DNA from: Verrucomicrobiota bacterium
GTDB lineage: Bacteria > Verrucomicrobiota > Verrucomicrobiia > Limisphaerales > VHDF01
Reading direction: 5' to 3'
DNA length: 52,793 nt
Assembly: GCA_016871495.1 (NCBI GenBank)
Contig: VHDF01000030.1
Span: 1 to 52,793 of the forward strand
Shown here: positions 1-52,793 of the stretch, in pieces
Numbering within the stretch: position 1 is the stretch's first letter
Layout: each line of letters opens with the position of its first letter
Position numbers and translations under genes: made by a program
The notes under the pieces: model-generated
Databases searched by the model: none
What the model was told of the DNA's origin: nothing
The model's input: the letters and a program-made list of their open reading frames with translations, nothing else

Positions 1-13
1 GATCCTTCCATCA

Positions 14-1567
14 TCATGCTTGTTGAAACTTTCGCTGCGCCGGGAAGAGCGGGCGCAACGCGACACTGAGACGGTCTTGAAGAGCCTGCCTTTCGCGGTA
101 GCGCGCCGCGGCCTCCGCGTTGGGCGAGGCGCTCTGGCCCGAATTGATCTTCACAAATCGATCCGTGATTTCATGAATCTCGACGCGTTCGCCCTCCTGC
201 CGCCTCCAGCACCACAAGGCTTGCAACGCGGCTCCGTAGGCCGCGCCCTCTCCCACCTTCAAGGTCACCACTTCCGTGTTAAAGACATCCGCCATGATTT
301 GCCTCCACAAAGCGGATCGAGCCCCGCCGCCGGTCGCGCGAATCTGCGCGGGGCGCACACCGAGCTGCTCCAGTTTTCGCAACCCGTAATTCATGCCCAG
401 CGTCACGCCTTCCATGGCCGAACGAGCAAAGACCCCGGGATGAAAAGTGCCCGGATTCACCCCCAAAAACACCCCGGTTCCCTCCGGCACGTTCGGGGTT
501 CGCTCCCCTTCAAGATACGGCAAAAGCAAAAGCCCCATCGACCCGGCCGGAACCCGGGACGCCTCGCGCTCGAACTTTCGGTGATCCCAGCCGAAACACT
601 TCCTCAGCATCTCGGTCGCGACGGTGACGTTCATGGTGCAGAGCAGCGGAAGCCATTGGTCCGTCGAATCACAAAAGGCGGCGATCTCCCCATCGGGATC
701 CACCACGGGCTTTTCCGAGCAGGCATAGATGGTTCCACTGGTGCCAAAACTCGCCGTGATCACGCCCGGACGCGTGTTGCCCGTGCCAATGGCCCCCATC
801 ATGTTGTCCCCCCCGCCGGCACTCACCCAAACGCCCGCGCCAAGGCCCAAGGCCTTGGCCACTTCCGGTCTCAACGAACCGGCGGGCTCCGCGCTCGATT
901 GCAAAGGCGGAAACTTCCCGGGCAGATCGGCATCGATCGCAGCCATGGCTTCTTCGCACCACCGGCGACGACGCACGTCCAGCAACGCGGTTCCACTCGC
1001 GTCCCCGTACTCCATCGTCATCTTCCCCGTCAGCCAGAAATTCAAGTAATCGTGAGGCAGCAAGACCTTGGAAAGACGGGAAAAATTCCTGGGCTCATGG
1101 TCTTTCAACCACAGGATCTTCGAGGCGGTGAATCCCGGAAGAATCGCGTTGCCCAACAGCTTCGTCACGCGCCGCGATCCTCCCAACTTTTCGGTTAATT
1201 GGACGCACTCCTCCCCGGTCGTCGTATCGCACCAAAGCTTCGCGGGACGGATGACCTCCCCGTGCTTGTCGACGGGAACAAATCCATGCTGCTGACCGCT
1301 GACCCCCAGGGCCCGAACTTCCCCCGTGCGAGCCCCTGCTTGCCGCAAGGCCATGCGAAGCGCCTTTTGTGCAGCCTGCTTCCAAACTTCAGGATGTTGT
1401 TCCTTGGCTCCAGGGGGAAGCCCCTCAATCAATCCATAAGCGCTGGATCCCTCCCCTTCGACACGCCCGTTGCCGGCGTTAACCACCAACGCCTTTGTCG
1501 ATTGGGTCCCGCTATCGATTCCCGCCACCAATGTTCTCATGCTGCGCGAAGGAAGCATGCTGCTCAT
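14..1567 (-). CDS. xylB: Xylulokinase (FGGY-family carbohydrate kinase)
   Basis: Phosphorylates D-xylulose to xylulose 5-phosphate with ATP in the cytoplasm, feeding pentoses into the pentose phosphate pathway. The N-terminal FGGY phosphate-binding segment GIDSGTQSTKALVV is near residues 16-29, followed by GQQHGFVPVD and WCDTTT, which match the xylulokinase substrate region. The C-terminal ATPase half carries GGGDNMMGAIGTGN and ATGGGARSALWRQ. The reading frame is open further upstream inside hisS, but the chosen ATG overlaps the hisS stop as ATGA, giving 517 residues, usual for the family. An internal ATG at 1540, directly before RTLVAGID, is the alternative start. Coupling to hisS is an odd pairing and probably only reflects operon packing. 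Another FGGY sugar kinase is possible, but the motifs favour xylulose. Confidence 0.88.
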   Translation of the reverse strand: MSSMLPSRSMRTLVAGIDSGTQSTKALVVNAGNGRVEGEGSSAYGLIEGLPPGAKEQHPEVWKQAAQKALRMALRQAGARTGEVRALGVSGQQHGFVPVDKHGEVIRPAKLWCDTTTGEECVQLTEKLGGSRRVTKLLGNAILPGFTASKILWLKDHEPRNFSRLSKVLLPHDYLNFWLTGKMTMEYGDASGTALLDVRRRRWCEEAMAAIDADLPGKFPPLQSSAEPAGSLRPEVAKALGLGAGVWVSAGGGDNMMGAIGTGNTRPGVITASFGTSGTIYACSEKPVVDPDGEIAAFCDSTDQWLPLLCTMNVTVATEMLRKCFGWDHRKFEREASRVPAGSMGLLLLPYLEGERTPNVPEGTGVFLGVNPGTFHPGVFARSAMEGVTLGMNYGLRKLEQLGVRPAQIRATGGGARSALWRQIMADVFNTEVVTLKVGEGAAYGAALQALWCWRRQEGERVEIHEITDRFVKINSGQSASPNAEAAARYRERQALQDRLSVALRPLFPAQRKFQQA

Positions 1568-2859
1568 CCCACCGGCTGTCCAATCTTCTGTTGGCATCCG
1601 CTTCGCAATTCCCCCACCCACCCCGGAATGGCTTCCCAGTCCAAGGAAACCTCTTCTCGAGTTCGCAAATTCCGGCACCACGCTTTGCGCAAACCGGAGC
1701 CCTCGGCCCGCGCCAAACCCAAACACCCCAGCTCCACAGCGCGCTTGATTTGCTTGTCCAGCTTCTGCGGCGTGAAACTGTGATCCACCGCGCATCCTCG
1801 ATCCCGCAGCCATTGCACCAAACTCAGCGCTTCAGCGCGCGAGCCTCCCGGTTCGCTCAGGACAAAAACTTCGGCCCCCGCGCCAAATTCCGGCAAGAGA
1901 CCGCGATCCTTCAAGAGTTCCAGCAACACCACATCGCCCATGCCGAATCCCAATCCGGGCAGATCCGCCCGGCCCCCGCTGAGCATCTTGACCAGTTGAT
2001 CGTAGCGACCTCCCCCGGCAATCGCACGAAAAACGCCCTTGCGATCGAATGCTTCAAAAACTGGCCCCGTGTAGTACGCCAATCCACGAATCACGGAGTA
2101 ATCGATCGCGACATAATCGGATAATCCTCGTGCGCACACATCATCCAGAATCTCACGGAGATCGGGCGTCGGTTCGGCGGCCGCAACGTAAGCCTTGACC
2201 TGATCGAGGGTGCAGCCCGCGAGGGCGAGCTTCCCGTCCGTCGTCTCGGGAGGTTCCCGCTCCATCTTGTCGATCGCCTGGAAAAACCCGGCCGGATCAG
2301 CGCCGGGTTTCGCGTTGCGCTCGAAAAAAGCCTGCCAAGCCAGCCGGCTGCTCAGGCGCACCACAAAATCTCCGGAACCCAAACCGAGCTCGCGCAGGGA
2401 GTCAATCAAGAGAGCGATGATCTCCGCGTCCGCCGCTCGCCCCGTTTCCCCGAAGATATCCGCGTTGAACTGAAAGTGTTCCCGCAGCCTGCCTTTCTGC
2501 TGCTTCTCGTAACGGAAGAGCTGGGGAATGGCGAACCACTTGATCGGCTTCCTATAGTTCCGTTCCTGTCTGGCCACCATGCGCGCGAGCGTCGGCGTCA
2601 TCTCAGGCCGAAGGGAAACCGCACGATCCCCTTTGTCCGTGAAATTGAACAGTTGACCGACAATTTCGTCCCCGCTCTTGGCCGTGTAGAGCTCCAAGGG
2701 CTCCAAGGGCGGGCCGTCGTACTCGCGGAACCCGTACCGAACGGCCACTCGACGCCACGCCTCAAAAACGTGCCGACGCGCGTCCAAACTCCAACTTTCG
2801 TTGGCAGGCAGTGGCGCCGGATAGAACTCGCGGAATCCTGGAAGGTGATCGAGGTTCAC
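1564..2859 (-). CDS. hisS: Histidine--tRNA ligase
   Basis: Class II aminoacyl-tRNA synthetase that charges tRNA-His. Visible landmarks in order are the N-terminal motif 1 region (GFREYDGPPLEPLELY), SLRPEMTPTLARMVARQ near residues 80-97, the motif 2 loop FRYEKQQKGRLREHFQF near 114-130, the histidine-specific GLAYYTGPVFEAF near 258-270, motif 3 (GLGFGMGDVVLLELL), and a C-terminal anticodon-binding domain from about residue 320. The length of 431 residues is typical. Its stop codon overlaps the xylB start (ATGA), so the two are probably translationally coupled. A perfect hairpin lies about 65 bp upstream of the start, in the likely leader. Confidence 0.95.
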   Translation of the reverse strand: MNLDHLPGFREFYPAPLPANESWSLDARRHVFEAWRRVAVRYGFREYDGPPLEPLELYTAKSGDEIVGQLFNFTDKGDRAVSLRPEMTPTLARMVARQERNYRKPIKWFAIPQLFRYEKQQKGRLREHFQFNADIFGETGRAADAEIIALLIDSLRELGLGSGDFVVRLSSRLAWQAFFERNAKPGADPAGFFQAIDKMEREPPETTDGKLALAGCTLDQVKAYVAAAEPTPDLREILDDVCARGLSDYVAIDYSVIRGLAYYTGPVFEAFDRKGVFRAIAGGGRYDQLVKMLSGGRADLPGLGFGMGDVVLLELLKDRGLLPEFGAGAEVFVLSEPGGSRAEALSLVQWLRDRGCAVDHSFTPQKLDKQIKRAVELGCLGLARAEGSGLRKAWCRNLRTREEVSLDWEAIPGWVGELRSGCQQKIGQPVG

Positions 2860-3185
2860 AACAAAACTTGGCGGTATTTCGTCTCTCTACGACTCGCCCT
2901 ACGTTCGTTCGCCATCGGAGCGCGGACGTTGACGCCGCCTCAACGTCCACCCATCAACTCGCGCCGAATCACTCCGGCCCCGAAGCTGACCACGCTGGGA
3001 GTCCTCACCCCACAAACAACCCCGTCGATCGAAAGCTCGAGGTTCCCTGTCCAAATCCAATGCTGAAGCGTTGTCAAGGCCGGGCTCGCCAAGGCCAATG
3101 ACCCTGCAATCTTCGCTGCTCGCCCATTCCCATCTCCCATTGCATCGCAACAGCTTGGTGGACATAAGAAAGTGCGATTGGTGAA
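2860..3185. other. Intergenic stretch upstream of hisS
   Basis: No convincing gene lies between hisS and the HU-type gene; the short frames here lack family resemblance or ribosome sites. It holds a perfect palindrome (2924-2948) and, at its far end, the terminator of the HU-type gene. Confidence 0.6.
2924..2948. repeat. Perfect 9-bp inverted repeat upstream of hisS
   Basis: Arms GGACGTTGA and TCAACGTCC are separated by seven bases. It sits about 65 bp before hisS, in what would be the 5' leader if the promoter lies further upstream. There is no T-run on either side, so it is not a canonical terminator. It may be an interspersed palindromic repeat or an mRNA leader structure; the sequence alone does not decide. 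Confidence 0.6.
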
Positions 3186-3219
3186 CAAAAAAGGCGCCCC
3201 CGGCCAAGCAGGTGCGCCT
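3186..3219 (-). terminator. Rho-independent terminator of the HU/IHF-type gene
   Basis: Read on the minus strand, a 9-bp stem (AGGCGCACC pairing with GGGGCGCCT, one mismatch) is followed at once by six T residues. It lies about 20 bp after the stop of the HU-type gene. Confidence 0.85.
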
Positions 3220-3239
3220 CTGCGAAATATTCTTAAGGT

Positions 3240-3575
3240 TCAATCAGGCTTCTCAGAATCCCCGCCCTCGTTGGCGCTTTCAATTTCAGTCGGAGTAAGC
3301 TTGAGCACCGCTTCACGCATTTCCTTGCCAGGCTTAAACTTAACCACAGCTCGAGGAGGGATGATCACATCAGCCTCGGGCGCATTCGGATTCCGTCCGA
3401 TGCGGGCCTTGCGAACCTTGACTTCGAAGACACCGAAATTGCGCAACTCCACTTTCCTTCCCTTGGACACAGCCTCTCCGATGTAATCCAATGTCTTTTG
3501 GATGACATCCAATACGGTCTGTTGCACAAGGCCTGTTTCGTTACTGATGCGGACCACCAGATCACGTTTCGTCAT
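3240..3575 (-). CDS. HU/IHF-family DNA-binding protein
   Basis: Small nucleoid-associated histone-like protein that binds and bends DNA as a dimer. The 111-residue product starts MTKRDLVVRISNETGL and carries the dimerisation helices, the core ELRNFGVFEVKVRKAR, and the DNA-binding beta-arm with IGRNPNAPEADVIIPP, whose Pro in the RNP tip is the intercalating residue of the family. The arm is followed by VVKFKPGKEMREAV. An acidic tail of about 15 residues (ANEGGDSEKPD) extends beyond the usual 90-95 residue length. The ATG at 3575 is preferred over upstream codons because GGAG sits at the right distance and a promoter precedes it. It is transcribed alone, between its own promoter and terminator. 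HU or IHF subtype cannot be settled by eye. Confidence 0.92.
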   Translation of the reverse strand: MTKRDLVVRISNETGLVQQTVLDVIQKTLDYIGEAVSKGRKVELRNFGVFEVKVRKARIGRNPNAPEADVIIPPRAVVKFKPGKEMREAVLKLTPTEIESANEGGDSEKPD

Positions 3576-3627
3576 AGGGATCTCCGTTGAGAGAGTAGTT
3601 TGAGCCGCAAAACACAACAGCACGTGC

Positions 3628-3656
3628 AATCTAAACCCTTAGCAATCAAGGGTCAA
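3628..3656 (-). promoter_or_regulatory. Sigma-70-type promoter of the HU/IHF-type gene
   Basis: On the minus strand TTGACC (-35) and TAGATT (-10) are separated by exactly 17 bp. The -10 lies about 50 bp before the start codon, and a GGAG ribosome site follows. Confidence 0.65.
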
Positions 3657-4040
3657 GTGAGGAATTACGTTGAGCCAAATGGGTTATCCCGAAGTTGACG
3701 GCAGAGAAGCGCAGGCGGCCAAGCCTGACGAATAGTCTCCAATTCAAGCGATTGGCATTCAACGATTTAGATTCCGGATTCCGGGGCGAGAATGGCGCCA
3801 ACGTGTGGCAAACTCGAACTCGATTCCTCCTACCCCCGGTCTCCAGGCGATAGGATGCTGTTCCGCCGACGGCCCGTTGGCGCCGCAGGCCACATCAGCC
3901 GGTGATTCTTTCTCCCGAGGTGCCTCGTTCCTAGCGCTACCTCCCAGGTCGGGCGAACGGCACAACGAGAAACAGGGCTGTCTGCGCTCAGATCTCAACT
4001 CCGTCATCGTGGACTGAGACGGCTCGCGGGCCACCGCTTT
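3657..4040. other. Intergenic stretch, nothing recognised
   Basis: Between the HU-type promoter and the end of the HExxH membrane-protein gene. Only short frames without recognisable similarity or ribosome sites; no tRNA-like or terminator-like structure seen. Confidence 0.5.
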
Positions 4041-4712
4041 TCACGACTCACCCCCTATTCCTCGCGCGATCTGCCACACATTCCGAAGAAGCCACGCCGT
4101 ATCCTGAAACAGCGTCGCCCCGAAACGCTCGATCCCTTCTCCCCCATGCAGACAGGAAACGGCAAAGCCAAAAACCAAACCATTCCCCAGCCACACCACG
4201 ACACCGGAAAAAAACATCCCGTGCTCCATCCAATCGGGCTGACGCACTTTCAGCACCTCCCAATTCATCAAGAGATGAAAGGCAACCGTGAAACCCAGTC
4301 CCACGTGAAAGAGTGCCCCCAACAACGGACCATTCCTCCACATCCGCACCAGCCCATAAACGAGAATCAATGCGCTGGAATAGAGTGGAAAAAAGTAGGG
4401 GGCGAGCGAAATCAAGACATTGGACTTCGTCACCACGACGTGGCCTCCTCGGGCGGTGGCCTTGAGGCGTCGAACTTTTCCCCCAAACAGAATCACCCAC
4501 AAGGCATGAGTCAATTCATGTCCAACCACATAAATCCACATGGGCTTGGGAACCCAAAGAAAGAGTAGTAAGAAGGCCATGAAACCCGCCCCGAAGGGGA
4601 CCCAAACCTGATCCAATTCAGTGGCAACCTTCAGCATCCGCCAAAGCGTGATGCTGCTGGACAAGGCGGCAGGCAAGAGCAGAACACCCAGTGCCCATTT
4701 CAGCCATTTCAT
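4041..4712 (-). CDS. Integral membrane protein with an HExxH motif (M50-like)
   Basis: A 223-residue protein with several membrane segments: residues about 5-25, 40-60, a third at 97-120, and more towards the C-terminus. Between the second and third lies GHELTHALW, an HExxH zinc-metallopeptidase signature placed in or beside a membrane helix as in site-2-protease-like (M50) or DUF3267-type proteins. No clear second zinc-ligand motif (such as the NPDG of classical RseP) is visible, so peptidase activity is inference. It reads as a single gene followed by no clear terminator. The start ATG opens with MKWLKWALGVLLLP, a good membrane-insertion segment. Confidence 0.7.
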   Translation of the reverse strand: MKWLKWALGVLLLPAALSSSITLWRMLKVATELDQVWVPFGAGFMAFLLLFLWVPKPMWIYVVGHELTHALWVILFGGKVRRLKATARGGHVVVTKSNVLISLAPYFFPLYSSALILVYGLVRMWRNGPLLGALFHVGLGFTVAFHLLMNWEVLKVRQPDWMEHGMFFSGVVVWLGNGLVFGFAVSCLHGGEGIERFGATLFQDTAWLLRNVWQIARGIGGES

Positions 4713-4772
4713 GGCCGAGCCTCAATGAGGGATCAAACTCACCAGATCCTCACCCTGAGATATCCGACAAAG

Positions 4773-4800
4773 AAAAAACCCCCGGCGATGCCGAGGGTTT
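4773..4800 (-). terminator. Rho-independent terminator after the secreted hypothetical gene
   Basis: On the minus strand AAACCCTCGGC pairs with GCCGGGGGTTT around an ATC loop (one mismatch), running into a six-T tract. It ends the gene at 4830-5486. Confidence 0.85.
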
Positions 4801-4829
4801 CGTGTTTAAATTGAACAACTCAAACCCGA

Positions 4830-5486
4830 TCAACGATTCGGATCTGCACCTGGAGATGCGTAGTTATTAACGCTTACGGGTGGAAGGACCGTAAATACTA
4901 GGCGTGTGTTGATTCGATCAATCCGAACTGTGAATTTACCAATCGTGAGGAGTGGAGGAAAACGACGCCCCACATTTGAAAGAGTCTCACCTTCAGTCAA
5001 CTCAGCCGCAATTTTAGTGATAGCCTGCTGTTCCTCTAAAACCGCAGATTTCACCAACTCCATTGAGTTTAGGGAAGAGTTCTGCAAGGCCGAAATGATA
5101 TTTTCTGCCTGACCCGAAGCTGTAATCGTGGCGACGCGCGCTATGTCAATCGTTTCATCGGGAGCAACTTCCGCAACCGTTGCCACCAAGCTAGGAGCCA
5201 ACTCAGGCGCTACTATTGAGAGACTTCCCACCACAGAAGCCAAGTTCACCGAGCTCTTCTTGGCAACAGCTTTAACGACCAAGATAGCCGTTTCCTTGCG
5301 TGTTGCATCGCTGGCCTTCTCCACTAGACTCACCGCTTTAGGAACGAGTTCAACCGTCGGAGTCTTCTGGATTGTGGTTTGGATTTTATCCTGCTGGCTC
5401 TTGGTCAGTGTGGCCGTGGTTCCGGCCATCAACGTCACCGAGCCCGCCAAGGCCGCAACAAGGATCAGTTTGTTCACACGTTTCAT
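4830..5486 (-). CDS. Secreted protein of unknown function, low-complexity helical
   Basis: The 218-residue product begins MKRVNKLILVAALAGSVT, a Sec signal peptide ending near a TLMAG site. The mature part is rich in Ala, Val, Ser and Thr with repeated patterns (LVEKASDATRKETAILVVKAVAKK, split here only descriptively) resembling tandem helical repeats, then a more ordered C-terminal 50 residues. I recall similarly built Ala/Val-rich exported proteins in Verrucomicrobia genomes but cannot assign a function. A TTG codon 18 bp upstream could also start translation. The gene has its own promoter (5523-5550) and terminator (4773-4800), so it is a single transcription unit. Its codon use looks more A/T-rich than its neighbours. 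Confidence 0.75.
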   Translation of the reverse strand: MKRVNKLILVAALAGSVTLMAGTTATLTKSQQDKIQTTIQKTPTVELVPKAVSLVEKASDATRKETAILVVKAVAKKSSVNLASVVGSLSIVAPELAPSLVATVAEVAPDETIDIARVATITASGQAENIISALQNSSLNSMELVKSAVLEEQQAITKIAAELTEGETLSNVGRRFPPLLTIGKFTVRIDRINTRLVFTVLPPVSVNNYASPGADPNR

Positions 5487-5522
5487 AAAAATTTTGGTCG
5501 CCAATGGTGGTTAACAGAACCA

Positions 5523-5550
5523 CTTATATCTGATTGAGCACACGCGTCAA
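5523..5550 (-). promoter_or_regulatory. Sigma-70-type promoter for the secreted hypothetical protein
   Basis: Minus strand: TTGACG (-35), 16 bp, TATAAG (-10), each one base from consensus, about 37 bp upstream of the ATG at 5486. Confidence 0.65.
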
Positions 5551-5691
5551 TCGAATTTTTCGAGCTCGAGGCTCATCTCACACAGAGCAAACTTAATGCC
5601 ACCAACCGAGGTGCCATCCTAGGTGGAAAATTCTTCCAAAGCAATATGAATTTTCTCAATCCCAGCAAACCAGAGGCAAGAACTGCCTGCC

Positions 5692-7482
5692 TCACGGCTC
5701 TTGAATCAAGGTCGAACGGTTCACCTCAATTCCTTCGACTTTCTGAATCCGACCGTTCGGCCAGCGAACTTCCAGACTCCCAAGCCGCCCGGACTGGCCC
5801 AGTCCCAGTGTTATCGGCAGTTCCGACTGAGAAAGATAGCTTTTTGTGGGCATCACTTGCCGTGCCAACTCCTGGCCGTTAACCCGCGCCATGACCCACG
5901 CCCCAATGGCATCGGTGTTTCCGCCTCGGCCTTTCAAGCGCAACCGAATCCAGCGAACCGCCGCAGAAGACTCATTCCGAACCAGTAAGGCGGGACCGCC
6001 AACCTGCGTCATCACCACGTCCAAATCCCCATCCCCATCGATATCCGCATAGGCCGAACCCCGCCCGACCATGGGCTGGAAAAGATCAGAGGGACCTTCC
6101 ACGGGCACGAACCGTTCACCCCGCACACCGCCCTGGTTCCAAAACAATTGCGCAGCTTGTCGATATCGTTGCCCGGGACTTGATCGCTCGATGAACTCGT
6201 CAAGGTGGCCATTCGCGGTCAGCAAATCGAGGCGTCCATCCAAATCGTAATCGAAAAAGAACAGACCGAAGGTGAGGCGATCGCGGCTGGCCGCTCCAAG
6301 TCCCTCCGCCACCGCTTCGTCCGCAAAAAGAGTCATCTCCCTTTGCGAAACATAAAGAGCATTCATCTCGTTGGCAAAGTTCCCAATCGCAATCCCCAAG
6401 GCCTCATCATTGCGAAACTTCGCCGTGTCAATTCCCATCGCGCCTCGAGTCTGTCCCAAGGTGTCGAAAGCAATGCCATACCTCGCCCCCACCTCCTCAA
6501 ATGTTCCATTCTGACGGTTTAAAAAGACAAAATTCTGCACGGTGTCGTTGGCCACCACCAAATCCATCCACCCGTCTCTATCAATATCCACCGGCGCCAC
6601 CGCAAGTGATTTCGCCTTAGGCCCTCCCCCACCCGGCAGCCGCACTCTCAAACCTGCCTGCTGCGAAACCTCTCGGAATTCACCCCGGCCCTCGTTGAGA
6701 AAAAGCCACGGATAGGCGCCACCAAAGTTGACCGGCGGACCGTAACTTCGTCCCAATCCGGGCAGCCGGTAATTGGCCTCCATATCCAACTCACGGCTCC
6801 ACTTGACATAATTGCAAACAAACAGGTCCAAATCTCCATCCCGGTCAAAATCGATCCACGCTGCCCCGGTGCTCCAGCCTCCATCCCCACCCACACCCGC
6901 CTTCAAAGTGGTCTCTTCAAATTTTCCGCCGCCCAGATTGCGAAACAAAAAATTCCCTCCCACCGCCGTGCAATAAAGGTCCGTCAGCCCATCCCCATCG
7001 TAATCTCCACAGGCAACTCCCATTCCATAAAACCGCTTTTCCAACCCGCTGCCTCTAGTGGCTTCCCGAAACTTTCCATGACCGTCGTTCAAGTAAAGCT
7101 CGAGCGAGGACTGGGGCCCTCCCGACCCGCTCCAAGCCGTCCCGTTCACGAACACCAAGTCCTGGTCGCCATCATCCTCAGCGTCGAAAAACGCGACTCC
7201 GCCCCCCATCGTTTCGGGCAACAGCTTCTCACCCGTGGCGCCGTTGAAATGAACAAAGCGAAGTCCGGACTCGAGGGTCACATTTCGAAATCGAGCCGGT
7301 GCCGCCGCAGGGCTGGAGTCTTCGGATGAAGCAGGCGGCTTGGGACTTGCCGGCTTCCTCCCGACCGCCAGCCACCCCATCAACCCGCCCAATGACAAGA
7401 CGCCGCATCCGGCCAGAAAAAACACCCACAGCCGCCCGACCGGTTTCGGCTTCCCTTCGACCCAACCCTCGCCATCCTTCAT
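5692..7482 (-). CDS. FG-GAP/VCBS repeat protein with C-terminal ASPIC/UnbV domain (CRTAC1-like)
   Basis: A 596-residue envelope protein with one N-terminal membrane anchor (about residues 18-40, WVFFLAGCGVLSLGGLMGWL), a Ser/Pro-rich linker, then a seven-bladed-propeller-type region of calcium-binding FG-GAP repeats. The repeats are visible as DAEDDGDQDL, DYDGDGLTDL, DFDRDGDLDL, DIDRDGWMDL, DYDLDGRLDL and DIDGDGDLDV. The last 80 residues form an ASPIC/UnbV domain (GAWVMARVNGQE ... GSLEVRWPNG). Such proteins are common and multicopy in Verrucomicrobia and Planctomycetes, and their biochemical role is unknown; adhesion or polymer binding is a guess. The gene starts 24 bp after the giant CotH gene ends, so the two are probably co-transcribed. 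Confidence 0.9.
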   Translation of the reverse strand: MKDGEGWVEGKPKPVGRLWVFFLAGCGVLSLGGLMGWLAVGRKPASPKPPASSEDSSPAAAPARFRNVTLESGLRFVHFNGATGEKLLPETMGGGVAFFDAEDDGDQDLVFVNGTAWSGSGGPQSSLELYLNDGHGKFREATRGSGLEKRFYGMGVACGDYDGDGLTDLYCTAVGGNFLFRNLGGGKFEETTLKAGVGGDGGWSTGAAWIDFDRDGDLDLFVCNYVKWSRELDMEANYRLPGLGRSYGPPVNFGGAYPWLFLNEGRGEFREVSQQAGLRVRLPGGGGPKAKSLAVAPVDIDRDGWMDLVVANDTVQNFVFLNRQNGTFEEVGARYGIAFDTLGQTRGAMGIDTAKFRNDEALGIAIGNFANEMNALYVSQREMTLFADEAVAEGLGAASRDRLTFGLFFFDYDLDGRLDLLTANGHLDEFIERSSPGQRYRQAAQLFWNQGGVRGERFVPVEGPSDLFQPMVGRGSAYADIDGDGDLDVVMTQVGGPALLVRNESSAAVRWIRLRLKGRGGNTDAIGAWVMARVNGQELARQVMPTKSYLSQSELPITLGLGQSGRLGSLEVRWPNGRIQKVEGIEVNRSTLIQEP

Positions 7483-7506
7483 GTCCCGAACGATGAACGC
7501 GCCTGC

Positions 7507-10500
7507 CTACGGGAGCAATACCAGCCTGAAGTAACGTTCCGTCGCACTCCCCAGGTCCAACGCTACTTCTTGCGGACCGGATGCCGCAAACGAGATGGCT
7601 TGGCCGGAACCCTCCCACCGCCCGGACACCAACGAGGTCCGGGTCTCGATCTGATAGCGTTTCCCCGCTTGAACTACAAATCCCAAGACCAAGCGCCCGC
7701 CGCGCAGGGTCACGCGATCGAAGCGCAATCGCTGGAGTGATGGGGAGGCGTTGGATGCCGCCGGAGTGGGTCCCTCCACAAAACGCGTCCAGGAGGCCGA
7801 ACCGTCCGGCCATCTTCCCTCCGATACGCCAGCGGATTGCACCCCAAAATCAACCCCATCGAGCAAAGCCAGGCCGGGAGAATAAAGCCGCAAGGTCTCA
7901 CCGCGATTATGGAGCGAGAAGGTCACATGATTCCCCCCCTGGGAAGGATCCCGATCACAAATCCACAAGGTGAATCCTTTCGGGCCGACAAACGAAAGGG
8001 CGCCAATCGCATAGCGCGTAATGCCCGCAATCGAAGGATCGTCCGTCAGGTAGTGGCCCGAAAGCTCCACGGGCTGGGAGCCCGGATTGTAAATCTCAAA
8101 CCAACTGGCCCCCTCTTCCGGAGCGGCCATCCATTCATTGAATTTCAATTCGGATGAAGCACCGAGCGATACCGGCGCGGCATTCGCGGTTCCAGGAGTG
8201 GATTTCGCAAGCAGTTTCCAACTCCCGGAGGAAAGCCCGAGGCTCAAGCCTTCCACTTGATATCCGAACTCCACCCGGTCGATGAGCCGTCCCAACGCGT
8301 CGAACAAGAACACCGCATCACCTTCCGTGGAAAGTCCCATGCCGGAGTTGAGCGGCGGTTGGGAGCTCTTGGAAGCTTCCCGGGCGGGTTCCATCCATAC
8401 GACCAAATAAGCCCCTGGAGAAATCTGAGTGCCGGACGGGAACCGCCATTCCCCCGCTTCGGGAAAACGCGTACTCAAGCTCATCCCCGATAAATCCATC
8501 GATGATGCGCCCGTGTTGTGCAGCTCAATCCAGTCAGAACCGCCTCCCCAGGGCGAAAGATCCGCCAAGCCCGGTGAGGCCAGCAACTCGTGCAGCCTCA
8601 AGGCCACATTCGGAGCGGCATAATTCGGCGCGCCACCGCTACCCCCGGCCGGGAAGTTCGCGATGATGGTGGACCCGTCCGGCAAACGGCCTTCCGAAAA
8701 CCCCTGCCGCTGCGCCCGATAATCCACCCGGGCAATCTCCTTTCCAACGCGATCCGACAAGGCGATCCATCCTCCGGCCGACGGGAGCTTGAAATGCAAA
8801 TGTCCGCCGCCGGAAGCTTCGTCCGCCAGCAACTTCACATGGCCGAGCGAAGCGATGAAGCCCGGGGCGGTCACCCGAAAGAGGGCGTTGCTCGTGGAAA
8901 GATAAAGCCCCTGCAACGAGGCCGGACGCGAGGGGTGCCGGTTGAACAGTTCGATCCAATCCTCCTCGCCTGGTCGCGTGTTGGCGTACCACTCGTTGAT
9001 GACAAGATCCGTGTCAGGAGCCAACTCCGCCACCCGGTTGGCCGCGTTCGGAGTGGGCACCCCAAGCACCCACCGCGAATCCACCCGCGACAAGGTATAA
9101 CCTGAAATCTGGGGACCGAACTCAACGCCGTCCACCCGGTTCGTCTGCGCATCGAACAGGAAGACCCTCTCGCCATCCGCGTCGAGGCTGAACCCTGTGT
9201 GAAGCCCAGGCCGATCCGCGTCGGAGTCGCACCACACACGCAGCCAGGTTCCCGCGGCAAGAGTCGTCCCCGCGGGGAATACATAACGGCGGGGATCCGA
9301 TCCATCCGTCAGGCTCCATCCGGCCAGATGGACCACACTGGGCCCGGCATTGTGCAGCTCAACCCAATCTGAGGCGCCCGAGTCAGAAGCGGCACTCACC
9401 TCGCTGAGGGAGAGGGCTGAAGGAGGAAGTGGAACGGGCGAAGCGCCAGGGGTCCCACCATTCTGAAGACTCGCGCGCCAGTTGGCCGCGGAATCGGGGT
9501 CACCCTCCGGATCGATGACCTCAAGTGAGCCGCCCGTGCGAGCCGAAACCGGCCACAGCCCTGCGGTTCCATAATCGACCGACTGGACCACGCGTCCGGA
9601 CGGATCGAGCAAGGAAATCCGCTCGCCACCGCCGGAAAGCGAGCCGCCGAACCAGCCTGTCACCGCGATGCCCGGATAGCGCAAAGCGAAGGACCGCGGA
9701 TCAACTCCCGAACCGATGACGATGGTTTGTCCGGGCTGCACGAGGACATTCTCGGGAAAAGTAAAACTCACGCCATCGAGCGAGAATCGTCCGAGATTGA
9801 GGGCGACCCCGCCCGCGTTTTGCAGCTCGACAAATTCGTAGGGATCCCCCCCGGCAGGTGAATGCATGATCTCCGTGAACCGCACGGGCACGCCGAGCCT
9901 GCCCACCTGAAACACGGCCTCGGTGAGCGCGCTCCAGTTCGTCCCGGACAAGGAACGGCCCTTCCACACCAAATCACGCGCGATCGAGAAAGGACTCCCC
10001 GAGTGTCGAAGGGCGCCGGGGGCCACTTGACTCGTCAAAGGGACGCGGGGATCCGAACCGTCCAGCGTGTAATAGATGGCACCCTCGAGATTGTTCACGG
10101 TCAAGGTCTGGCCGGGACTGACCAGCCCGCCATGCTGGCTGAGCTGGGGCGCATTTGTGGAAGCGATGAGGCTGGCCGACCGCAAATGATTGAAAATATT
10201 GGTCCGCCGCCGGGGAATCCACGTGGTCTGAATCGAGGTCTGCATCCCGGGAATGACCAGGGCGAGTTCATTGCGCAAGGCCTGATATTGGGCGCGGACG
10301 CGATCGTCGGTCAGAGCACCCCCGTTGAAGAAATGCTGGTGCAAACGATCGGCAAAGAGCAGTTGAAATTCACGATTCCCCCTCAGGCGCTGAAACATCG
10401 TGGCGATTTCAGATCCATTGTTCAACTCGACCGTCAAGGTGTTCGCGGTCACGGACCGGCCCAAGTTCCCCAAAGCCCATTCCGCGTCCCAAATGTAAAA

Positions 10501-13224
10501 CCGGAATTTTCCCTTGGTCGACCGCTCGCGCGCCATCCGCCAATTGTTGTTCGGCCAATCCCCCGTCCCTCCATAGATGTTCACGAGCAGATAATCGACG
10601 AAGTTGGTCATGTCCATTTGCCGGTCGGCCAGAGCGTAGTTGGCGGACAACACCATGTTGGACCGGGTAATCAAATTGTAGAGGCTGTTGAACGCCATCG
10701 TGTCCCCGGAATTGGCGATCCGGCCTTGCGTGATCAAATCCCATCCCGCGTTTCCACCATGCCAGGACTGGAAGAAATCCTCCTCATAGCCTTCGGTCAA
10801 ATTGTAGTAACCCTTGTAAACGCCATTGAGAAAGAGGTGGGCATGGTTGCCCCGGGTCGTCACTTGTCCCGTCTCAATCAGAAGCCGGCGCATCAGCTCG
10901 TCCACAATGAAGGGATTCGTCGGGTCATTCATTCCCGCCCGGATGACGATGCGGTCGAAAGCCTCGACCGGAGATCCGGCAAAGAGCGGATAGCGGAGCT
11001 TTCCCGGCCCGTAATCGCCCCGAAAATACAATCGAAAGGAAAACTTCCCCTGAGGCGCCGCGGTGGTATTGGGATTGTATTGGCCTCGGATGTAATCGCC
11101 TCCCTGCACTCGTAATCCACAGTCGATCTGAAACCCGCCGTTGTCGCCGGGCAGGATGTACTCCGCAGAGGCCGGACGTTCCCAAGCGATGCCTCGACGG
11201 GTGGTATTGCGCGGACTCACCTCCATGATGCCAGTGGGTCCGCGCAAATGATTCGACGCCGTCACCACGGAGATCGCGGGAAGAGAAAGGCGGGCGGCGG
11301 AAAGCCCCATCAGATAGGTATGAGTCACCGTGCGGGATGGAAGATGATTGGGCGCGAAAGCCGCCGCCCTCACCATGGTAGTCTCCCGAATCGCGAAGGG
11401 ACGCAAATAGACAAAACCGGTGGACTCCGTGGGCGGAGCTCCATTCGTGGTGTATCGAATCGCGGCTCCGGGAGTCTCACAACTCAGCGAGAGGGTGAAA
11501 GGTTGATTGAAGAATCCTCGGGGGACGCTGAAGCGAGGCTCCTCCACGGCTCCGAGGATTCCGCTTACACCGTTTGCTGATCCCGGGGTTGGCGTCGAGA
11601 AATACCTCCACTCGCCCGCAGTGTCCCGGCCGTAAGAAAATTCATTGCGCTGGCTCGGGTAACGCGGGCTGATGCCGCTGGCCAAACGTCGGGGAGAGTC
11701 CGCCGAATAGAGGCCTAGAAATTCCCCATCAGCACCCAGTTTGAAGTTGGTGTGGAGGCGTCCGCCGGCGACGGGAGTCCGGCGGTCCTTGCCCGAGGTG
11801 AAGACCACCAAGTGCTGCTTCGCGCCCAAGAGGATGTTTGGGAAAATCCATTGATCGGGAACCCCCTCGTCGTCCGTCAAAGACCAGCCCGTGAGATCCA
11901 CACTTTGCTCCCCCGGGTTGTAGAGTTCGATCCAGCCTTCCAATTCCCGGTCTTCGTCGCGGATGCCTCCCGCCGACGTATTGAGCGCCAAGAATTCGTT
12001 GATCACGAGCTTGGCCTCGGGCAGGTCTCGATTCAAAAAATAGGACCATCCTTCCCCCAGAAAACGGTTCGCCGGCTCGCGTAAATCCTGAATCGCATGA
12101 TCAATGCGCCAACTGACCTTCACTGTTTCCGAAGTGATCGGCGGACACTTGAACACATAGACCGAGGCGGCCCGAGCTTGCATGTCCAGAGCGGGCACCC
12201 CGTTCACCAGAAGATCGGCCGCGGCCAATCCTTGCACCGGCTCATCGAACTGAACCTGGATCAGGCTCAGTGTTCGAAGGGTGGCGTTGGCGGGAGGTAA
12301 AACTTGGATGACGCGGGGAGGCTGATCGTCGAGAAGTTCATAGGACCAATGGGCGGACAGGGCGGACGCATCGAATGGATTGGCCTGGAACGAAGTGTCC
12401 GTAATGCCATGGCCCTGAAACCAGGTGATCGCGGCAAAGTCATGGGCGGGGGGATCGAAGGAAAACGTGTAGGTTGCGCCTTGCCCCGCGACCGATTTGG
12501 CCGGCGTGCCGTTCACCCAAAAATCAGTTGCGTCCACGCCCTGCACCGCTTCGCTGAAGGTCACGCTCACTTGGTTGAGCACCGGGACCCTTCCAGGAGG
12601 AGGGAACACCTGGGTTACCGTCGGAGGGGTCGTGTCGGGTGGAGTGGAAACCAGGGAAGCGTTGAATTGGAAATCACTGCTGGCGGTCAGGCTTTGGTTC
12701 ATGGCGTGCACGGCAAGCACGTTATCCCCGGTTCGCAAGTAATCCGTGGGATTGGGCAAAGGAAACGGTGCCAGACCGACGGGTTCCGACGCGCTAGCCG
12801 TCGCAACGCTTCGAAAGGTCAGCGGACCTTCAGGGGCGTTCGCTCGTGCCACCTCGACGCCATTGATCCAGGCGACGAATCCGTCATCGATGGCCACATT
12901 CAGAGTCAGGCCTCCGACACGATTCTTGTCGGCCACAAAAAAAGTTCGAAGGAGGAAGACTCCGGCATAATTGCTTCGCATGTTGGAGAGCAACGTGCCG
13001 GTGGTGATGTTTTCTCCGTAGTGAAAGGGTGCGCGACTGCTCTCCCAAGCCGTGACATCGAAACCCGGAAGCCTCCAGGCCGTCACGGGCACCGAGGCTT
13101 CGTTGGTGGAACGTTTAAAGGACCAGAAGGTGTTCGTCGCCACGAGCGTTTGGTTTTGCGCCAGCAGCGAAATCGAGGATGCCGCCAAGCCCAGGATCCC
13201 GAAAATAAGTGTTCGAAGTGCCAT
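7507..13224 (-). CDS. Giant secreted CotH-kinase protein with six lamin-tail domains
   Basis: A 1905-residue exported protein with a signal peptide (MALRTLIFGILGLAASSISLL, cleaved near AQN). Order: a beta domain with DDGFVAWINGVEVARA, two Ig-like repeats (about 195-390, each with PPxxxVPxLxxVxVxFxEPVQG), a lamin-tail domain at about 400-500, a chitobiase-type C-terminal domain (IRYTTNGAPPTEST), and a CotH kinase-like domain at about 650-1010 (FRLYFRGDYGPGKLRYPLF, HAHLFLNGVYKGYYNLTE, YIWDAEWALG). A second chitobiase-type segment (IYYTLDGSDPR) follows, then five more lamin-tail domains recognisable by WIELHN/WVELHN/FEIYNPG and DLSG(W/M)SL cores. A C-terminal beta region with RYQIETRTSLVSGRWEG ends it. 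CotH domains are atypical protein kinases in spore coats; here the domain probably belongs to cell-surface biology. Natural substrate unknown. Confidence 0.88.
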   Translation of the reverse strand: MALRTLIFGILGLAASSISLLAQNQTLVATNTFWSFKRSTNEASVPVTAWRLPGFDVTAWESSRAPFHYGENITTGTLLSNMRSNYAGVFLLRTFFVADKNRVGGLTLNVAIDDGFVAWINGVEVARANAPEGPLTFRSVATASASEPVGLAPFPLPNPTDYLRTGDNVLAVHAMNQSLTASSDFQFNASLVSTPPDTTPPTVTQVFPPPGRVPVLNQVSVTFSEAVQGVDATDFWVNGTPAKSVAGQGATYTFSFDPPAHDFAAITWFQGHGITDTSFQANPFDASALSAHWSYELLDDQPPRVIQVLPPANATLRTLSLIQVQFDEPVQGLAAADLLVNGVPALDMQARAASVYVFKCPPITSETVKVSWRIDHAIQDLREPANRFLGEGWSYFLNRDLPEAKLVINEFLALNTSAGGIRDEDRELEGWIELYNPGEQSVDLTGWSLTDDEGVPDQWIFPNILLGAKQHLVVFTSGKDRRTPVAGGRLHTNFKLGADGEFLGLYSADSPRRLASGISPRYPSQRNEFSYGRDTAGEWRYFSTPTPGSANGVSGILGAVEEPRFSVPRGFFNQPFTLSLSCETPGAAIRYTTNGAPPTESTGFVYLRPFAIRETTMVRAAAFAPNHLPSRTVTHTYLMGLSAARLSLPAISVVTASNHLRGPTGIMEVSPRNTTRRGIAWERPASAEYILPGDNGGFQIDCGLRVQGGDYIRGQYNPNTTAAPQGKFSFRLYFRGDYGPGKLRYPLFAGSPVEAFDRIVIRAGMNDPTNPFIVDELMRRLLIETGQVTTRGNHAHLFLNGVYKGYYNLTEGYEEDFFQSWHGGNAGWDLITQGRIANSGDTMAFNSLYNLITRSNMVLSANYALADRQMDMTNFVDYLLVNIYGGTGDWPNNNWRMARERSTKGKFRFYIWDAEWALGNLGRSVTANTLTVELNNGSEIATMFQRLRGNREFQLLFADRLHQHFFNGGALTDDRVRAQYQALRNELALVIPGMQTSIQTTWIPRRRTNIFNHLRSASLIASTNAPQLSQHGGLVSPGQTLTVNNLEGAIYYTLDGSDPRVPLTSQVAPGALRHSGSPFSIARDLVWKGRSLSGTNWSALTEAVFQVGRLGVPVRFTEIMHSPAGGDPYEFVELQNAGGVALNLGRFSLDGVSFTFPENVLVQPGQTIVIGSGVDPRSFALRYPGIAVTGWFGGSLSGGGERISLLDPSGRVVQSVDYGTAGLWPVSARTGGSLEVIDPEGDPDSAANWRASLQNGGTPGASPVPLPPSALSLSEVSAASDSGASDWVELHNAGPSVVHLAGWSLTDGSDPRRYVFPAGTTLAAGTWLRVWCDSDADRPGLHTGFSLDADGERVFLFDAQTNRVDGVEFGPQISGYTLSRVDSRWVLGVPTPNAANRVAELAPDTDLVINEWYANTRPGEEDWIELFNRHPSRPASLQGLYLSTSNALFRVTAPGFIASLGHVKLLADEASGGGHLHFKLPSAGGWIALSDRVGKEIARVDYRAQRQGFSEGRLPDGSTIIANFPAGGSGGAPNYAAPNVALRLHELLASPGLADLSPWGGGSDWIELHNTGASSMDLSGMSLSTRFPEAGEWRFPSGTQISPGAYLVVWMEPAREASKSSQPPLNSGMGLSTEGDAVFLFDALGRLIDRVEFGYQVEGLSLGLSSGSWKLLAKSTPGTANAAPVSLGASSELKFNEWMAAPEEGASWFEIYNPGSQPVELSGHYLTDDPSIAGITRYAIGALSFVGPKGFTLWICDRDPSQGGNHVTFSLHNRGETLRLYSPGLALLDGVDFGVQSAGVSEGRWPDGSASWTRFVEGPTPAASNASPSLQRLRFDRVTLRGGRLVLGFVVQAGKRYQIETRTSLVSGRWEGSGQAISFAASGPQEVALDLGSATERYFRLVLLP

Positions 13225-13278
13225 GCAAGGGTTGAAGCAAGCATAATTGGGGCCACTCGGCGAGCCCTTTGACGCCCT

Positions 13279-13309
13279 CCCGACTCACTTGATGCTCAAG
13301 TGAGTCGGG
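13279..13309. repeat. 14-bp perfect hairpin between folC and the CotH gene
   Basis: Arms CCCGACTCACTTGA and its exact complement enclose a TGC loop. It lies just past the folC stop and 55 bp before the CotH start. No T-run follows on the minus strand, so it may be a factor-assisted terminator, an mRNA stabiliser or an operator. Confidence 0.65.
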
Positions 13310-13313
13310 TGGG

Positions 13314-14624
13314 TCAAGGAACATGCCCCCGCCCGGAAGGCTTGTCCCCAACTCGACCGGCCCATTCGTTCAACCCCGATTCATCCCCGCACTCGGGAAA
13401 CACAGGAATCACCTGAAGCCATCGCAACGCTTGCCCCACGAGATAGAGCGAACCGCAAATCACCACTTCCACGGAATCCGGCACCCGGTGGAAACACTCC
13501 TCTAAAGAGCCGCAAATCTCGCGATTCACTCCGCCCTCAAGCTCCCGCCCTAATTCCGCGGGAGACGCGGACCGGGAACTGCCCACAGGGACGAGAAAAA
13601 CCTTGGAAAACAAGGGCGCCAGGACCCTCAGCATCTCACCCCAATCCTTGTCTGCCAACGCGCCGAAAATCAGAACCCTCCGGCGTCCCGCCTCGTCACA
13701 GTCTCCCAGCGTTTCGCGCAGCGCCCGGGCCCCGGCGGGATTGTGTGCCCCGTCCACCCAAAAAACCCTCTCCCCGCGCTGAATTCTCTGAATCCTCCCC
13801 AGCCACTCGGCTTGACTCAAACCTTCCCCGACCACGGCGGGCGTCACGAGCAATGCTCTCTGAAGTACTTCGACGGCCAGGCAAGCCAGGGCGGCATTGC
13901 GCCTTTGGTGTCTTCCCCGCAACGCCGGACGCAGAGCGCCCAACACTCTTTCCTCCTCACCGTCCGCCAACTCGATCAAAGGGCTGCCTTTCTCCCGGGC
14001 GGCGCGACGGATCACCTCCAGCGCCTCCGGGTCCACCACCGCCGTCAGGGCCGGCACTCCGGGCTTGATGATCCCGGCCTTTTCCCCGGCGATGGCGCCG
14101 AGGGTGGACCCGAGCCAGGCCTCATGGTCGAAGTCGATGGTGGTAATGAGGCTCGCCAGCGGCGTGACGATGTTGGTGGCATCCAACCGCCCCCCCATGC
14201 CCGTTTCCCAAATTACAACGTCGCAAGCGGACTCGGCGAAGATCTCCATCGCCATCACGGTGACACATTCGAAGAAGGTCGGGGGGTCAGGCTCGCCCAT
14301 CGACTCGATTCGTGTTCGCAGGTTTTCAACCGCCCGAGCCACCCGAAGGGGAGTGACGGGCTGGCCATTGATCCGGATGCGTTCCGTGAAAGAGACCAAG
14401 TGGGGTGAGGTGAACAATCCTGTCTTCCTCCCCGAGCGCCGGTAGATTGATTCCAACAGGGCACAGGTCGAGCCTTTGCCATTGGTGCCAGCCACATGAA
14501 TGAAGCGGAGTCGGTCCTGGGGGCGACCCGCAAGCTCGGCCAGCCGAAGGGTCTTCTCCAGCCCGAGTTTCATCCCGAACTGGCGAAGGCTGTAGAGGTA
14601 AGCAACGCCCTCGGCGTAGGTCAT
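13314..14624 (-). CDS. folC: Bifunctional dihydrofolate/folylpolyglutamate synthase
   Basis: Mur-ligase-family enzyme that adds glutamate to dihydropteroate and to tetrahydrofolate in the cytoplasm. The ATP loop is [18 protein letters not shown] near residues 43-60, followed by [16 protein letters not shown] (folate/Mg region), the [13 protein letters not shown] motif near 142-154, and the C-terminal Mur-type domain with [14 protein letters not shown] near 288-301. Length 436 is typical. Its ATG overlaps the pyrG stop by four bases (ATGA), so translation is coupled. It ends the korA-korB-kdsB-pyrG-folC run and is followed by a strong hairpin. Confidence 0.95.
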
Positions 14625-16228
14625 TGCTTCAGGGTATGCTGATGCACCGCCTGGATGAAGCCGCGGAAGAGGGGATGAGGAGCGTTGGGTTTGCTGAGAA
14701 ACTCCGGATGATACTGGCAGGCGACAAAAAAAGGATGATCCTGAAGTTCCACCACCTCGACCAATTCCCCGCTGGGCGTGGTTCCGCTGATGACAAAACC
14801 GGAAGCCTCGTAACGTTCCCGGTAGTCATTGTTAAACTCATAGCGATGGCGATGCCGTTCGTTGACGATGAACGCCCCATACAAATGCGCCGCCTTCGAA
14901 CCCACCTTGAGCTGGCAGGCCTGCGCACCCAGACGCATCGTCCCTCCTTTGCGGTCCACCCCGCGCTGAACCTCCTGCAAGGCGATCACCGGATGCGGAG
15001 TTTGCTCATGAAACTCCGTCGAATGGGCCCCGGTCAGCCCCAGGACGTTCCGTCCAAACTCGATCGTCGCCACTTGCATGCCCAAACATAATCCCAGGTA
15101 AGGCACGCGCCGCTCACGAGCGTAGCGGACGGCGGCAATCTTGCCTTCGATGCCCCTCTCGCCAAATCCCCCGGGCACCAGAATACCGCCAAGCCGGTTC
15201 AAGACCTTCTCGGGGCCCTCCTTCTCGATCTGTTCCGACTCCACTTTTTCGATCTCAACCCCGCAATCGTTGGCAATACCCCCGTGAATGATCGCCTCGT
15301 ACACGGACTTGTAGGCGTCGTTGAGCTCGATGTACTTGCCCACGACCCCGATGCGAACGCGATGCTGCGGCGCGATCAGCTTGCGCAAAATATCCTGCCA
15401 GTGCGCCATGTTGGCCACCGGCGTATCCAGGTGAAGCAGCTTGCAGACAAGGTCGTCCAGCCGCTCACGCTGGAGCATCAGCGGGACTTCGTAAATCGAA
15501 TGATCCACGTCCTTCTCCTCGATGACCGCCTCGTACGGCACGTTGCAAAACATCGAAATCTTGTGGCGCAAATCCTTGTTCAAAGCCTGCTCGCACCGGC
15601 AGACCAGAAGATGCGGAGTGATGCCGATTTCACGGAGCTTGGCCACCGACTGCTGGGTCGGTTTGGTCTTCAGTTCGCCCGCCGCCTTGATGAACGGCAC
15701 AAACGTCATGTGGAGAAACACGACGTTGCCATGACCCGCGTCCAGCGCGAATTCCCGAATCGCCTCCAAAAAGGGCAAGCCTTCAATATCCCCGGTCGTC
15801 CCGCCGATCTCGGTGATGAGCACGTCGGCCTTCGACTGCGCGGCGATATCGCGGATCCGATTCTGAATTTCATCGGTCACATGCGGAATCACCTGCACGG
15901 TCTTGCCGAGGTAGTCCCCCCGCCGTTCCTTGTCCAACACCGTCTGATAAACCTGTCCGCTCGTCAGGTTGTTGAATCGCGTGAGCTTGGTGCTGGTGAA
16001 TCGCTCGTAGTGGCCGAGGTCGAGGTCGGTCTCGGCTCCATCATCCAGCACGTAAACCTCGCCATGCTGATAAGGGCTCATCGTGCCGGGATCCACATTC
16101 AAGTAGGGGTCGAATTTCTGGATCGCCACGCGAAGGCCGCGATTCTCGAGCAGGGTGCCCAAGGCCGCCGCCGTCAAACCCTTGCCCAGCGAACTGACCA
16201 CCCCACCGGTCACAAAAATATATTTCAT
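14621..16228 (-). CDS. pyrG: CTP synthase
   Basis: Converts UTP to CTP using ATP and glutamine. The N-terminal amidoligase domain begins [18 protein letters not shown] with the ATP-binding loop and has [16 protein letters not shown] and [10 protein letters not shown]. The C-terminal class I glutamine amidotransferase has [12 protein letters not shown], the nucleophile Cys in GLCLGMQ near residue 380, and the His/Glu pair in CQYHPEFLS near 515. The length of 535 is as expected. It follows kdsB by 39 bp and overlaps folC. CTP is the co-substrate of KdsB, so the pairing makes metabolic sense. Confidence 0.97.
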
Positions 16229-16267
16229 GGCGACTCAATTGGATTGGCGTCGCGGCCCCCAGGCGGC

Positions 16268-17017
16268 TTAAACACCGCTGGACTGGGCCAGCAAACGCTC
16301 AACCCGGACCACATCCTCAGGCACATCAACGCCGATGCTGTCCTGCTCCACCCGCACCACCTCAATGTTCAAACCGTGTTCCAGCGCTCGCAATTGCTCC
16401 AGCTTCTCCGCGGCCTCGAGCGAGGAAACAGGCCACCGAACCAGATCGAGCAGGGTTGCCCGACGATAACCGTAAATGCCGAGATGCTTCAAAAACGGAA
16501 ATGCCGCCAACTGCTCGCCCTGTGGCCGGCTGTCCGCATCACGCAGATAAGGAATCGTGCGGCGGGAAAAGTATAAGGCGCGGCCGAAACGGTCCACAAC
16601 GACTTTCACGACATGGGGACTCGCGTAGTCACCCTCGCTTCGAATCGGAACGGCCGCGGTGGACATTTCGCAGCGTTCCAACGCCTCTGCCACGCGATCA
16701 ATCGTCGCGGGATCCATCAACGGCTCATCCCCCTGGATGTTCACAACCGCCTCGTAATCCAGGCGCGAGGCGACTTCGGCCGCCCGGTCCGTGCCGCTGG
16801 GGTGGTCCCCGCGCGTCATTTCCACGCGGCAAAAGGCGGAAGCATGATCCCGAATGCGAACATCATCCGTCGCCACCACCACGTCCGCCAGCCGCCGCGA
16901 GAGACGGCAGCGCTCCACGACACGCTGGATTAAAGACTTTCCGGCGATGAGCGCCAGCGGCTTGCCGGGGAAGCGCGTGGAGGCGTAACGGGCCGGGAGA
17001 ACGCCGAGAACTTGCAT
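16268..17017 (-). CDS. kdsB: 3-deoxy-manno-octulosonate cytidylyltransferase (CMP-Kdo synthetase)
   Basis: Activates Kdo as CMP-Kdo for LPS inner-core assembly. Family signatures: VLPARYASTRFPGKPLA near residues 5-21, VVATDD near 46-51, TRGDHPSGTDRAAEVA, and VNIQGDEPLMDP near 92-103, which holds the metal-binding Asp. Length 249 is normal. It lies between korB and pyrG in the same direction with about 50 and 39 bp gaps. Its presence shows the organism makes a Gram-negative Kdo-containing lipopolysaccharide. Confidence 0.94.
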   Translation of the reverse strand: MQVLGVLPARYASTRFPGKPLALIAGKSLIQRVVERCRLSRRLADVVVATDDVRIRDHASAFCRVEMTRGDHPSGTDRAAEVASRLDYEAVVNIQGDEPLMDPATIDRVAEALERCEMSTAAVPIRSEGDYASPHVVKVVVDRFGRALYFSRRTIPYLRDADSRPQGEQLAAFPFLKHLGIYGYRRATLLDLVRWPVSSLEAAEKLEQLRALEHGLNIEVVRVEQDSIGVDVPEDVVRVERLLAQSSGV

Positions 17018-17069
17018 CGGTTCCGATCCTGCCGCGCCACGGGGATTCCGCTCTCGTGGCGCGCCTGGG

Positions 17070-18026
17070 TTACTTCAATCGATCGAAGCTCTTTTGAAGT
17101 ATTTGCCAATCCTTCAATCCCTGCACCTTTTCCTGATGCGAGGCGATGATCTTGGCTTCCGCCGCGTTCTTGGTCGTGCGCTGAGCGCGGTAAAAGATTC
17201 CGAAGTGGCCCGGAAACGGCTCTTCCGCCAGCCGATACGCCGCCATTTCGTCCGTCACATCATGCTCCGCCGGGACGGTTAAAAACTGGCCGCCCTTGCG
17301 CGGGTTGGAAGCGTCGAAGGCACCCTCGTAGAACTCAACGCATTCGCTGAGGCACTCGATGAAACTGAACCCGTCGTGATCCATCGCCGCTTCCATCATT
17401 TGCAGCACGTGATTGGGATTGGTGTGCGTGGTGCGGGCCACAAAGGTGGCGCCGGCGGAGATCGCCTGCTTCATCGGGTTGATCGGCTGATCCACCGCCC
17501 CCCAGACGTCGGTCTTGCTCTTGAATCCCTGCGGCGAGGTGGGTGAGGTCTGTTTCTTGGTCAACCCGTAAACCCAGTTGTCCATCACCACATACGTCAT
17601 CTTGATGTTCTTCCTGGCGGTATGGTTGAAATGGTTGCCCCCGATCGAGAACGCGTCGCCGTCACCCCCGAACACGAAAACATGCAGATCGGGACGCGAC
17701 AGCGAAATGCCGCTGGCGAAAGGCAGCGCGCGACCATGGATGAAGTGGGCGCCGTGGGCTTGCACGAAGTAAGGGAACCGGCTCGAGCAGCCAATGCCCG
17801 CAACGGTCGTGACCTTCTCATGCCAAATCTTCCGCTTTTCAATCAGCTTGAAATAGAGGGCGAGAACCGAGAAATCCCCGCACCCGGGACACCACGTGGG
17901 GTGATCGGCGGCGATTTCCTTCTTCGTCAAACCTTTCCGCTCCGCATCCACCACCGGCGGGGCGGGAATACGGGCGGCTTCACTGGTGCGGGGCAAATCG
18001 TGAATGGAGAGAACCGTGGAGCTCAT
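17070..18026 (-). CDS. korB: 2-oxoacid:ferredoxin oxidoreductase, beta subunit
   Basis: Thiamine-diphosphate subunit of a two-subunit 2-oxoacid (probably 2-oxoglutarate) ferredoxin oxidoreductase, which decarboxylates the 2-oxoacid to acyl-CoA and reduces ferredoxin. Seen: the WCPGCGDFSVL start of the domain with cluster-type Cys residues, GIGCSSRFPYFVQAHGAHFIHGRALP, the ThDP/Mg motif GGDGDAFSIGGNHF near residues 105-118, and NWVYGLTKKQTSPTSPQG. The ATG at 18026 gives 318 residues; a TTG at 18074 would add 16 without family support. It directly follows korA. Substrate (2-oxoglutarate versus pyruvate) is assigned by general resemblance only. Confidence 0.88.
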   Translation of the reverse strand: MSSTVLSIHDLPRTSEAARIPAPPVVDAERKGLTKKEIAADHPTWCPGCGDFSVLALYFKLIEKRKIWHEKVTTVAGIGCSSRFPYFVQAHGAHFIHGRALPFASGISLSRPDLHVFVFGGDGDAFSIGGNHFNHTARKNIKMTYVVMDNWVYGLTKKQTSPTSPQGFKSKTDVWGAVDQPINPMKQAISAGATFVARTTHTNPNHVLQMMEAAMDHDGFSFIECLSECVEFYEGAFDASNPRKGGQFLTVPAEHDVTDEMAAYRLAEEPFPGHFGIFYRAQRTTKNAAEAKIIASHQEKVQGLKDWQILQKSFDRLK

Positions 18027-18084
18027 CAGCAAATTAGGGGTCAATGGGTAGGTTGTGCTCGTCGCAATAAACAAGGAGCGGGAT

Positions 18085-19908
18085 TCAAAGCTTGCGCATG
18101 CCCTCGCTCACGGCCGTCTTCGCGCGATCCAGGATTTCGCGCACTTTCCAGGTCAGCCCGTCGGATTTGTTCAAGCCGCGAATTTTGGGATCCGCGAAAC
18201 GCGCTCGCAACAAAGCCGCGAGCTGCCCGTATCCATACAATCCCTCGTCGTTCATCTCCACGACATAGACGTGATTGAAACCCGCGAACACGGTGTCGAT
18301 GCCGTGGGGCAACGGATTGAGATACTTGATATGCAGCGCCGAGACGCTGTCTCCCGCACCCCGCGCTCGATCCACCGCCTCGCGAATCGGGCCCTGAGTG
18401 GATCCCCAGCCGACCAGGAGGATGTTCCCCTCCGGCGGTCCATAGAGCGTCGGAGCCGGAAGCTCCGCCGCAAGCGCCTGAAGTTTTCGACGCCGCTTCG
18501 CCGTCATCGCCGTGTGCAGCTTGGGCGATCCCGTGGGATGCCCAAGCTCATCGTGTTCAAGCCCCGTCACAATGGGATACTTGCCGCTGGCAATGCGGGT
18601 GCCCGGCGCAATGTGCCGCGTAATGCCGTCCGGGGCCTTCAAATCATAAGGCCGGTGATCCGTCACCGGTGTCAGATCAGGCGATATGTTCTGGCAAAGC
18701 TTCTCCAAATCAGGGGCGGGAAACGCCTCGATGCGCGTCGCGATGGCCTGATCCGTCAGGATCAAAACGGGCACGCTGTATTTCCGCGCGATGTTCACCG
18801 CGTCAAGGGCAACATAAAAGCAATCCTCAACGTTGGCCGGGGCCAGCACCACCCGGGGCGAGTCGCCATGGCCTCCAAAACAAGCGATCTGGAGATCCGA
18901 TTGCTCCACATTCGTCGGCATGCCCGTGGAAGGCCCTCCCCGCTGCACATCCACCACCACCAGCGGCATTTCCGCCATGACTCCCCATCCAATGGCTTCC
19001 GTTTTTAACGAAATGCCAGGGCCGCTCGAACCCGTCACCGCCACGCGACCCGCGTAACTGGCCCCGAGCGCCATGGAGACGGATGCGATCTCATCCTCGC
19101 ACTGCACAAAGAGGCCGCCGTACTTCGGCAATTCGCGCCGCAGCAGCTCCATGATATCGGACCAGGGAGTGATGGGATATCCGGCCCCAAAGCGCACCCC
19201 CGCGGCGATCAGGCCATAGGCCAGCGCCTCATTGCCGTTCATCACCATCTGCTGGCCTTCACGCTTCTGCGCGTCCAGAAAACGGAAGGTTTCAAGAATG
19301 CCCCCCAGCGAATGAGTGTAGCCGGCATGAAAGGCCGTGAGCGCATTGGACGCCACGCTCGTGTCCTTGCCCGTGAATCGCTCGTGAATCAACTTCTCGA
19401 GTTTGGACACATTCAAATCAAACATCTTGGCAAGCAACCCCAGCGCAAAAATGTTCTTCCCCTTGTCTTTGGCCGTGCCACCGATGGCCTCCACCGTCAG
19501 CCCGGAAATCGGCACGCCCACATGCCGGTAATGCTTCTGCGACTCCTCGGCAGGCTGCACATGGTCGGAATCGTACAACACAATGCCACCCTTCTTGACA
19601 AACGCGATGTGCTCCTCATACGAATGCTGATAGAAGGCGAGAAGCACGTCGGCTTCGTCGCCCGAACTCAACACCTCGCCCGTGCCAATGCGCACCTGAA
19701 AAATGGATGGCCCGCCCGAAATCGTGGAGGGAATCGTCATGAAGGTCATGACCTCCTGCTCACTGCGTCCCGCCAAACGAGCCAGGAAACCGCCAATGGC
19801 CTGAATGCCGTCCTGCGAATTCCCCGCAATGCGGATCACCGCCTCCTGGATCTGGGAAACCCCCGCAGACCCACCCGCCGAAACCGCGCCCGTCGTCACT
19901 TCACTCAT
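18085..19908 (-). CDS. korA: 2-oxoacid:acceptor oxidoreductase, fused gamma-alpha subunit
   Basis: Partner of korB. The 607-residue chain starts with the gamma domain (about residues 20-200: RIAGNSQDGIQAIGGFLA, binding the second half of CoA/ferredoxin side). A linker follows, then the alpha domain (about 215-600) opening with MNGNEALAYGLIAAGVRFGAGYPITPWSD and QCEDEIASVSMALGASYAGRVAVTGSSGPG, which are pyruvate/2-oxoglutarate ferredoxin oxidoreductase signatures. VQRGGPSTGMPTNVEQSDL follows. The gamma-alpha fusion is the common form in KorA-type enzymes. It heads a run of five genes. No ferredoxin-domain delta subunit is seen nearby, consistent with the two-subunit class. Confidence 0.9.
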   Translation of the reverse strand: MSEVTTGAVSAGGSAGVSQIQEAVIRIAGNSQDGIQAIGGFLARLAGRSEQEVMTFMTIPSTISGGPSIFQVRIGTGEVLSSGDEADVLLAFYQHSYEEHIAFVKKGGIVLYDSDHVQPAEESQKHYRHVGVPISGLTVEAIGGTAKDKGKNIFALGLLAKMFDLNVSKLEKLIHERFTGKDTSVASNALTAFHAGYTHSLGGILETFRFLDAQKREGQQMVMNGNEALAYGLIAAGVRFGAGYPITPWSDIMELLRRELPKYGGLFVQCEDEIASVSMALGASYAGRVAVTGSSGPGISLKTEAIGWGVMAEMPLVVVDVQRGGPSTGMPTNVEQSDLQIACFGGHGDSPRVVLAPANVEDCFYVALDAVNIARKYSVPVLILTDQAIATRIEAFPAPDLEKLCQNISPDLTPVTDHRPYDLKAPDGITRHIAPGTRIASGKYPIVTGLEHDELGHPTGSPKLHTAMTAKRRRKLQALAAELPAPTLYGPPEGNILLVGWGSTQGPIREAVDRARGAGDSVSALHIKYLNPLPHGIDTVFAGFNHVYVVEMNDEGLYGYGQLAALLRARFADPKIRGLNKSDGLTWKVREILDRAKTAVSEGMRKL

Positions 19909-20254
19909 GAAATTGTTAGATTAACTCTGCTGATCTACCTTCAAGCTCGAATCGCCAGACCCTCTCTTTCCAAGGATCCACAACCGAACACGTCCAAACA
20001 ATCTAACATTGAATCCACTTTCAACAAGGAGTTTTTTTTGGCGTAAACACCTCATAGAAATCCACTTATCCATAAGGTTATAACTATTTCTCGAAGCCCG
20101 GCGGGCAGGCCGGATCCACGGACTATTAGACGAATTCATGCAAACGGATCGAAACATTCGTCCTGAGTGATAGCAGTTCGGACCGTTCAGGCGGGACAAG
20201 AGGATCACCGGAGAACACCGACGCCCGCAAGATGACGCGATCAACCCGCCACCC
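19909..20254. other. Intergenic region upstream of korA
   Basis: Contains a tentative korA promoter and A/T-rich stretches; otherwise no gene, RNA or terminator structure recognised between korA and the HAD gene end. Confidence 0.5.
20000..20027 (-). promoter_or_regulatory. Tentative promoter for the korAB-kdsB-pyrG-folC run
   Basis: Minus strand TTGTTG (-35), 16 bp, TAGATT (-10), about 90 bp before the korA ATG. Moderate match to consensus only. Confidence 0.35.
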
Positions 20255-21073
20255 CTACGGCCTGAGGACGCGGTCCATCCACGCCTCCAAACCGCGGGCC
20301 AATCCCCGGCCGCAAGTCTGCGTGCTCACGTATCCCCCTTGGGATCTCACCCGCTCTTTCACAGCCTCCACCGCGTTCCCCGGCGCAATCAGCATCGCGG
20401 CCCGGTCCCGCGCCAGCATCGGAAGATCATTCAAATGATCCCCGGCCGCGACGGTGGCGTCCGCCCCGATCCCATGCCGTTCCGCGATCGCCGAAAGGGC
20501 TGAACCCTTGTGATAACGCTCATGGCTGAACCGCAAATACACATCGTTGCGCACCACCATGAGCCCGGGTAGTCCCTCGGCAAAATGCTGCAGCTCGGCT
20601 TCGATGGCGTCAGTCGCTTCCTGACCTTGAGCGATCACACAGAGTGGAGAGTAGGGATCCTCGTACACCGTCACGGGAAATCGGTTTTCCATCCAAGAGA
20701 CGAGGCGCGGGACCTCCGGACGCAGCCGCGCGAATAGCTCGCGATGAGCCTTCGTGCATTCCCGATTCCACTCTTCCCACGCCACATACCGAGCCCCGTC
20801 ATGACGGTAGATTTCACGCTCAACCACCACGAGGTAGTCCGGACGGGGCCTTAAACCCGAACGTCCCATCGCTTCCACCAGGCTCGACAAATCACGCCCG
20901 GTGTTGATGGCCCAAAGGGACCCGGCTCGTTGCAGGTCCCCCAGGAGGGACTCCGCCTCGGGAGCCACGGGAACGGGCTCGAACTCGGCATACAGCGTGC
21001 CGTCGAAATCGGTGGATAGGAGTCGCATCTGCTCCGCCGCTTTGCGACACCGCTCGTCCATGGAATGAGTCAT
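20255..21073 (-). CDS. HAD-superfamily (IIB/Cof-like) phosphatase
   Basis: A 272-residue cytoplasmic haloacid-dehalogenase-type hydrolase. Motif I with the nucleophile Asp is STDFDGTLYAEF near residues 20-31, motif II INTGRDLSS near 60, a C2-type cap in the middle, the motif III Lys in YHKGSALSAIAERHG, and motif IV GDHLNDLPML near 220-229. This layout matches the Cof/sucrose-phosphatase branch; substrate unknown. The start overlaps the RND pump stop as ATGA (alternative ATG at 21061). It is therefore the last gene of the metal-efflux operon, though any role in metal handling is unclear. The frame is open 170 bp further upstream inside the pump gene, but that part has no family resemblance. 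Confidence 0.85.
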   Translation of the reverse strand: MTHSMDERCRKAAEQMRLLSTDFDGTLYAEFEPVPVAPEAESLLGDLQRAGSLWAINTGRDLSSLVEAMGRSGLRPRPDYLVVVEREIYRHDGARYVAWEEWNRECTKAHRELFARLRPEVPRLVSWMENRFPVTVYEDPYSPLCVIAQGQEATDAIEAELQHFAEGLPGLMVVRNDVYLRFSHERYHKGSALSAIAERHGIGADATVAAGDHLNDLPMLARDRAAMLIAPGNAVEAVKERVRSQGGYVSTQTCGRGLARGLEAWMDRVLRP

Positions 21074-24000
21074 GGCGGCGTCAGTGATACGCTCGATTCG
21101 TGAGGAAGACGATCTTCCTTTTCGCGCATCCAGGCGAAGAGCACGGGCGTGACGATCAGGATGTGGAGGAGGCTGCTGATCATGCCGCCGATGACGGGTG
21201 TGGCCAGCGGCTTCATCACTTCCGACCCCGTTTGTTCGCTCCACATGATCGGCAGCAGGCTCGCCACAATGGTCGCGACGGTCATGACCTTGGGCCGCAG
21301 CCGAAGCTTGGCTCCTTCGATCACCGCCGCCGTTAAATCGGCCCGTGAAAAATCCCCGCCCTTTTCACGTCTTCGTTTGGCCAGCGCTTCCTCCAGATAA
21401 ACAACCATCACGACACCGGTTTGAATCGCGGTGCCAAAGAGGGCTATGTATCCCACCCAAACCGCGACGCTGAAGGGATAACCCATCATCTTCTGCAGAA
21501 AAACACCTCCGGTCAGCGCGAAAGGAACCGCCAGAATGACATGCGCGGCTTCTTTCGCCGAGCGATAGACAAGATAAAGCAAGACAAAGATGATGCCCAG
21601 CACAGTGGGCACTACGACCCAAAGCGTCCGGCCGGCCCGCAACAAATCTTCGAATTCACCGGAGTATTCAAGCGTCATGCCGGCGGGCAATTGAGGGAGA
21701 ATCTCGCTCTCAATCCGCCGGCGCACTTCGCTGACAAAACCGCCCAGATCCCGATCCTGCACGTTGGCCTGCACAAAAACGCGCAAGCGCCCGTTCTCGC
21801 TGGCGATTTCGCTCGGCCCCAATACGCGCCGAATCAGGGCTACCTGGCCGAGCGGCACACTCCCGCCCGAGGCTATCGGCACCGGCAGATCTCCCAGACG
21901 CTCCAAATCATCGCGCGAAGACCGCTCCACTCTCACTTGCACCGGCACGCGTTCCCGCTTGTCGATGAGGGTGGTCACAGTCCTCCCACCCAATCCCGCT
22001 TCCACCATCTCCAGCACGTCCGCCGCCCGCAGTCCATACCTCGCCATGGCTTCACGTTGAACTTCCACTTCAAGGTAAGGCTTGCCCTGCACCCGCGAAG
22101 GGGCCACCCCAACGGCGCCGCGAACCGAGCGCACCACCTGCTCAACCTCAAACGCCTTTTTTTGCAACGCATCCAGGTCGTCCCCCAGGATCTTCACCCC
22201 CAACTGCGCGCGAATGCCGGTGCTGATCATCAAGACTCGATTCTCGATGGGCTGGAGGAATCCAGGAACATATCCCGGAACCACCGACAGTTTCTCCATC
22301 ATGGCCGAAACCAGCTCGGAGCGGGTTTTGCGCCGGCCCGTCGTTGCATCGACCGGCCATTCCGACTCGGGCCTGAGCATGATGGTCGTCTCAATCATCT
22401 CAACGGGGGCAGGATCCGTGGCGGTCTCGGCCCGGCCCAATTTGCCCGCCACCGACGAAACTTCCGGGAAGGCCCGAATCACACGATCCTGCCAGGACAT
22501 GATCCGCTTCACTTCGGTCAACGAGGTGCTGGGCAAGAGCACCGGCATGAAGAGCAGCGACCCCTCGTTCAACGGCGGCATGAACTCGCGTCCAAAACCC
22601 CCGAACACCCCCGCCAGCGGCCCCAAGCCCCCTTTCTCCATGCGCTCGATGACGGATCGAGGCAATCCCGTGACCATCGTCACCGCCACCGCCAGCACCC
22701 CCGCGGCGAGAAACACAACCGATTTCCGCCACCCCAAAGCCAGCCTCAGGCAGGGATCGTAAAGGGCCATCAAGAAACGCATGATCCAATTCCGATCCTC
22801 CGCGTGGAAGGGCCCCCGCACCAGCCAGGCACAGAGCATGGGCACCGCGGTCACGGCCAGAATGGTGGATCCGATCATGGCGAATGTCTTGGTGTAGGCC
22901 AGCGGATGAAAGAGTTTTCCCTCTTTGCCGGTCATTGCGAAAACCGGGACGAAAGCCAGAATGATGATCACCATCGCGAAGAAAATGGGTCGTCCCACCT
23001 GGTGGGACGCTGCCCGAGTCACTTCGAGCGTCTCCAGCGCGGTCAATCGCCTCCCCTTCTCATGCTCGGCTTGCTCACAATGCCGAATCACGTTTTCCGT
23101 CAATACGATGGCCGCATCCACCAGCACTCCGATGGCAATCGCGATGCCCGCCAGGGACATGATGTTGGAACTGACGTGAAACACTTCCATGAACCCGAAC
23201 GCGATGAGAATCGACAGGGGCAGAGGCAGGGTGACAATGAGAATGCTCCGGAAATGAAACAGGAAGAGCACATGCGCCAGCGTCACCAGCAACATCTCCT
23301 CGAGCAGGGCTCTCCTCAATGTATCAATCGTCTGGTCGATCAGACCGCTCCGGTCATAAAAGGACTTGATCCTGACCCCTTCCTTCTCCAATCCGGGCGC
23401 CAGCTCATCAATCTTGGCCTGGACGCGACGAATCACATCCCGGGCGTTCTCCCCGGTCCGCATGACCACGATCCCGCCCACCACCTCCCGCCCGTCCACG
23501 TCAAGGGTGCCACGTCGAAAATCTCCGCCGAGCTGCACCGTGGCCACGTCGCCCAGATAAATCGGCGCTCCATTGGTCTGCATCAAAACCGTGCGCTCGA
23601 GTTCCGCCTTGGCCCGTTCCGCCCGGAACAACCCGAGGCCTCGCACGACGAATTCCATGCCGTTCTCCTCGATCACCTTCCCGCCCACGTTCAGATTCGC
23701 GCGCTCCACCGCCATTAGCACCTCTCGCAGGGGAATGCCCGCCGCCCGCAAGCGCGTGGGGGAAACTTCCACTTGGTATTGCCTCACGAACCCGCCCACG
23801 CTCGCGACTTCGGCCACCCCCGGCACCGCTCCCAATTGATAACGGACGAACCAGTCCTGGATGGATCGTAACCGGCCCAAATCCAATCCACCCTCAGGCG
23901 CTTTCCTGGGATCCACGTCCAGGTAATACTGATAAACCCAGCCCAAGCCAGTCGCATCCGGACCCAACCTCGCCACGACCCCCTTCGGAAGTGTGTCGGT

Positions 24001-24351
24001 GAGGTAATTGAGCCGCTCCAACACTCTGGAACGCGCGAAGTAATTGTCGATGCGGTCCTCAAAAATGACCGTGACGAGCGAGAAACCGAACATGGAGTTC
24101 GCCCGCACGGACTTCACACCGGCCAGTCCGCGCAGATTCGAAGTTAAAGGATAGGTGACTTGATCCTCGACGTCTTTCGGGCTTTGCCCAGGCCAATCGG
24201 CAAAGACGATCACCTGGTTCTCGCTCAAATCCGGGATGGCATCCACCGGGGTCCGCAGGAGCGCGCGAGTCCCCCAAGCGGTCACCAGCAGCACGCCCAC
24301 CACGACAAGAAACCGATTCTCGAGGGATGCGTTGAGAAGCCGCTTGATCAT
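21070..24351 (-). CDS. cusA: Heavy-metal efflux RND pump, CusA/CzcA family
   Basis: Inner-membrane proton-driven RND transporter of a tripartite pump exporting monovalent or divalent metal ions. The 1093-residue product starts MIKRLLNASLENRFLVVVG and has the first membrane helix, the periplasmic porter region (DLSENQVIVFADWPGQSPKD, split here only for reference; VTYPLTSNLRGLAGVKSVR), then the helix block with VLVDAAIVLTENVIRH carrying the proton-relay acidic residues. The second periplasmic half has GRAETATDPAPVEMIETT and NRVLMISTGIRAQLGVKI. Methionines in these last two segments, and one in the LTEVKRIMSW region, align by eye with the Cu/Ag-binding Met triad of E. coli CusA, so copper/silver is favoured over Co/Zn/Cd. 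The ATG overlaps the cusB stop (ATGA). The C-terminus reaches the HAD gene, also by ATGA. Confidence 0.9.
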   Translation of the reverse strand: MIKRLLNASLENRFLVVVGVLLVTAWGTRALLRTPVDAIPDLSENQVIVFADWPGQSPKDVEDQVTYPLTSNLRGLAGVKSVRANSMFGFSLVTVIFEDRIDNYFARSRVLERLNYLTDTLPKGVVARLGPDATGLGWVYQYYLDVDPRKAPEGGLDLGRLRSIQDWFVRYQLGAVPGVAEVASVGGFVRQYQVEVSPTRLRAAGIPLREVLMAVERANLNVGGKVIEENGMEFVVRGLGLFRAERAKAELERTVLMQTNGAPIYLGDVATVQLGGDFRRGTLDVDGREVVGGIVVMRTGENARDVIRRVQAKIDELAPGLEKEGVRIKSFYDRSGLIDQTIDTLRRALLEEMLLVTLAHVLFLFHFRSILIVTLPLPLSILIAFGFMEVFHVSSNIMSLAGIAIAIGVLVDAAIVLTENVIRHCEQAEHEKGRRLTALETLEVTRAASHQVGRPIFFAMVIIILAFVPVFAMTGKEGKLFHPLAYTKTFAMIGSTILAVTAVPMLCAWLVRGPFHAEDRNWIMRFLMALYDPCLRLALGWRKSVVFLAAGVLAVAVTMVTGLPRSVIERMEKGGLGPLAGVFGGFGREFMPPLNEGSLLFMPVLLPSTSLTEVKRIMSWQDRVIRAFPEVSSVAGKLGRAETATDPAPVEMIETTIMLRPESEWPVDATTGRRKTRSELVSAMMEKLSVVPGYVPGFLQPIENRVLMISTGIRAQLGVKILGDDLDALQKKAFEVEQVVRSVRGAVGVAPSRVQGKPYLEVEVQREAMARYGLRAADVLEMVEAGLGGRTVTTLIDKRERVPVQVRVERSSRDDLERLGDLPVPIASGGSVPLGQVALIRRVLGPSEIASENGRLRVFVQANVQDRDLGGFVSEVRRRIESEILPQLPAGMTLEYSGEFEDLLRAGRTLWVVVPTVLGIIFVLLYLVYRSAKEAAHVILAVPFALTGGVFLQKMMGYPFSVAVWVGYIALFGTAIQTGVVMVVYLEEALAKRRREKGGDFSRADLTAAVIEGAKLRLRPKVMTVATIVASLLPIMWSEQTGSEVMKPLATPVIGGMISSLLHILIVTPVLFAWMREKEDRLPHESSVSLTPP

Positions 24352-26111
24352 CGAGTGACCTCCGCGCCGCAATCGAGCATCTCGGCGCCAAAATAGGGAT
24401 TCCGGATCGGTCCGGATCGCTGAATCCAAACCGCCGATCGAGGCGCGCCCGGAAAAGCGCTCTTCGTCATCGGGCAGCGAAACACCTTCACCGGCCTCCC
24501 CGTGCCAGACCGTTTGAGCGCCCGAGCCGCCTCCGCCGCCGCTTCGGCCAGCGCGTAAAACTGCTTCCGGGCATCCACCAGGGTCGTGGATGAACTCCAA
24601 GCACCGACTTGTCGCAGCCGGCTTTCCACCTCTTCCCAACCGGTTTGTCCCTTGAGGAGCTCGGCGCAGGCGAGCGCTCGCTGCGGAGCCGTTTTCGCGG
24701 CCTCGACAAAACGCGCGAGATCATCGGCCGCCAGGGTCTCAGCCAGCCCGGATGCCACATCCAAGATCGCTTCGACCGATTCCAACGCCGCCGCGTCCAG
24801 CTTGGCTTTGTCCGTGGCGCTCTCGGACTTCCTGGCTGCGGGATCCGGGCTTGAGCCTTCCTCCGCTTGATCCCTCGGCTGGGTGATTTGATTGAGTTGG
24901 GCCTGAGCGTCGATCATGAGGTTGCCTTGCAGCACGACGCGATCTCCAGGTTCGAGCCCCTCCAGGACCTCCCAGACCTCGTCGCCCAACCGCCCCAAAC
25001 GAACACGCCGCGCCTGATACACGCCTTCCTCGCGTTCAAGATACACGACCGGGTCTTGCCCGGTCGCCAGAACCGCGGTCCGCGGAACCGCCAGCACTTC
25101 GGGGGCGGAGAGTCGCACCACCGCCTCGGCATAGACGCGATGCATCAAAGCCCGCCTGCGAGGGCCGCCTTCTTCCACCAAGGGGTTCGGCAACTCCACC
25201 CGTGCCCTCAAGCTCCGGGTCATTTCATTGGCGTTGGGATCAAGAAATCGCACGACTCCGGAAAACAGTCGGCCCGGCTGCGACGGCAGCGAAACCTCCA
25301 CTTCCTGGCCCGGTTGAATCCAGGGGAGGTCTTTCTCATACACCTCGAACTTGAACCACATGGTCGAGAAATCCGCCGTCTCGAAAAGCTTGTCCCCCTC
25401 CTTCACATATTGACCCTCATAAACGAAGCGGTTGACGACGGTGCCTGTCTCCGGAGCAAGAATCAGGCTGGTGGTTTCGTCCTCAGCCTTGTCGGCAAGC
25501 GCGGCCATGGCGGCCTCGGACAATCCCAGCCGCTTGAGCCGGGTGCGGGCGGCGGAAAGCAGCGTTTCGGAATCGGCCGTGCGTGGAGAACGTGTCAACA
25601 GGATGAACTCCCGTTCCGCTTTGAGCAGCACGGGACTGAAAAGCGCGGCCAGCGGCTTTCCTGCCTCCACCTCGGCGCCGACATAATTCACCATCAATCG
25701 ATCGATGCGCCCATCCACCGTGGCGGAGATGAAGCGGTGCCGGGTATCGTCGTCCTCCACCACACCGGCAACGCGAAGCGTCTTCCGCAAGGGTTTCCGC
25801 TCCACCTCTCCCACCTGGACGTGCATCGTTTGCGTGGATCCCGGACCGAGCACAACCATGTCAGGTTCCTGGGTGAAACCCGTGTCGCCTTCATAGACCG
25901 GGACCAGTTCCATGCCGCAAACGGTGCATTTCCCCGGCTTGGGTGAGGTGACCCACGGGTGCATGGGGCTCTGGAAGAATTTAAGTTTGCGTCCCGCGGA
26001 GGACTCGGATTCGGGGCGGGCAGGCGCTTTGCTCCTCGCCATCCATTGCCATGTGATCGCTGAAGAAACCATGGCGACCACCAGCCAACTGAGCGCGATT
26101 TTGACTTTCAT
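24348..26111 (-). CDS. cusB: Efflux RND periplasmic adaptor with N-terminal metal-binding domain, CusB-like
   Basis: Membrane-fusion subunit linking the pump to the outer-membrane channel, 587 residues. After an N-terminal anchor (residues 5-25) comes a heavy-metal-binding domain, QSPMHPWVTSPKPGKCTVCGMELVPVY near residues 47-73 (quoted in part: PMHPW and CTVCGMELVP), typical of CusB/CzcB adaptors. The lipoyl/barrel-sandwich (ATVDGRIDRLMVNYVGAEVE and APETGTVVNRFVYEGQYV), beta-barrel and membrane-proximal domains follow to about 415. The last 160 residues are helical and match a DUF3347-like tail ending in a FRCPMTKSAF ... NPYFGAEMLDCG metal-binding-looking segment. It overlaps both cusC and cusA by ATGA, so the three subunits are coupled. 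Confidence 0.9.
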   Translation of the reverse strand: MKVKIALSWLVVAMVSSAITWQWMARSKAPARPESESSAGRKLKFFQSPMHPWVTSPKPGKCTVCGMELVPVYEGDTGFTQEPDMVVLGPGSTQTMHVQVGEVERKPLRKTLRVAGVVEDDDTRHRFISATVDGRIDRLMVNYVGAEVEAGKPLAALFSPVLLKAEREFILLTRSPRTADSETLLSAARTRLKRLGLSEAAMAALADKAEDETTSLILAPETGTVVNRFVYEGQYVKEGDKLFETADFSTMWFKFEVYEKDLPWIQPGQEVEVSLPSQPGRLFSGVVRFLDPNANEMTRSLRARVELPNPLVEEGGPRRRALMHRVYAEAVVRLSAPEVLAVPRTAVLATGQDPVVYLEREEGVYQARRVRLGRLGDEVWEVLEGLEPGDRVVLQGNLMIDAQAQLNQITQPRDQAEEGSSPDPAARKSESATDKAKLDAAALESVEAILDVASGLAETLAADDLARFVEAAKTAPQRALACAELLKGQTGWEEVESRLRQVGAWSSSTTLVDARKQFYALAEAAAEAARALKRSGTGRPVKVFRCPMTKSAFPGAPRSAVWIQRSGPIRNPYFGAEMLDCGAEVTR

Positions 26112-27547
26112 GGTTTTGTCTCCTTCTTGGTGCCCTCACGCTCGAGGACGAGCGGCGGGGTTTTGCCTTCCTCGATCATGGCCAGGGCTTCCAAGTCCCC
26201 GACACCACAGCAGAGGGCGAGCTCGGAAAGCAGCGTCCATTGCTCGCTGACCCCTCGAGCCTCCATGCGCAAAGCCTCGAACAACATGCGTCTTGATTCC
26301 AAGACCATGGCTAAGTTACCCGCGCCGGATATCCAGGCGGAACGGGCCGAGTCCACCGATTGCTGTCCTCGCGGAAGCAGAATCTCGCGGCTGAGCTGCG
26401 CTTCCCTGCGTGCCGCGTCAATGCCCCGCGTCAACTTGGTGATCTCGGCCTCGACTTCGAGTTCGCTCTGCCGGATCTGGAGCTCGGCGGCTTCAGCCAG
26501 CGCCGCGTCGCGAGCGAAGTCCTTTTCGTAACGGGCGCGATTGAACCAGGGGATGTTCATCGATGCCGTAAACATGCCCTCGCGAAACGTGCCGTCTCCA
26601 CTGAATTGACGTCCTTCAATCCCCAGGGCCACGTCGGGCCGCCGCGACCGGCGCGTCGCCTCTACCCGGGCGAGGGCGGCAACGCTTTCGGAACGCGACA
26701 TGAGGATTCTCGGATCGTCCCTCAAGGCCAGATTCAGCAAGCGCCGGTGATCCCGCAACGCCGGCCACAATTCCGGAAGCCGCAGCTCTGGAAAAGGCGC
26801 TCCCACGGACCGACCCAGCCGCCGGTTCAATTCCGAACGAAGCTGGTCGCCCCGCTGCATCTCGACTCGCCGCCGTTGCTCCCATTGATCCTTTTCACTC
26901 CGCAGTTTGTTGATCTCTGCCAGCCCCCCCGAACCCGCGCGCAGACGTTCCTGCGCCACCTCGATCTGCCGCTCCAGCCAGGACTGCTCCTCCCCGTCGA
27001 TCGACGAAATCCGATCCGAAAGCGCGATGGCGAAAATCAATACCGCCGCTTGCTTGCGGATCTCTTGAAAGGCAGCGTCGGATCTCGTTCCCAACGCCTC
27101 CGCCTCGGCCAGCTTCCAGGCCCGCGCCCGTTTCGCCTTCCCGAAAAGCGGAAGCTTCTGCTCCAATCCATAAATCAAGTCCCCCTCTTCGCTCGCGTTG
27201 AATCCCATTTCCAACCGCGCGGAGTGGTAAGCGGGGCCAGCACTGGACATCGTCTCGAAGACCAGATCCTCCGTGCGTTTCCGACCCACGGCGCCCCCAA
27301 GTGAAAGGACCGGATCATCCCAGGTGCGGAGGGCAGCCGCATCCGCCTCTCCGCTGCGGAATCGGGCGTCCGCGGCCCGAAGAGCCGGACTGTTCGACCG
27401 GGCAGCCGCCGTGAGTTCCGCCACGAACAGCGCGGTCACTTGGACCGGCGGCCCGTTGCTCCTCAAGGAACCGGGTTCGATCCATTCCTGAGGGAATGCC
27501 GGGGAGCAGCAGATTCCGGCAATCACGCCGGCTAAAAAGACTTTCAT
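26108..27547 (-). CDS. cusC: Outer-membrane efflux protein, TolC/CusC family
   Basis: Outer-membrane channel subunit of the metal-efflux complex, 479 residues. Begins MKVFLAGVIAGICCSPAFPQ, a signal peptide. The duplicated TolC-type helical repeats are visible as LTAAARSNSPALRAADARF, EAEALGTRSDAAFQEIRKQA, NLALRDDPRILMSRSE and EAAELQIRQSELEVEAEI. The start ATG at 27547 has an AGAAG ribosome site; the frame is open about 115 bp upstream, but that part is not protein-like. Overlaps cusB by ATGA. It is the first gene of the coupled C-B-A-HAD unit and is preceded by two small exported Cys proteins. Confidence 0.87.
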   Translation of the reverse strand: MKVFLAGVIAGICCSPAFPQEWIEPGSLRSNGPPVQVTALFVAELTAAARSNSPALRAADARFRSGEADAAALRTWDDPVLSLGGAVGRKRTEDLVFETMSSAGPAYHSARLEMGFNASEEGDLIYGLEQKLPLFGKAKRARAWKLAEAEALGTRSDAAFQEIRKQAAVLIFAIALSDRISSIDGEEQSWLERQIEVAQERLRAGSGGLAEINKLRSEKDQWEQRRRVEMQRGDQLRSELNRRLGRSVGAPFPELRLPELWPALRDHRRLLNLALRDDPRILMSRSESVAALARVEATRRSRRPDVALGIEGRQFSGDGTFREGMFTASMNIPWFNRARYEKDFARDAALAEAAELQIRQSELEVEAEITKLTRGIDAARREAQLSREILLPRGQQSVDSARSAWISGAGNLAMVLESRRMLFEALRMEARGVSEQWTLLSELALCCGVGDLEALAMIEEGKTPPLVLEREGTKKETKP

Positions 27548-27695
27548 AACTTCTATCGTTTTCGTGTCCGAGGGGCGAAGAGGATTCCCAACCCCAAGTC
27601 GGCAGGAACGCACGCGAATGAAGGGATTGGGGAGCGTCCCAAGCCGGCAAAGATGCCGCACTCAGGACACAACGCGGGTACGAACGGTCAGAAGC

Positions 27696-28085
27696 TCAGA
27701 GAAGAAGGACGCAGTATCGGGAGTAGAGCCGGTCAGGTTTGCCGACGCTCCGCGCGGGCAGGGCCAAGCCGTCCGAGACCTCGTCCCGGGGTGTCCCACC
27801 CACCAGGCATTCGCTTGGCGGCTGACTGGGAAATTCCTTCGCAGAGGAAGTCGGAGACGGAACTCCGGAAGGATTGGGGACAGGTGAAGAATGGGGAAGG
27901 GAGACCGGGGTAACACAACAAGCGCACTCGACGGGAAGGCAGCAGGAACGATCCGAGCAAGCCTCACCGACATCTTCACCTGAAGTTCGGAAGGTGGACC
28001 CGAACAAGGCGGCGACGAACTGCGTGATCAGCATCAAGCAGAACATCGCGGACCTCAAACGGATCCATGTCAACGCAGGCCGCAT
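27696..28085 (-). CDS. Candidate small exported or membrane-bound Cys-rich protein
   Basis: A 129-residue frame upstream of cusC in the same direction. Residues 10-35 are hydrophobic (AMFCLMLITQFVAALFG), like a signal or anchor, and are followed by a cluster CSDRSCCLPVECACC with six Cys in fifteen residues, then a Pro/Ser-rich tail ending YCVLLL. I do not recognise a family. The hydrophobic start plus Cys cluster and its place between an exported Cys-pair protein and the copper-type efflux genes suggest a metal-binding accessory, by analogy with CusF-like chaperones but without sequence resemblance. No strong ribosome site is visible, and an internal ATG at 28046 is an alternative start. It could still be a chance frame. 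Confidence 0.45.
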   Translation of the reverse strand: MRPALTWIRLRSAMFCLMLITQFVAALFGSTFRTSGEDVGEACSDRSCCLPVECACCVTPVSLPHSSPVPNPSGVPSPTSSAKEFPSQPPSECLVGGTPRDEVSDGLALPARSVGKPDRLYSRYCVLLL

Positions 28086-28153
28086 TCGAAGGAGGAAATG
28101 TTCCCGTGGAGCAAATAACGCTCTCCCGGGCAGAGCACCCGCCGGGCTCCATT

Positions 28154-28185
28154 AGGAGCGGAACGGTTCGAACAGAACCGCTCCT
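28154..28185. repeat. Hairpin after the exported CCxxC protein gene
   Basis: Arms AGGAGCGG and CCGCTCCT (8 bp, perfect) with a further internal GGTTC/GAACC pairing option. It starts six bases past the stop of the gene at 28191. No T-run, so a weak or non-canonical terminator at best. Confidence 0.55.
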
Positions 28186-28190
28186 CTTGA

Positions 28191-28475
28191 TTACTTCGCG
28201 GATTTCTTGTTGGCCTTGGCGATCTTTTTCATGATTTTCGCCGAGTCCTTCTTGAAATCCTTCATGCACGATTTGCAGCACAGCTTGATTTCCTGACCTT
28301 CGTGCTCGAACACATAGGGATCCCCCATGTCACCCAATTTTTCGTCTGAAACAGCGCAGGTCTTAAGTGGATAAGCCTTCACCTTTTCCTTGGCTTTGCC
28401 CGCTTTGTCGGCGGCTTGCACCAAAGAGATCGAGGCGATCAGGGCCAGGGCAATCAGGGTCGTGATGGTTTTCAT
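28191..28475 (-). CDS. Small exported protein with YHS/TRASH-like CCxxC metal-binding domain
   Basis: A 94-residue product starting MKTITTLIALALIASISLVQA, a clear Sec signal peptide cleaved before ADKAG. The mature part has YPLKTCAVSDEKLGDMGDPYVF, then the strand/turn HEGQEIKLCCKSCMKDFKKD, and a Lys-rich helical tail. One upstream Cys plus a downstream CCKSC is the arrangement of YHS/TRASH-type metal-binding domains. Such proteins often accompany copper/heavy-metal efflux genes, and here the gene precedes the cus-like genes in the same direction. Metal chaperone or sensor function is inference. The TTG two codons before the ATG is an unlikely start. Confidence 0.8.
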   Translation of the reverse strand: MKTITTLIALALIASISLVQAADKAGKAKEKVKAYPLKTCAVSDEKLGDMGDPYVFEHEGQEIKLCCKSCMKDFKKDSAKIMKKIAKANKKSAK

Positions 28476-28543
28476 AGTCAATTCAAATGTTTCAGTTCAA
28501 ACAAAACTCTATCCCTTACGGACGGAAAAGGCATGCTTTTTCT

Positions 28544-29566
28544 TCATTCGGCGTCGAAGCGCCATCCGTGCTGGCGCAGCACGTCCTCCATCTTCACCGG
28601 ACGGCCTCCCTGACGTTTGCTTTCGTCGGCTGCTTCCATAAAGGCCATGAGCTCAATGGTTTCCTCGGGTGGAATGGGAGGGACACCGGTCTGGAAAAAC
28701 TTCACAATTTCGGCCACCAGGGGCGCATAATCCCCGCTCCCCTTTTGCTCGGCCACACCCTGACGGCCAAACACAATGACCTTGTGGGGCGTGGCTCCGG
28801 TACGCAACCCGACCAGCACACCCGTTCGGCCTTCAGACCAAGTTCCCGTGACCACATCCGTCTCCTCGGTGGCCGAGCGCGTCACCACTTCACATCCGCG
28901 TCCCAAAATCGTGTAGAGCGCTTCGGCCGGGTGAATGCCGTACCAATAAAAATCAGGATGATGGGGCTCCTTGTGGGAAGGTCCGTAAGAGATCGCGCTG
29001 CGGATTGCGCCAATGTTCGCCTTTCGAACGTCGGCCATGCTGAGATAAAAACGATAGGAAGACGAGGTGAACCAGGGCACCCGGGTCCTTTTGCCCAAAC
29101 GATAGATCTCAATGGCGTCCCGAAGTGAACCCGCCAGCGGTTTGTCGATGAAGAGCTTCTTCCCGGCCTGAAACGCGGGCCGGGCCTGCTCCAGATGCGG
29201 ACGCCCGTCCACGCTTTCAATCATGACCGCATCGACCTTGCGACAGAGCTCTTCGACGGTGGGAACCATCTCGACCCCGTAGGTCTGGATCAATTCCTGA
29301 GTGTACCCCTCAACCCGATCCCAGCTGGAGGGAATGTCGCGGCTGCCCCCCTTGACCGCGGCCACCACCTTGGTCCCGGGCGTGTATCCTTTCGCCGTCG
29401 AGTCGTTCATCAACTTCGTGAAAGCCGTGGCATGGGACGTATCGAGTCCCACCATGCCCACGCGGATTTCGGCGGCGGTCGAGACGGAAGTCACGGCAGT
29501 CGGGACACTCATGGTCATGAGAAGAAGTCGAAACCAAGTCGAAGGCAACGAAAACGATCGGAACAT
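28544..29566 (-). CDS. Exported Gfo/Idh/MocA-family oxidoreductase
   Basis: NAD(P)-dependent sugar or sugar-alcohol oxidoreductase family. N-terminal hydrophobic stretch (STWFRLLLMTMSVPTAVTS) ends at STAAE, a Sec-type export signal, which is common for the many Gfo/Idh/MocA paralogues of Verrucomicrobia and Planctomycetes. The nucleotide-binding fold starts EIRVGMVGLDTSHATAF, a variant of the usual GxGxxG with the second and third Gly altered. The substrate-side motif DKPLAGS corresponds to the family EKP, near residue 145-150. The C-terminal domain has HPDFYWYGIHPAEALYTILG, like the conserved GxHxxD/E helix. Substrate unknown. The ATG at 29566 is preferred over a GTG at 29584. Confidence 0.8.
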   Translation of the reverse strand: MFRSFSLPSTWFRLLLMTMSVPTAVTSVSTAAEIRVGMVGLDTSHATAFTKLMNDSTAKGYTPGTKVVAAVKGGSRDIPSSWDRVEGYTQELIQTYGVEMVPTVEELCRKVDAVMIESVDGRPHLEQARPAFQAGKKLFIDKPLAGSLRDAIEIYRLGKRTRVPWFTSSSYRFYLSMADVRKANIGAIRSAISYGPSHKEPHHPDFYWYGIHPAEALYTILGRGCEVVTRSATEETDVVTGTWSEGRTGVLVGLRTGATPHKVIVFGRQGVAEQKGSGDYAPLVAEIVKFFQTGVPPIPPEETIELMAFMEAADESKRQGGRPVKMEDVLRQHGWRFDAE

Positions 29567-29791
29567 GCCTCGACCATGCCGCACGAACCACCTCGAAGCA
29601 AGGCGTCTGTGGCGACCACCACGTGCGGCGGTGCGGGGGATTTCTGGTGTCCTTCTCGCACCATTTCATGTCCGGCCCGGACACCGTTCTGCAATGACCC
29701 CGTGTCCATGGTTGAATTGTGAAGTGCAGTCGTTCTCATTTTACACCGGAGCGCGGCCGGGTCGTCCTTCGACCCGCCGCAGCACGTTGAA

Positions 29792-30079
29792 TCATCTGGA
29801 GTATCCCGGCCTGTCCTCAGGCTGCGGCTGGTCTCCGACCCAGCCGCGCTCCCCCAAAGGAGAATGCCTGTATGAGATCCCTGTTCCGCGGACGCGAATG
29901 GAGCCAGCCTCGGCAATTCCCAGGCCGAAGATCAGTTCCAGAAGCGTGGTTTTGCCGGATCCGTTGGGGCCGATCAGGCCGCAAATGGAGCCTTCCGGCA
30001 CGTCCAGATCGATCGGGCCGAGTTTGAACTTTTCGTAAGACTTAACAATGCCTCTGATCTCAATCGCATTCATAGTCAT
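29792..30079 (-). pseudogene. Truncated ABC transporter ATP-binding subunit
   Basis: Opens as a normal YtrB-like ATPase: IEIRGIVKSYEKFKLGPIDLD, then Walker A GLIGPNGSGKTTLLELIFGL, then AGSIRVRG. After about residue 65 similarity stops abruptly and the frame ends at residue 95; the Q-loop, ABC signature and Walker B are all missing. The start overlaps the GntR stop by ATGA, so the arrangement was a standard GntR-ABC operon. The remainder of the ATPase and the permease are absent, and the next gene is an unrelated oxidoreductase. This indicates a deletion or insertion junction near 29885. A functional short protein is very unlikely. Confidence 0.8.
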
Positions 30080-30480
30080 GAGGATTCTTTGAGTTTTTTG
30101 AGGGCTTCCCTGAAAATATTTTCAATTTCCACCCGCTTGAGCCCGGCGTCCGATGCCTCACGGCAGCCTTCGGCAAAGAGTGACGACGCATGGGCCAGTT
30201 TGGCCTGCCGCCCGCGATCCTCTCCCCCTTCAGCAACGAAAGTACCCAATCCCTGTCGGCGGAGGATAATCCCTTCGCGCTCGAGATCTTCGTAGGCGCG
30301 CTTGACCGTGATCACACTGACCATGAGATCCTGAGCCAACGCCCGGAACGAAGGCAGGGCAGTACCCCCTGGCAACCGCCCGGAACTTACCTCGCGCTTG
30401 AGACCGTCCACGATCTGTTGATAGAGCGGTCCCGGCGCCGCCGCCGAGAGCGGCGGCAAGAAGATACGGTGATCAGCCAT
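30076..30480 (-). CDS. GntR-family transcriptional regulator, YtrA-like
   Basis: A 134-residue DNA-binding regulator. The N-terminal winged helix (about residues 12-80) shows PLYQQIVDGLKREVSSGRLP, PSFRALAQDLMVSVITVKRAYEDLE and the wing RRQGLGTFV. The C-terminal part is short and helical, as in the YtrA subfamily, which has no large effector domain. These normally repress their own operon with an ABC transporter; here that partner is truncated. A palindromic A/T-rich site sits six bases before the start codon and is the likely operator. No ribosome site is visible before the ATG, so the message may be leaderless. Confidence 0.87.
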   Translation of the reverse strand: MADHRIFLPPLSAAAPGPLYQQIVDGLKREVSSGRLPGGTALPSFRALAQDLMVSVITVKRAYEDLEREGIILRRQGLGTFVAEGGEDRGRQAKLAHASSLFAEGCREASDAGLKRVEIENIFREALKKLKESS

Positions 30481-30485
30481 AACTA

Positions 30486-30508
30486 CTGTATATATACACC
30501 ATACACAG
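30486..30508 (-). promoter_or_regulatory. Probable operator/-10 region of the YtrA-like gene
   Basis: Imperfect inverted repeat with outer arms CTGTGTAT and ATATACAG (minus strand), containing the perfect 12-bp palindrome TGTATATATACA at 30487-30498. It ends six bases before the GntR start, overlapping a TATATA -10-like element, as expected of an autorepressor site. Confidence 0.55.
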
Positions 30509-30745
30509 TAAGCTGGCTACATCTTTTTTAGCTTTTCAAGATGGAGAACCTCTCAAGCGGATGGACCCGCGATCGCAATCCGGAATCATTTCCCCAATCC
30601 CCCAGCTTCCAATCCGGCCAATTCTACGCCGTCAAAAAACGTAACTTATCTCACCCGCGCAATGCCTCGCGGCACAGAACTTGATCGATGCGTGGGCTTG
30701 GCTCCAACTTGCGCTCTCACGGAGACTCGGTGGCCGTTTCCCGTT

Positions 30746-32734
30746 TTACGGCACAGGCGGCGCGGGCATGCGCGATCCCAAGCGCAAATACTGCCAGATC
30801 GCTTCCCGTTGCTTCGTCCCATCCCCATCCAAGATCTCCGTCAAAGGACTTTTCCCCTCCTCGTCAAAGTACACGGGCATCTTCGAAGTTGGGTCGATCG
30901 ACAACGGATTGCGCAGCCACCGCAGCACCCAATCTTTGCGCAAGCGGCTTCCGCTCAAAATCAAATTGACTCCCGGCGCCTCGAACACTTGCGTGGCTAC
31001 CATGCTCCCCACGCTGTGGCAACTGGTGCATGAAAAGCCACCCGCGGCCGAGACAAGCTTCGCCCCCGTTTTCACCAGCTCCGCGTCAGGATCAGGTTCA
31101 ATCGCCGAGCGCCCGCCAAGCCCGTGCCCATGCGCCAATCCCTTCGCCAGCAGGCTTGCCCGCGCCGGAAACGACGGCATCCGACCCTCCAGCCACGGCC
31201 GGGGCTTCTCCTTCACAACGCCGGCTAACATCGCTTCCACATACTCCGGATTGATCTTCTCCCCGAGCCTTTCGAACGGCGGCCAGCCTTCCACCTTCCC
31301 ATGGCACTCGCGGCACTGCAGTTCCCGCGCCTGCCGCCTCGCAAAGTCCGCGGCCACCTGACGGTTGAGCGAACCCGCCATGCGCTTGCCGAACTCGCGC
31401 AATGAGTCTCGCGCGTCACCTACCAACCCGAAGTCCGGTGCCGCCAAGGGTGGACGCTCCGACAAACATCCGGACTCCCAATTCACCACTTTTTTGAAAA
31501 CGTTGGACCGCACCCCGTCATCCTTCCTCGTTTTGTGGCACTGCAAACATCCTCGATCCTGCACCAAGCGCCGCCCTCGATCCACGCCGCCACCAGCGTC
31601 TGCCTGCAATGTGTTCGCGTCACTTCCGCCCGCCTTGGTGAGCAAAAAGGACGATAACGCCGCGGCCTCTTCGACGCTCAAATGAAAATTCGGCATGCGA
31701 ATCCAATCATAGTGCGCCTCGGGTCGCATCAGGAAATCACGCAAGGATCGTCCGGGGAATTTCCTCCGCACGTCTCGCAAACTCAACTTGCCTCCCTCCA
31801 CCTCGGCCTCACCAGGTACCGAGTGGCAAGACCCGCAATGCAAAGTGCCAAAAAGTTTTTCCCCCTGCCCGGCGTCTCCGCTCGGCTCGGCTGCACCAGC
31901 CGCCGTTTTTGCGGAATCCGTCAAACTCGCCAAATATCGAGCCACCGATTCCGCCTCCTCCGCGGCGCGTTCACCTTGAAAGATCTTGGGCATCCTCGCT
32001 GAATGTCGATGCTTTTTCGGGTCCAATATCCAGTCCCTCATCCATGATGGCCCCCGCCGCGACCCGATCCCGTCGAATGTCGGAGCGCCCATGCGCAGGT
32101 CGGCAGGTTGACCCGGCCCGTGGCCCTCATGGCAACTCGCACACCGCAGCTCGAGGAACAAGTCACGGCCTTTCCGCCGAACCTCATCGGACTCCACCTC
32201 GGGACTCGGCGCGTGCGAGAAGGCGGACGCGGGCACCGGCCCGGGAGGCGTGTCCCGATTGGACCAAAACAACCTCACCCATCCATCGCCGGCGTTCGGT
32301 CGTCTCCACTGCACCCGAAACGAGTTCGTTCCTTTGCCTAAGCGAACCGTGTTGCTCGCGGGCAATGAAGGCGCATCCCCATCCGCCTCCAATTCCTGAA
32401 CCAGCTTGCCGTTGATCTCCAACCGCACCGGGCCCCTCGCTTCGAACTGAAAGCGAAAATCAGCGCGCAAGTCCACCGAGATCAGACCCCGCCACTCAGC
32501 CTCCACCAACCCCGGTGCCACAAAGGGCGAAGGCGTCTCGCCAGCGGGCACGAACAACTCCACGGTCGGCCGAGACTCGATATCACGACCCTCCCCGGCG
32601 AGGGATCGAAAGGACACCTCCAATCCCGGCTTCAAATCCGCCGCCCACCCCGAACACCACGCGACGAAGGCGCCTACCAGCCATCCCAACAGCATGTTCC
32701 TCCGCGTGGAGTCGCGTCTTGAATTCATCCTCAT
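30746..32734 (-). CDS. Exported five-haem cytochrome c with N-terminal PA14-like domain
   Basis: A 662-residue periplasmic protein with an N-terminal signal/anchor (NMLLGWLVGAFVAWCSGWA). Residues about 40-175 form a PA14-like beta domain (FRFQFEARGPVRLEINGKLV ... VRLFWSNRD), a carbohydrate- or polymer-binding fold in other proteins. Five c-type haem sites follow: CASCH, CGSCH, CLQCH, CRECH and CTSCH, spaced along three or more cytochrome domains with Met-containing axial segments such as SARMPKIF, IRMPNFHL, EGRMPSFP and SKMPVYFD. It lies 21 bp after the stop of the large dehydrogenase-like gene in the same direction, so it is probably the electron acceptor for that enzyme. Substrate unknown. 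Confidence 0.88.
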   Translation of the reverse strand: MRMNSRRDSTRRNMLLGWLVGAFVAWCSGWAADLKPGLEVSFRSLAGEGRDIESRPTVELFVPAGETPSPFVAPGLVEAEWRGLISVDLRADFRFQFEARGPVRLEINGKLVQELEADGDAPSLPASNTVRLGKGTNSFRVQWRRPNAGDGWVRLFWSNRDTPPGPVPASAFSHAPSPEVESDEVRRKGRDLFLELRCASCHEGHGPGQPADLRMGAPTFDGIGSRRGPSWMRDWILDPKKHRHSARMPKIFQGERAAEEAESVARYLASLTDSAKTAAGAAEPSGDAGQGEKLFGTLHCGSCHSVPGEAEVEGGKLSLRDVRRKFPGRSLRDFLMRPEAHYDWIRMPNFHLSVEEAAALSSFLLTKAGGSDANTLQADAGGGVDRGRRLVQDRGCLQCHKTRKDDGVRSNVFKKVVNWESGCLSERPPLAAPDFGLVGDARDSLREFGKRMAGSLNRQVAADFARRQARELQCRECHGKVEGWPPFERLGEKINPEYVEAMLAGVVKEKPRPWLEGRMPSFPARASLLAKGLAHGHGLGGRSAIEPDPDAELVKTGAKLVSAAGGFSCTSCHSVGSMVATQVFEAPGVNLILSGSRLRKDWVLRWLRNPLSIDPTSKMPVYFDEEGKSPLTEILDGDGTKQREAIWQYLRLGSRMPAPPVP

Positions 32735-32755
32735 TCCCGGCGCGCTCCGCCCCTC

Positions 32756-35041
32756 TCAGGGAACCACATGCACCGTGTGCAAGACTTCCTGATTCAACTC
32801 GAATCCGTCTGCGGCTCGGAGGGCGAACTTCACCTGCATTTGCATCACCGGCTTAAGGTCCTCCAACGACAGCGTCACGGTCTTGCCATCCTCCGAAAGC
32901 CGCGCGGATTTCACCACCATCGCGTCACGTCCGGTCTTTTCCGGATGAGCCACGGAATATTCCATGGAACCATAATTGAGGGAGCGCCGGTAATTCCATC
33001 GTTGCACGTTATAATTCTCCGCGCCCTCGGCCGACGCCCGGTCCAGCGGCTGGGTGAACGTCAAGTGCACTCCCTTCTGATCCACCCGCAAACCTTGGAC
33101 GGAATACACAGGCTTGCCCGTGTAACGAACCCGGTCGAAACCGCTCAGCCGCGCCGCCTTGGTCTGCCACCCTTGCATTCCCGCGACGTACAACTGGCCG
33201 TCCGCCGGATTGAATTTCGGACGCATCGCCGCGGAGGAGAACTTCAACGGAATCCTCACGGCCCCTCCCTGCATACGCTCCCCGACCTGCTGCCGCATGA
33301 CAAGATACAAGGCGCACTCCCCGTAGGAAGTGTGCAACAGTTCGTCGCGGAAGGGTCCCCAGCGCTCACTGGTGACCCAAACTTGCCCGCCCCCTGAATT
33401 GTCCCAGCCGTTGCGGGAAAGCCAGCACAACGGCGGATCGAACTCCGGCACCGGTTTGCGCTGGGCCACGTGCTCCACTCCATAAAACCCACCCGGCTTG
33501 ATCCAATTCACCGGACAACTTGGAATCCACGTCCCCTCATTGTCTCCCGTCGTCAACTGGCCGTCGGCCCGCACCCCAATGCCGTTCGGAGCACGAAAGC
33601 CTGTGGCAACCACTTCCAACTTGCTTCCATCGGGAGACACCTTGCAAAGGGTCCCGTTGTGGGCCGCGATCCGCTCAAATCCACTCCCGCCCGGCCTCAC
33701 CGGCGCCGCCTTCGCGAAATAAAAGTTCCCCGCCCGGTCGCGCTGCAAGTCGAAGACAAACTCGTGAAACCCCTCCGTGGAGGTGTAGAGATTGCAAAAA
33801 TTCTCATAATAATCAGCCTCCCCATCCCGGTTGAAGTCGTGCAGCCGGGTGATTTGGTCCCGGCCCGACACATAAATCACATCGTTGACAATGACCAATC
33901 CCAGCGTCTCGTAAAGCCCGGACGCGTATCGCGTCCACGTCAGGTTCTCCAGCTTATCGTCAATTCCCGAGACCACCCAAACGTCCCCGTCCCAGGTGCA
34001 AAGCGCGGCCCGCCGCCCGTCCGCGAAGAAATCCATCCCTCCAAAGCGCACGCGCCGCCGCCACGGGTTTTCCGTGGGCGGAGTCAACCGGTCGAGAACA
34101 TAAGCGCCGTCGGGTGTGGCACTCGCTTCCAGCTCGCCTCGAGTGATGATTTGATGTTTCCAACGCGCCGGCCCGCCCTTGCCCGCCATCGGCACCCGCA
34201 CCTCACCCTCCAGTTGCGCCTCAAACTTGCCGGCCATCGACCTCGGCCCCTTCCACACCACCACCCTGAACGAACCTGAAAAACCTTTCGGAAGCTTCAC
34301 CAAGGCGCGGTGACCTTCCGCAACCAGACTCCCGCCCTGAGGCAGTCCCGTCACCCCCACCCGGGTCGCATCCTGCCCCTCTTGCTGAAACACGATCATC
34401 CGCCCCGACGAACTCTGGAAGGGAACCCCTCCCTCCACTTCGCAAACCACCAGCGTCATGGCCTCTCGCGTCTGGTCAATCTCGATGTTCCTCGTGAAAC
34501 CAGTCACTCCTTCCAAAAACTGCGTGGTGGGATGTTCTCGAATCTTCGCGCCGCGCACCGTGTAGGTCAGCACCACATCTTGGCCATGGACATAGTGCCC
34601 GTCCCAACGCGCCCAACCACCCGGCAACGGACCGAACGGCTCCGTCCTCGGATCGGCCAGCGAGTCTTTCTCCCCAAGCCAGCCCGGCAGCGCCGGCGTG
34701 CCAAAGACCTGCTCGCCGTGGATCGAAGGATGCCCGCCATGCTGCCCGTCGAAGGCCACGCCGTGCGTGGTGATAAAGCCCTCGCGCCAACCGGCCGCCA
34801 TGCGCATCAATTCCGTGTCGAAAAGCATCGACGACCTCGGCCCCACCCGGATCGCCAAGCCCTTCATGGCGGTATTGCCTTTAGGTTGGGGCGCCGAGAC
34901 ACACGCCGCCTGCACCGGAAAGTCCGATTGCAGCAAGGCCTCGTTCACCGGCGGCGCGGCCGCCAACGCCAACCCGGTCCAGGCGCCCATGGCCATGCCG
35001 ATCCACCCCTTCGCCTGCTTCGTCCAAAAGTGCATTCCCAT
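32756..35041 (-). CDS. Exported PVC-type protein: DUF6797-like domain plus beta-propeller dehydrogenase-like domain
   Basis: A 761-residue periplasmic protein with an N-terminal signal (GWIGMAMGAWTGLALAAAP). The N-terminal 300 residues (NTAMKGLAIRVGPRSSMLFD, TTHGVAFDGQHGG, ARWDGHYVHGQDVVLTY) match in style the DUF6797 region of Planctomycete/Verrucomicrobia cytochrome-linked proteins. The middle (about 320-650) is a propeller like PQQ/sorbosone-type dehydrogenases (GGMDFFADGRRAALCTWDGDVW, RLHDFNRDGEADYYENF, ATGFRAPNGIGVRADGQLT, GDNEGTWIP). A C-terminal Ig-like domain ends it. It has no haem motif; the neighbouring downstream gene supplies five. In related genomes such domains are often fused to a cytochrome c, which supports a redox pair. 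Family label is from memory and the substrate is unknown. Confidence 0.78.
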   Translation of the reverse strand: MGMHFWTKQAKGWIGMAMGAWTGLALAAAPPVNEALLQSDFPVQAACVSAPQPKGNTAMKGLAIRVGPRSSMLFDTELMRMAAGWREGFITTHGVAFDGQHGGHPSIHGEQVFGTPALPGWLGEKDSLADPRTEPFGPLPGGWARWDGHYVHGQDVVLTYTVRGAKIREHPTTQFLEGVTGFTRNIEIDQTREAMTLVVCEVEGGVPFQSSSGRMIVFQQEGQDATRVGVTGLPQGGSLVAEGHRALVKLPKGFSGSFRVVVWKGPRSMAGKFEAQLEGEVRVPMAGKGGPARWKHQIITRGELEASATPDGAYVLDRLTPPTENPWRRRVRFGGMDFFADGRRAALCTWDGDVWVVSGIDDKLENLTWTRYASGLYETLGLVIVNDVIYVSGRDQITRLHDFNRDGEADYYENFCNLYTSTEGFHEFVFDLQRDRAGNFYFAKAAPVRPGGSGFERIAAHNGTLCKVSPDGSKLEVVATGFRAPNGIGVRADGQLTTGDNEGTWIPSCPVNWIKPGGFYGVEHVAQRKPVPEFDPPLCWLSRNGWDNSGGGQVWVTSERWGPFRDELLHTSYGECALYLVMRQQVGERMQGGAVRIPLKFSSAAMRPKFNPADGQLYVAGMQGWQTKAARLSGFDRVRYTGKPVYSVQGLRVDQKGVHLTFTQPLDRASAEGAENYNVQRWNYRRSLNYGSMEYSVAHPEKTGRDAMVVKSARLSEDGKTVTLSLEDLKPVMQMQVKFALRAADGFELNQEVLHTVHVVP

Positions 35042-35097
35042 TCAACAATCTCCGCGCGAAAAGGTTCCTGAAAAAAGCACCGCCCGCCCCCCCGGCC

Positions 35098-36651
35098 TCA
35101 CTTGGCAAATTCCACGCAGCGGCTCTCCCGAATCACGGTGACCCGAATTTGACCCGGATACTGCAACTGCTCCTCGATCTTCCGCGCAATGCCCCGTGCC
35201 ATCATATGGGCCTGCGCGTCGTTCACACTTTCCGGCTGCACAATCACCCGCAGTTCGCGCCCCGCTTGCACCGCGAAACAACGTTCCACGCCCGGAAAGG
35301 ACTTCCCAATCTCCTCCAAATCCCCCAGCCGCTTCAGGTACGTCGTCATCGTTTCCAACCGCGCTCCGGGACGGGACGCGCTCATCGCATCGGCGGCACT
35401 CGCCAGAATCCCATAAAGTCCCACGTGCGGGACCTCGTCATGATGGGAAGCCACTCCCTGCACCACCTCATCCGCCTCGCCGTGGCGCTTAATAAACGCC
35501 GCGCCGGCCGCCGCATGCGAACCTTCCGCGTCTTGTTCCATCGCCTTGCCAATGTCGTGCAGCAAGCCCGTTCTCCTCGCTAATTCAACGTCCAACCCCA
35601 ATTCCGCCGCCAGCAACCCCGCCAAGCGAGCCACCTCCACCGAATGATCGAGGATGTTCTGAGTGAAACTGTACCGGAATCGCAATCGTCCCAATTTGCG
35701 TACGATCTCCGGATGCAACGGTTGCGTTCCCGCCCGCGTCACCGCGTCCTCCCCGGCACGGTCAATCGTCTCGTCCATCTCCTGGCTCACCTTGCCCACC
35801 ACTTCCTCGATGCGCCCGGGATGAATCCTCCCATCCAGAATCAACAGCCTCATCGCCTCGCGGGCTACCGCCCGCCGCACCGGATCGAAGCTGGACAGCA
35901 CCACCGCGTTCGGCGTGTCGTCAATCAGGACCGTCACCCCCGTCGCTTGCTCAAAGGCTCGGATGTTTCTCCCCTCCTTCCCGATGATGCGCCCTTTCAT
36001 GTCATCCCCCTGGAGTGCCACCGTGGCCGTGGTGGTCTCAAAGGTGTGTTCCCCGGCGTATCGCTGAATCGCGATCGCAATGACCCGCCGAGCTTCGTCT
36101 TCCGCCCGCGCCTTGGCCTCCCGCACGATGCGACGGCTGATCTCCACCGCGTCGCCCAAACTTTCCCGCTCCACATCGGCCAACAACTGCTTCCGTGCTT
36201 CGGTGGCGCTCAACCGAGCGGCCTTCTCAATCCGCTCCCGCCACTGGATTTCCAATTCGTCCAGAGCTTTCTGGTGGCCATTCTGGTCTTGCGCCCGGCG
36301 TGTCCATTCCCGCTCGACGGATTTCAATTCCTCTTGCTGTCGCTGAAGCCGCGCCCATTGCTCGTTCATCAGGCACTCCCGCTCCGACAGCCTTCGGCCC
36401 GCTTCGTCCAAATCATGCTGGCGCTCGGACCAGCGGCGATCCTGTTCGTCCCGAAACTTTTGCTGCTCGGCCAACCCCGCCGCCTTCGCCTCCTTCAAGG
36501 AGGCTTGGTGTTCGGCCGCCAAACGCGCCCTTTCCAATTCCGATTCACGCGCCCGTTGCCTGCCGCGCGCCCAACTCCAAGCCCAAACAGCCAAGGCCCC
36601 CGCCGCGAACGAGGCGCATCCCACCCAAATCATCATGGTCGATCCAGACAT
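35098..36651 (-). CDS. rny: Ribonuclease Y
   Basis: Membrane-anchored endoribonuclease that starts mRNA decay. Order: N-terminal helix (MMIWVGCASFAAGALAVWAW), a long coiled coil rich in Glu, Arg and Gln to about residue 200, the KH domain with MKGRIIGKEGRNIRAFEQATGV near 225-246, then the HD domain with HSVEVARLAG and LLHDIGKAME (catalytic His-Asp) near 355-395 and ASHHDEVP. It ends VIRESRCVEFAK, the typical RNase Y C-terminus. The ATG at 36651 overlaps the cyclo-ligase stop by one base (TGATG), giving 517 residues, the usual length. Part of a run with the cyclo-ligase and rarA. Confidence 0.95.
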   Translation of the reverse strand: MSGSTMMIWVGCASFAAGALAVWAWSWARGRQRARESELERARLAAEHQASLKEAKAAGLAEQQKFRDEQDRRWSERQHDLDEAGRRLSERECLMNEQWARLQRQQEELKSVEREWTRRAQDQNGHQKALDELEIQWRERIEKAARLSATEARKQLLADVERESLGDAVEISRRIVREAKARAEDEARRVIAIAIQRYAGEHTFETTTATVALQGDDMKGRIIGKEGRNIRAFEQATGVTVLIDDTPNAVVLSSFDPVRRAVAREAMRLLILDGRIHPGRIEEVVGKVSQEMDETIDRAGEDAVTRAGTQPLHPEIVRKLGRLRFRYSFTQNILDHSVEVARLAGLLAAELGLDVELARRTGLLHDIGKAMEQDAEGSHAAAGAAFIKRHGEADEVVQGVASHHDEVPHVGLYGILASAADAMSASRPGARLETMTTYLKRLGDLEEIGKSFPGVERCFAVQAGRELRVIVQPESVNDAQAHMMARGIARKIEEQLQYPGQIRVTVIRESRCVEFAK

Positions 36652-37253
36652 CAATCGGCTTGCGCGGATCGGCAACGCCAGCACCCCGATGGGGTGAACA
36701 AAAACTCGACCCGGACGTCATGCGCCTCGAACGGAAGTTCCGCCACAACCTGTTCGTCAAACGCCACCCCGCAATGAATCCCGCCCGTTGCCGCCAAAAG
36801 CCGGTCGTAATACCCCTTCCCCCGGCCCAAGCGCAATCCGCATCGCGTCCACGCTATTCCAGGAACCAAAACCAAGTCCAGTGGGTTCAAAGAAAGGGTC
36901 TCACCATCCGAGCACGGCTCCAAAATGCCAAACTGGCCCGCGACACAGTCCGCCCAGCCCCTCTTCATCCAGGCCGCCACATACTCCCGCCCGTCCCAGC
37001 GCGGCAAACAAATCTGTTTCCCCTCCTTCATACCCACCTCGCAAAGCCCCCGCACGTCTGGCTCAAGTTGAATGGGCGCAAACAACAGCACCCGCTTTGC
37101 TTCCCGCCAAATCGGCTGCGCTCGCACTCCCGCCACAATCCTTCTCGAACCCTCCTCCCGCACCGCCACCGGCATCGATTCCAAACGGGCGCGAGACTCC
37201 TGGCGCGCCTCCGCCTTGGCCACCACCACCGAATGCTCCGTCGCGCCGCTCAT
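36651..37253 (-). CDS. 5-formyltetrahydrofolate cyclo-ligase
   Basis: Converts 5-formyl-THF to 5,10-methenyl-THF with ATP in the cytoplasm. The 200-residue product has the N-terminal Lys/Arg-rich start KAEARQESRARLESMP, the middle REAKRVLLFAPIQLEPDVRGL, and the family signature LVLVPGIAWTRCGLRLGRGKGYYDRLLA near residues 132-159 (quoted in pieces: PGIAWT, RLGRGKGYYDRLLA), followed by GVAFDEQVV. The ATG overlaps the rarA stop (ATGA), and its stop overlaps the rny start, so all three are coupled. Known names include ygfA and fau. Confidence 0.9.
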   Translation of the reverse strand: MSGATEHSVVVAKAEARQESRARLESMPVAVREEGSRRIVAGVRAQPIWREAKRVLLFAPIQLEPDVRGLCEVGMKEGKQICLPRWDGREYVAAWMKRGWADCVAGQFGILEPCSDGETLSLNPLDLVLVPGIAWTRCGLRLGRGKGYYDRLLAATGGIHCGVAFDEQVVAELPFEAHDVRVEFLFTPSGCWRCRSAQAD

Positions 37254-38647
37254 CGTTTCGAGGAAGCCGGTGCGGAAGAAACACCCGTCGCCTTTTTCCA
37301 ATGTTCCATCCGCTCTCGTATTTTACGCTCATGCCCCTGATCGCTCGGCTCGTAAAATCGCCTCGCCGCCCCCAAGTAATTCTGCGCCACATGATGCCCC
37401 GCGTAGTCATGCGGATATTGATACCCTTCCCCATGCCCCAAGCGGCTGGCGCCCTGGTAATGGCCGTCGCGCAAGCTGGGCGGCACCGGTAACGTGCGCC
37501 CGTTTCGCACGTCCTCCAAGGCCGCGTCGATCGCCTTCACCACACTGTTGCTCTTGTTCGCCGTCGCAATGTAGAGCGCCGCCTCGGCCACCGGAATCCG
37601 CGCCTCCGGCCAGCCAATGAACTCCGCCGCCGCATGCGCAGCCTGAGCCACCACCAGCGCCAAGGGATCCGCCAAGCCCACGTCCTCCGCCGCATGAATC
37701 ATGATCCGCCGGGTGATAAACCGCGGATCCTCCCCCGCGTGAATCATCTTCGCGAGCCAGTAGAGGGTGGCGTCCGGATCCGAACCCCGCATCGATTTGA
37801 TGAACGCCGAAATCGTGTCGTAGTGCGCGTCGCCATCGCCGTCGTACACCACCGCCTTCTTTTGAATACACTCCTCCGCGATCGAAAGGGTGATGCGAAC
37901 GCGCCCATCAGCGTCCCTGGCCGTCGTCAACGCCGCCAACTCGAGCGCGTTGAGAGCCTTGCGGGCGTCACCATCCGAGATCCTGGCCCAATGCGCCAGC
38001 GCCTCCGCCCCGGCCTCCACCGCCATGGCTCCCAGCCCGCGTTCGGGGTCCGAAATGGCCCGCTCCAGCAGTCCTCGCAACGGTCCTTCCTCCAACGGGC
38101 GAAGCTCAAAAATCTGGCTGCGCGAAACCAGCGGCGCATTGACGAAGAAAAACGGATTGTGCGTCGTGGCACCGATCAACTTGACCACCCCGGCCTCCAC
38201 ATCCGGCAGCAGCACGTCCTGCTGCGGCTTGCTGAAACGGTGAATTTCATCCACGAACAACAGCGTGGGCTGGCCCGTGTTCGCCAGGCGGTTGGCCGCC
38301 GCCGCCAAAACCCTGCGCATGTCAGCCACATTCGATTCCACCCCGCTCAACCGTTCAAACTTCGCCCGCGTCTTCGACGCGATCAATTGCGCGAGCGAGG
38401 TCTTCCCCGTGCCGGGCGGACCATACAGAATCAGGGATTGAATCCGGTCCGCCTCGATCGCGCGGCGCAACAACTTGCCCGGCCCCAACAAATGCTCCTG
38501 GCCGGCAAATTCCTCGAGCGTCCGCGGACGCATCCGTGACGCCAGCGGCGCCGGACGCAACGGAGCCTCCCTCGGATCCAGCCCAGGCCCGGCCGTGGAC
38601 CCCGGCGGCTCCACACCGCTCCTTGCAAACAGATCATCCGCGCTCAT
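37250..38647 (-). CDS. rarA: Replication-associated recombination protein A (AAA+ ATPase)
   Basis: RarA/MgsA/Mgs1 AAA+ ATPase acting at stalled replication forks. Features: the N-terminal RPRTLEEFAGQEHLLGPG, Walker A LYGPPGTGKTSLAQLIA near residues 73-89, Walker B LLFVDEIHRFSKPQQD near 130-145, sensor 1 LIGATTHNPFFFVN, the Arg-finger region, and the C-terminal tetramerisation part with DPDATLYWLAKMIHAGEDPRFI, then YIATANKSNSV and YPHDYAGHHVAQNYL. Length of 465 is slightly above the usual because of an N-terminal extension with DDLF. It is coupled to the cyclo-ligase by ATGA. Confidence 0.95.
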   Translation of the reverse strand: MSADDLFARSGVEPPGSTAGPGLDPREAPLRPAPLASRMRPRTLEEFAGQEHLLGPGKLLRRAIEADRIQSLILYGPPGTGKTSLAQLIASKTRAKFERLSGVESNVADMRRVLAAAANRLANTGQPTLLFVDEIHRFSKPQQDVLLPDVEAGVVKLIGATTHNPFFFVNAPLVSRSQIFELRPLEEGPLRGLLERAISDPERGLGAMAVEAGAEALAHWARISDGDARKALNALELAALTTARDADGRVRITLSIAEECIQKKAVVYDGDGDAHYDTISAFIKSMRGSDPDATLYWLAKMIHAGEDPRFITRRIMIHAAEDVGLADPLALVVAQAAHAAAEFIGWPEARIPVAEAALYIATANKSNSVVKAIDAALEDVRNGRTLPVPPSLRDGHYQGASRLGHGEGYQYPHDYAGHHVAQNYLGAARRFYEPSDQGHERKIRERMEHWKKATGVSSAPASSKR

Positions 38648-38814
38648 GCCTGCATGCTAAAATCCCAACGGCAAATAGCAAGGAAGTGCTGGCAGGGCGC
38701 CCTCCGCGACGGCCACCCTTCCAGCCTGCCGGGAATCCTCGGGATCCCTTCGAACACACCCTCCGTTTCCCCCTCACTCGAGCCGCAACTCGTTTGGTCC
38801 GCATCCCCCGGCGG

Positions 38815-39960
38815 TCAATCTTTTCTTTTCCACGTCGCCACAAACATGCCGTTTCCGCCGTTCGTCTGAGGCCAAAAAAAACGGGCCGGTCTGGCCTCGG
38901 TGCGGGCGTCGAAAGGATCCGCCTGCGCGCACGGATCGAATCCCTGAACCTCGCGTTGAAACGCATCCACCACTCCCCAGGTTTCCGCCCGTGTCATGGT
39001 GCATACGGAGTAAATCAAGCGCCCGCCCGGTTTGACCCGGCTCGATGCCCAACGGAGCAATCTGGCCTGCACGACACTCAACTCCTCGATATCCCGCGGT
39101 TCCAGCACCCATCGCGCATGCGGATTCCTCTGCCAAGTCCCGACTCCCGAACAAGGAGCATCCACCAACACGCCATCGCAAAGAGTCTTCATGGGCGGCT
39201 TCCCTTCCCCCAGCCAAGTCCTTGTTCGATAATTGAAAACCCTGGCCCGCGCCGCGCGCATGCGCAGCCGGCGCAATCGCCGCTCGGACCGGTCTGTGGC
39301 CCAGATCAAACCGCGGCTTTCCATCAGGTCGGAAAGATGCAGCGTCTTGCCTCCCTCCCCGGCACAGACATCCCACCAGGTCTCGCCGGCGCGGGCTCCG
39401 CAGATCGAACCCACCCCCTGGGAAGACAGATCCTGCATCTCAAACTTGCCCTCCTGAAAGGCCTCCTCGCGCCACAGATCGCGCTCCCCCTCATAACGCC
39501 AGGAATCCGGCAGCGGCCCCGGACTCACCTCCGGCAGCCACCGTGGCAATTCCAAAGTCCATCGGCGGGGCGTGCGCAGCCACAACATCGGGTCTCGCTG
39601 CAAAGCCCGAAACCACCCGGGCTCCGCATCCAAGTGCGCGTGGATCCAATCCGGCACCGCATGTCGCTCGAAGGCGGATTCCTCGAAACCACCCGGGTTC
39701 TCCTCCGAGCGGCGCGCCCAGCCCAGCGCTTCCTGCACGCTCTCTCGACTCGGGACCGGGGATTCGAGAAACCCCCGCCATCGCGCGTGGGTATGCACCG
39801 CCTGGCTGACCCAGGCCCGTGCCTCGGGACTCATTCCCCGTTCTTCGCGCAACGCTTCCCGCAACGCGGCGTCCGCCGGATGTCCGCGCCCGGATTCGGA
39901 CAGCACCCGGAGGACCAACGCCAAGTCGGAATCGGAAGTTCTGGAGCTTCGAAAAGACAT
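38815..39960 (-). CDS. RsmB/RsmF-type rRNA (cytosine-C5) methyltransferase
   Basis: NOL1/NOP2/Sun family SAM-dependent methyltransferase, 381 residues. The C-terminal Rossmann domain shows the SAM motif VCAGEGGKTLHLSDLM, acidic ATDRSERRLRRL, motif IV VDAPCSGVGTWQRNPHARW with the product-release Cys, and motif VI IYSVCTMTRAE with the catalytic Cys. The N-terminal 140 residues are a helical RNA-binding part. The usual motif VI reads YSTCS, so VCT is a small variant. The frame extends upstream through the groEL terminator, which makes the ATG at 39960 the sensible start. Precise target site not predicted. Confidence 0.9.
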   Translation of the reverse strand: MSFRSSRTSDSDLALVLRVLSESGRGHPADAALREALREERGMSPEARAWVSQAVHTHARWRGFLESPVPSRESVQEALGWARRSEENPGGFEESAFERHAVPDWIHAHLDAEPGWFRALQRDPMLWLRTPRRWTLELPRWLPEVSPGPLPDSWRYEGERDLWREEAFQEGKFEMQDLSSQGVGSICGARAGETWWDVCAGEGGKTLHLSDLMESRGLIWATDRSERRLRRLRMRAARARVFNYRTRTWLGEGKPPMKTLCDGVLVDAPCSGVGTWQRNPHARWVLEPRDIEELSVVQARLLRWASSRVKPGGRLIYSVCTMTRAETWGVVDAFQREVQGFDPCAQADPFDARTEARPARFFWPQTNGGNGMFVATWKRKD

Positions 39961-39994
39961 GGGATGTCGCACGGACCGTTTTTGGGGCAGGGAC

Positions 39995-40029
39995 AAAAAA
40001 AAGGCGAGGCCGGCTTGCGCCGGCCTCGC
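39995..40029 (-). terminator. Rho-independent terminator of the dnaK-groES-groEL operon
   Basis: Minus strand: perfect 11-bp stem GCGAGGCCGGC / GCCGGCCTCGC with a four-base GCAA loop, followed by C and eight T. It is the strongest terminator in the window and sits 57 bp after the groEL stop. Confidence 0.95.
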
Positions 40030-40085
40030 TGAATTCACGCCTTCTCTCCGCCCTGCGAAGGGGGCGAACGTCGAAGGAGTCAGGA

Positions 40086-41753
<1,668 letters not shown>

Positions 41754-41760
41754 TCAGTTG

Positions 41761-42054
41761 TTAGTCCACAATCGCCAGGATGTCGTCCGAATTCAGGAGC
41801 TTGTACTCCTTGCCGTCGAGCTTCACTTCCGTTCCACCATACTTGCTCACCAGCACTCGGTCGCCAACCTTGACTTCAAACGGAATTTTCTTCCCGTTAT
41901 CATCGGTCTTGCCCGTGCCCAAGGCGCGGACCAAGCCCTCGGTGGGTTTTTCCTTGGCGGAATCAGGAATAATGATACCGCCCTTTTTCACTTCCTTCTC
42001 CTCGACGGGTTCGACCAGAACACGGTCGCCGAGCGGTTTCAGGTTCAGTGCCAT
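41761..42054 (-). CDS. groS: Co-chaperonin GroES
   Basis: 10-kDa lid of GroEL, 97 residues. Starts [18 protein letters not shown]; the mobile loop is [17 protein letters not shown], then [31 protein letters not shown] and DILAIVD, all family standard. The frame is open 140 bp upstream to dnaK but that part is not GroES-like, so the ATG at 42054 is chosen. The 137-bp space to dnaK contains an 8-bp perfect hairpin at 42110-42129. Confidence 0.97.
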
Positions 42055-42109
42055 AGTTGTATGCTTCGCTTTGGTTCTTACTGCTTTGCTGCTTTGGACC
42101 TGTTCATCG

Positions 42110-42129
42110 CCCGCGGCACCCGCCGCGGG
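42110..42129. repeat. 8-bp hairpin in the dnaK-groES spacer
   Basis: Arms CCCGCGGC and GCCGCGGG around a four-base loop. No T-run on the minus strand. It may attenuate or process the dnaK-groES message. Confidence 0.5.
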
Positions 42130-42191
42130 AAAACGGAGTTTGGCCGGACGGGGGATGTTTCCGCCGGCCGTCTCACTCCCCAGGTTCGAAA

Positions 42192-44141
42192 TCACTTTTT
42201 CGGGTCATCCACCACTTCCGCGTCGATAATCGGGCCGTCGTTCTTGCGACCGGATGGGCCGCCGACGCTTTCGCCCGCAGCTTCGCCGGGAGGCTTGTCC
42301 GCCCCATCGCCGCCCGCCCCCTGACTGGCTGAGGCCTGCTTGTAAAGTTCCGCCGACACGGACTGCCATGCGGCGTTCAATTGCTCCGACGCCGTGCGAA
42401 TGGCCTGCGCATCGCCGCTCTTCAAAGCCTCTTGGACCGCCGCCGCCGCCTTCTCGATCTTGGCCTTGTCCTGCCCTGGAATTTTGTCGCCGCTTTCCTT
42501 GAGCATTTTCTCCGTGCGGTAAACCGCATTGTCCGCCTCGTTCCGAGCCTCCACTTCCTCGCGGCGGCGCTTGTCGTCGTCCGCGTGGGACTCGGCGTCC
42601 TTGCGCATGCGCTCCACCTCGTCCTTGGAAAGCCCGCTCGAGGCCGTAATGGTGATCTTCTGCTGCTTCCCCGTGCCCAAATCTTTAGCGTTCACGTTCA
42701 GGATGCCGTTCGCATCGATGTCAAACGTGACCTCGATCTGCGGCACTCCCCGTGGCGCCGGCGGAATGTCCGTGAGCTGGAATTTTCCAATGGTCTTGTT
42801 GTCCCGGGCGAACTGCCGCTCGCCCTGCAACACGTGAATCTCCACCCCGGGCTGACTGTCGGAGGCCGTGGAGAAGATTTCCGATTTACGGGTCGGCACC
42901 GTTGTGTTGCGCTCAATGAGCCGCGTGAACACTCCCCCCAAAGTCTCGATGCCCAGCGAAAGGGGCGTGACGTCAAGCAACAATACGTCCTTCACGTCAC
43001 CCTTCAGCACTCCACCCTGGATCGCCGCGCCGACCGCCACGACTTCGTCGGGATTCACGCCCTGATGGGGCTGCTTGCTCACCAGCGCCCGCGCCGTCTC
43101 CACCACCCGCGGCATGCGGGTCATGCCCCCCACCAGCACCAACTCGTCGATCTTCTCCGCCGGCAGCTCGGCGTCCTTCAAACAGTTCCGCGTGGGCAAC
43201 ATCGTGCGCTCGAACAAATCGTCGCACAATTGCTCCATCTTGGATCGGCTCAGCTTCAGACTGATGTGCTTCGGGCCGCTCGCATCCGCCGTGATAAACG
43301 GCAAATTGATGTCGTACTGCTGCGAGCTGGATAGAGCGATTTTCGCCTTCTCAGCTTCTTCCTTGATGCGCTGCAGCGCGTCGGCCTGCTTGCGCAGATC
43401 CATTCCGTGCTCACGCTTAAACTCGTCCAGAATCCAATCGATGATCTTGTTGTCCCAATCATCGCCGCCCAAATGCGTGTCGCCGTTGGTCGCCTTCACC
43501 TCGAACACCCCGTCCCCGATCTCCAGCACCGAGATGTCAAACGTCCCCCCTCCCAAATCGTAAACCGCGATTTTTTCGTCCTTCTTCTTGTCGAGCCCGT
43601 AGGCCAGCGAAGCCGCCGTCGGCTCGTTGATGATGCGCAACACTTCCAAACCCGCAATCTTCCCCGCGTCTTTGGTCGCCTGGCGCTGCGAATCGTTGAA
43701 ATATGCCGGCACAGTGATGACAGCCTGGGTGATCGTCTCCCCCAAACGCAGCTCCGCATCCGCCTTCAGCTTGGCCAGAATCATGGCTGAAATCTCGGGG
43801 GGGCTGTAAATCTTGACCTTACCCTCGGCCTCCACTTCCACCGCGGCATCCCCATTCGCGGCCCGCACCACCTTGTACGGCACCCGCTTGATCTCTTCCT
43901 GAACCTCCTCGTACTTGCGCCCCATGAAACGCTTGATCGAATAAACCGTGTTCCGCGGGTTCGTCACCGCCTGACGCTTGGCCGCGTCACCCACGAGCCG
44001 CTCACCCGATTTCGCGAATGCCACCACCGACGGTGTCGTCCGCTTGCCTTCGGAATTCTCCAAAACCAAAGGCTCGCCCCCCTCCATCACCGCCATACAG
44101 GAGTTCGTCGTTCCAAGATCAATGCCAATGACTTTTGCCAT
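42192..44141 (-). CDS. dnaK: Chaperone DnaK (Hsp70)
   Basis: ATP-dependent Hsp70, 649 residues. Nucleotide-binding domain: [72 protein letters not shown], and [11 protein letters not shown]. Linker [19 protein letters not shown]. Substrate-binding domain and helical lid end in [10 protein letters not shown], the usual acidic tail. A strong GGAGGTGA ribosome site precedes the ATG. It heads dnaK-groES-groEL. A GrpE-like gene is divergent across about 245 bp. No inverted-repeat CIRCE site was found upstream by eye. Confidence 0.98.
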
Positions 44142-44387
44142 ATATTGAATCGCTCACCTCCACCCCAGCAAGGAAAGTGCCGAACTATCTCAACCATCTC
44201 AACATGCTTTTAATCAAACACTTGCATTAATATCTACTCAACCATCACACATTCGAAACGAGTCAACGTGTCGCATGTGTGTCAATTCGGATGGCACACA
44301 CCTCACACCACGCGGCCCTGTTTTCCGATGCTTCTCCGCCCCTTTCGACTGGTCCAATCCACCCTTCCAAGAAATGATGACGGCCTC

Positions 44388-45209
44388 ATGACCGAAGCCC
44401 AAAATCCTTCCATCCCCGATTTGCCGCGCTGGCCCTTCTGGTTGGCTGACGCTGCACTCCTCGCCGTCGCCTTCTGGGTGGCCTACCACGGACGACCGCA
44501 TTTTGGCCCCGTCCACGCCGCCGCCTGCGTCCTGGCGGTGGCCGCAGGAGCTTTCCTCAGTGTGTCGCCCTACCTGATCCACTATAAATCCCTCCAAACT
44601 CAGGAAAAACACGAGGCACTCCTCACCGCCCTCGGTCGTCTCGACCGGCTCACAGAAATCCAAAACTCCATCCAATCCGCCTCCTCAAACTGGCAGCTCG
44701 CCCAGGAATCCTCGAAGCAAATCATCCAGTCCTGCCGCGAAATCTCGGACAAAATGTCCGTGGAAGCCAAAGCGTTCGGCCAATTTCTGCAATCGACGCA
44801 GGATCAGGAGAGAGCCCAACTGCGACTGGAGATCGAGAAACTGAAGCGGAGCGAAGGCGACTGGCTTCAAGTCTGTGTCCGGACCCTGGATCACGTCTAC
44901 GCGCTTCATGCCGCCGCTCGCCGCTCGCAGCAACCTGAGCTCGCCACTCAAATCGGAAATTTCCGCGCCGCCTGCCAGGACGCGGCCCGACGGATCGGTT
45001 TGGTGATGTTCGAGGCGCAACCCGGAGAAAACTTCGACGCCCGTGGTCACCAGCCCGTGGAAGGCGGACCGGAACCTGCCCCGGGATCGATCATCCTCGA
45101 AACGATGGGGCCGGGCTACACCTTCCAAGGCCAGCTGCTTCGACGCGCCGTGGTCACGCTCACCCCCACTCCAACTTCAGATTCCTCCGAGCCCGGCCCA
45201 ACGGCCTGA
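44388..45209 (+). CDS. Membrane-anchored GrpE-like nucleotide-exchange factor
   Basis: A 273-residue protein beginning MTEAQNPSIPDLPRWPFWLA with two hydrophobic segments (about residues 18-33 and 45-65), then a coiled coil (about 65-175, rich in Gln, Ser, Glu, Leu), and a C-terminal domain. The last 75 residues align with the GrpE beta-wing head: IGLVMFEAQPGENFDARGHQ parallels the GrpE segment of FGVE...LDPNxHQ, then APGSIILETMGPGYTFQG and LLRRAVVTL match the GYTLxGRxIRxAxVTV core. GrpE acts as an exchange factor for DnaK, and dnaK is transcribed divergently here. A membrane anchor is not usual for GrpE, so this may serve DnaK at the membrane or be a specialised paralogue. Upstream in-frame codons from 44268 lack support. 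Confidence 0.72.
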   Translation: MTEAQNPSIPDLPRWPFWLADAALLAVAFWVAYHGRPHFGPVHAAACVLAVAAGAFLSVSPYLIHYKSLQTQEKHEALLTALGRLDRLTEIQNSIQSASSNWQLAQESSKQIIQSCREISDKMSVEAKAFGQFLQSTQDQERAQLRLEIEKLKRSEGDWLQVCVRTLDHVYALHAAARRSQQPELATQIGNFRAACQDAARRIGLVMFEAQPGENFDARGHQPVEGGPEPAPGSIILETMGPGYTFQGQLLRRAVVTLTPTPTSDSSEPGPTA

Positions 45210-45443
45210 ACGAAGATTCGGTTTCCCCGCGTCCTGAGCCCGAAGATTTCGTCCTTGTTTGGCGACTGGGAATTTCCGGGCTGGGGAAACCGCGCCCTGG
45301 TGGCACGAAAACGGATCCTTGAGGCGTGGTCCGAGGAAGAACTTCTTCCAACGGGGTGTGCAGTGAGGATGGCATCCGTTTGTTGAACGGGGGGGCGCGG
45401 TCGGCGCATCCAGAGGTTGTCGGTGACCGGGTTGTCGTGGTCA

Positions 45444-45463
45444 CGCAGGCTGCCCAGCCTGCG
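45444..45463. repeat. Palindromic repeat unit A
   Basis: Arms CGCAGGCTG and CAGCCTGCG with a CC spacer. Shares the GCAGGCT/AGCCTGC core with the unit at 45548-45565, showing two copies of one repeat type 85 bp apart. Confidence 0.7.
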
Positions 45464-45523
45464 GGGCGACGAAGGAAACCCGGCGCGTGGAGAGCATGGA
45501 AGGGCCTCGTTCTTCACCCGCAG

Positions 45524-45542
45524 CGCCGACGGGCCGTCGGCG
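45524..45542. repeat. Palindrome between the two GCAGGCT repeats
   Basis: Arms CGCCGAC and GTCGGCG with a five-base loop, perfect. Confidence 0.6.
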
Positions 45543-45547
45543 ATACG

Positions 45548-45565
45548 GCAGGCTTGGCAGCCTGC
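45548..45565. repeat. Palindromic repeat unit B
   Basis: Arms GCAGGCT and AGCCTGC with a TGGC loop; same core as unit A at 45444-45463. Confidence 0.7.
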
Positions 45566-45610
45566 GCCACACCACAGACAACTTCCGGATGCACGGGGGC
45601 GCGTTTCAAT

Positions 45611-45680
45611 CTAACCCGCATTGCTGCAACTCGATGGGGAACGTTTCCCAACCCCGTCGAGGGTGAAAGATGCGGGTTAG
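45611..45680. repeat. 70-bp nested inverted repeat, MITE-like
   Basis: Outer arms CTAACCCGCAT and ATGCGGGTTAG are 11 bp and perfect; inside them CTCGATGGGG pairs with CCCCGTCGAG (one G.U-type mismatch). It overlaps the stop codon of the membrane-protein gene at 45677. No T-run follows, so it is more like an inserted short repeat than a plain terminator. Confidence 0.65.
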
Positions 45681-46180
45681 GGCGTGCAGACCACGGGTGA
45701 AAGACCATCCGGGCCAGGCACCGCCCACTCGCTCACCAGCCGTTCTCCCTCCGGAGTCAGGAGCGACACCCATTGGGCATCATCCACGCGCTTGACCCAT
45801 CGGTGGCCTTGGGCGGCTGTACGCCCCATCTCGGGCGATCCACCGCGAGCTTTCGCTTCCTCCATTTGCCGTTTTAATTCAGGAGAGTATTTCTCGAGAT
45901 AAGCGATCCTGCGGGAGGCGGGATCCTCCGGTCGTCCGTTGGTCGAGATCACGACGGCACGCACCCCGTCCTCCGTGGTGTCGTTCATGCCCCGAATAGG
46001 CGGCACAAGCCCGCGCTCTGCCACAAAGAGCTTCTTCTCGCTGAGATCGTAGAAGAACGCTTTTTCGCTCACACCGGAATCTTCCCGCCAAAACCGCATC
46101 AGAAAGAAACCGGCAACTCCCAGCATCAAAAGGGAGCCCGCAAGTTTCACCCATTGAACGCGATTCATAACCCGAGGCAT
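45677..46180 (-). CDS. Small membrane-anchored protein of unknown function
   Basis: A 167-residue product with a single N-terminal membrane helix (WVKLAGSLLMLGVAGFFLM), then a periplasmic domain. It contains KAFFYDLSEKKLFVAERGLVPPI, VRAVVISTNGRPEDPASRRIAYLEKYSPELK and WVKRVDDAQWVSLLTPEGERLV. I do not recognise a named family, although proteins of this build sit next to pseudopilin genes in Verrucomicrobia as I recall. The start overlaps the pseudopilin stop by one base (TGATG), so it is coupled to it; a second ATG lies 12 bp in. Its stop is inside the outer arm of a 70-bp inverted repeat. Confidence 0.75.
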   Translation of the reverse strand: MPRVMNRVQWVKLAGSLLMLGVAGFFLMRFWREDSGVSEKAFFYDLSEKKLFVAERGLVPPIRGMNDTTEDGVRAVVISTNGRPEDPASRRIAYLEKYSPELKRQMEEAKARGGSPEMGRTAAQGHRWVKRVDDAQWVSLLTPEGERLVSEWAVPGPDGLSPVVCTP

Positions 46181-46977
46181 CAGTGAGGATCCGCCTTCAC
46201 TGACCACCAGCATTCATTCGTATGACACGGAATCCTCCCCGAATCCAACCGGTCGGTGTGACCGTCGGCAAAGGCATAATTCGCCTTCCGCGCATGTCGC
46301 ACGGATCCCTTGTCCCCCTGAGCCACCCGGTTAAATCCCGGCGCATTGGCGTCCCCGAGCTCCTTCCAAATCCACCAGCGATCCCGCGGCCAAACTCCAT
46401 TCACATCGCTATGACCGTCACCGAACAGGATCACCCGCGAGGAGGATTCAATGGCGGAGCTGCGGCACACATTGTTCTCGTACTCCCGCGGGCGTCCGAA
46501 GGGCGGCGGCGCCCCACCCGCCACCCAATGCACGTTGACCGCGCCGATGCCGCTGGGAATATCGATCTCCGCATCCTGGAACTGGCCCAGCAACGCATCG
46601 TTCCCCGGCCCCGTCTTTTGTCCCGCCCGCCGCGCGCTGGCATACACTTCCTCCTTCTCCGATGGACAATCAAACACCCGGGCGGTCCTCCCCGCGTAGG
46701 GATAGAGAAAAGGCCGCCAAGTGGTTTCCCCGGAGGGAATCCTGGCCTGGATCGGCGGATACCACTCGTCGTGATCCCCCGCGTAGAGCTGGGTGGCGAG
46801 AGCCAGTTGCCGCATGTGGTTGGCGCAAAAGGTGGCTTGGGCGCGCGCCTTCGCCTTGCTCAACGCCGGGAGCAGCATGGAGGCAATCAGCGCGATGATC
46901 GCAATCACCACCAGCAACTCGATCAACGTAAAGCCAGGAGGCAAAGACGAATCTTTCTCACGGAGGAGTGTTTTCAT
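46180..46977 (-). CDS. Type II secretion pseudopilin-like protein (prepilin N-terminal methylation motif)
   Basis: A 265-residue protein starting [29 protein letters not shown]: a prepilin-peptidase cleavage site at [10 protein letters not shown] (E at +5), then a hydrophobic helix. The mature domain has [34 protein letters not shown], and late [18 protein letters not shown] with [19 protein letters not shown], the H-X9-DG type C-terminal signature of the large DUF1559-like family of Planctomycetes/Verrucomicrobia. Function is presumed envelope or secretion-related. A TTG/GTG-type upstream extension to 47037 is not supported. Confidence 0.9.
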
Positions 46978-47470
46978 AACTTGAGATTCGCGTTGCGGTG
47001 CGGTCGGAACCATGCGCCTTCGACGGTCATCAAGCAAGCTGTGCGGAGCGAAATCCGTCGTCCGGCATTGCTTATCCTGGAATCAGGGAGAGCCCGGTTC
47101 CACGAATATCGGCCGAGCCTTTTCTGGGGCAACCACGGATCACAAGGATGGATGGAGAATGCCTCGCTCTCCTGGAGTTCCAGGCAAACGGTCGATCATC
47201 CTGATTCTCATCGAGCCGACCGCAAGCCTGTTTGCATCCGCAAGGGTGCTGCCAGGGCGAAGGCATTCACCCAGGGCGGGCCATGGAGCGTGAGAGAATC
47301 GCCGCGGCCGATGGGCGCGAGCGGAAGCGCCGTGAACGGCGCGCCCCGACAACGTGCGGACGCACCTCCGTGGATTGGGAGAGGGGAATACCTCTTGCCA
47401 AGCGAGCGGCGTTGCGTCCACCATTTTGAGTTCACTGCGCGGGGCACCTGCAGCATCCGAACACCTACCG
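46978..47470. other. Divergent intergenic region before the UGA-containing redoxin
   Basis: 493 bp between the pseudopilin and the redoxin. Both strands have GC-rich open frames, but none resembles a family. It must hold the promoters of both divergent genes; no convincing -35/-10 pair was identified. Confidence 0.5.
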
Positions 47471-48049
47471 ATGGCTACGAAGCATTCGATGAAAAGTCTG
47501 GTTTCCTTGCTGACATGGGTGCTGCTGTGGAGCGCCCCCCTCCAGGCCGCCCCAGGGGCGGGGAGTCGCGAAGTGGGTCTGTCCGTCGGACAGCCAGCGC
47601 CGGATTTCCGATTGCTGGACCAATCCGGAAAAACGGTGAGTTTGGCAGAAATGCTCAAGAAAGGCCCGGTCGCCCTGGTCTTCTTTCGTTCGGCGGATTG
47701 GTGACCCCACTGCCAGAAGCAGTTGGTTCAACTGCAACAAGCGGCGAAAACAATCGAAGCGTCAGGGGGCCAGGTCGCCGGGATCAGTTTTGATGCCGTG
47801 GAAGTTCTGCAAAAATTCGCCCAACGGCGTGGCATTGCTTTCCCCCTTCTGTCCGATCCCGGCAGCAAAACCATCGACGCCTATCGCATTCGCAACGAGG
47901 AAGCCGAAGGACGCACCCGCGGCATTCCTCATCCCGGCACGTTCATCGTGGATCGAAAAGGAGTGGTCCGATCCAAGTTTTTCATGGAGAGTTACAGCGA
48001 TCGCCACCCCCCAACCGTTCTCGCCGAAGCCTTGAAAGCAGCTCGATAG
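47471..48049 (+). CDS. Exported redoxin (peroxiredoxin/thioredoxin-like) with in-frame UGA at the active site; candidate selenoprotein
   Basis: Read through the TGA at 47702-47704, this is one 192-residue exported thioredoxin-fold protein. Signal peptide: KSLVSLLTWVLLWSAPLQA. Domain start: VGQPAPDFRLLDQSGKTVSL. Active site: LVFFRSADW-UGA-PHCQKQL, where relatives carry WCPxCxxQL, so the UGA replaces the first Cys of CxxC. After it the fold continues without frame change: GGQVAGISFDAVEVLQKFA, IAFPLLSDPGSKTIDAYRI, GIPHPGTFIVDRKGVVRSKF. A 7-bp hairpin with a G-first loop lies 14 nt past the UGA. Selenocysteine (UPHC) fits all of this; a nonsense mutation or sequencing error is the alternative. 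The ATG at 47489 (MKSL) is an alternative start. Probable role: periplasmic disulfide or peroxide chemistry. It ends 311 bp before the DksA-like gene. Confidence 0.8.
47702..47735 (+). promoter_or_regulatory. Candidate bacterial SECIS element
   Basis: TGA at 47702-47704, then 14 bases, then a perfect stem GCAGTTG (47719-47725), loop GTT (47726-47728), CAACTGC (47729-47735). The apical loop starts 21 nt after the UGA and its first base is G, within the spacing and loop rules I recall for bacterial SECIS (short stem, loop of three or more bases, G among its first two, loop about 16-37 nt after UGA). A competing fold pairing ACTGC (47709-47713) with GCAGT (47719-47723) is also possible. Confidence 0.65.
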
Positions 48050-48360
48050 AGAGGCTCCCGCCCACACCCTCCGTCGATTGCCGAAAACGGCTCCGTTGCC
48101 GTCCTGTCCAGACGCACCGCCTAAACACCTGCCACGAGGCTGATTGGACCGCCAACCGGCCAGGGATGCGACCCGCCCATCGAAGGTCTTCGTCGAGACT
48201 GTTCTGAGCGCAAAAAGCTCTCGAATTTTGACAATCTTTTTTGTGGCTTTTTCGATTTCTCCTGATAGGTTCCTCCGCCTTTGCCAGGCGCAACGAAGTC
48301 CTTCGGGAAATTTCCTCGCATGGTGAGCCCTTTGTTCACGGCCTTAAAACAAAGCAAGTT
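48050..48360. other. Intergenic region before the DksA-like gene
   Basis: No gene recognised. A consensus TTGACA at 48228-48233 is a possible -35, with no equally good -10 at 17 bp. T-rich tracts occur at about 48235-48260. Confidence 0.45.
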
Positions 48361-48951
48361 GTGACGACGAAAAAGACATCCGTCAAGAAACGCGCGCCTC
48401 ATCCGGCGCACAAATCCAAGTCGGTCGGTTCGGCGACTTCCGCCTCGATCTTGGGCGCCGCGTCGGTGGTGGCGGCCAACAACGGGGTCCCTCCGCACAT
48501 CCGGCACGAATGGGTCAAATACTACAAGAACTTGCTCGATTTGCGGGAGCGCCTGGCCAATCAAATGAGTGGCTTGGCCAAAGAATCCGCCGAGGAGATG
48601 TCGACCTACAGCCTCCATATGGCCGATTCCGGCACCGACAACTTTGACCGGGACTTCGCCCTCAGCCTGCTTTCCTCGGACCAGGATGCGATCTACGAGA
48701 TTGAAGAAGCTCTGAAACGCATCGAAAAAAACGCTTACGGGATCTGTGAACTCACCGGCAAACCCATCCCCAAAGCCAGGCTCGACGCCATTCCGTGGAC
48801 TCGTTTCACGGTGGAGGCTCAAGCGCAACTCGAACGGGACGGCGCCCTGCGTCAGCGCAAATTAGGCACATTGGGAACGGTGGACACTGTTGGCGCGGTG
48901 GAAACCGAAGAGGAAGAGGCCGAGGAAAAACCCGCCAAGGAGAAAGAATAA
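48361..48951 (+). CDS. TraR/DksA-family protein with degenerate zinc finger
   Basis: A 196-residue protein from a GTG start (VTTKKTSVKKRAPHPAHK). A Lys-rich N-terminus is followed by a coiled-coil region (HEWVKYYKNLLDLRERLANQ, MADSGTDNFDRDFALSLLSS) and a C-terminal DksA-type globular part: IEEALKRIEKNAYGICELTGKPIPKARLDAIPWTRFTVEAQAQ. The normal finger is YGxCxxCGxxI...RLxAxPxTxxCxxCQ; here only the first Cys remains and the others are replaced by Thr, Thr and Ala-type residues, so zinc binding is probably lost. DksA-like proteins bind RNA polymerase in stringent and stress control. An acidic tail (EEEEAEEKPAKEKE) follows. In the same direction as rpmG. TTG codons further upstream are less likely starts. 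Confidence 0.78.
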   Translation: MTTKKTSVKKRAPHPAHKSKSVGSATSASILGAASVVAANNGVPPHIRHEWVKYYKNLLDLRERLANQMSGLAKESAEEMSTYSLHMADSGTDNFDRDFALSLLSSDQDAIYEIEEALKRIEKNAYGICELTGKPIPKARLDAIPWTRFTVEAQAQLERDGALRQRKLGTLGTVDTVGAVETEEEEAEEKPAKEKE

Positions 48952-48975
48952 CTTTCCGCAGAACTTGAATTTTTT

Positions 48976-49143
48976 ATGCCTCGCGAGATCGTCACCATCG
49001 AATGCACGGAAGCGCGCAAAGAGGGCAAATCCCCCTCCCGCTACCAAACTTCCCGCAACAAAAAGCTGAAAACGGAAAAGATCGAGATCCGGAAGTACAA
49101 CCCGGACCTCAAGCGGCACACGCTTCATCGGGAAATCAAGTGA
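48976..49143 (+). CDS. rpmG: Ribosomal protein L33, zinc-ligand-free type
   Basis: A 55-residue large-subunit protein. It reads [20 protein letters not shown], then [20 protein letters not shown] and [14 protein letters not shown]. The NKK(x)T(x)EK(x)E(x)(x)K(Y/F)(D/N)P core matches L33. The CxxC pairs of zinc-binding L33 are absent (a single Cys at 10). It starts 25 bp after the DksA-like stop and ends 6 bp before the S18 start, so it is in the same transcript. Confidence 0.9.
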
Positions 49144-49149
49144 TCGTTT

Positions 49150-49407
49150 ATGCCACGCAAAAATCAAAAAGAGAAAGACAGCAAAGGCCGCGGCGGGAGA
49201 AGCCACGAAACCCGCACCCCCAGGCCCAAGCCCAAGATCGATTTCACCTTCGACGCCCTTGATTTCAAGAACGTCACCCTGCTGCGACAATTCGTGACCG
49301 ATCGCGGCCGCATTCTGCCCCGCAAATACACGGGGCTGCCCGCCCATTATCAGCGCCGCTTGAACCAGTCCATCAAGCGCGCCCGAGAAATGCTGCTCAT
49401 GAAGTAG
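49150..49407 (+). CDS. rpsR: Ribosomal protein S18, Cys-free type
   Basis: An 85-residue small-subunit protein. A basic N-terminal tail is followed by the S18 core: FDALDFKNVTLLRQFVTDRGRILPRKYTGLPAHYQRRL (shown in pieces: IDFTFDALDFKNVTLLRQF; RILPRKYTGLPAHYQRRL) and KRAREMLLMK. No Cys, so no zinc site. Starts 6 bp after L33; a strong terminator follows at 49432. Confidence 0.93.
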   Translation: MPRKNQKEKDSKGRGGRSHETRTPRPKPKIDFTFDALDFKNVTLLRQFVTDRGRILPRKYTGLPAHYQRRLNQSIKRAREMLLMK

Positions 49408-49431
49408 TTCGCGGCTGCAAAGTCCTTGCCA

Positions 49432-49461
49432 CCCCAATCCGCCGTTGCGGATTGGGGTTTT
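49432..49461 (+). terminator. Rho-independent terminator after rpsR
   Basis: Perfect 10-bp stem CCCCAATCCG / CGGATTGGGG, a six-base loop and a four-T tail. It separates the DksA-like/L33/S18 transcript from znuA, only 20 bp before the znuA start. Confidence 0.85.
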
Positions 49462-49475
49462 GCATGCCAGCTTCG

Positions 49476-49490
49476 TGCAAATGAATTGCA
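49476..49490 (+). promoter_or_regulatory. Candidate Fur/Zur-type operator over the znuA start
   Basis: TGCAAATGAATTGCA is a 7-1-7 inverted repeat with six of seven pairs matching, the spacing of Fur-family boxes. It covers the znuA start codon (49481) and follows the rpsR terminator, so it lies where an operator for a Zur-repressed zinc operon would be expected. The sequence itself is not identical to known Zur boxes I can recall. Confidence 0.4.
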
Positions 49491-50452
49491 GCAAAGACCC
49501 ATGGCTCCGGAGGTTCGTCTGGATCTGGCTTGCCGCGATCGGGCAGGTCAGCTTCGGAGCCACCGGAATCCTTCCGGTTCAAGCGCAAGCATCCGGGGAC
49601 ACGAACCGCCCCCCCTTGATCGTAGCCGGATCCTATCCCGCCTACTGCCTGGCGGTCAAAGCCGCCGGCCCGCTCGCTCGAATCGAGGTGGTGGGCGGGA
49701 CCGAAACAGGTCCTCACGGACACCAACTGACCCCCAGCGAGCTCCGAAAACTTGAAGAGGCACGGCTCGTGGTTCTGCTCGGACTCGGTCTCGAAGGATG
49801 GGCCGAGAAATACCGGGCCATGAGGGGCAGCCGCACTTCCCCGGTCATCGTCGAATGCGCGGCCGGACTTTCCGCCGAGTTGATCACCGGCGATGACAGA
49901 CACGGACACGCGCCGGGCGAAGGCCATGAGCATGCCTCCGCCGGTTTCAACCCCCACATCTGGCTCGACCCCGTGCTCGCCCGGCATGCGGTCAGGAACA
50001 TCGAACGCGCCTTGGTCCAGACGTTCCCGGAACAAGCGGACGCCTTCCGCAAACAAGCCCGCGCGGGCGAGGCCGAACTGGAAACGCTCCACCAACAGAT
50101 CGAGTCCGCCTTGAAAGAGGTTCGCATTCGGAAAGTGGTCACCTATCATGATGCTTTTCCGTATTTCTTTAAACGGTTCCAGCTCCAGTCCGCCGACGTC
50201 GTCCAGCCGCAGGCCGATGCCAGCCCTACTCCCCGCACCCTGGCTCGACTGGCCAAGCGCATGCGCGAGGAAAAGATTCGTGTGGTCTTCACCGAGCCGC
50301 AATTCAATCCCGCGCACGCGCAGAGGCTCGCCCGGGATCTGGGTGTCGAAACGGCTTCCCTCGACACCCTCGAAACCGGCGAGCTGGATCCGAGACACTA
50401 CGACCGGGCCATGCTTCTCAATGCGCGCACACTCGCGCGGTTTCTCCGATGA
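49481..50452 (+). CDS. znuA: Zinc ABC transporter substrate-binding protein, ZnuA-like
   Basis: A 323-residue periplasmic cluster A-I solute-binding protein. Signal-like start MNCSKDPWLRRFVWIWLAAIGQ is followed by ATGILPVQAQASGD, where ATGILPV arises from a short palindrome (49562-49578) probably inserted in the gene. The fold follows: PLIVAGSYPAYCLAVKAAG, TGPHGHQLTPSEL with a metal His, VVLLGLGLEGWA, the His-rich loop RHGHAPGEGHEHASAG, NPHIWLDPVLA with a second ligand, VTYHDAFPYFFKRF, and VFTEPQFNPAHA. The His-rich loop favours zinc over manganese. The upstream frame to 49445 is not supported. znuC overlaps its stop by ATGA. Confidence 0.88.
   Translation: MNCSKDPWLRRFVWIWLAAIGQVSFGATGILPVQAQASGDTNRPPLIVAGSYPAYCLAVKAAGPLARIEVVGGTETGPHGHQLTPSELRKLEEARLVVLLGLGLEGWAEKYRAMRGSRTSPVIVECAAGLSAELITGDDRHGHAPGEGHEHASAGFNPHIWLDPVLARHAVRNIERALVQTFPEQADAFRKQARAGEAELETLHQQIESALKEVRIRKVVTYHDAFPYFFKRFQLQSADVVQPQADASPTPRTLARLAKRMREEKIRVVFTEPQFNPAHAQRLARDLGVETASLDTLETGELDPRHYDRAMLLNARTLARFLR
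49562..49578. repeat. Short palindrome inside the znuA export region
   Basis: ACCGGAA TCC TTCCGGT, perfect 7-bp arms. It encodes part of GATGILPV, the peptide that I recall recurring in Verrucomicrobia and Planctomycetes proteins where an interspersed repeat has inserted. Confidence 0.6.
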
Positions 50453-51252
50453 GCCGTGGCCTCCCAGTCGTCTCCATCCGCGGACTCCGCGTTTCCCTCG
50501 GCGGGCAGGAGGTCTTGCGCGGAGTGGATTTCGAGGTGAACGAGGGAGAACTGGTCGCTTTGATCGGACCCAACGGGTCCGGGAAGACCACACTGCTCAG
50601 GTGTTTGCTCAGGTTGCAGGGCGTCCAGGCGGGAGAGATCAGACTCTGGGGATGCCCCCCCACCCCGCCGGTATTGCGGCGAGTGGGTTACGTGCCGCAG
50701 CGGCTGAATTTGGAACCAAGTTTTGTGCTCAGCGTGCGGGAGTTTTTGGCGTTGAAACGGCAAGACACCCGCACTTGGTTCGTGCAGCGCAAATCGACCA
50801 CAGACCACGCGCTGGAGCGTTGGATCAGCGAGTTCGATTTGAGGTCCCTGCTCGACCGCCCGGTGGCACGGCTCTCCGGAGGGCAGTTGCAGCGGGTGCT
50901 CATCGCATTCAGTCTCTTGAATGATCCCGAACTGGTCGTCTTCGATGAGCCCACCGCCGGGGTGGACACACCCGGGGAGCAATCGTTCTATGAAATGATC
51001 GGCGAAGTTCAGTCGCGTCGCAAGATCACCGCCTTGCTCGTCTCCCACGATTTATCCATGGTTTACCGGCATGCCTCGCGGGTCGTCGCGCTGAACGGAG
51101 TCGTTTGTTGCGAAGGGACTCCGGAGGAGGTCATGAACGCCGAGTCACTGAAAGCCGCCTACGGCATCCATGTGGCCCCCTACCATCATCATCATCATCA
51201 CGGACATCCGCATGACCATCCACACCTGCCTCACCGAGGAGGCGAGCGTTGA
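50449..51252 (+). CDS. znuC: Zinc ABC transporter ATP-binding protein, ZnuC-like
   Basis: A 267-residue ATPase. Walker A GPNGSGKTTLLRCLL near residues 43-57, Q-loop VGYVPQRLN, signature LSGGQLQRVLIAFSLL near 144-158, Walker B ELVVFDEPTAGVD near 163-175, and the switch His in LLVSHDLSMVY. The C-terminus is a His cluster (HHHHHHGHPHDHPH), probably zinc-binding, an unusual placement in an ATPase of this family. Overlaps znuA by ATGA and precedes znuB by 11 bp. Confidence 0.92.
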   Translation: MSRGLPVVSIRGLRVSLGGQEVLRGVDFEVNEGELVALIGPNGSGKTTLLRCLLRLQGVQAGEIRLWGCPPTPPVLRRVGYVPQRLNLEPSFVLSVREFLALKRQDTRTWFVQRKSTTDHALERWISEFDLRSLLDRPVARLSGGQLQRVLIAFSLLNDPELVVFDEPTAGVDTPGEQSFYEMIGEVQSRRKITALLVSHDLSMVYRHASRVVALNGVVCCEGTPEEVMNAESLKAAYGIHVAPYHHHHHHGHPHDHPHLPHRGGER

Positions 51253-51263
51253 AGTATTAGCCC

Positions 51264-52070
51264 ATGTTTGAAGAGCCCTTCATGAGACGTGCCCTGCTGG
51301 CCGCCGTGTTGCTCGGCCCCCTGTGCGGGGGACTGGGGGTTTTCGTCATGGCCCGGCGCATGTCCTTTTTTAGCGACACCGTCTCCCATGGCGCCCTCAC
51401 CGGGATTGCCGTCGGCCTGTTTTTTGGACTCACCGACCCCACTTTGCCCATGTTGGCCTTCAGTCTCGGGATCGCCGGAGCCATCCTGTGGCTGAAACAG
51501 AGAACCGCGCTCCTGACCGACACCATCATGGCCATCCTGATGTCAGGCTCGATGGCGGCGGGCATCCTCCTCATCACGCGTCAAAAAACTTATGTTGGCG
51601 ACCTCCATCGCTACCTTTTTGGTGACATCCTGATGATCGACAGCCGCGATTTGTGGCTGGCCGGCGCTCTGGGTGCGGGGACATTCCTCTGGTTGTGGCG
51701 CCAGCTCAGCCCGCTCGCCCTGCTGACCGCCCACGAGGAGCTGGCGCACGTGGCGGGCATATCGGTCAGCCGCTTGAATTGGGGGTTCACGGCTCTGATG
51801 ACGCTGGCCGTCACCATGAGCATCCGTTTGCTCGGCATCGTGCTCGTGACGTCCTTGCTCGTCATTCCAGCCGCGGCGGCACGCAACGTGAGCCGCAATC
51901 TGCGCCAGCATCTCTTGCTCGCGGTTGGGGCTGGCCTGGCAGGCGGAGTCGGAGGCACCACGCTTTCTTACCAGTTTGATCTGCCGTGCGGCCCAAGCAT
52001 TGTGATGACTTGCGTGGCTCTTTTCCTTGTTTCCCTGCCCGCCCGGAATGTCGTCCGGAGCTCCGCCTGA
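51264..52070 (+). CDS. znuB: Zinc ABC transporter permease, ZnuB-like
   Basis: A 268-residue integral membrane permease with about eight helices. Typical opening MRRALLAAVLLGPLCGGLGVFVMARRMSFFSDTVSHGALTG, quoted in part: GVFVMARRMSFFSDTVSHGAL is the well-conserved family segment. Further on: YVGDLHRYLFGDILMIDS, HEELAHVAGISVSRLNWGFT and the later IRLLGIVLVTSLLVIPAAAA, all typical of ABC-3 permeases. Third gene of znuA-znuC-znuB. Confidence 0.92.
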   Translation: MFEEPFMRRALLAAVLLGPLCGGLGVFVMARRMSFFSDTVSHGALTGIAVGLFFGLTDPTLPMLAFSLGIAGAILWLKQRTALLTDTIMAILMSGSMAAGILLITRQKTYVGDLHRYLFGDILMIDSRDLWLAGALGAGTFLWLWRQLSPLALLTAHEELAHVAGISVSRLNWGFTALMTLAVTMSIRLLGIVLVTSLLVIPAAAARNVSRNLRQHLLLAVGAGLAGGVGGTTLSYQFDLPCGPSIVMTCVALFLVSLPARNVVRSSA

Positions 52071-52104
52071 AAACGAATCCACCCGTCGAACGACGGACCA
52101 CGAT

Positions 52105-52581
52105 ATGAAATGCCATTGCCATCCTCAGCCGACCGGAGACATGAACGCCCTGGCGGGCCAATTGAGGAAGACCTCTCGCCGGGTCACGGGCCCTCGCAAA
52201 GCCGTGCTTGAATTGCTGCGCCGCCATCGTCATCCCATGACGATCAAAGAAATTCACGACTCCGTTTCACATGAGAGCGTGGATCTCGCCACGGTTTACC
52301 GGTCCATGCACCTGCTGCAGGAGATGGCACTGGTCAAGAAATTCGATTTCGGTGACGGCGTGGCCCGCTACGAAATGACCGAGGAAGGGGGACGCGGACA
52401 CCATCACCATCTTGTCTGCCGACGCTGTTTCTTGATCGTTGAAGTCGAAACCTGTTTTCCGTCGGAGCTGGAATCAGGAATTGCCTCCAAACATGGCTTC
52501 TCCGAAGTCACTCACACTCTGGAATTCTTCGGAACCTGTCCACGCTGCCGGAACCTCCCTGATCCACGGGTAATTCGGTAG
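52105..52581 (+). CDS. zur: Fur-family regulator, probable Zur
   Basis: A 158-residue Fur-family metalloregulator. Winged helix (about residues 15-85): TSRRVTGPRKAVLELLRRHRHPMTIKEIHD, shown in part, and VDLATVYRSMHLLQEMALV, the recognition helix. The dimer domain has GRGHHHHLVCRRC and later TCPRC, two Cys pairs that form the structural zinc site, with the His cluster in the sensor region. The N-terminus MKCHCHPQ adds more ligands. Its place at the end of the zinc-uptake operon supports zinc sensing (Zur) over iron. The ATG at 52105 is chosen because the frame upstream runs into znuB and is not Fur-like. Confidence 0.88.
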   Translation: MKCHCHPQPTGDMNALAGQLRKTSRRVTGPRKAVLELLRRHRHPMTIKEIHDSVSHESVDLATVYRSMHLLQEMALVKKFDFGDGVARYEMTEEGGRGHHHHLVCRRCFLIVEVETCFPSELESGIASKHGFSEVTHTLEFFGTCPRCRNLPDPRVIR

Positions 52582-52647
52582 CGATTCAAAAAAACCGCTT
52601 CAGGACGCATCAGATGTGAATTGTTCTCTTGCAATGTTATATACATC

Positions 52648-52793
52648 ATGTATTTATTTCGCATGCCAGCTCGCTTGCCCGTCCAAGCCAAGTCGCCGTT
52701 CGCCATCGATCCCAAGCCGCTCGACGAGACCGCTTCGTCTCATGCGGGGCTCTTGGCCACTTCGCGCGTCTATCGCTCGCTGAAGCTCCCCGA
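52648..52793 (+). CDS. Start of a probable transposase (IS1380-like), truncated by the window end
   Basis: 48 codons from an ATG: MYLFRMPARLPVQAKSPFA, then IDPKPLDETASSHAGLLATS and RVYRSLKLPE. The DE(x)(x)(S/T)(x)HAGLL...LxLP pattern resembles the N-terminus of IS1380-type transposases as I recall them. A second ATG lies at 52663. A 6-1-6 palindrome (ATACATCATGTAT, 52641-52653) overlaps the start and could be an element end or a regulatory site. The rest is outside the window, so identity is uncertain. Confidence 0.5.
   Translation, partial: MYLFRMPARLPVQAKSPFAIDPKPLDETASSHAGLLATSRVYRSLKLP

Follow-up and report, generated by a model that had tools for sequence, protein, structure and literature searches.

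Probable selenocysteine at an in-frame UGA in a Prx-like UxxC redoxin of a Verrucomicrobiota bacterium

Selenocysteine is almost certainly encoded by an in-frame TGA in a redoxin gene of a Verrucomicrobiota bacterium of the order Limisphaerales (GenBank assembly GCA_016871495.1, contig VHDF01000030.1), where its insertion via SelB and a downstream hairpin would yield a UxxC redoxin that is probably exported from the cytoplasm. The gene lies near the end of the window, by which is meant the whole stretch of 52,793 nucleotides that was analysed. With the ribosome at the UGA (47702-47704), SelB carrying Sec-tRNA(UCA) would bind a hairpin at 47719-47735, and selenocysteine would be put in where termination would otherwise occur. 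The original prediction, that Sec is inserted at this UGA to give the sequence UPHC, is supported by the selenocysteine machinery of the genome, by the alternation of UGA and Cys among relatives, by constraint on the codons that follow the UGA and by covariation in the hairpin.

The coding sequence occupies 47471-48049 on the plus strand and specifies 192 amino acids followed by a TAG stop (48047-48049). Between the ATG at 47471 and this TAG the sole internal stop is the TGA at 47702-47704, confirming the single interrupted frame described earlier; a second in-frame ATG, at 47489, is an equally plausible start. Read through the TGA, the product consists of one PF00578 (AhpC-TSA) domain that spans the codon unbroken (residues 39-168, E 1.8e-35, 122 bits against a cut-off of 26), with homologous sequence on both sides. 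The UGA is codon 78 and aligns with the first Cys of the CxxC of relatives. It lies in the motif F-R-S-A-D-W-U-P-H-C, in which U78-P-H-C81 fits the UxxC pattern; Cys81 (TGC, 47711-47713), the putative resolving partner, is the sole Cys of the protein. A probable signal peptide (MATKHSMKSLVSLLTWVLLWSAPLQA) is encoded at 47471-47548, its cleavage site being predicted by reading of the sequence, and the N-terminus is hydrophobic in most of the UGA orthologues, so that the redoxin is probably an exported or periplasmic protein.

The gene belongs to an already catalogued kind, the UxxC Prx-like selenoproteins, UxxC redoxins having earlier been named a recurrent bacterial selenoprotein type. PF00578 selenoproteins with UxxC have been listed as "Prx-like thiol:disulfide oxidoreductase" (PMC13188914, Table 1, exemplar WP_010940744.1), as "Prx-like 1" (PMC2398784) and as "Prx-like protein UXXC" (PMC1088965). 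Like the window gene, these have the PF00578 domain, the UxxC pair, a bacterial SECIS element just after the UGA and homologues with Cys. Compared with the exemplar WP_010940744.1, to which it is likened by domain and motif rather than by alignment, the clade of the window protein is probably exported and carries R-S-A-D-W-U-P-x-C. The cd02970 (PRX_like2) domain is also of the CxxC Prx-like type, a likeness drawn from its description, but its catalogued Sec form is UxxS (PMC13188914), whereas the window has UxxC. Annotated plasmid homologues of the window protein are named "peroxiredoxin-like family protein". The SelL-related redox proteins (NF040769) likewise have a Prx-like domain with a redox pair, and their model matches all 25 members of the redoxin alignment at E below 0.001; the window protein scores 58.7 bits against a curated cut-off of 120 and hence is not a member, and in a search of the NCBIfam models with this protein none reached its cut-off. 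A Verru_Chthon cassette model gave a weak match below its threshold, in keeping with a verrucomicrobial source. Peroxiredoxin selenoproteins of the TxxU type, with Sec at the peroxidatic position (PMC13188914), are PF00578 proteins too, but in the window protein it is Cys81 that aligns with the peroxidatic residue, and Sec precedes it by three positions.

The fold bears on what the protein might do. A confident AlphaFold model shows a Trx fold (mean pLDDT 89.8) in which the redox pair sits where a helix begins. The nearest solved folds are those of the AhpE and BcpB peroxiredoxins, ResA-type reductases being lower in the list; the AhpE match has a TM-score of 0.91 over the target at 34% identity, and one structure matched, 4xih, is the AhpE R116A mutant. 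In the alignment with AhpE, Cys81 takes the place of the peroxidatic Cys, Sec78 that of a Thr and a Pro that of Arg116, the AhpE Cys, Thr and Arg being its catalytic residues. The Thr-x-x-Cys and catalytic Arg of a classical peroxiredoxin are therefore absent as a set: of the three residues only the Cys is found, and the same two replacements, Thr by Sec and Arg by Pro, set the protein apart from AhpE/BcpB and PrxQ peroxiredoxins, with which it has the fold in common.

Since two peroxiredoxin active-site residues are lost and what is left is a thioredoxin-like UxxC that opens a helix, sequence and model together make an exported thiol:disulfide oxidoreductase with a Sec-Cys pair the best reading, ahead of a classical peroxidase. 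Sec78 would make the nucleophilic attack and would then be resolved by Cys81, three positions later, as an internal selenenylsulfide. Disulfide reduction or exchange outside the cytoplasm would be the most likely activity, and peroxide reduction a less likely one. The chief alternative is that the selenoprotein is a genuine peroxidase of the peroxiredoxin type, Cys81 being peroxidatic and Sec78 resolving, as its best structural matches (AhpE and BcpB) and the alignment of Cys81 with the AhpE peroxidatic Cys would suggest. We consider this unlikely, though to be taken seriously: Sec78 stands where the catalytic Thr would be and Pro where the catalytic Arg would be, and a UxxC beside a Pro-containing loop resembles the thioredoxin-type reductases.

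Relatives were gathered by searches of genomes of the class and the order. TGA is found at codon 78 in 15 sequences, namely the window gene and 14 relatives from its order that are 44-61% identical to it, and Cys (TGC or TGT) is found there in seven sequences of the clade. The proposal that the TGA stands at the place of the first Cys of CxxC thus agrees with both forms, which align at this one codon. It had also been suggested that homologues be compared there, and the comparison favors selenocysteine: the codon is UGA or Cys according to the presence of selA, which occurs in 14 of 15 genomes with the UGA form and in none of six with the Cys form (Fisher P = 1.3e-4). Within a sample of the class, selA was above cut-off in only 57 of 384 genomes, but in all seven that have an inspected UGA redoxin. 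The one genome of the 15 with the UGA form but no selA, G389, lacks selB as well. Because this bin is 85% complete and a search for EF-Tu at E 1e-30 gave no match in it either, the missing selA is probably an assembly gap; the G389 copy of the redoxin also has a second TGA.

A more distant second group of UGA genes (L033, L034, L035, L036, L038, L080 and L083) has hydrophobic helices before the domain and the motif W-U-P-L-C or W-U-P-F-C, and a strong hairpin just 3' of the UGA is common to L033-L038. A scan of genome contigs with the single protein returned only two weak archaeal loci.

One could suppose that the gene is dead, a Cys codon having mutated to TGA, or that TGA is a misread Cys codon, and two observations lend this some color. 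The gene comes from a single assembly in 201 contigs, and one Cys-form relative (L030:1510-2010, minus strand) carries an in-frame TAG where the window has Gln84; that relative is from G164, a genome given as 100% complete and without selA, and its TAG would appear to stem from a recent nonsense mutation or from an error in base calling. Yet TGA recurs at the same codon in 14 further genes, UGA tracks selA, and purifying selection is equally strong after the TGA. Between the window gene and L059, amino-acid identity is 58% before the UGA and 62% after it, and after it second codon positions differ by 21% and third positions by 60%; other sequence pairs show the same pattern. To judge from these comparisons, codons 3' of the UGA are constrained as strongly as those 5' of it, and the third-position excess points to protein-level selection on the downstream part, which is not expected of a pseudogene. 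Together with the PF00578 domain that crosses the TGA, this agrees with the earlier view that family character is kept on both sides of the codon. A pseudogene or sequencing error is accordingly very improbable.

The means of inserting selenocysteine are present in the same assembly, which amounts to 5.06 Mb in 201 contigs and is 97% complete. The check for selA, selB, selC and selD that had been proposed found all of them above their cut-offs: selA (477.8 bits, far above), adjoining selB (255.8 bits); selD (300.7 bits); and tRNA-Sec (60.9 bits) with the anticodon TCA (UCA). The refuting outcome named beforehand, a genome devoid of sel genes, thus did not arise. The selD gene lies in an open frame of 755 residues, fused to an N-terminal domain that, on reading of the sequence, would be named NADH-dehydrogenase-like (L017, G000:C44:14694-15602). 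What looked like two TGAs in an EF-Tu gene proved to be an artefact of match ends, the EF-Tu frame being open for 411 residues.

A second UGA redoxin of this genome (L027:320-883, minus strand; G000:C126:464-856) reads AFTGG-U-TAEC around its UGA. It is predicted to have a signal peptide, and its hairpin is spaced from the UGA about as in the window gene. It too is probably a selenoprotein, of the Prx type, and its UGA seems to fall on the peroxidatic position, as in the TxxU peroxiredoxins.

A SECIS-like hairpin had been predicted without a position; comparative evidence places it best at 47719-47735 on the plus strand, as a stem of 6 bp (GCAGUU/AACUGC; closure of the loop G-C would make it 7 bp) with a 5-nt apical loop, GGUUC, that is 20 nt from the UGA. 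Alifold on the 15 UGA sequences gave one helix, columns 24-29 with 35-40, corresponding to these window positions. The helix is paired in 90 of 90 cells across the 15 genes, while slid controls are 0-44% paired, and two pairs are changed on both sides, in six cells in all, which none of 500 shuffles reached. All these compensatory substitutions are synonymous. CAG/CTG turns into CAA/TTG, and TTG or TTA opposite CAA or GAA turns into CTG opposite CAG or GAG; a G-U intermediate is seen in L062. Because Leu and Gln codons alone would favor some pairing, synonymous codons were also resampled; 59.6 Watson-Crick pairs of 90 were expected, with a maximum of 73 in 20000 trials, and 89 were observed. 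The P values for covariation and resampling are too small, the sequences being related. On the tree the U-A to C-G change is found in the L062/L068/L072 clade and independently in L064, which makes at least two events. Among the seven Cys genes the hairpin has decayed in six, where 2-4 of its six standard pairs remain; L031 retains five.

The bacterial SECIS model quoted in PMC13188914 calls for a loop of 3-9 nt, an upper stem of 4-16 bp, a distance of 16-37 nt from UGA to loop, a G in the first two loop positions and a minimum free energy of -7.5 kcal/mol or lower. The window hairpin is within the limits for loop (5 nt), stem (6 bp) and distance (20 nt), and the loop has the G, both in the GGUUC of the window and in all 15 sequences, which begin it with GGU, AGU or CGU. 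The 17-nt hairpin alone has an energy of -7.4 kcal/mol against the published -7.5; the UGA with its flank reaches -10.8 kcal/mol, but from a competing fold. This competitor is a local hairpin (ACUGC/GCAGU, 47709-47723, plus strand) favored when the isolated RNA is folded in silico, in which 47709-47713 pair with 47719-47723 and the conserved hairpin has a pairing probability of 0.03 (isolated window RNA). Since the isolated fold prefers the competitor, a single sequence alone would not have revealed the conserved hairpin. When the UGA is in the A site, the ribosome would keep the 5' arm of the competitor near or inside itself and may thereby free the SECIS arm. A Cmscan of 47600-47900 matched only an miRNA model, judged to be chance. 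The Rfam SECIS_1 model (RF00031), which presumably describes the eukaryotic element, found no match in the genome; it found none in control genomes either and is hence uninformative.

Leaky readthrough of UGA is known in bacteria, and the codon could in principle be decoded by a near-cognate tRNA or stand for Trp, Cys or some other amino acid, but this is hardly credible here, given that the Sec machinery is complete, UGA is the terminator in several orthologues, Cys occurs at the codon only in homologues from genomes without selA, and the hairpin persists in the UGA genes but has decayed in six of the seven that have Cys. An alternative genetic code is set aside in view of the conservation, the constraint and the machinery.

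Most members of the close clade in the tree have the UGA form, with two nested Cys groups (L030/L031, and L069 with L071, L074, L075 and L079); three UGA/Cys changes are counted over the whole tree, in which support is weak at the root and at several forks. The pattern fits a Sec ancestor of the close clade with two Sec-to-Cys reversals. One may go further and propose, tentatively and at a little below an even chance, that the exported RSADW-U-P-x-C clade is a separate, uncatalogued subfamily, with Sec ancestral and at least two Sec-to-Cys reversals upon loss of selA, the SECIS element decaying afterwards.

The neighborhoods of eight relatives were examined and showed no conserved partner. Downstream of the window redoxin, 48241-52581 is a likely zinc-starvation cluster that includes a DksA/TraR-like protein without most of its zinc-finger cysteines, a bL33 without Cys pairs, bS18, a zinc ABC transporter (substrate-binding protein, ATPase and permease) and a Fur-family regulator; this neighborhood is not common to the redoxin relatives. 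On the minus strand at 41761-44141, groES adjoins dnaK, their frames overlapping by a few bases.

In the RSADW-U-P-x-C clade UGA and Cys forms, the presence of selA and the decay of the hairpin can be compared side by side; if the proposed history is true, the clade would be a natural series for watching the loss of Sec coding. For the organism itself, ordinary annotation would end the protein at residue 77 and call the remainder a separate fragment or pseudogene; recognising the Sec codon corrects the gene model and indicates that this bacterium would use selenium in an exported redox enzyme.
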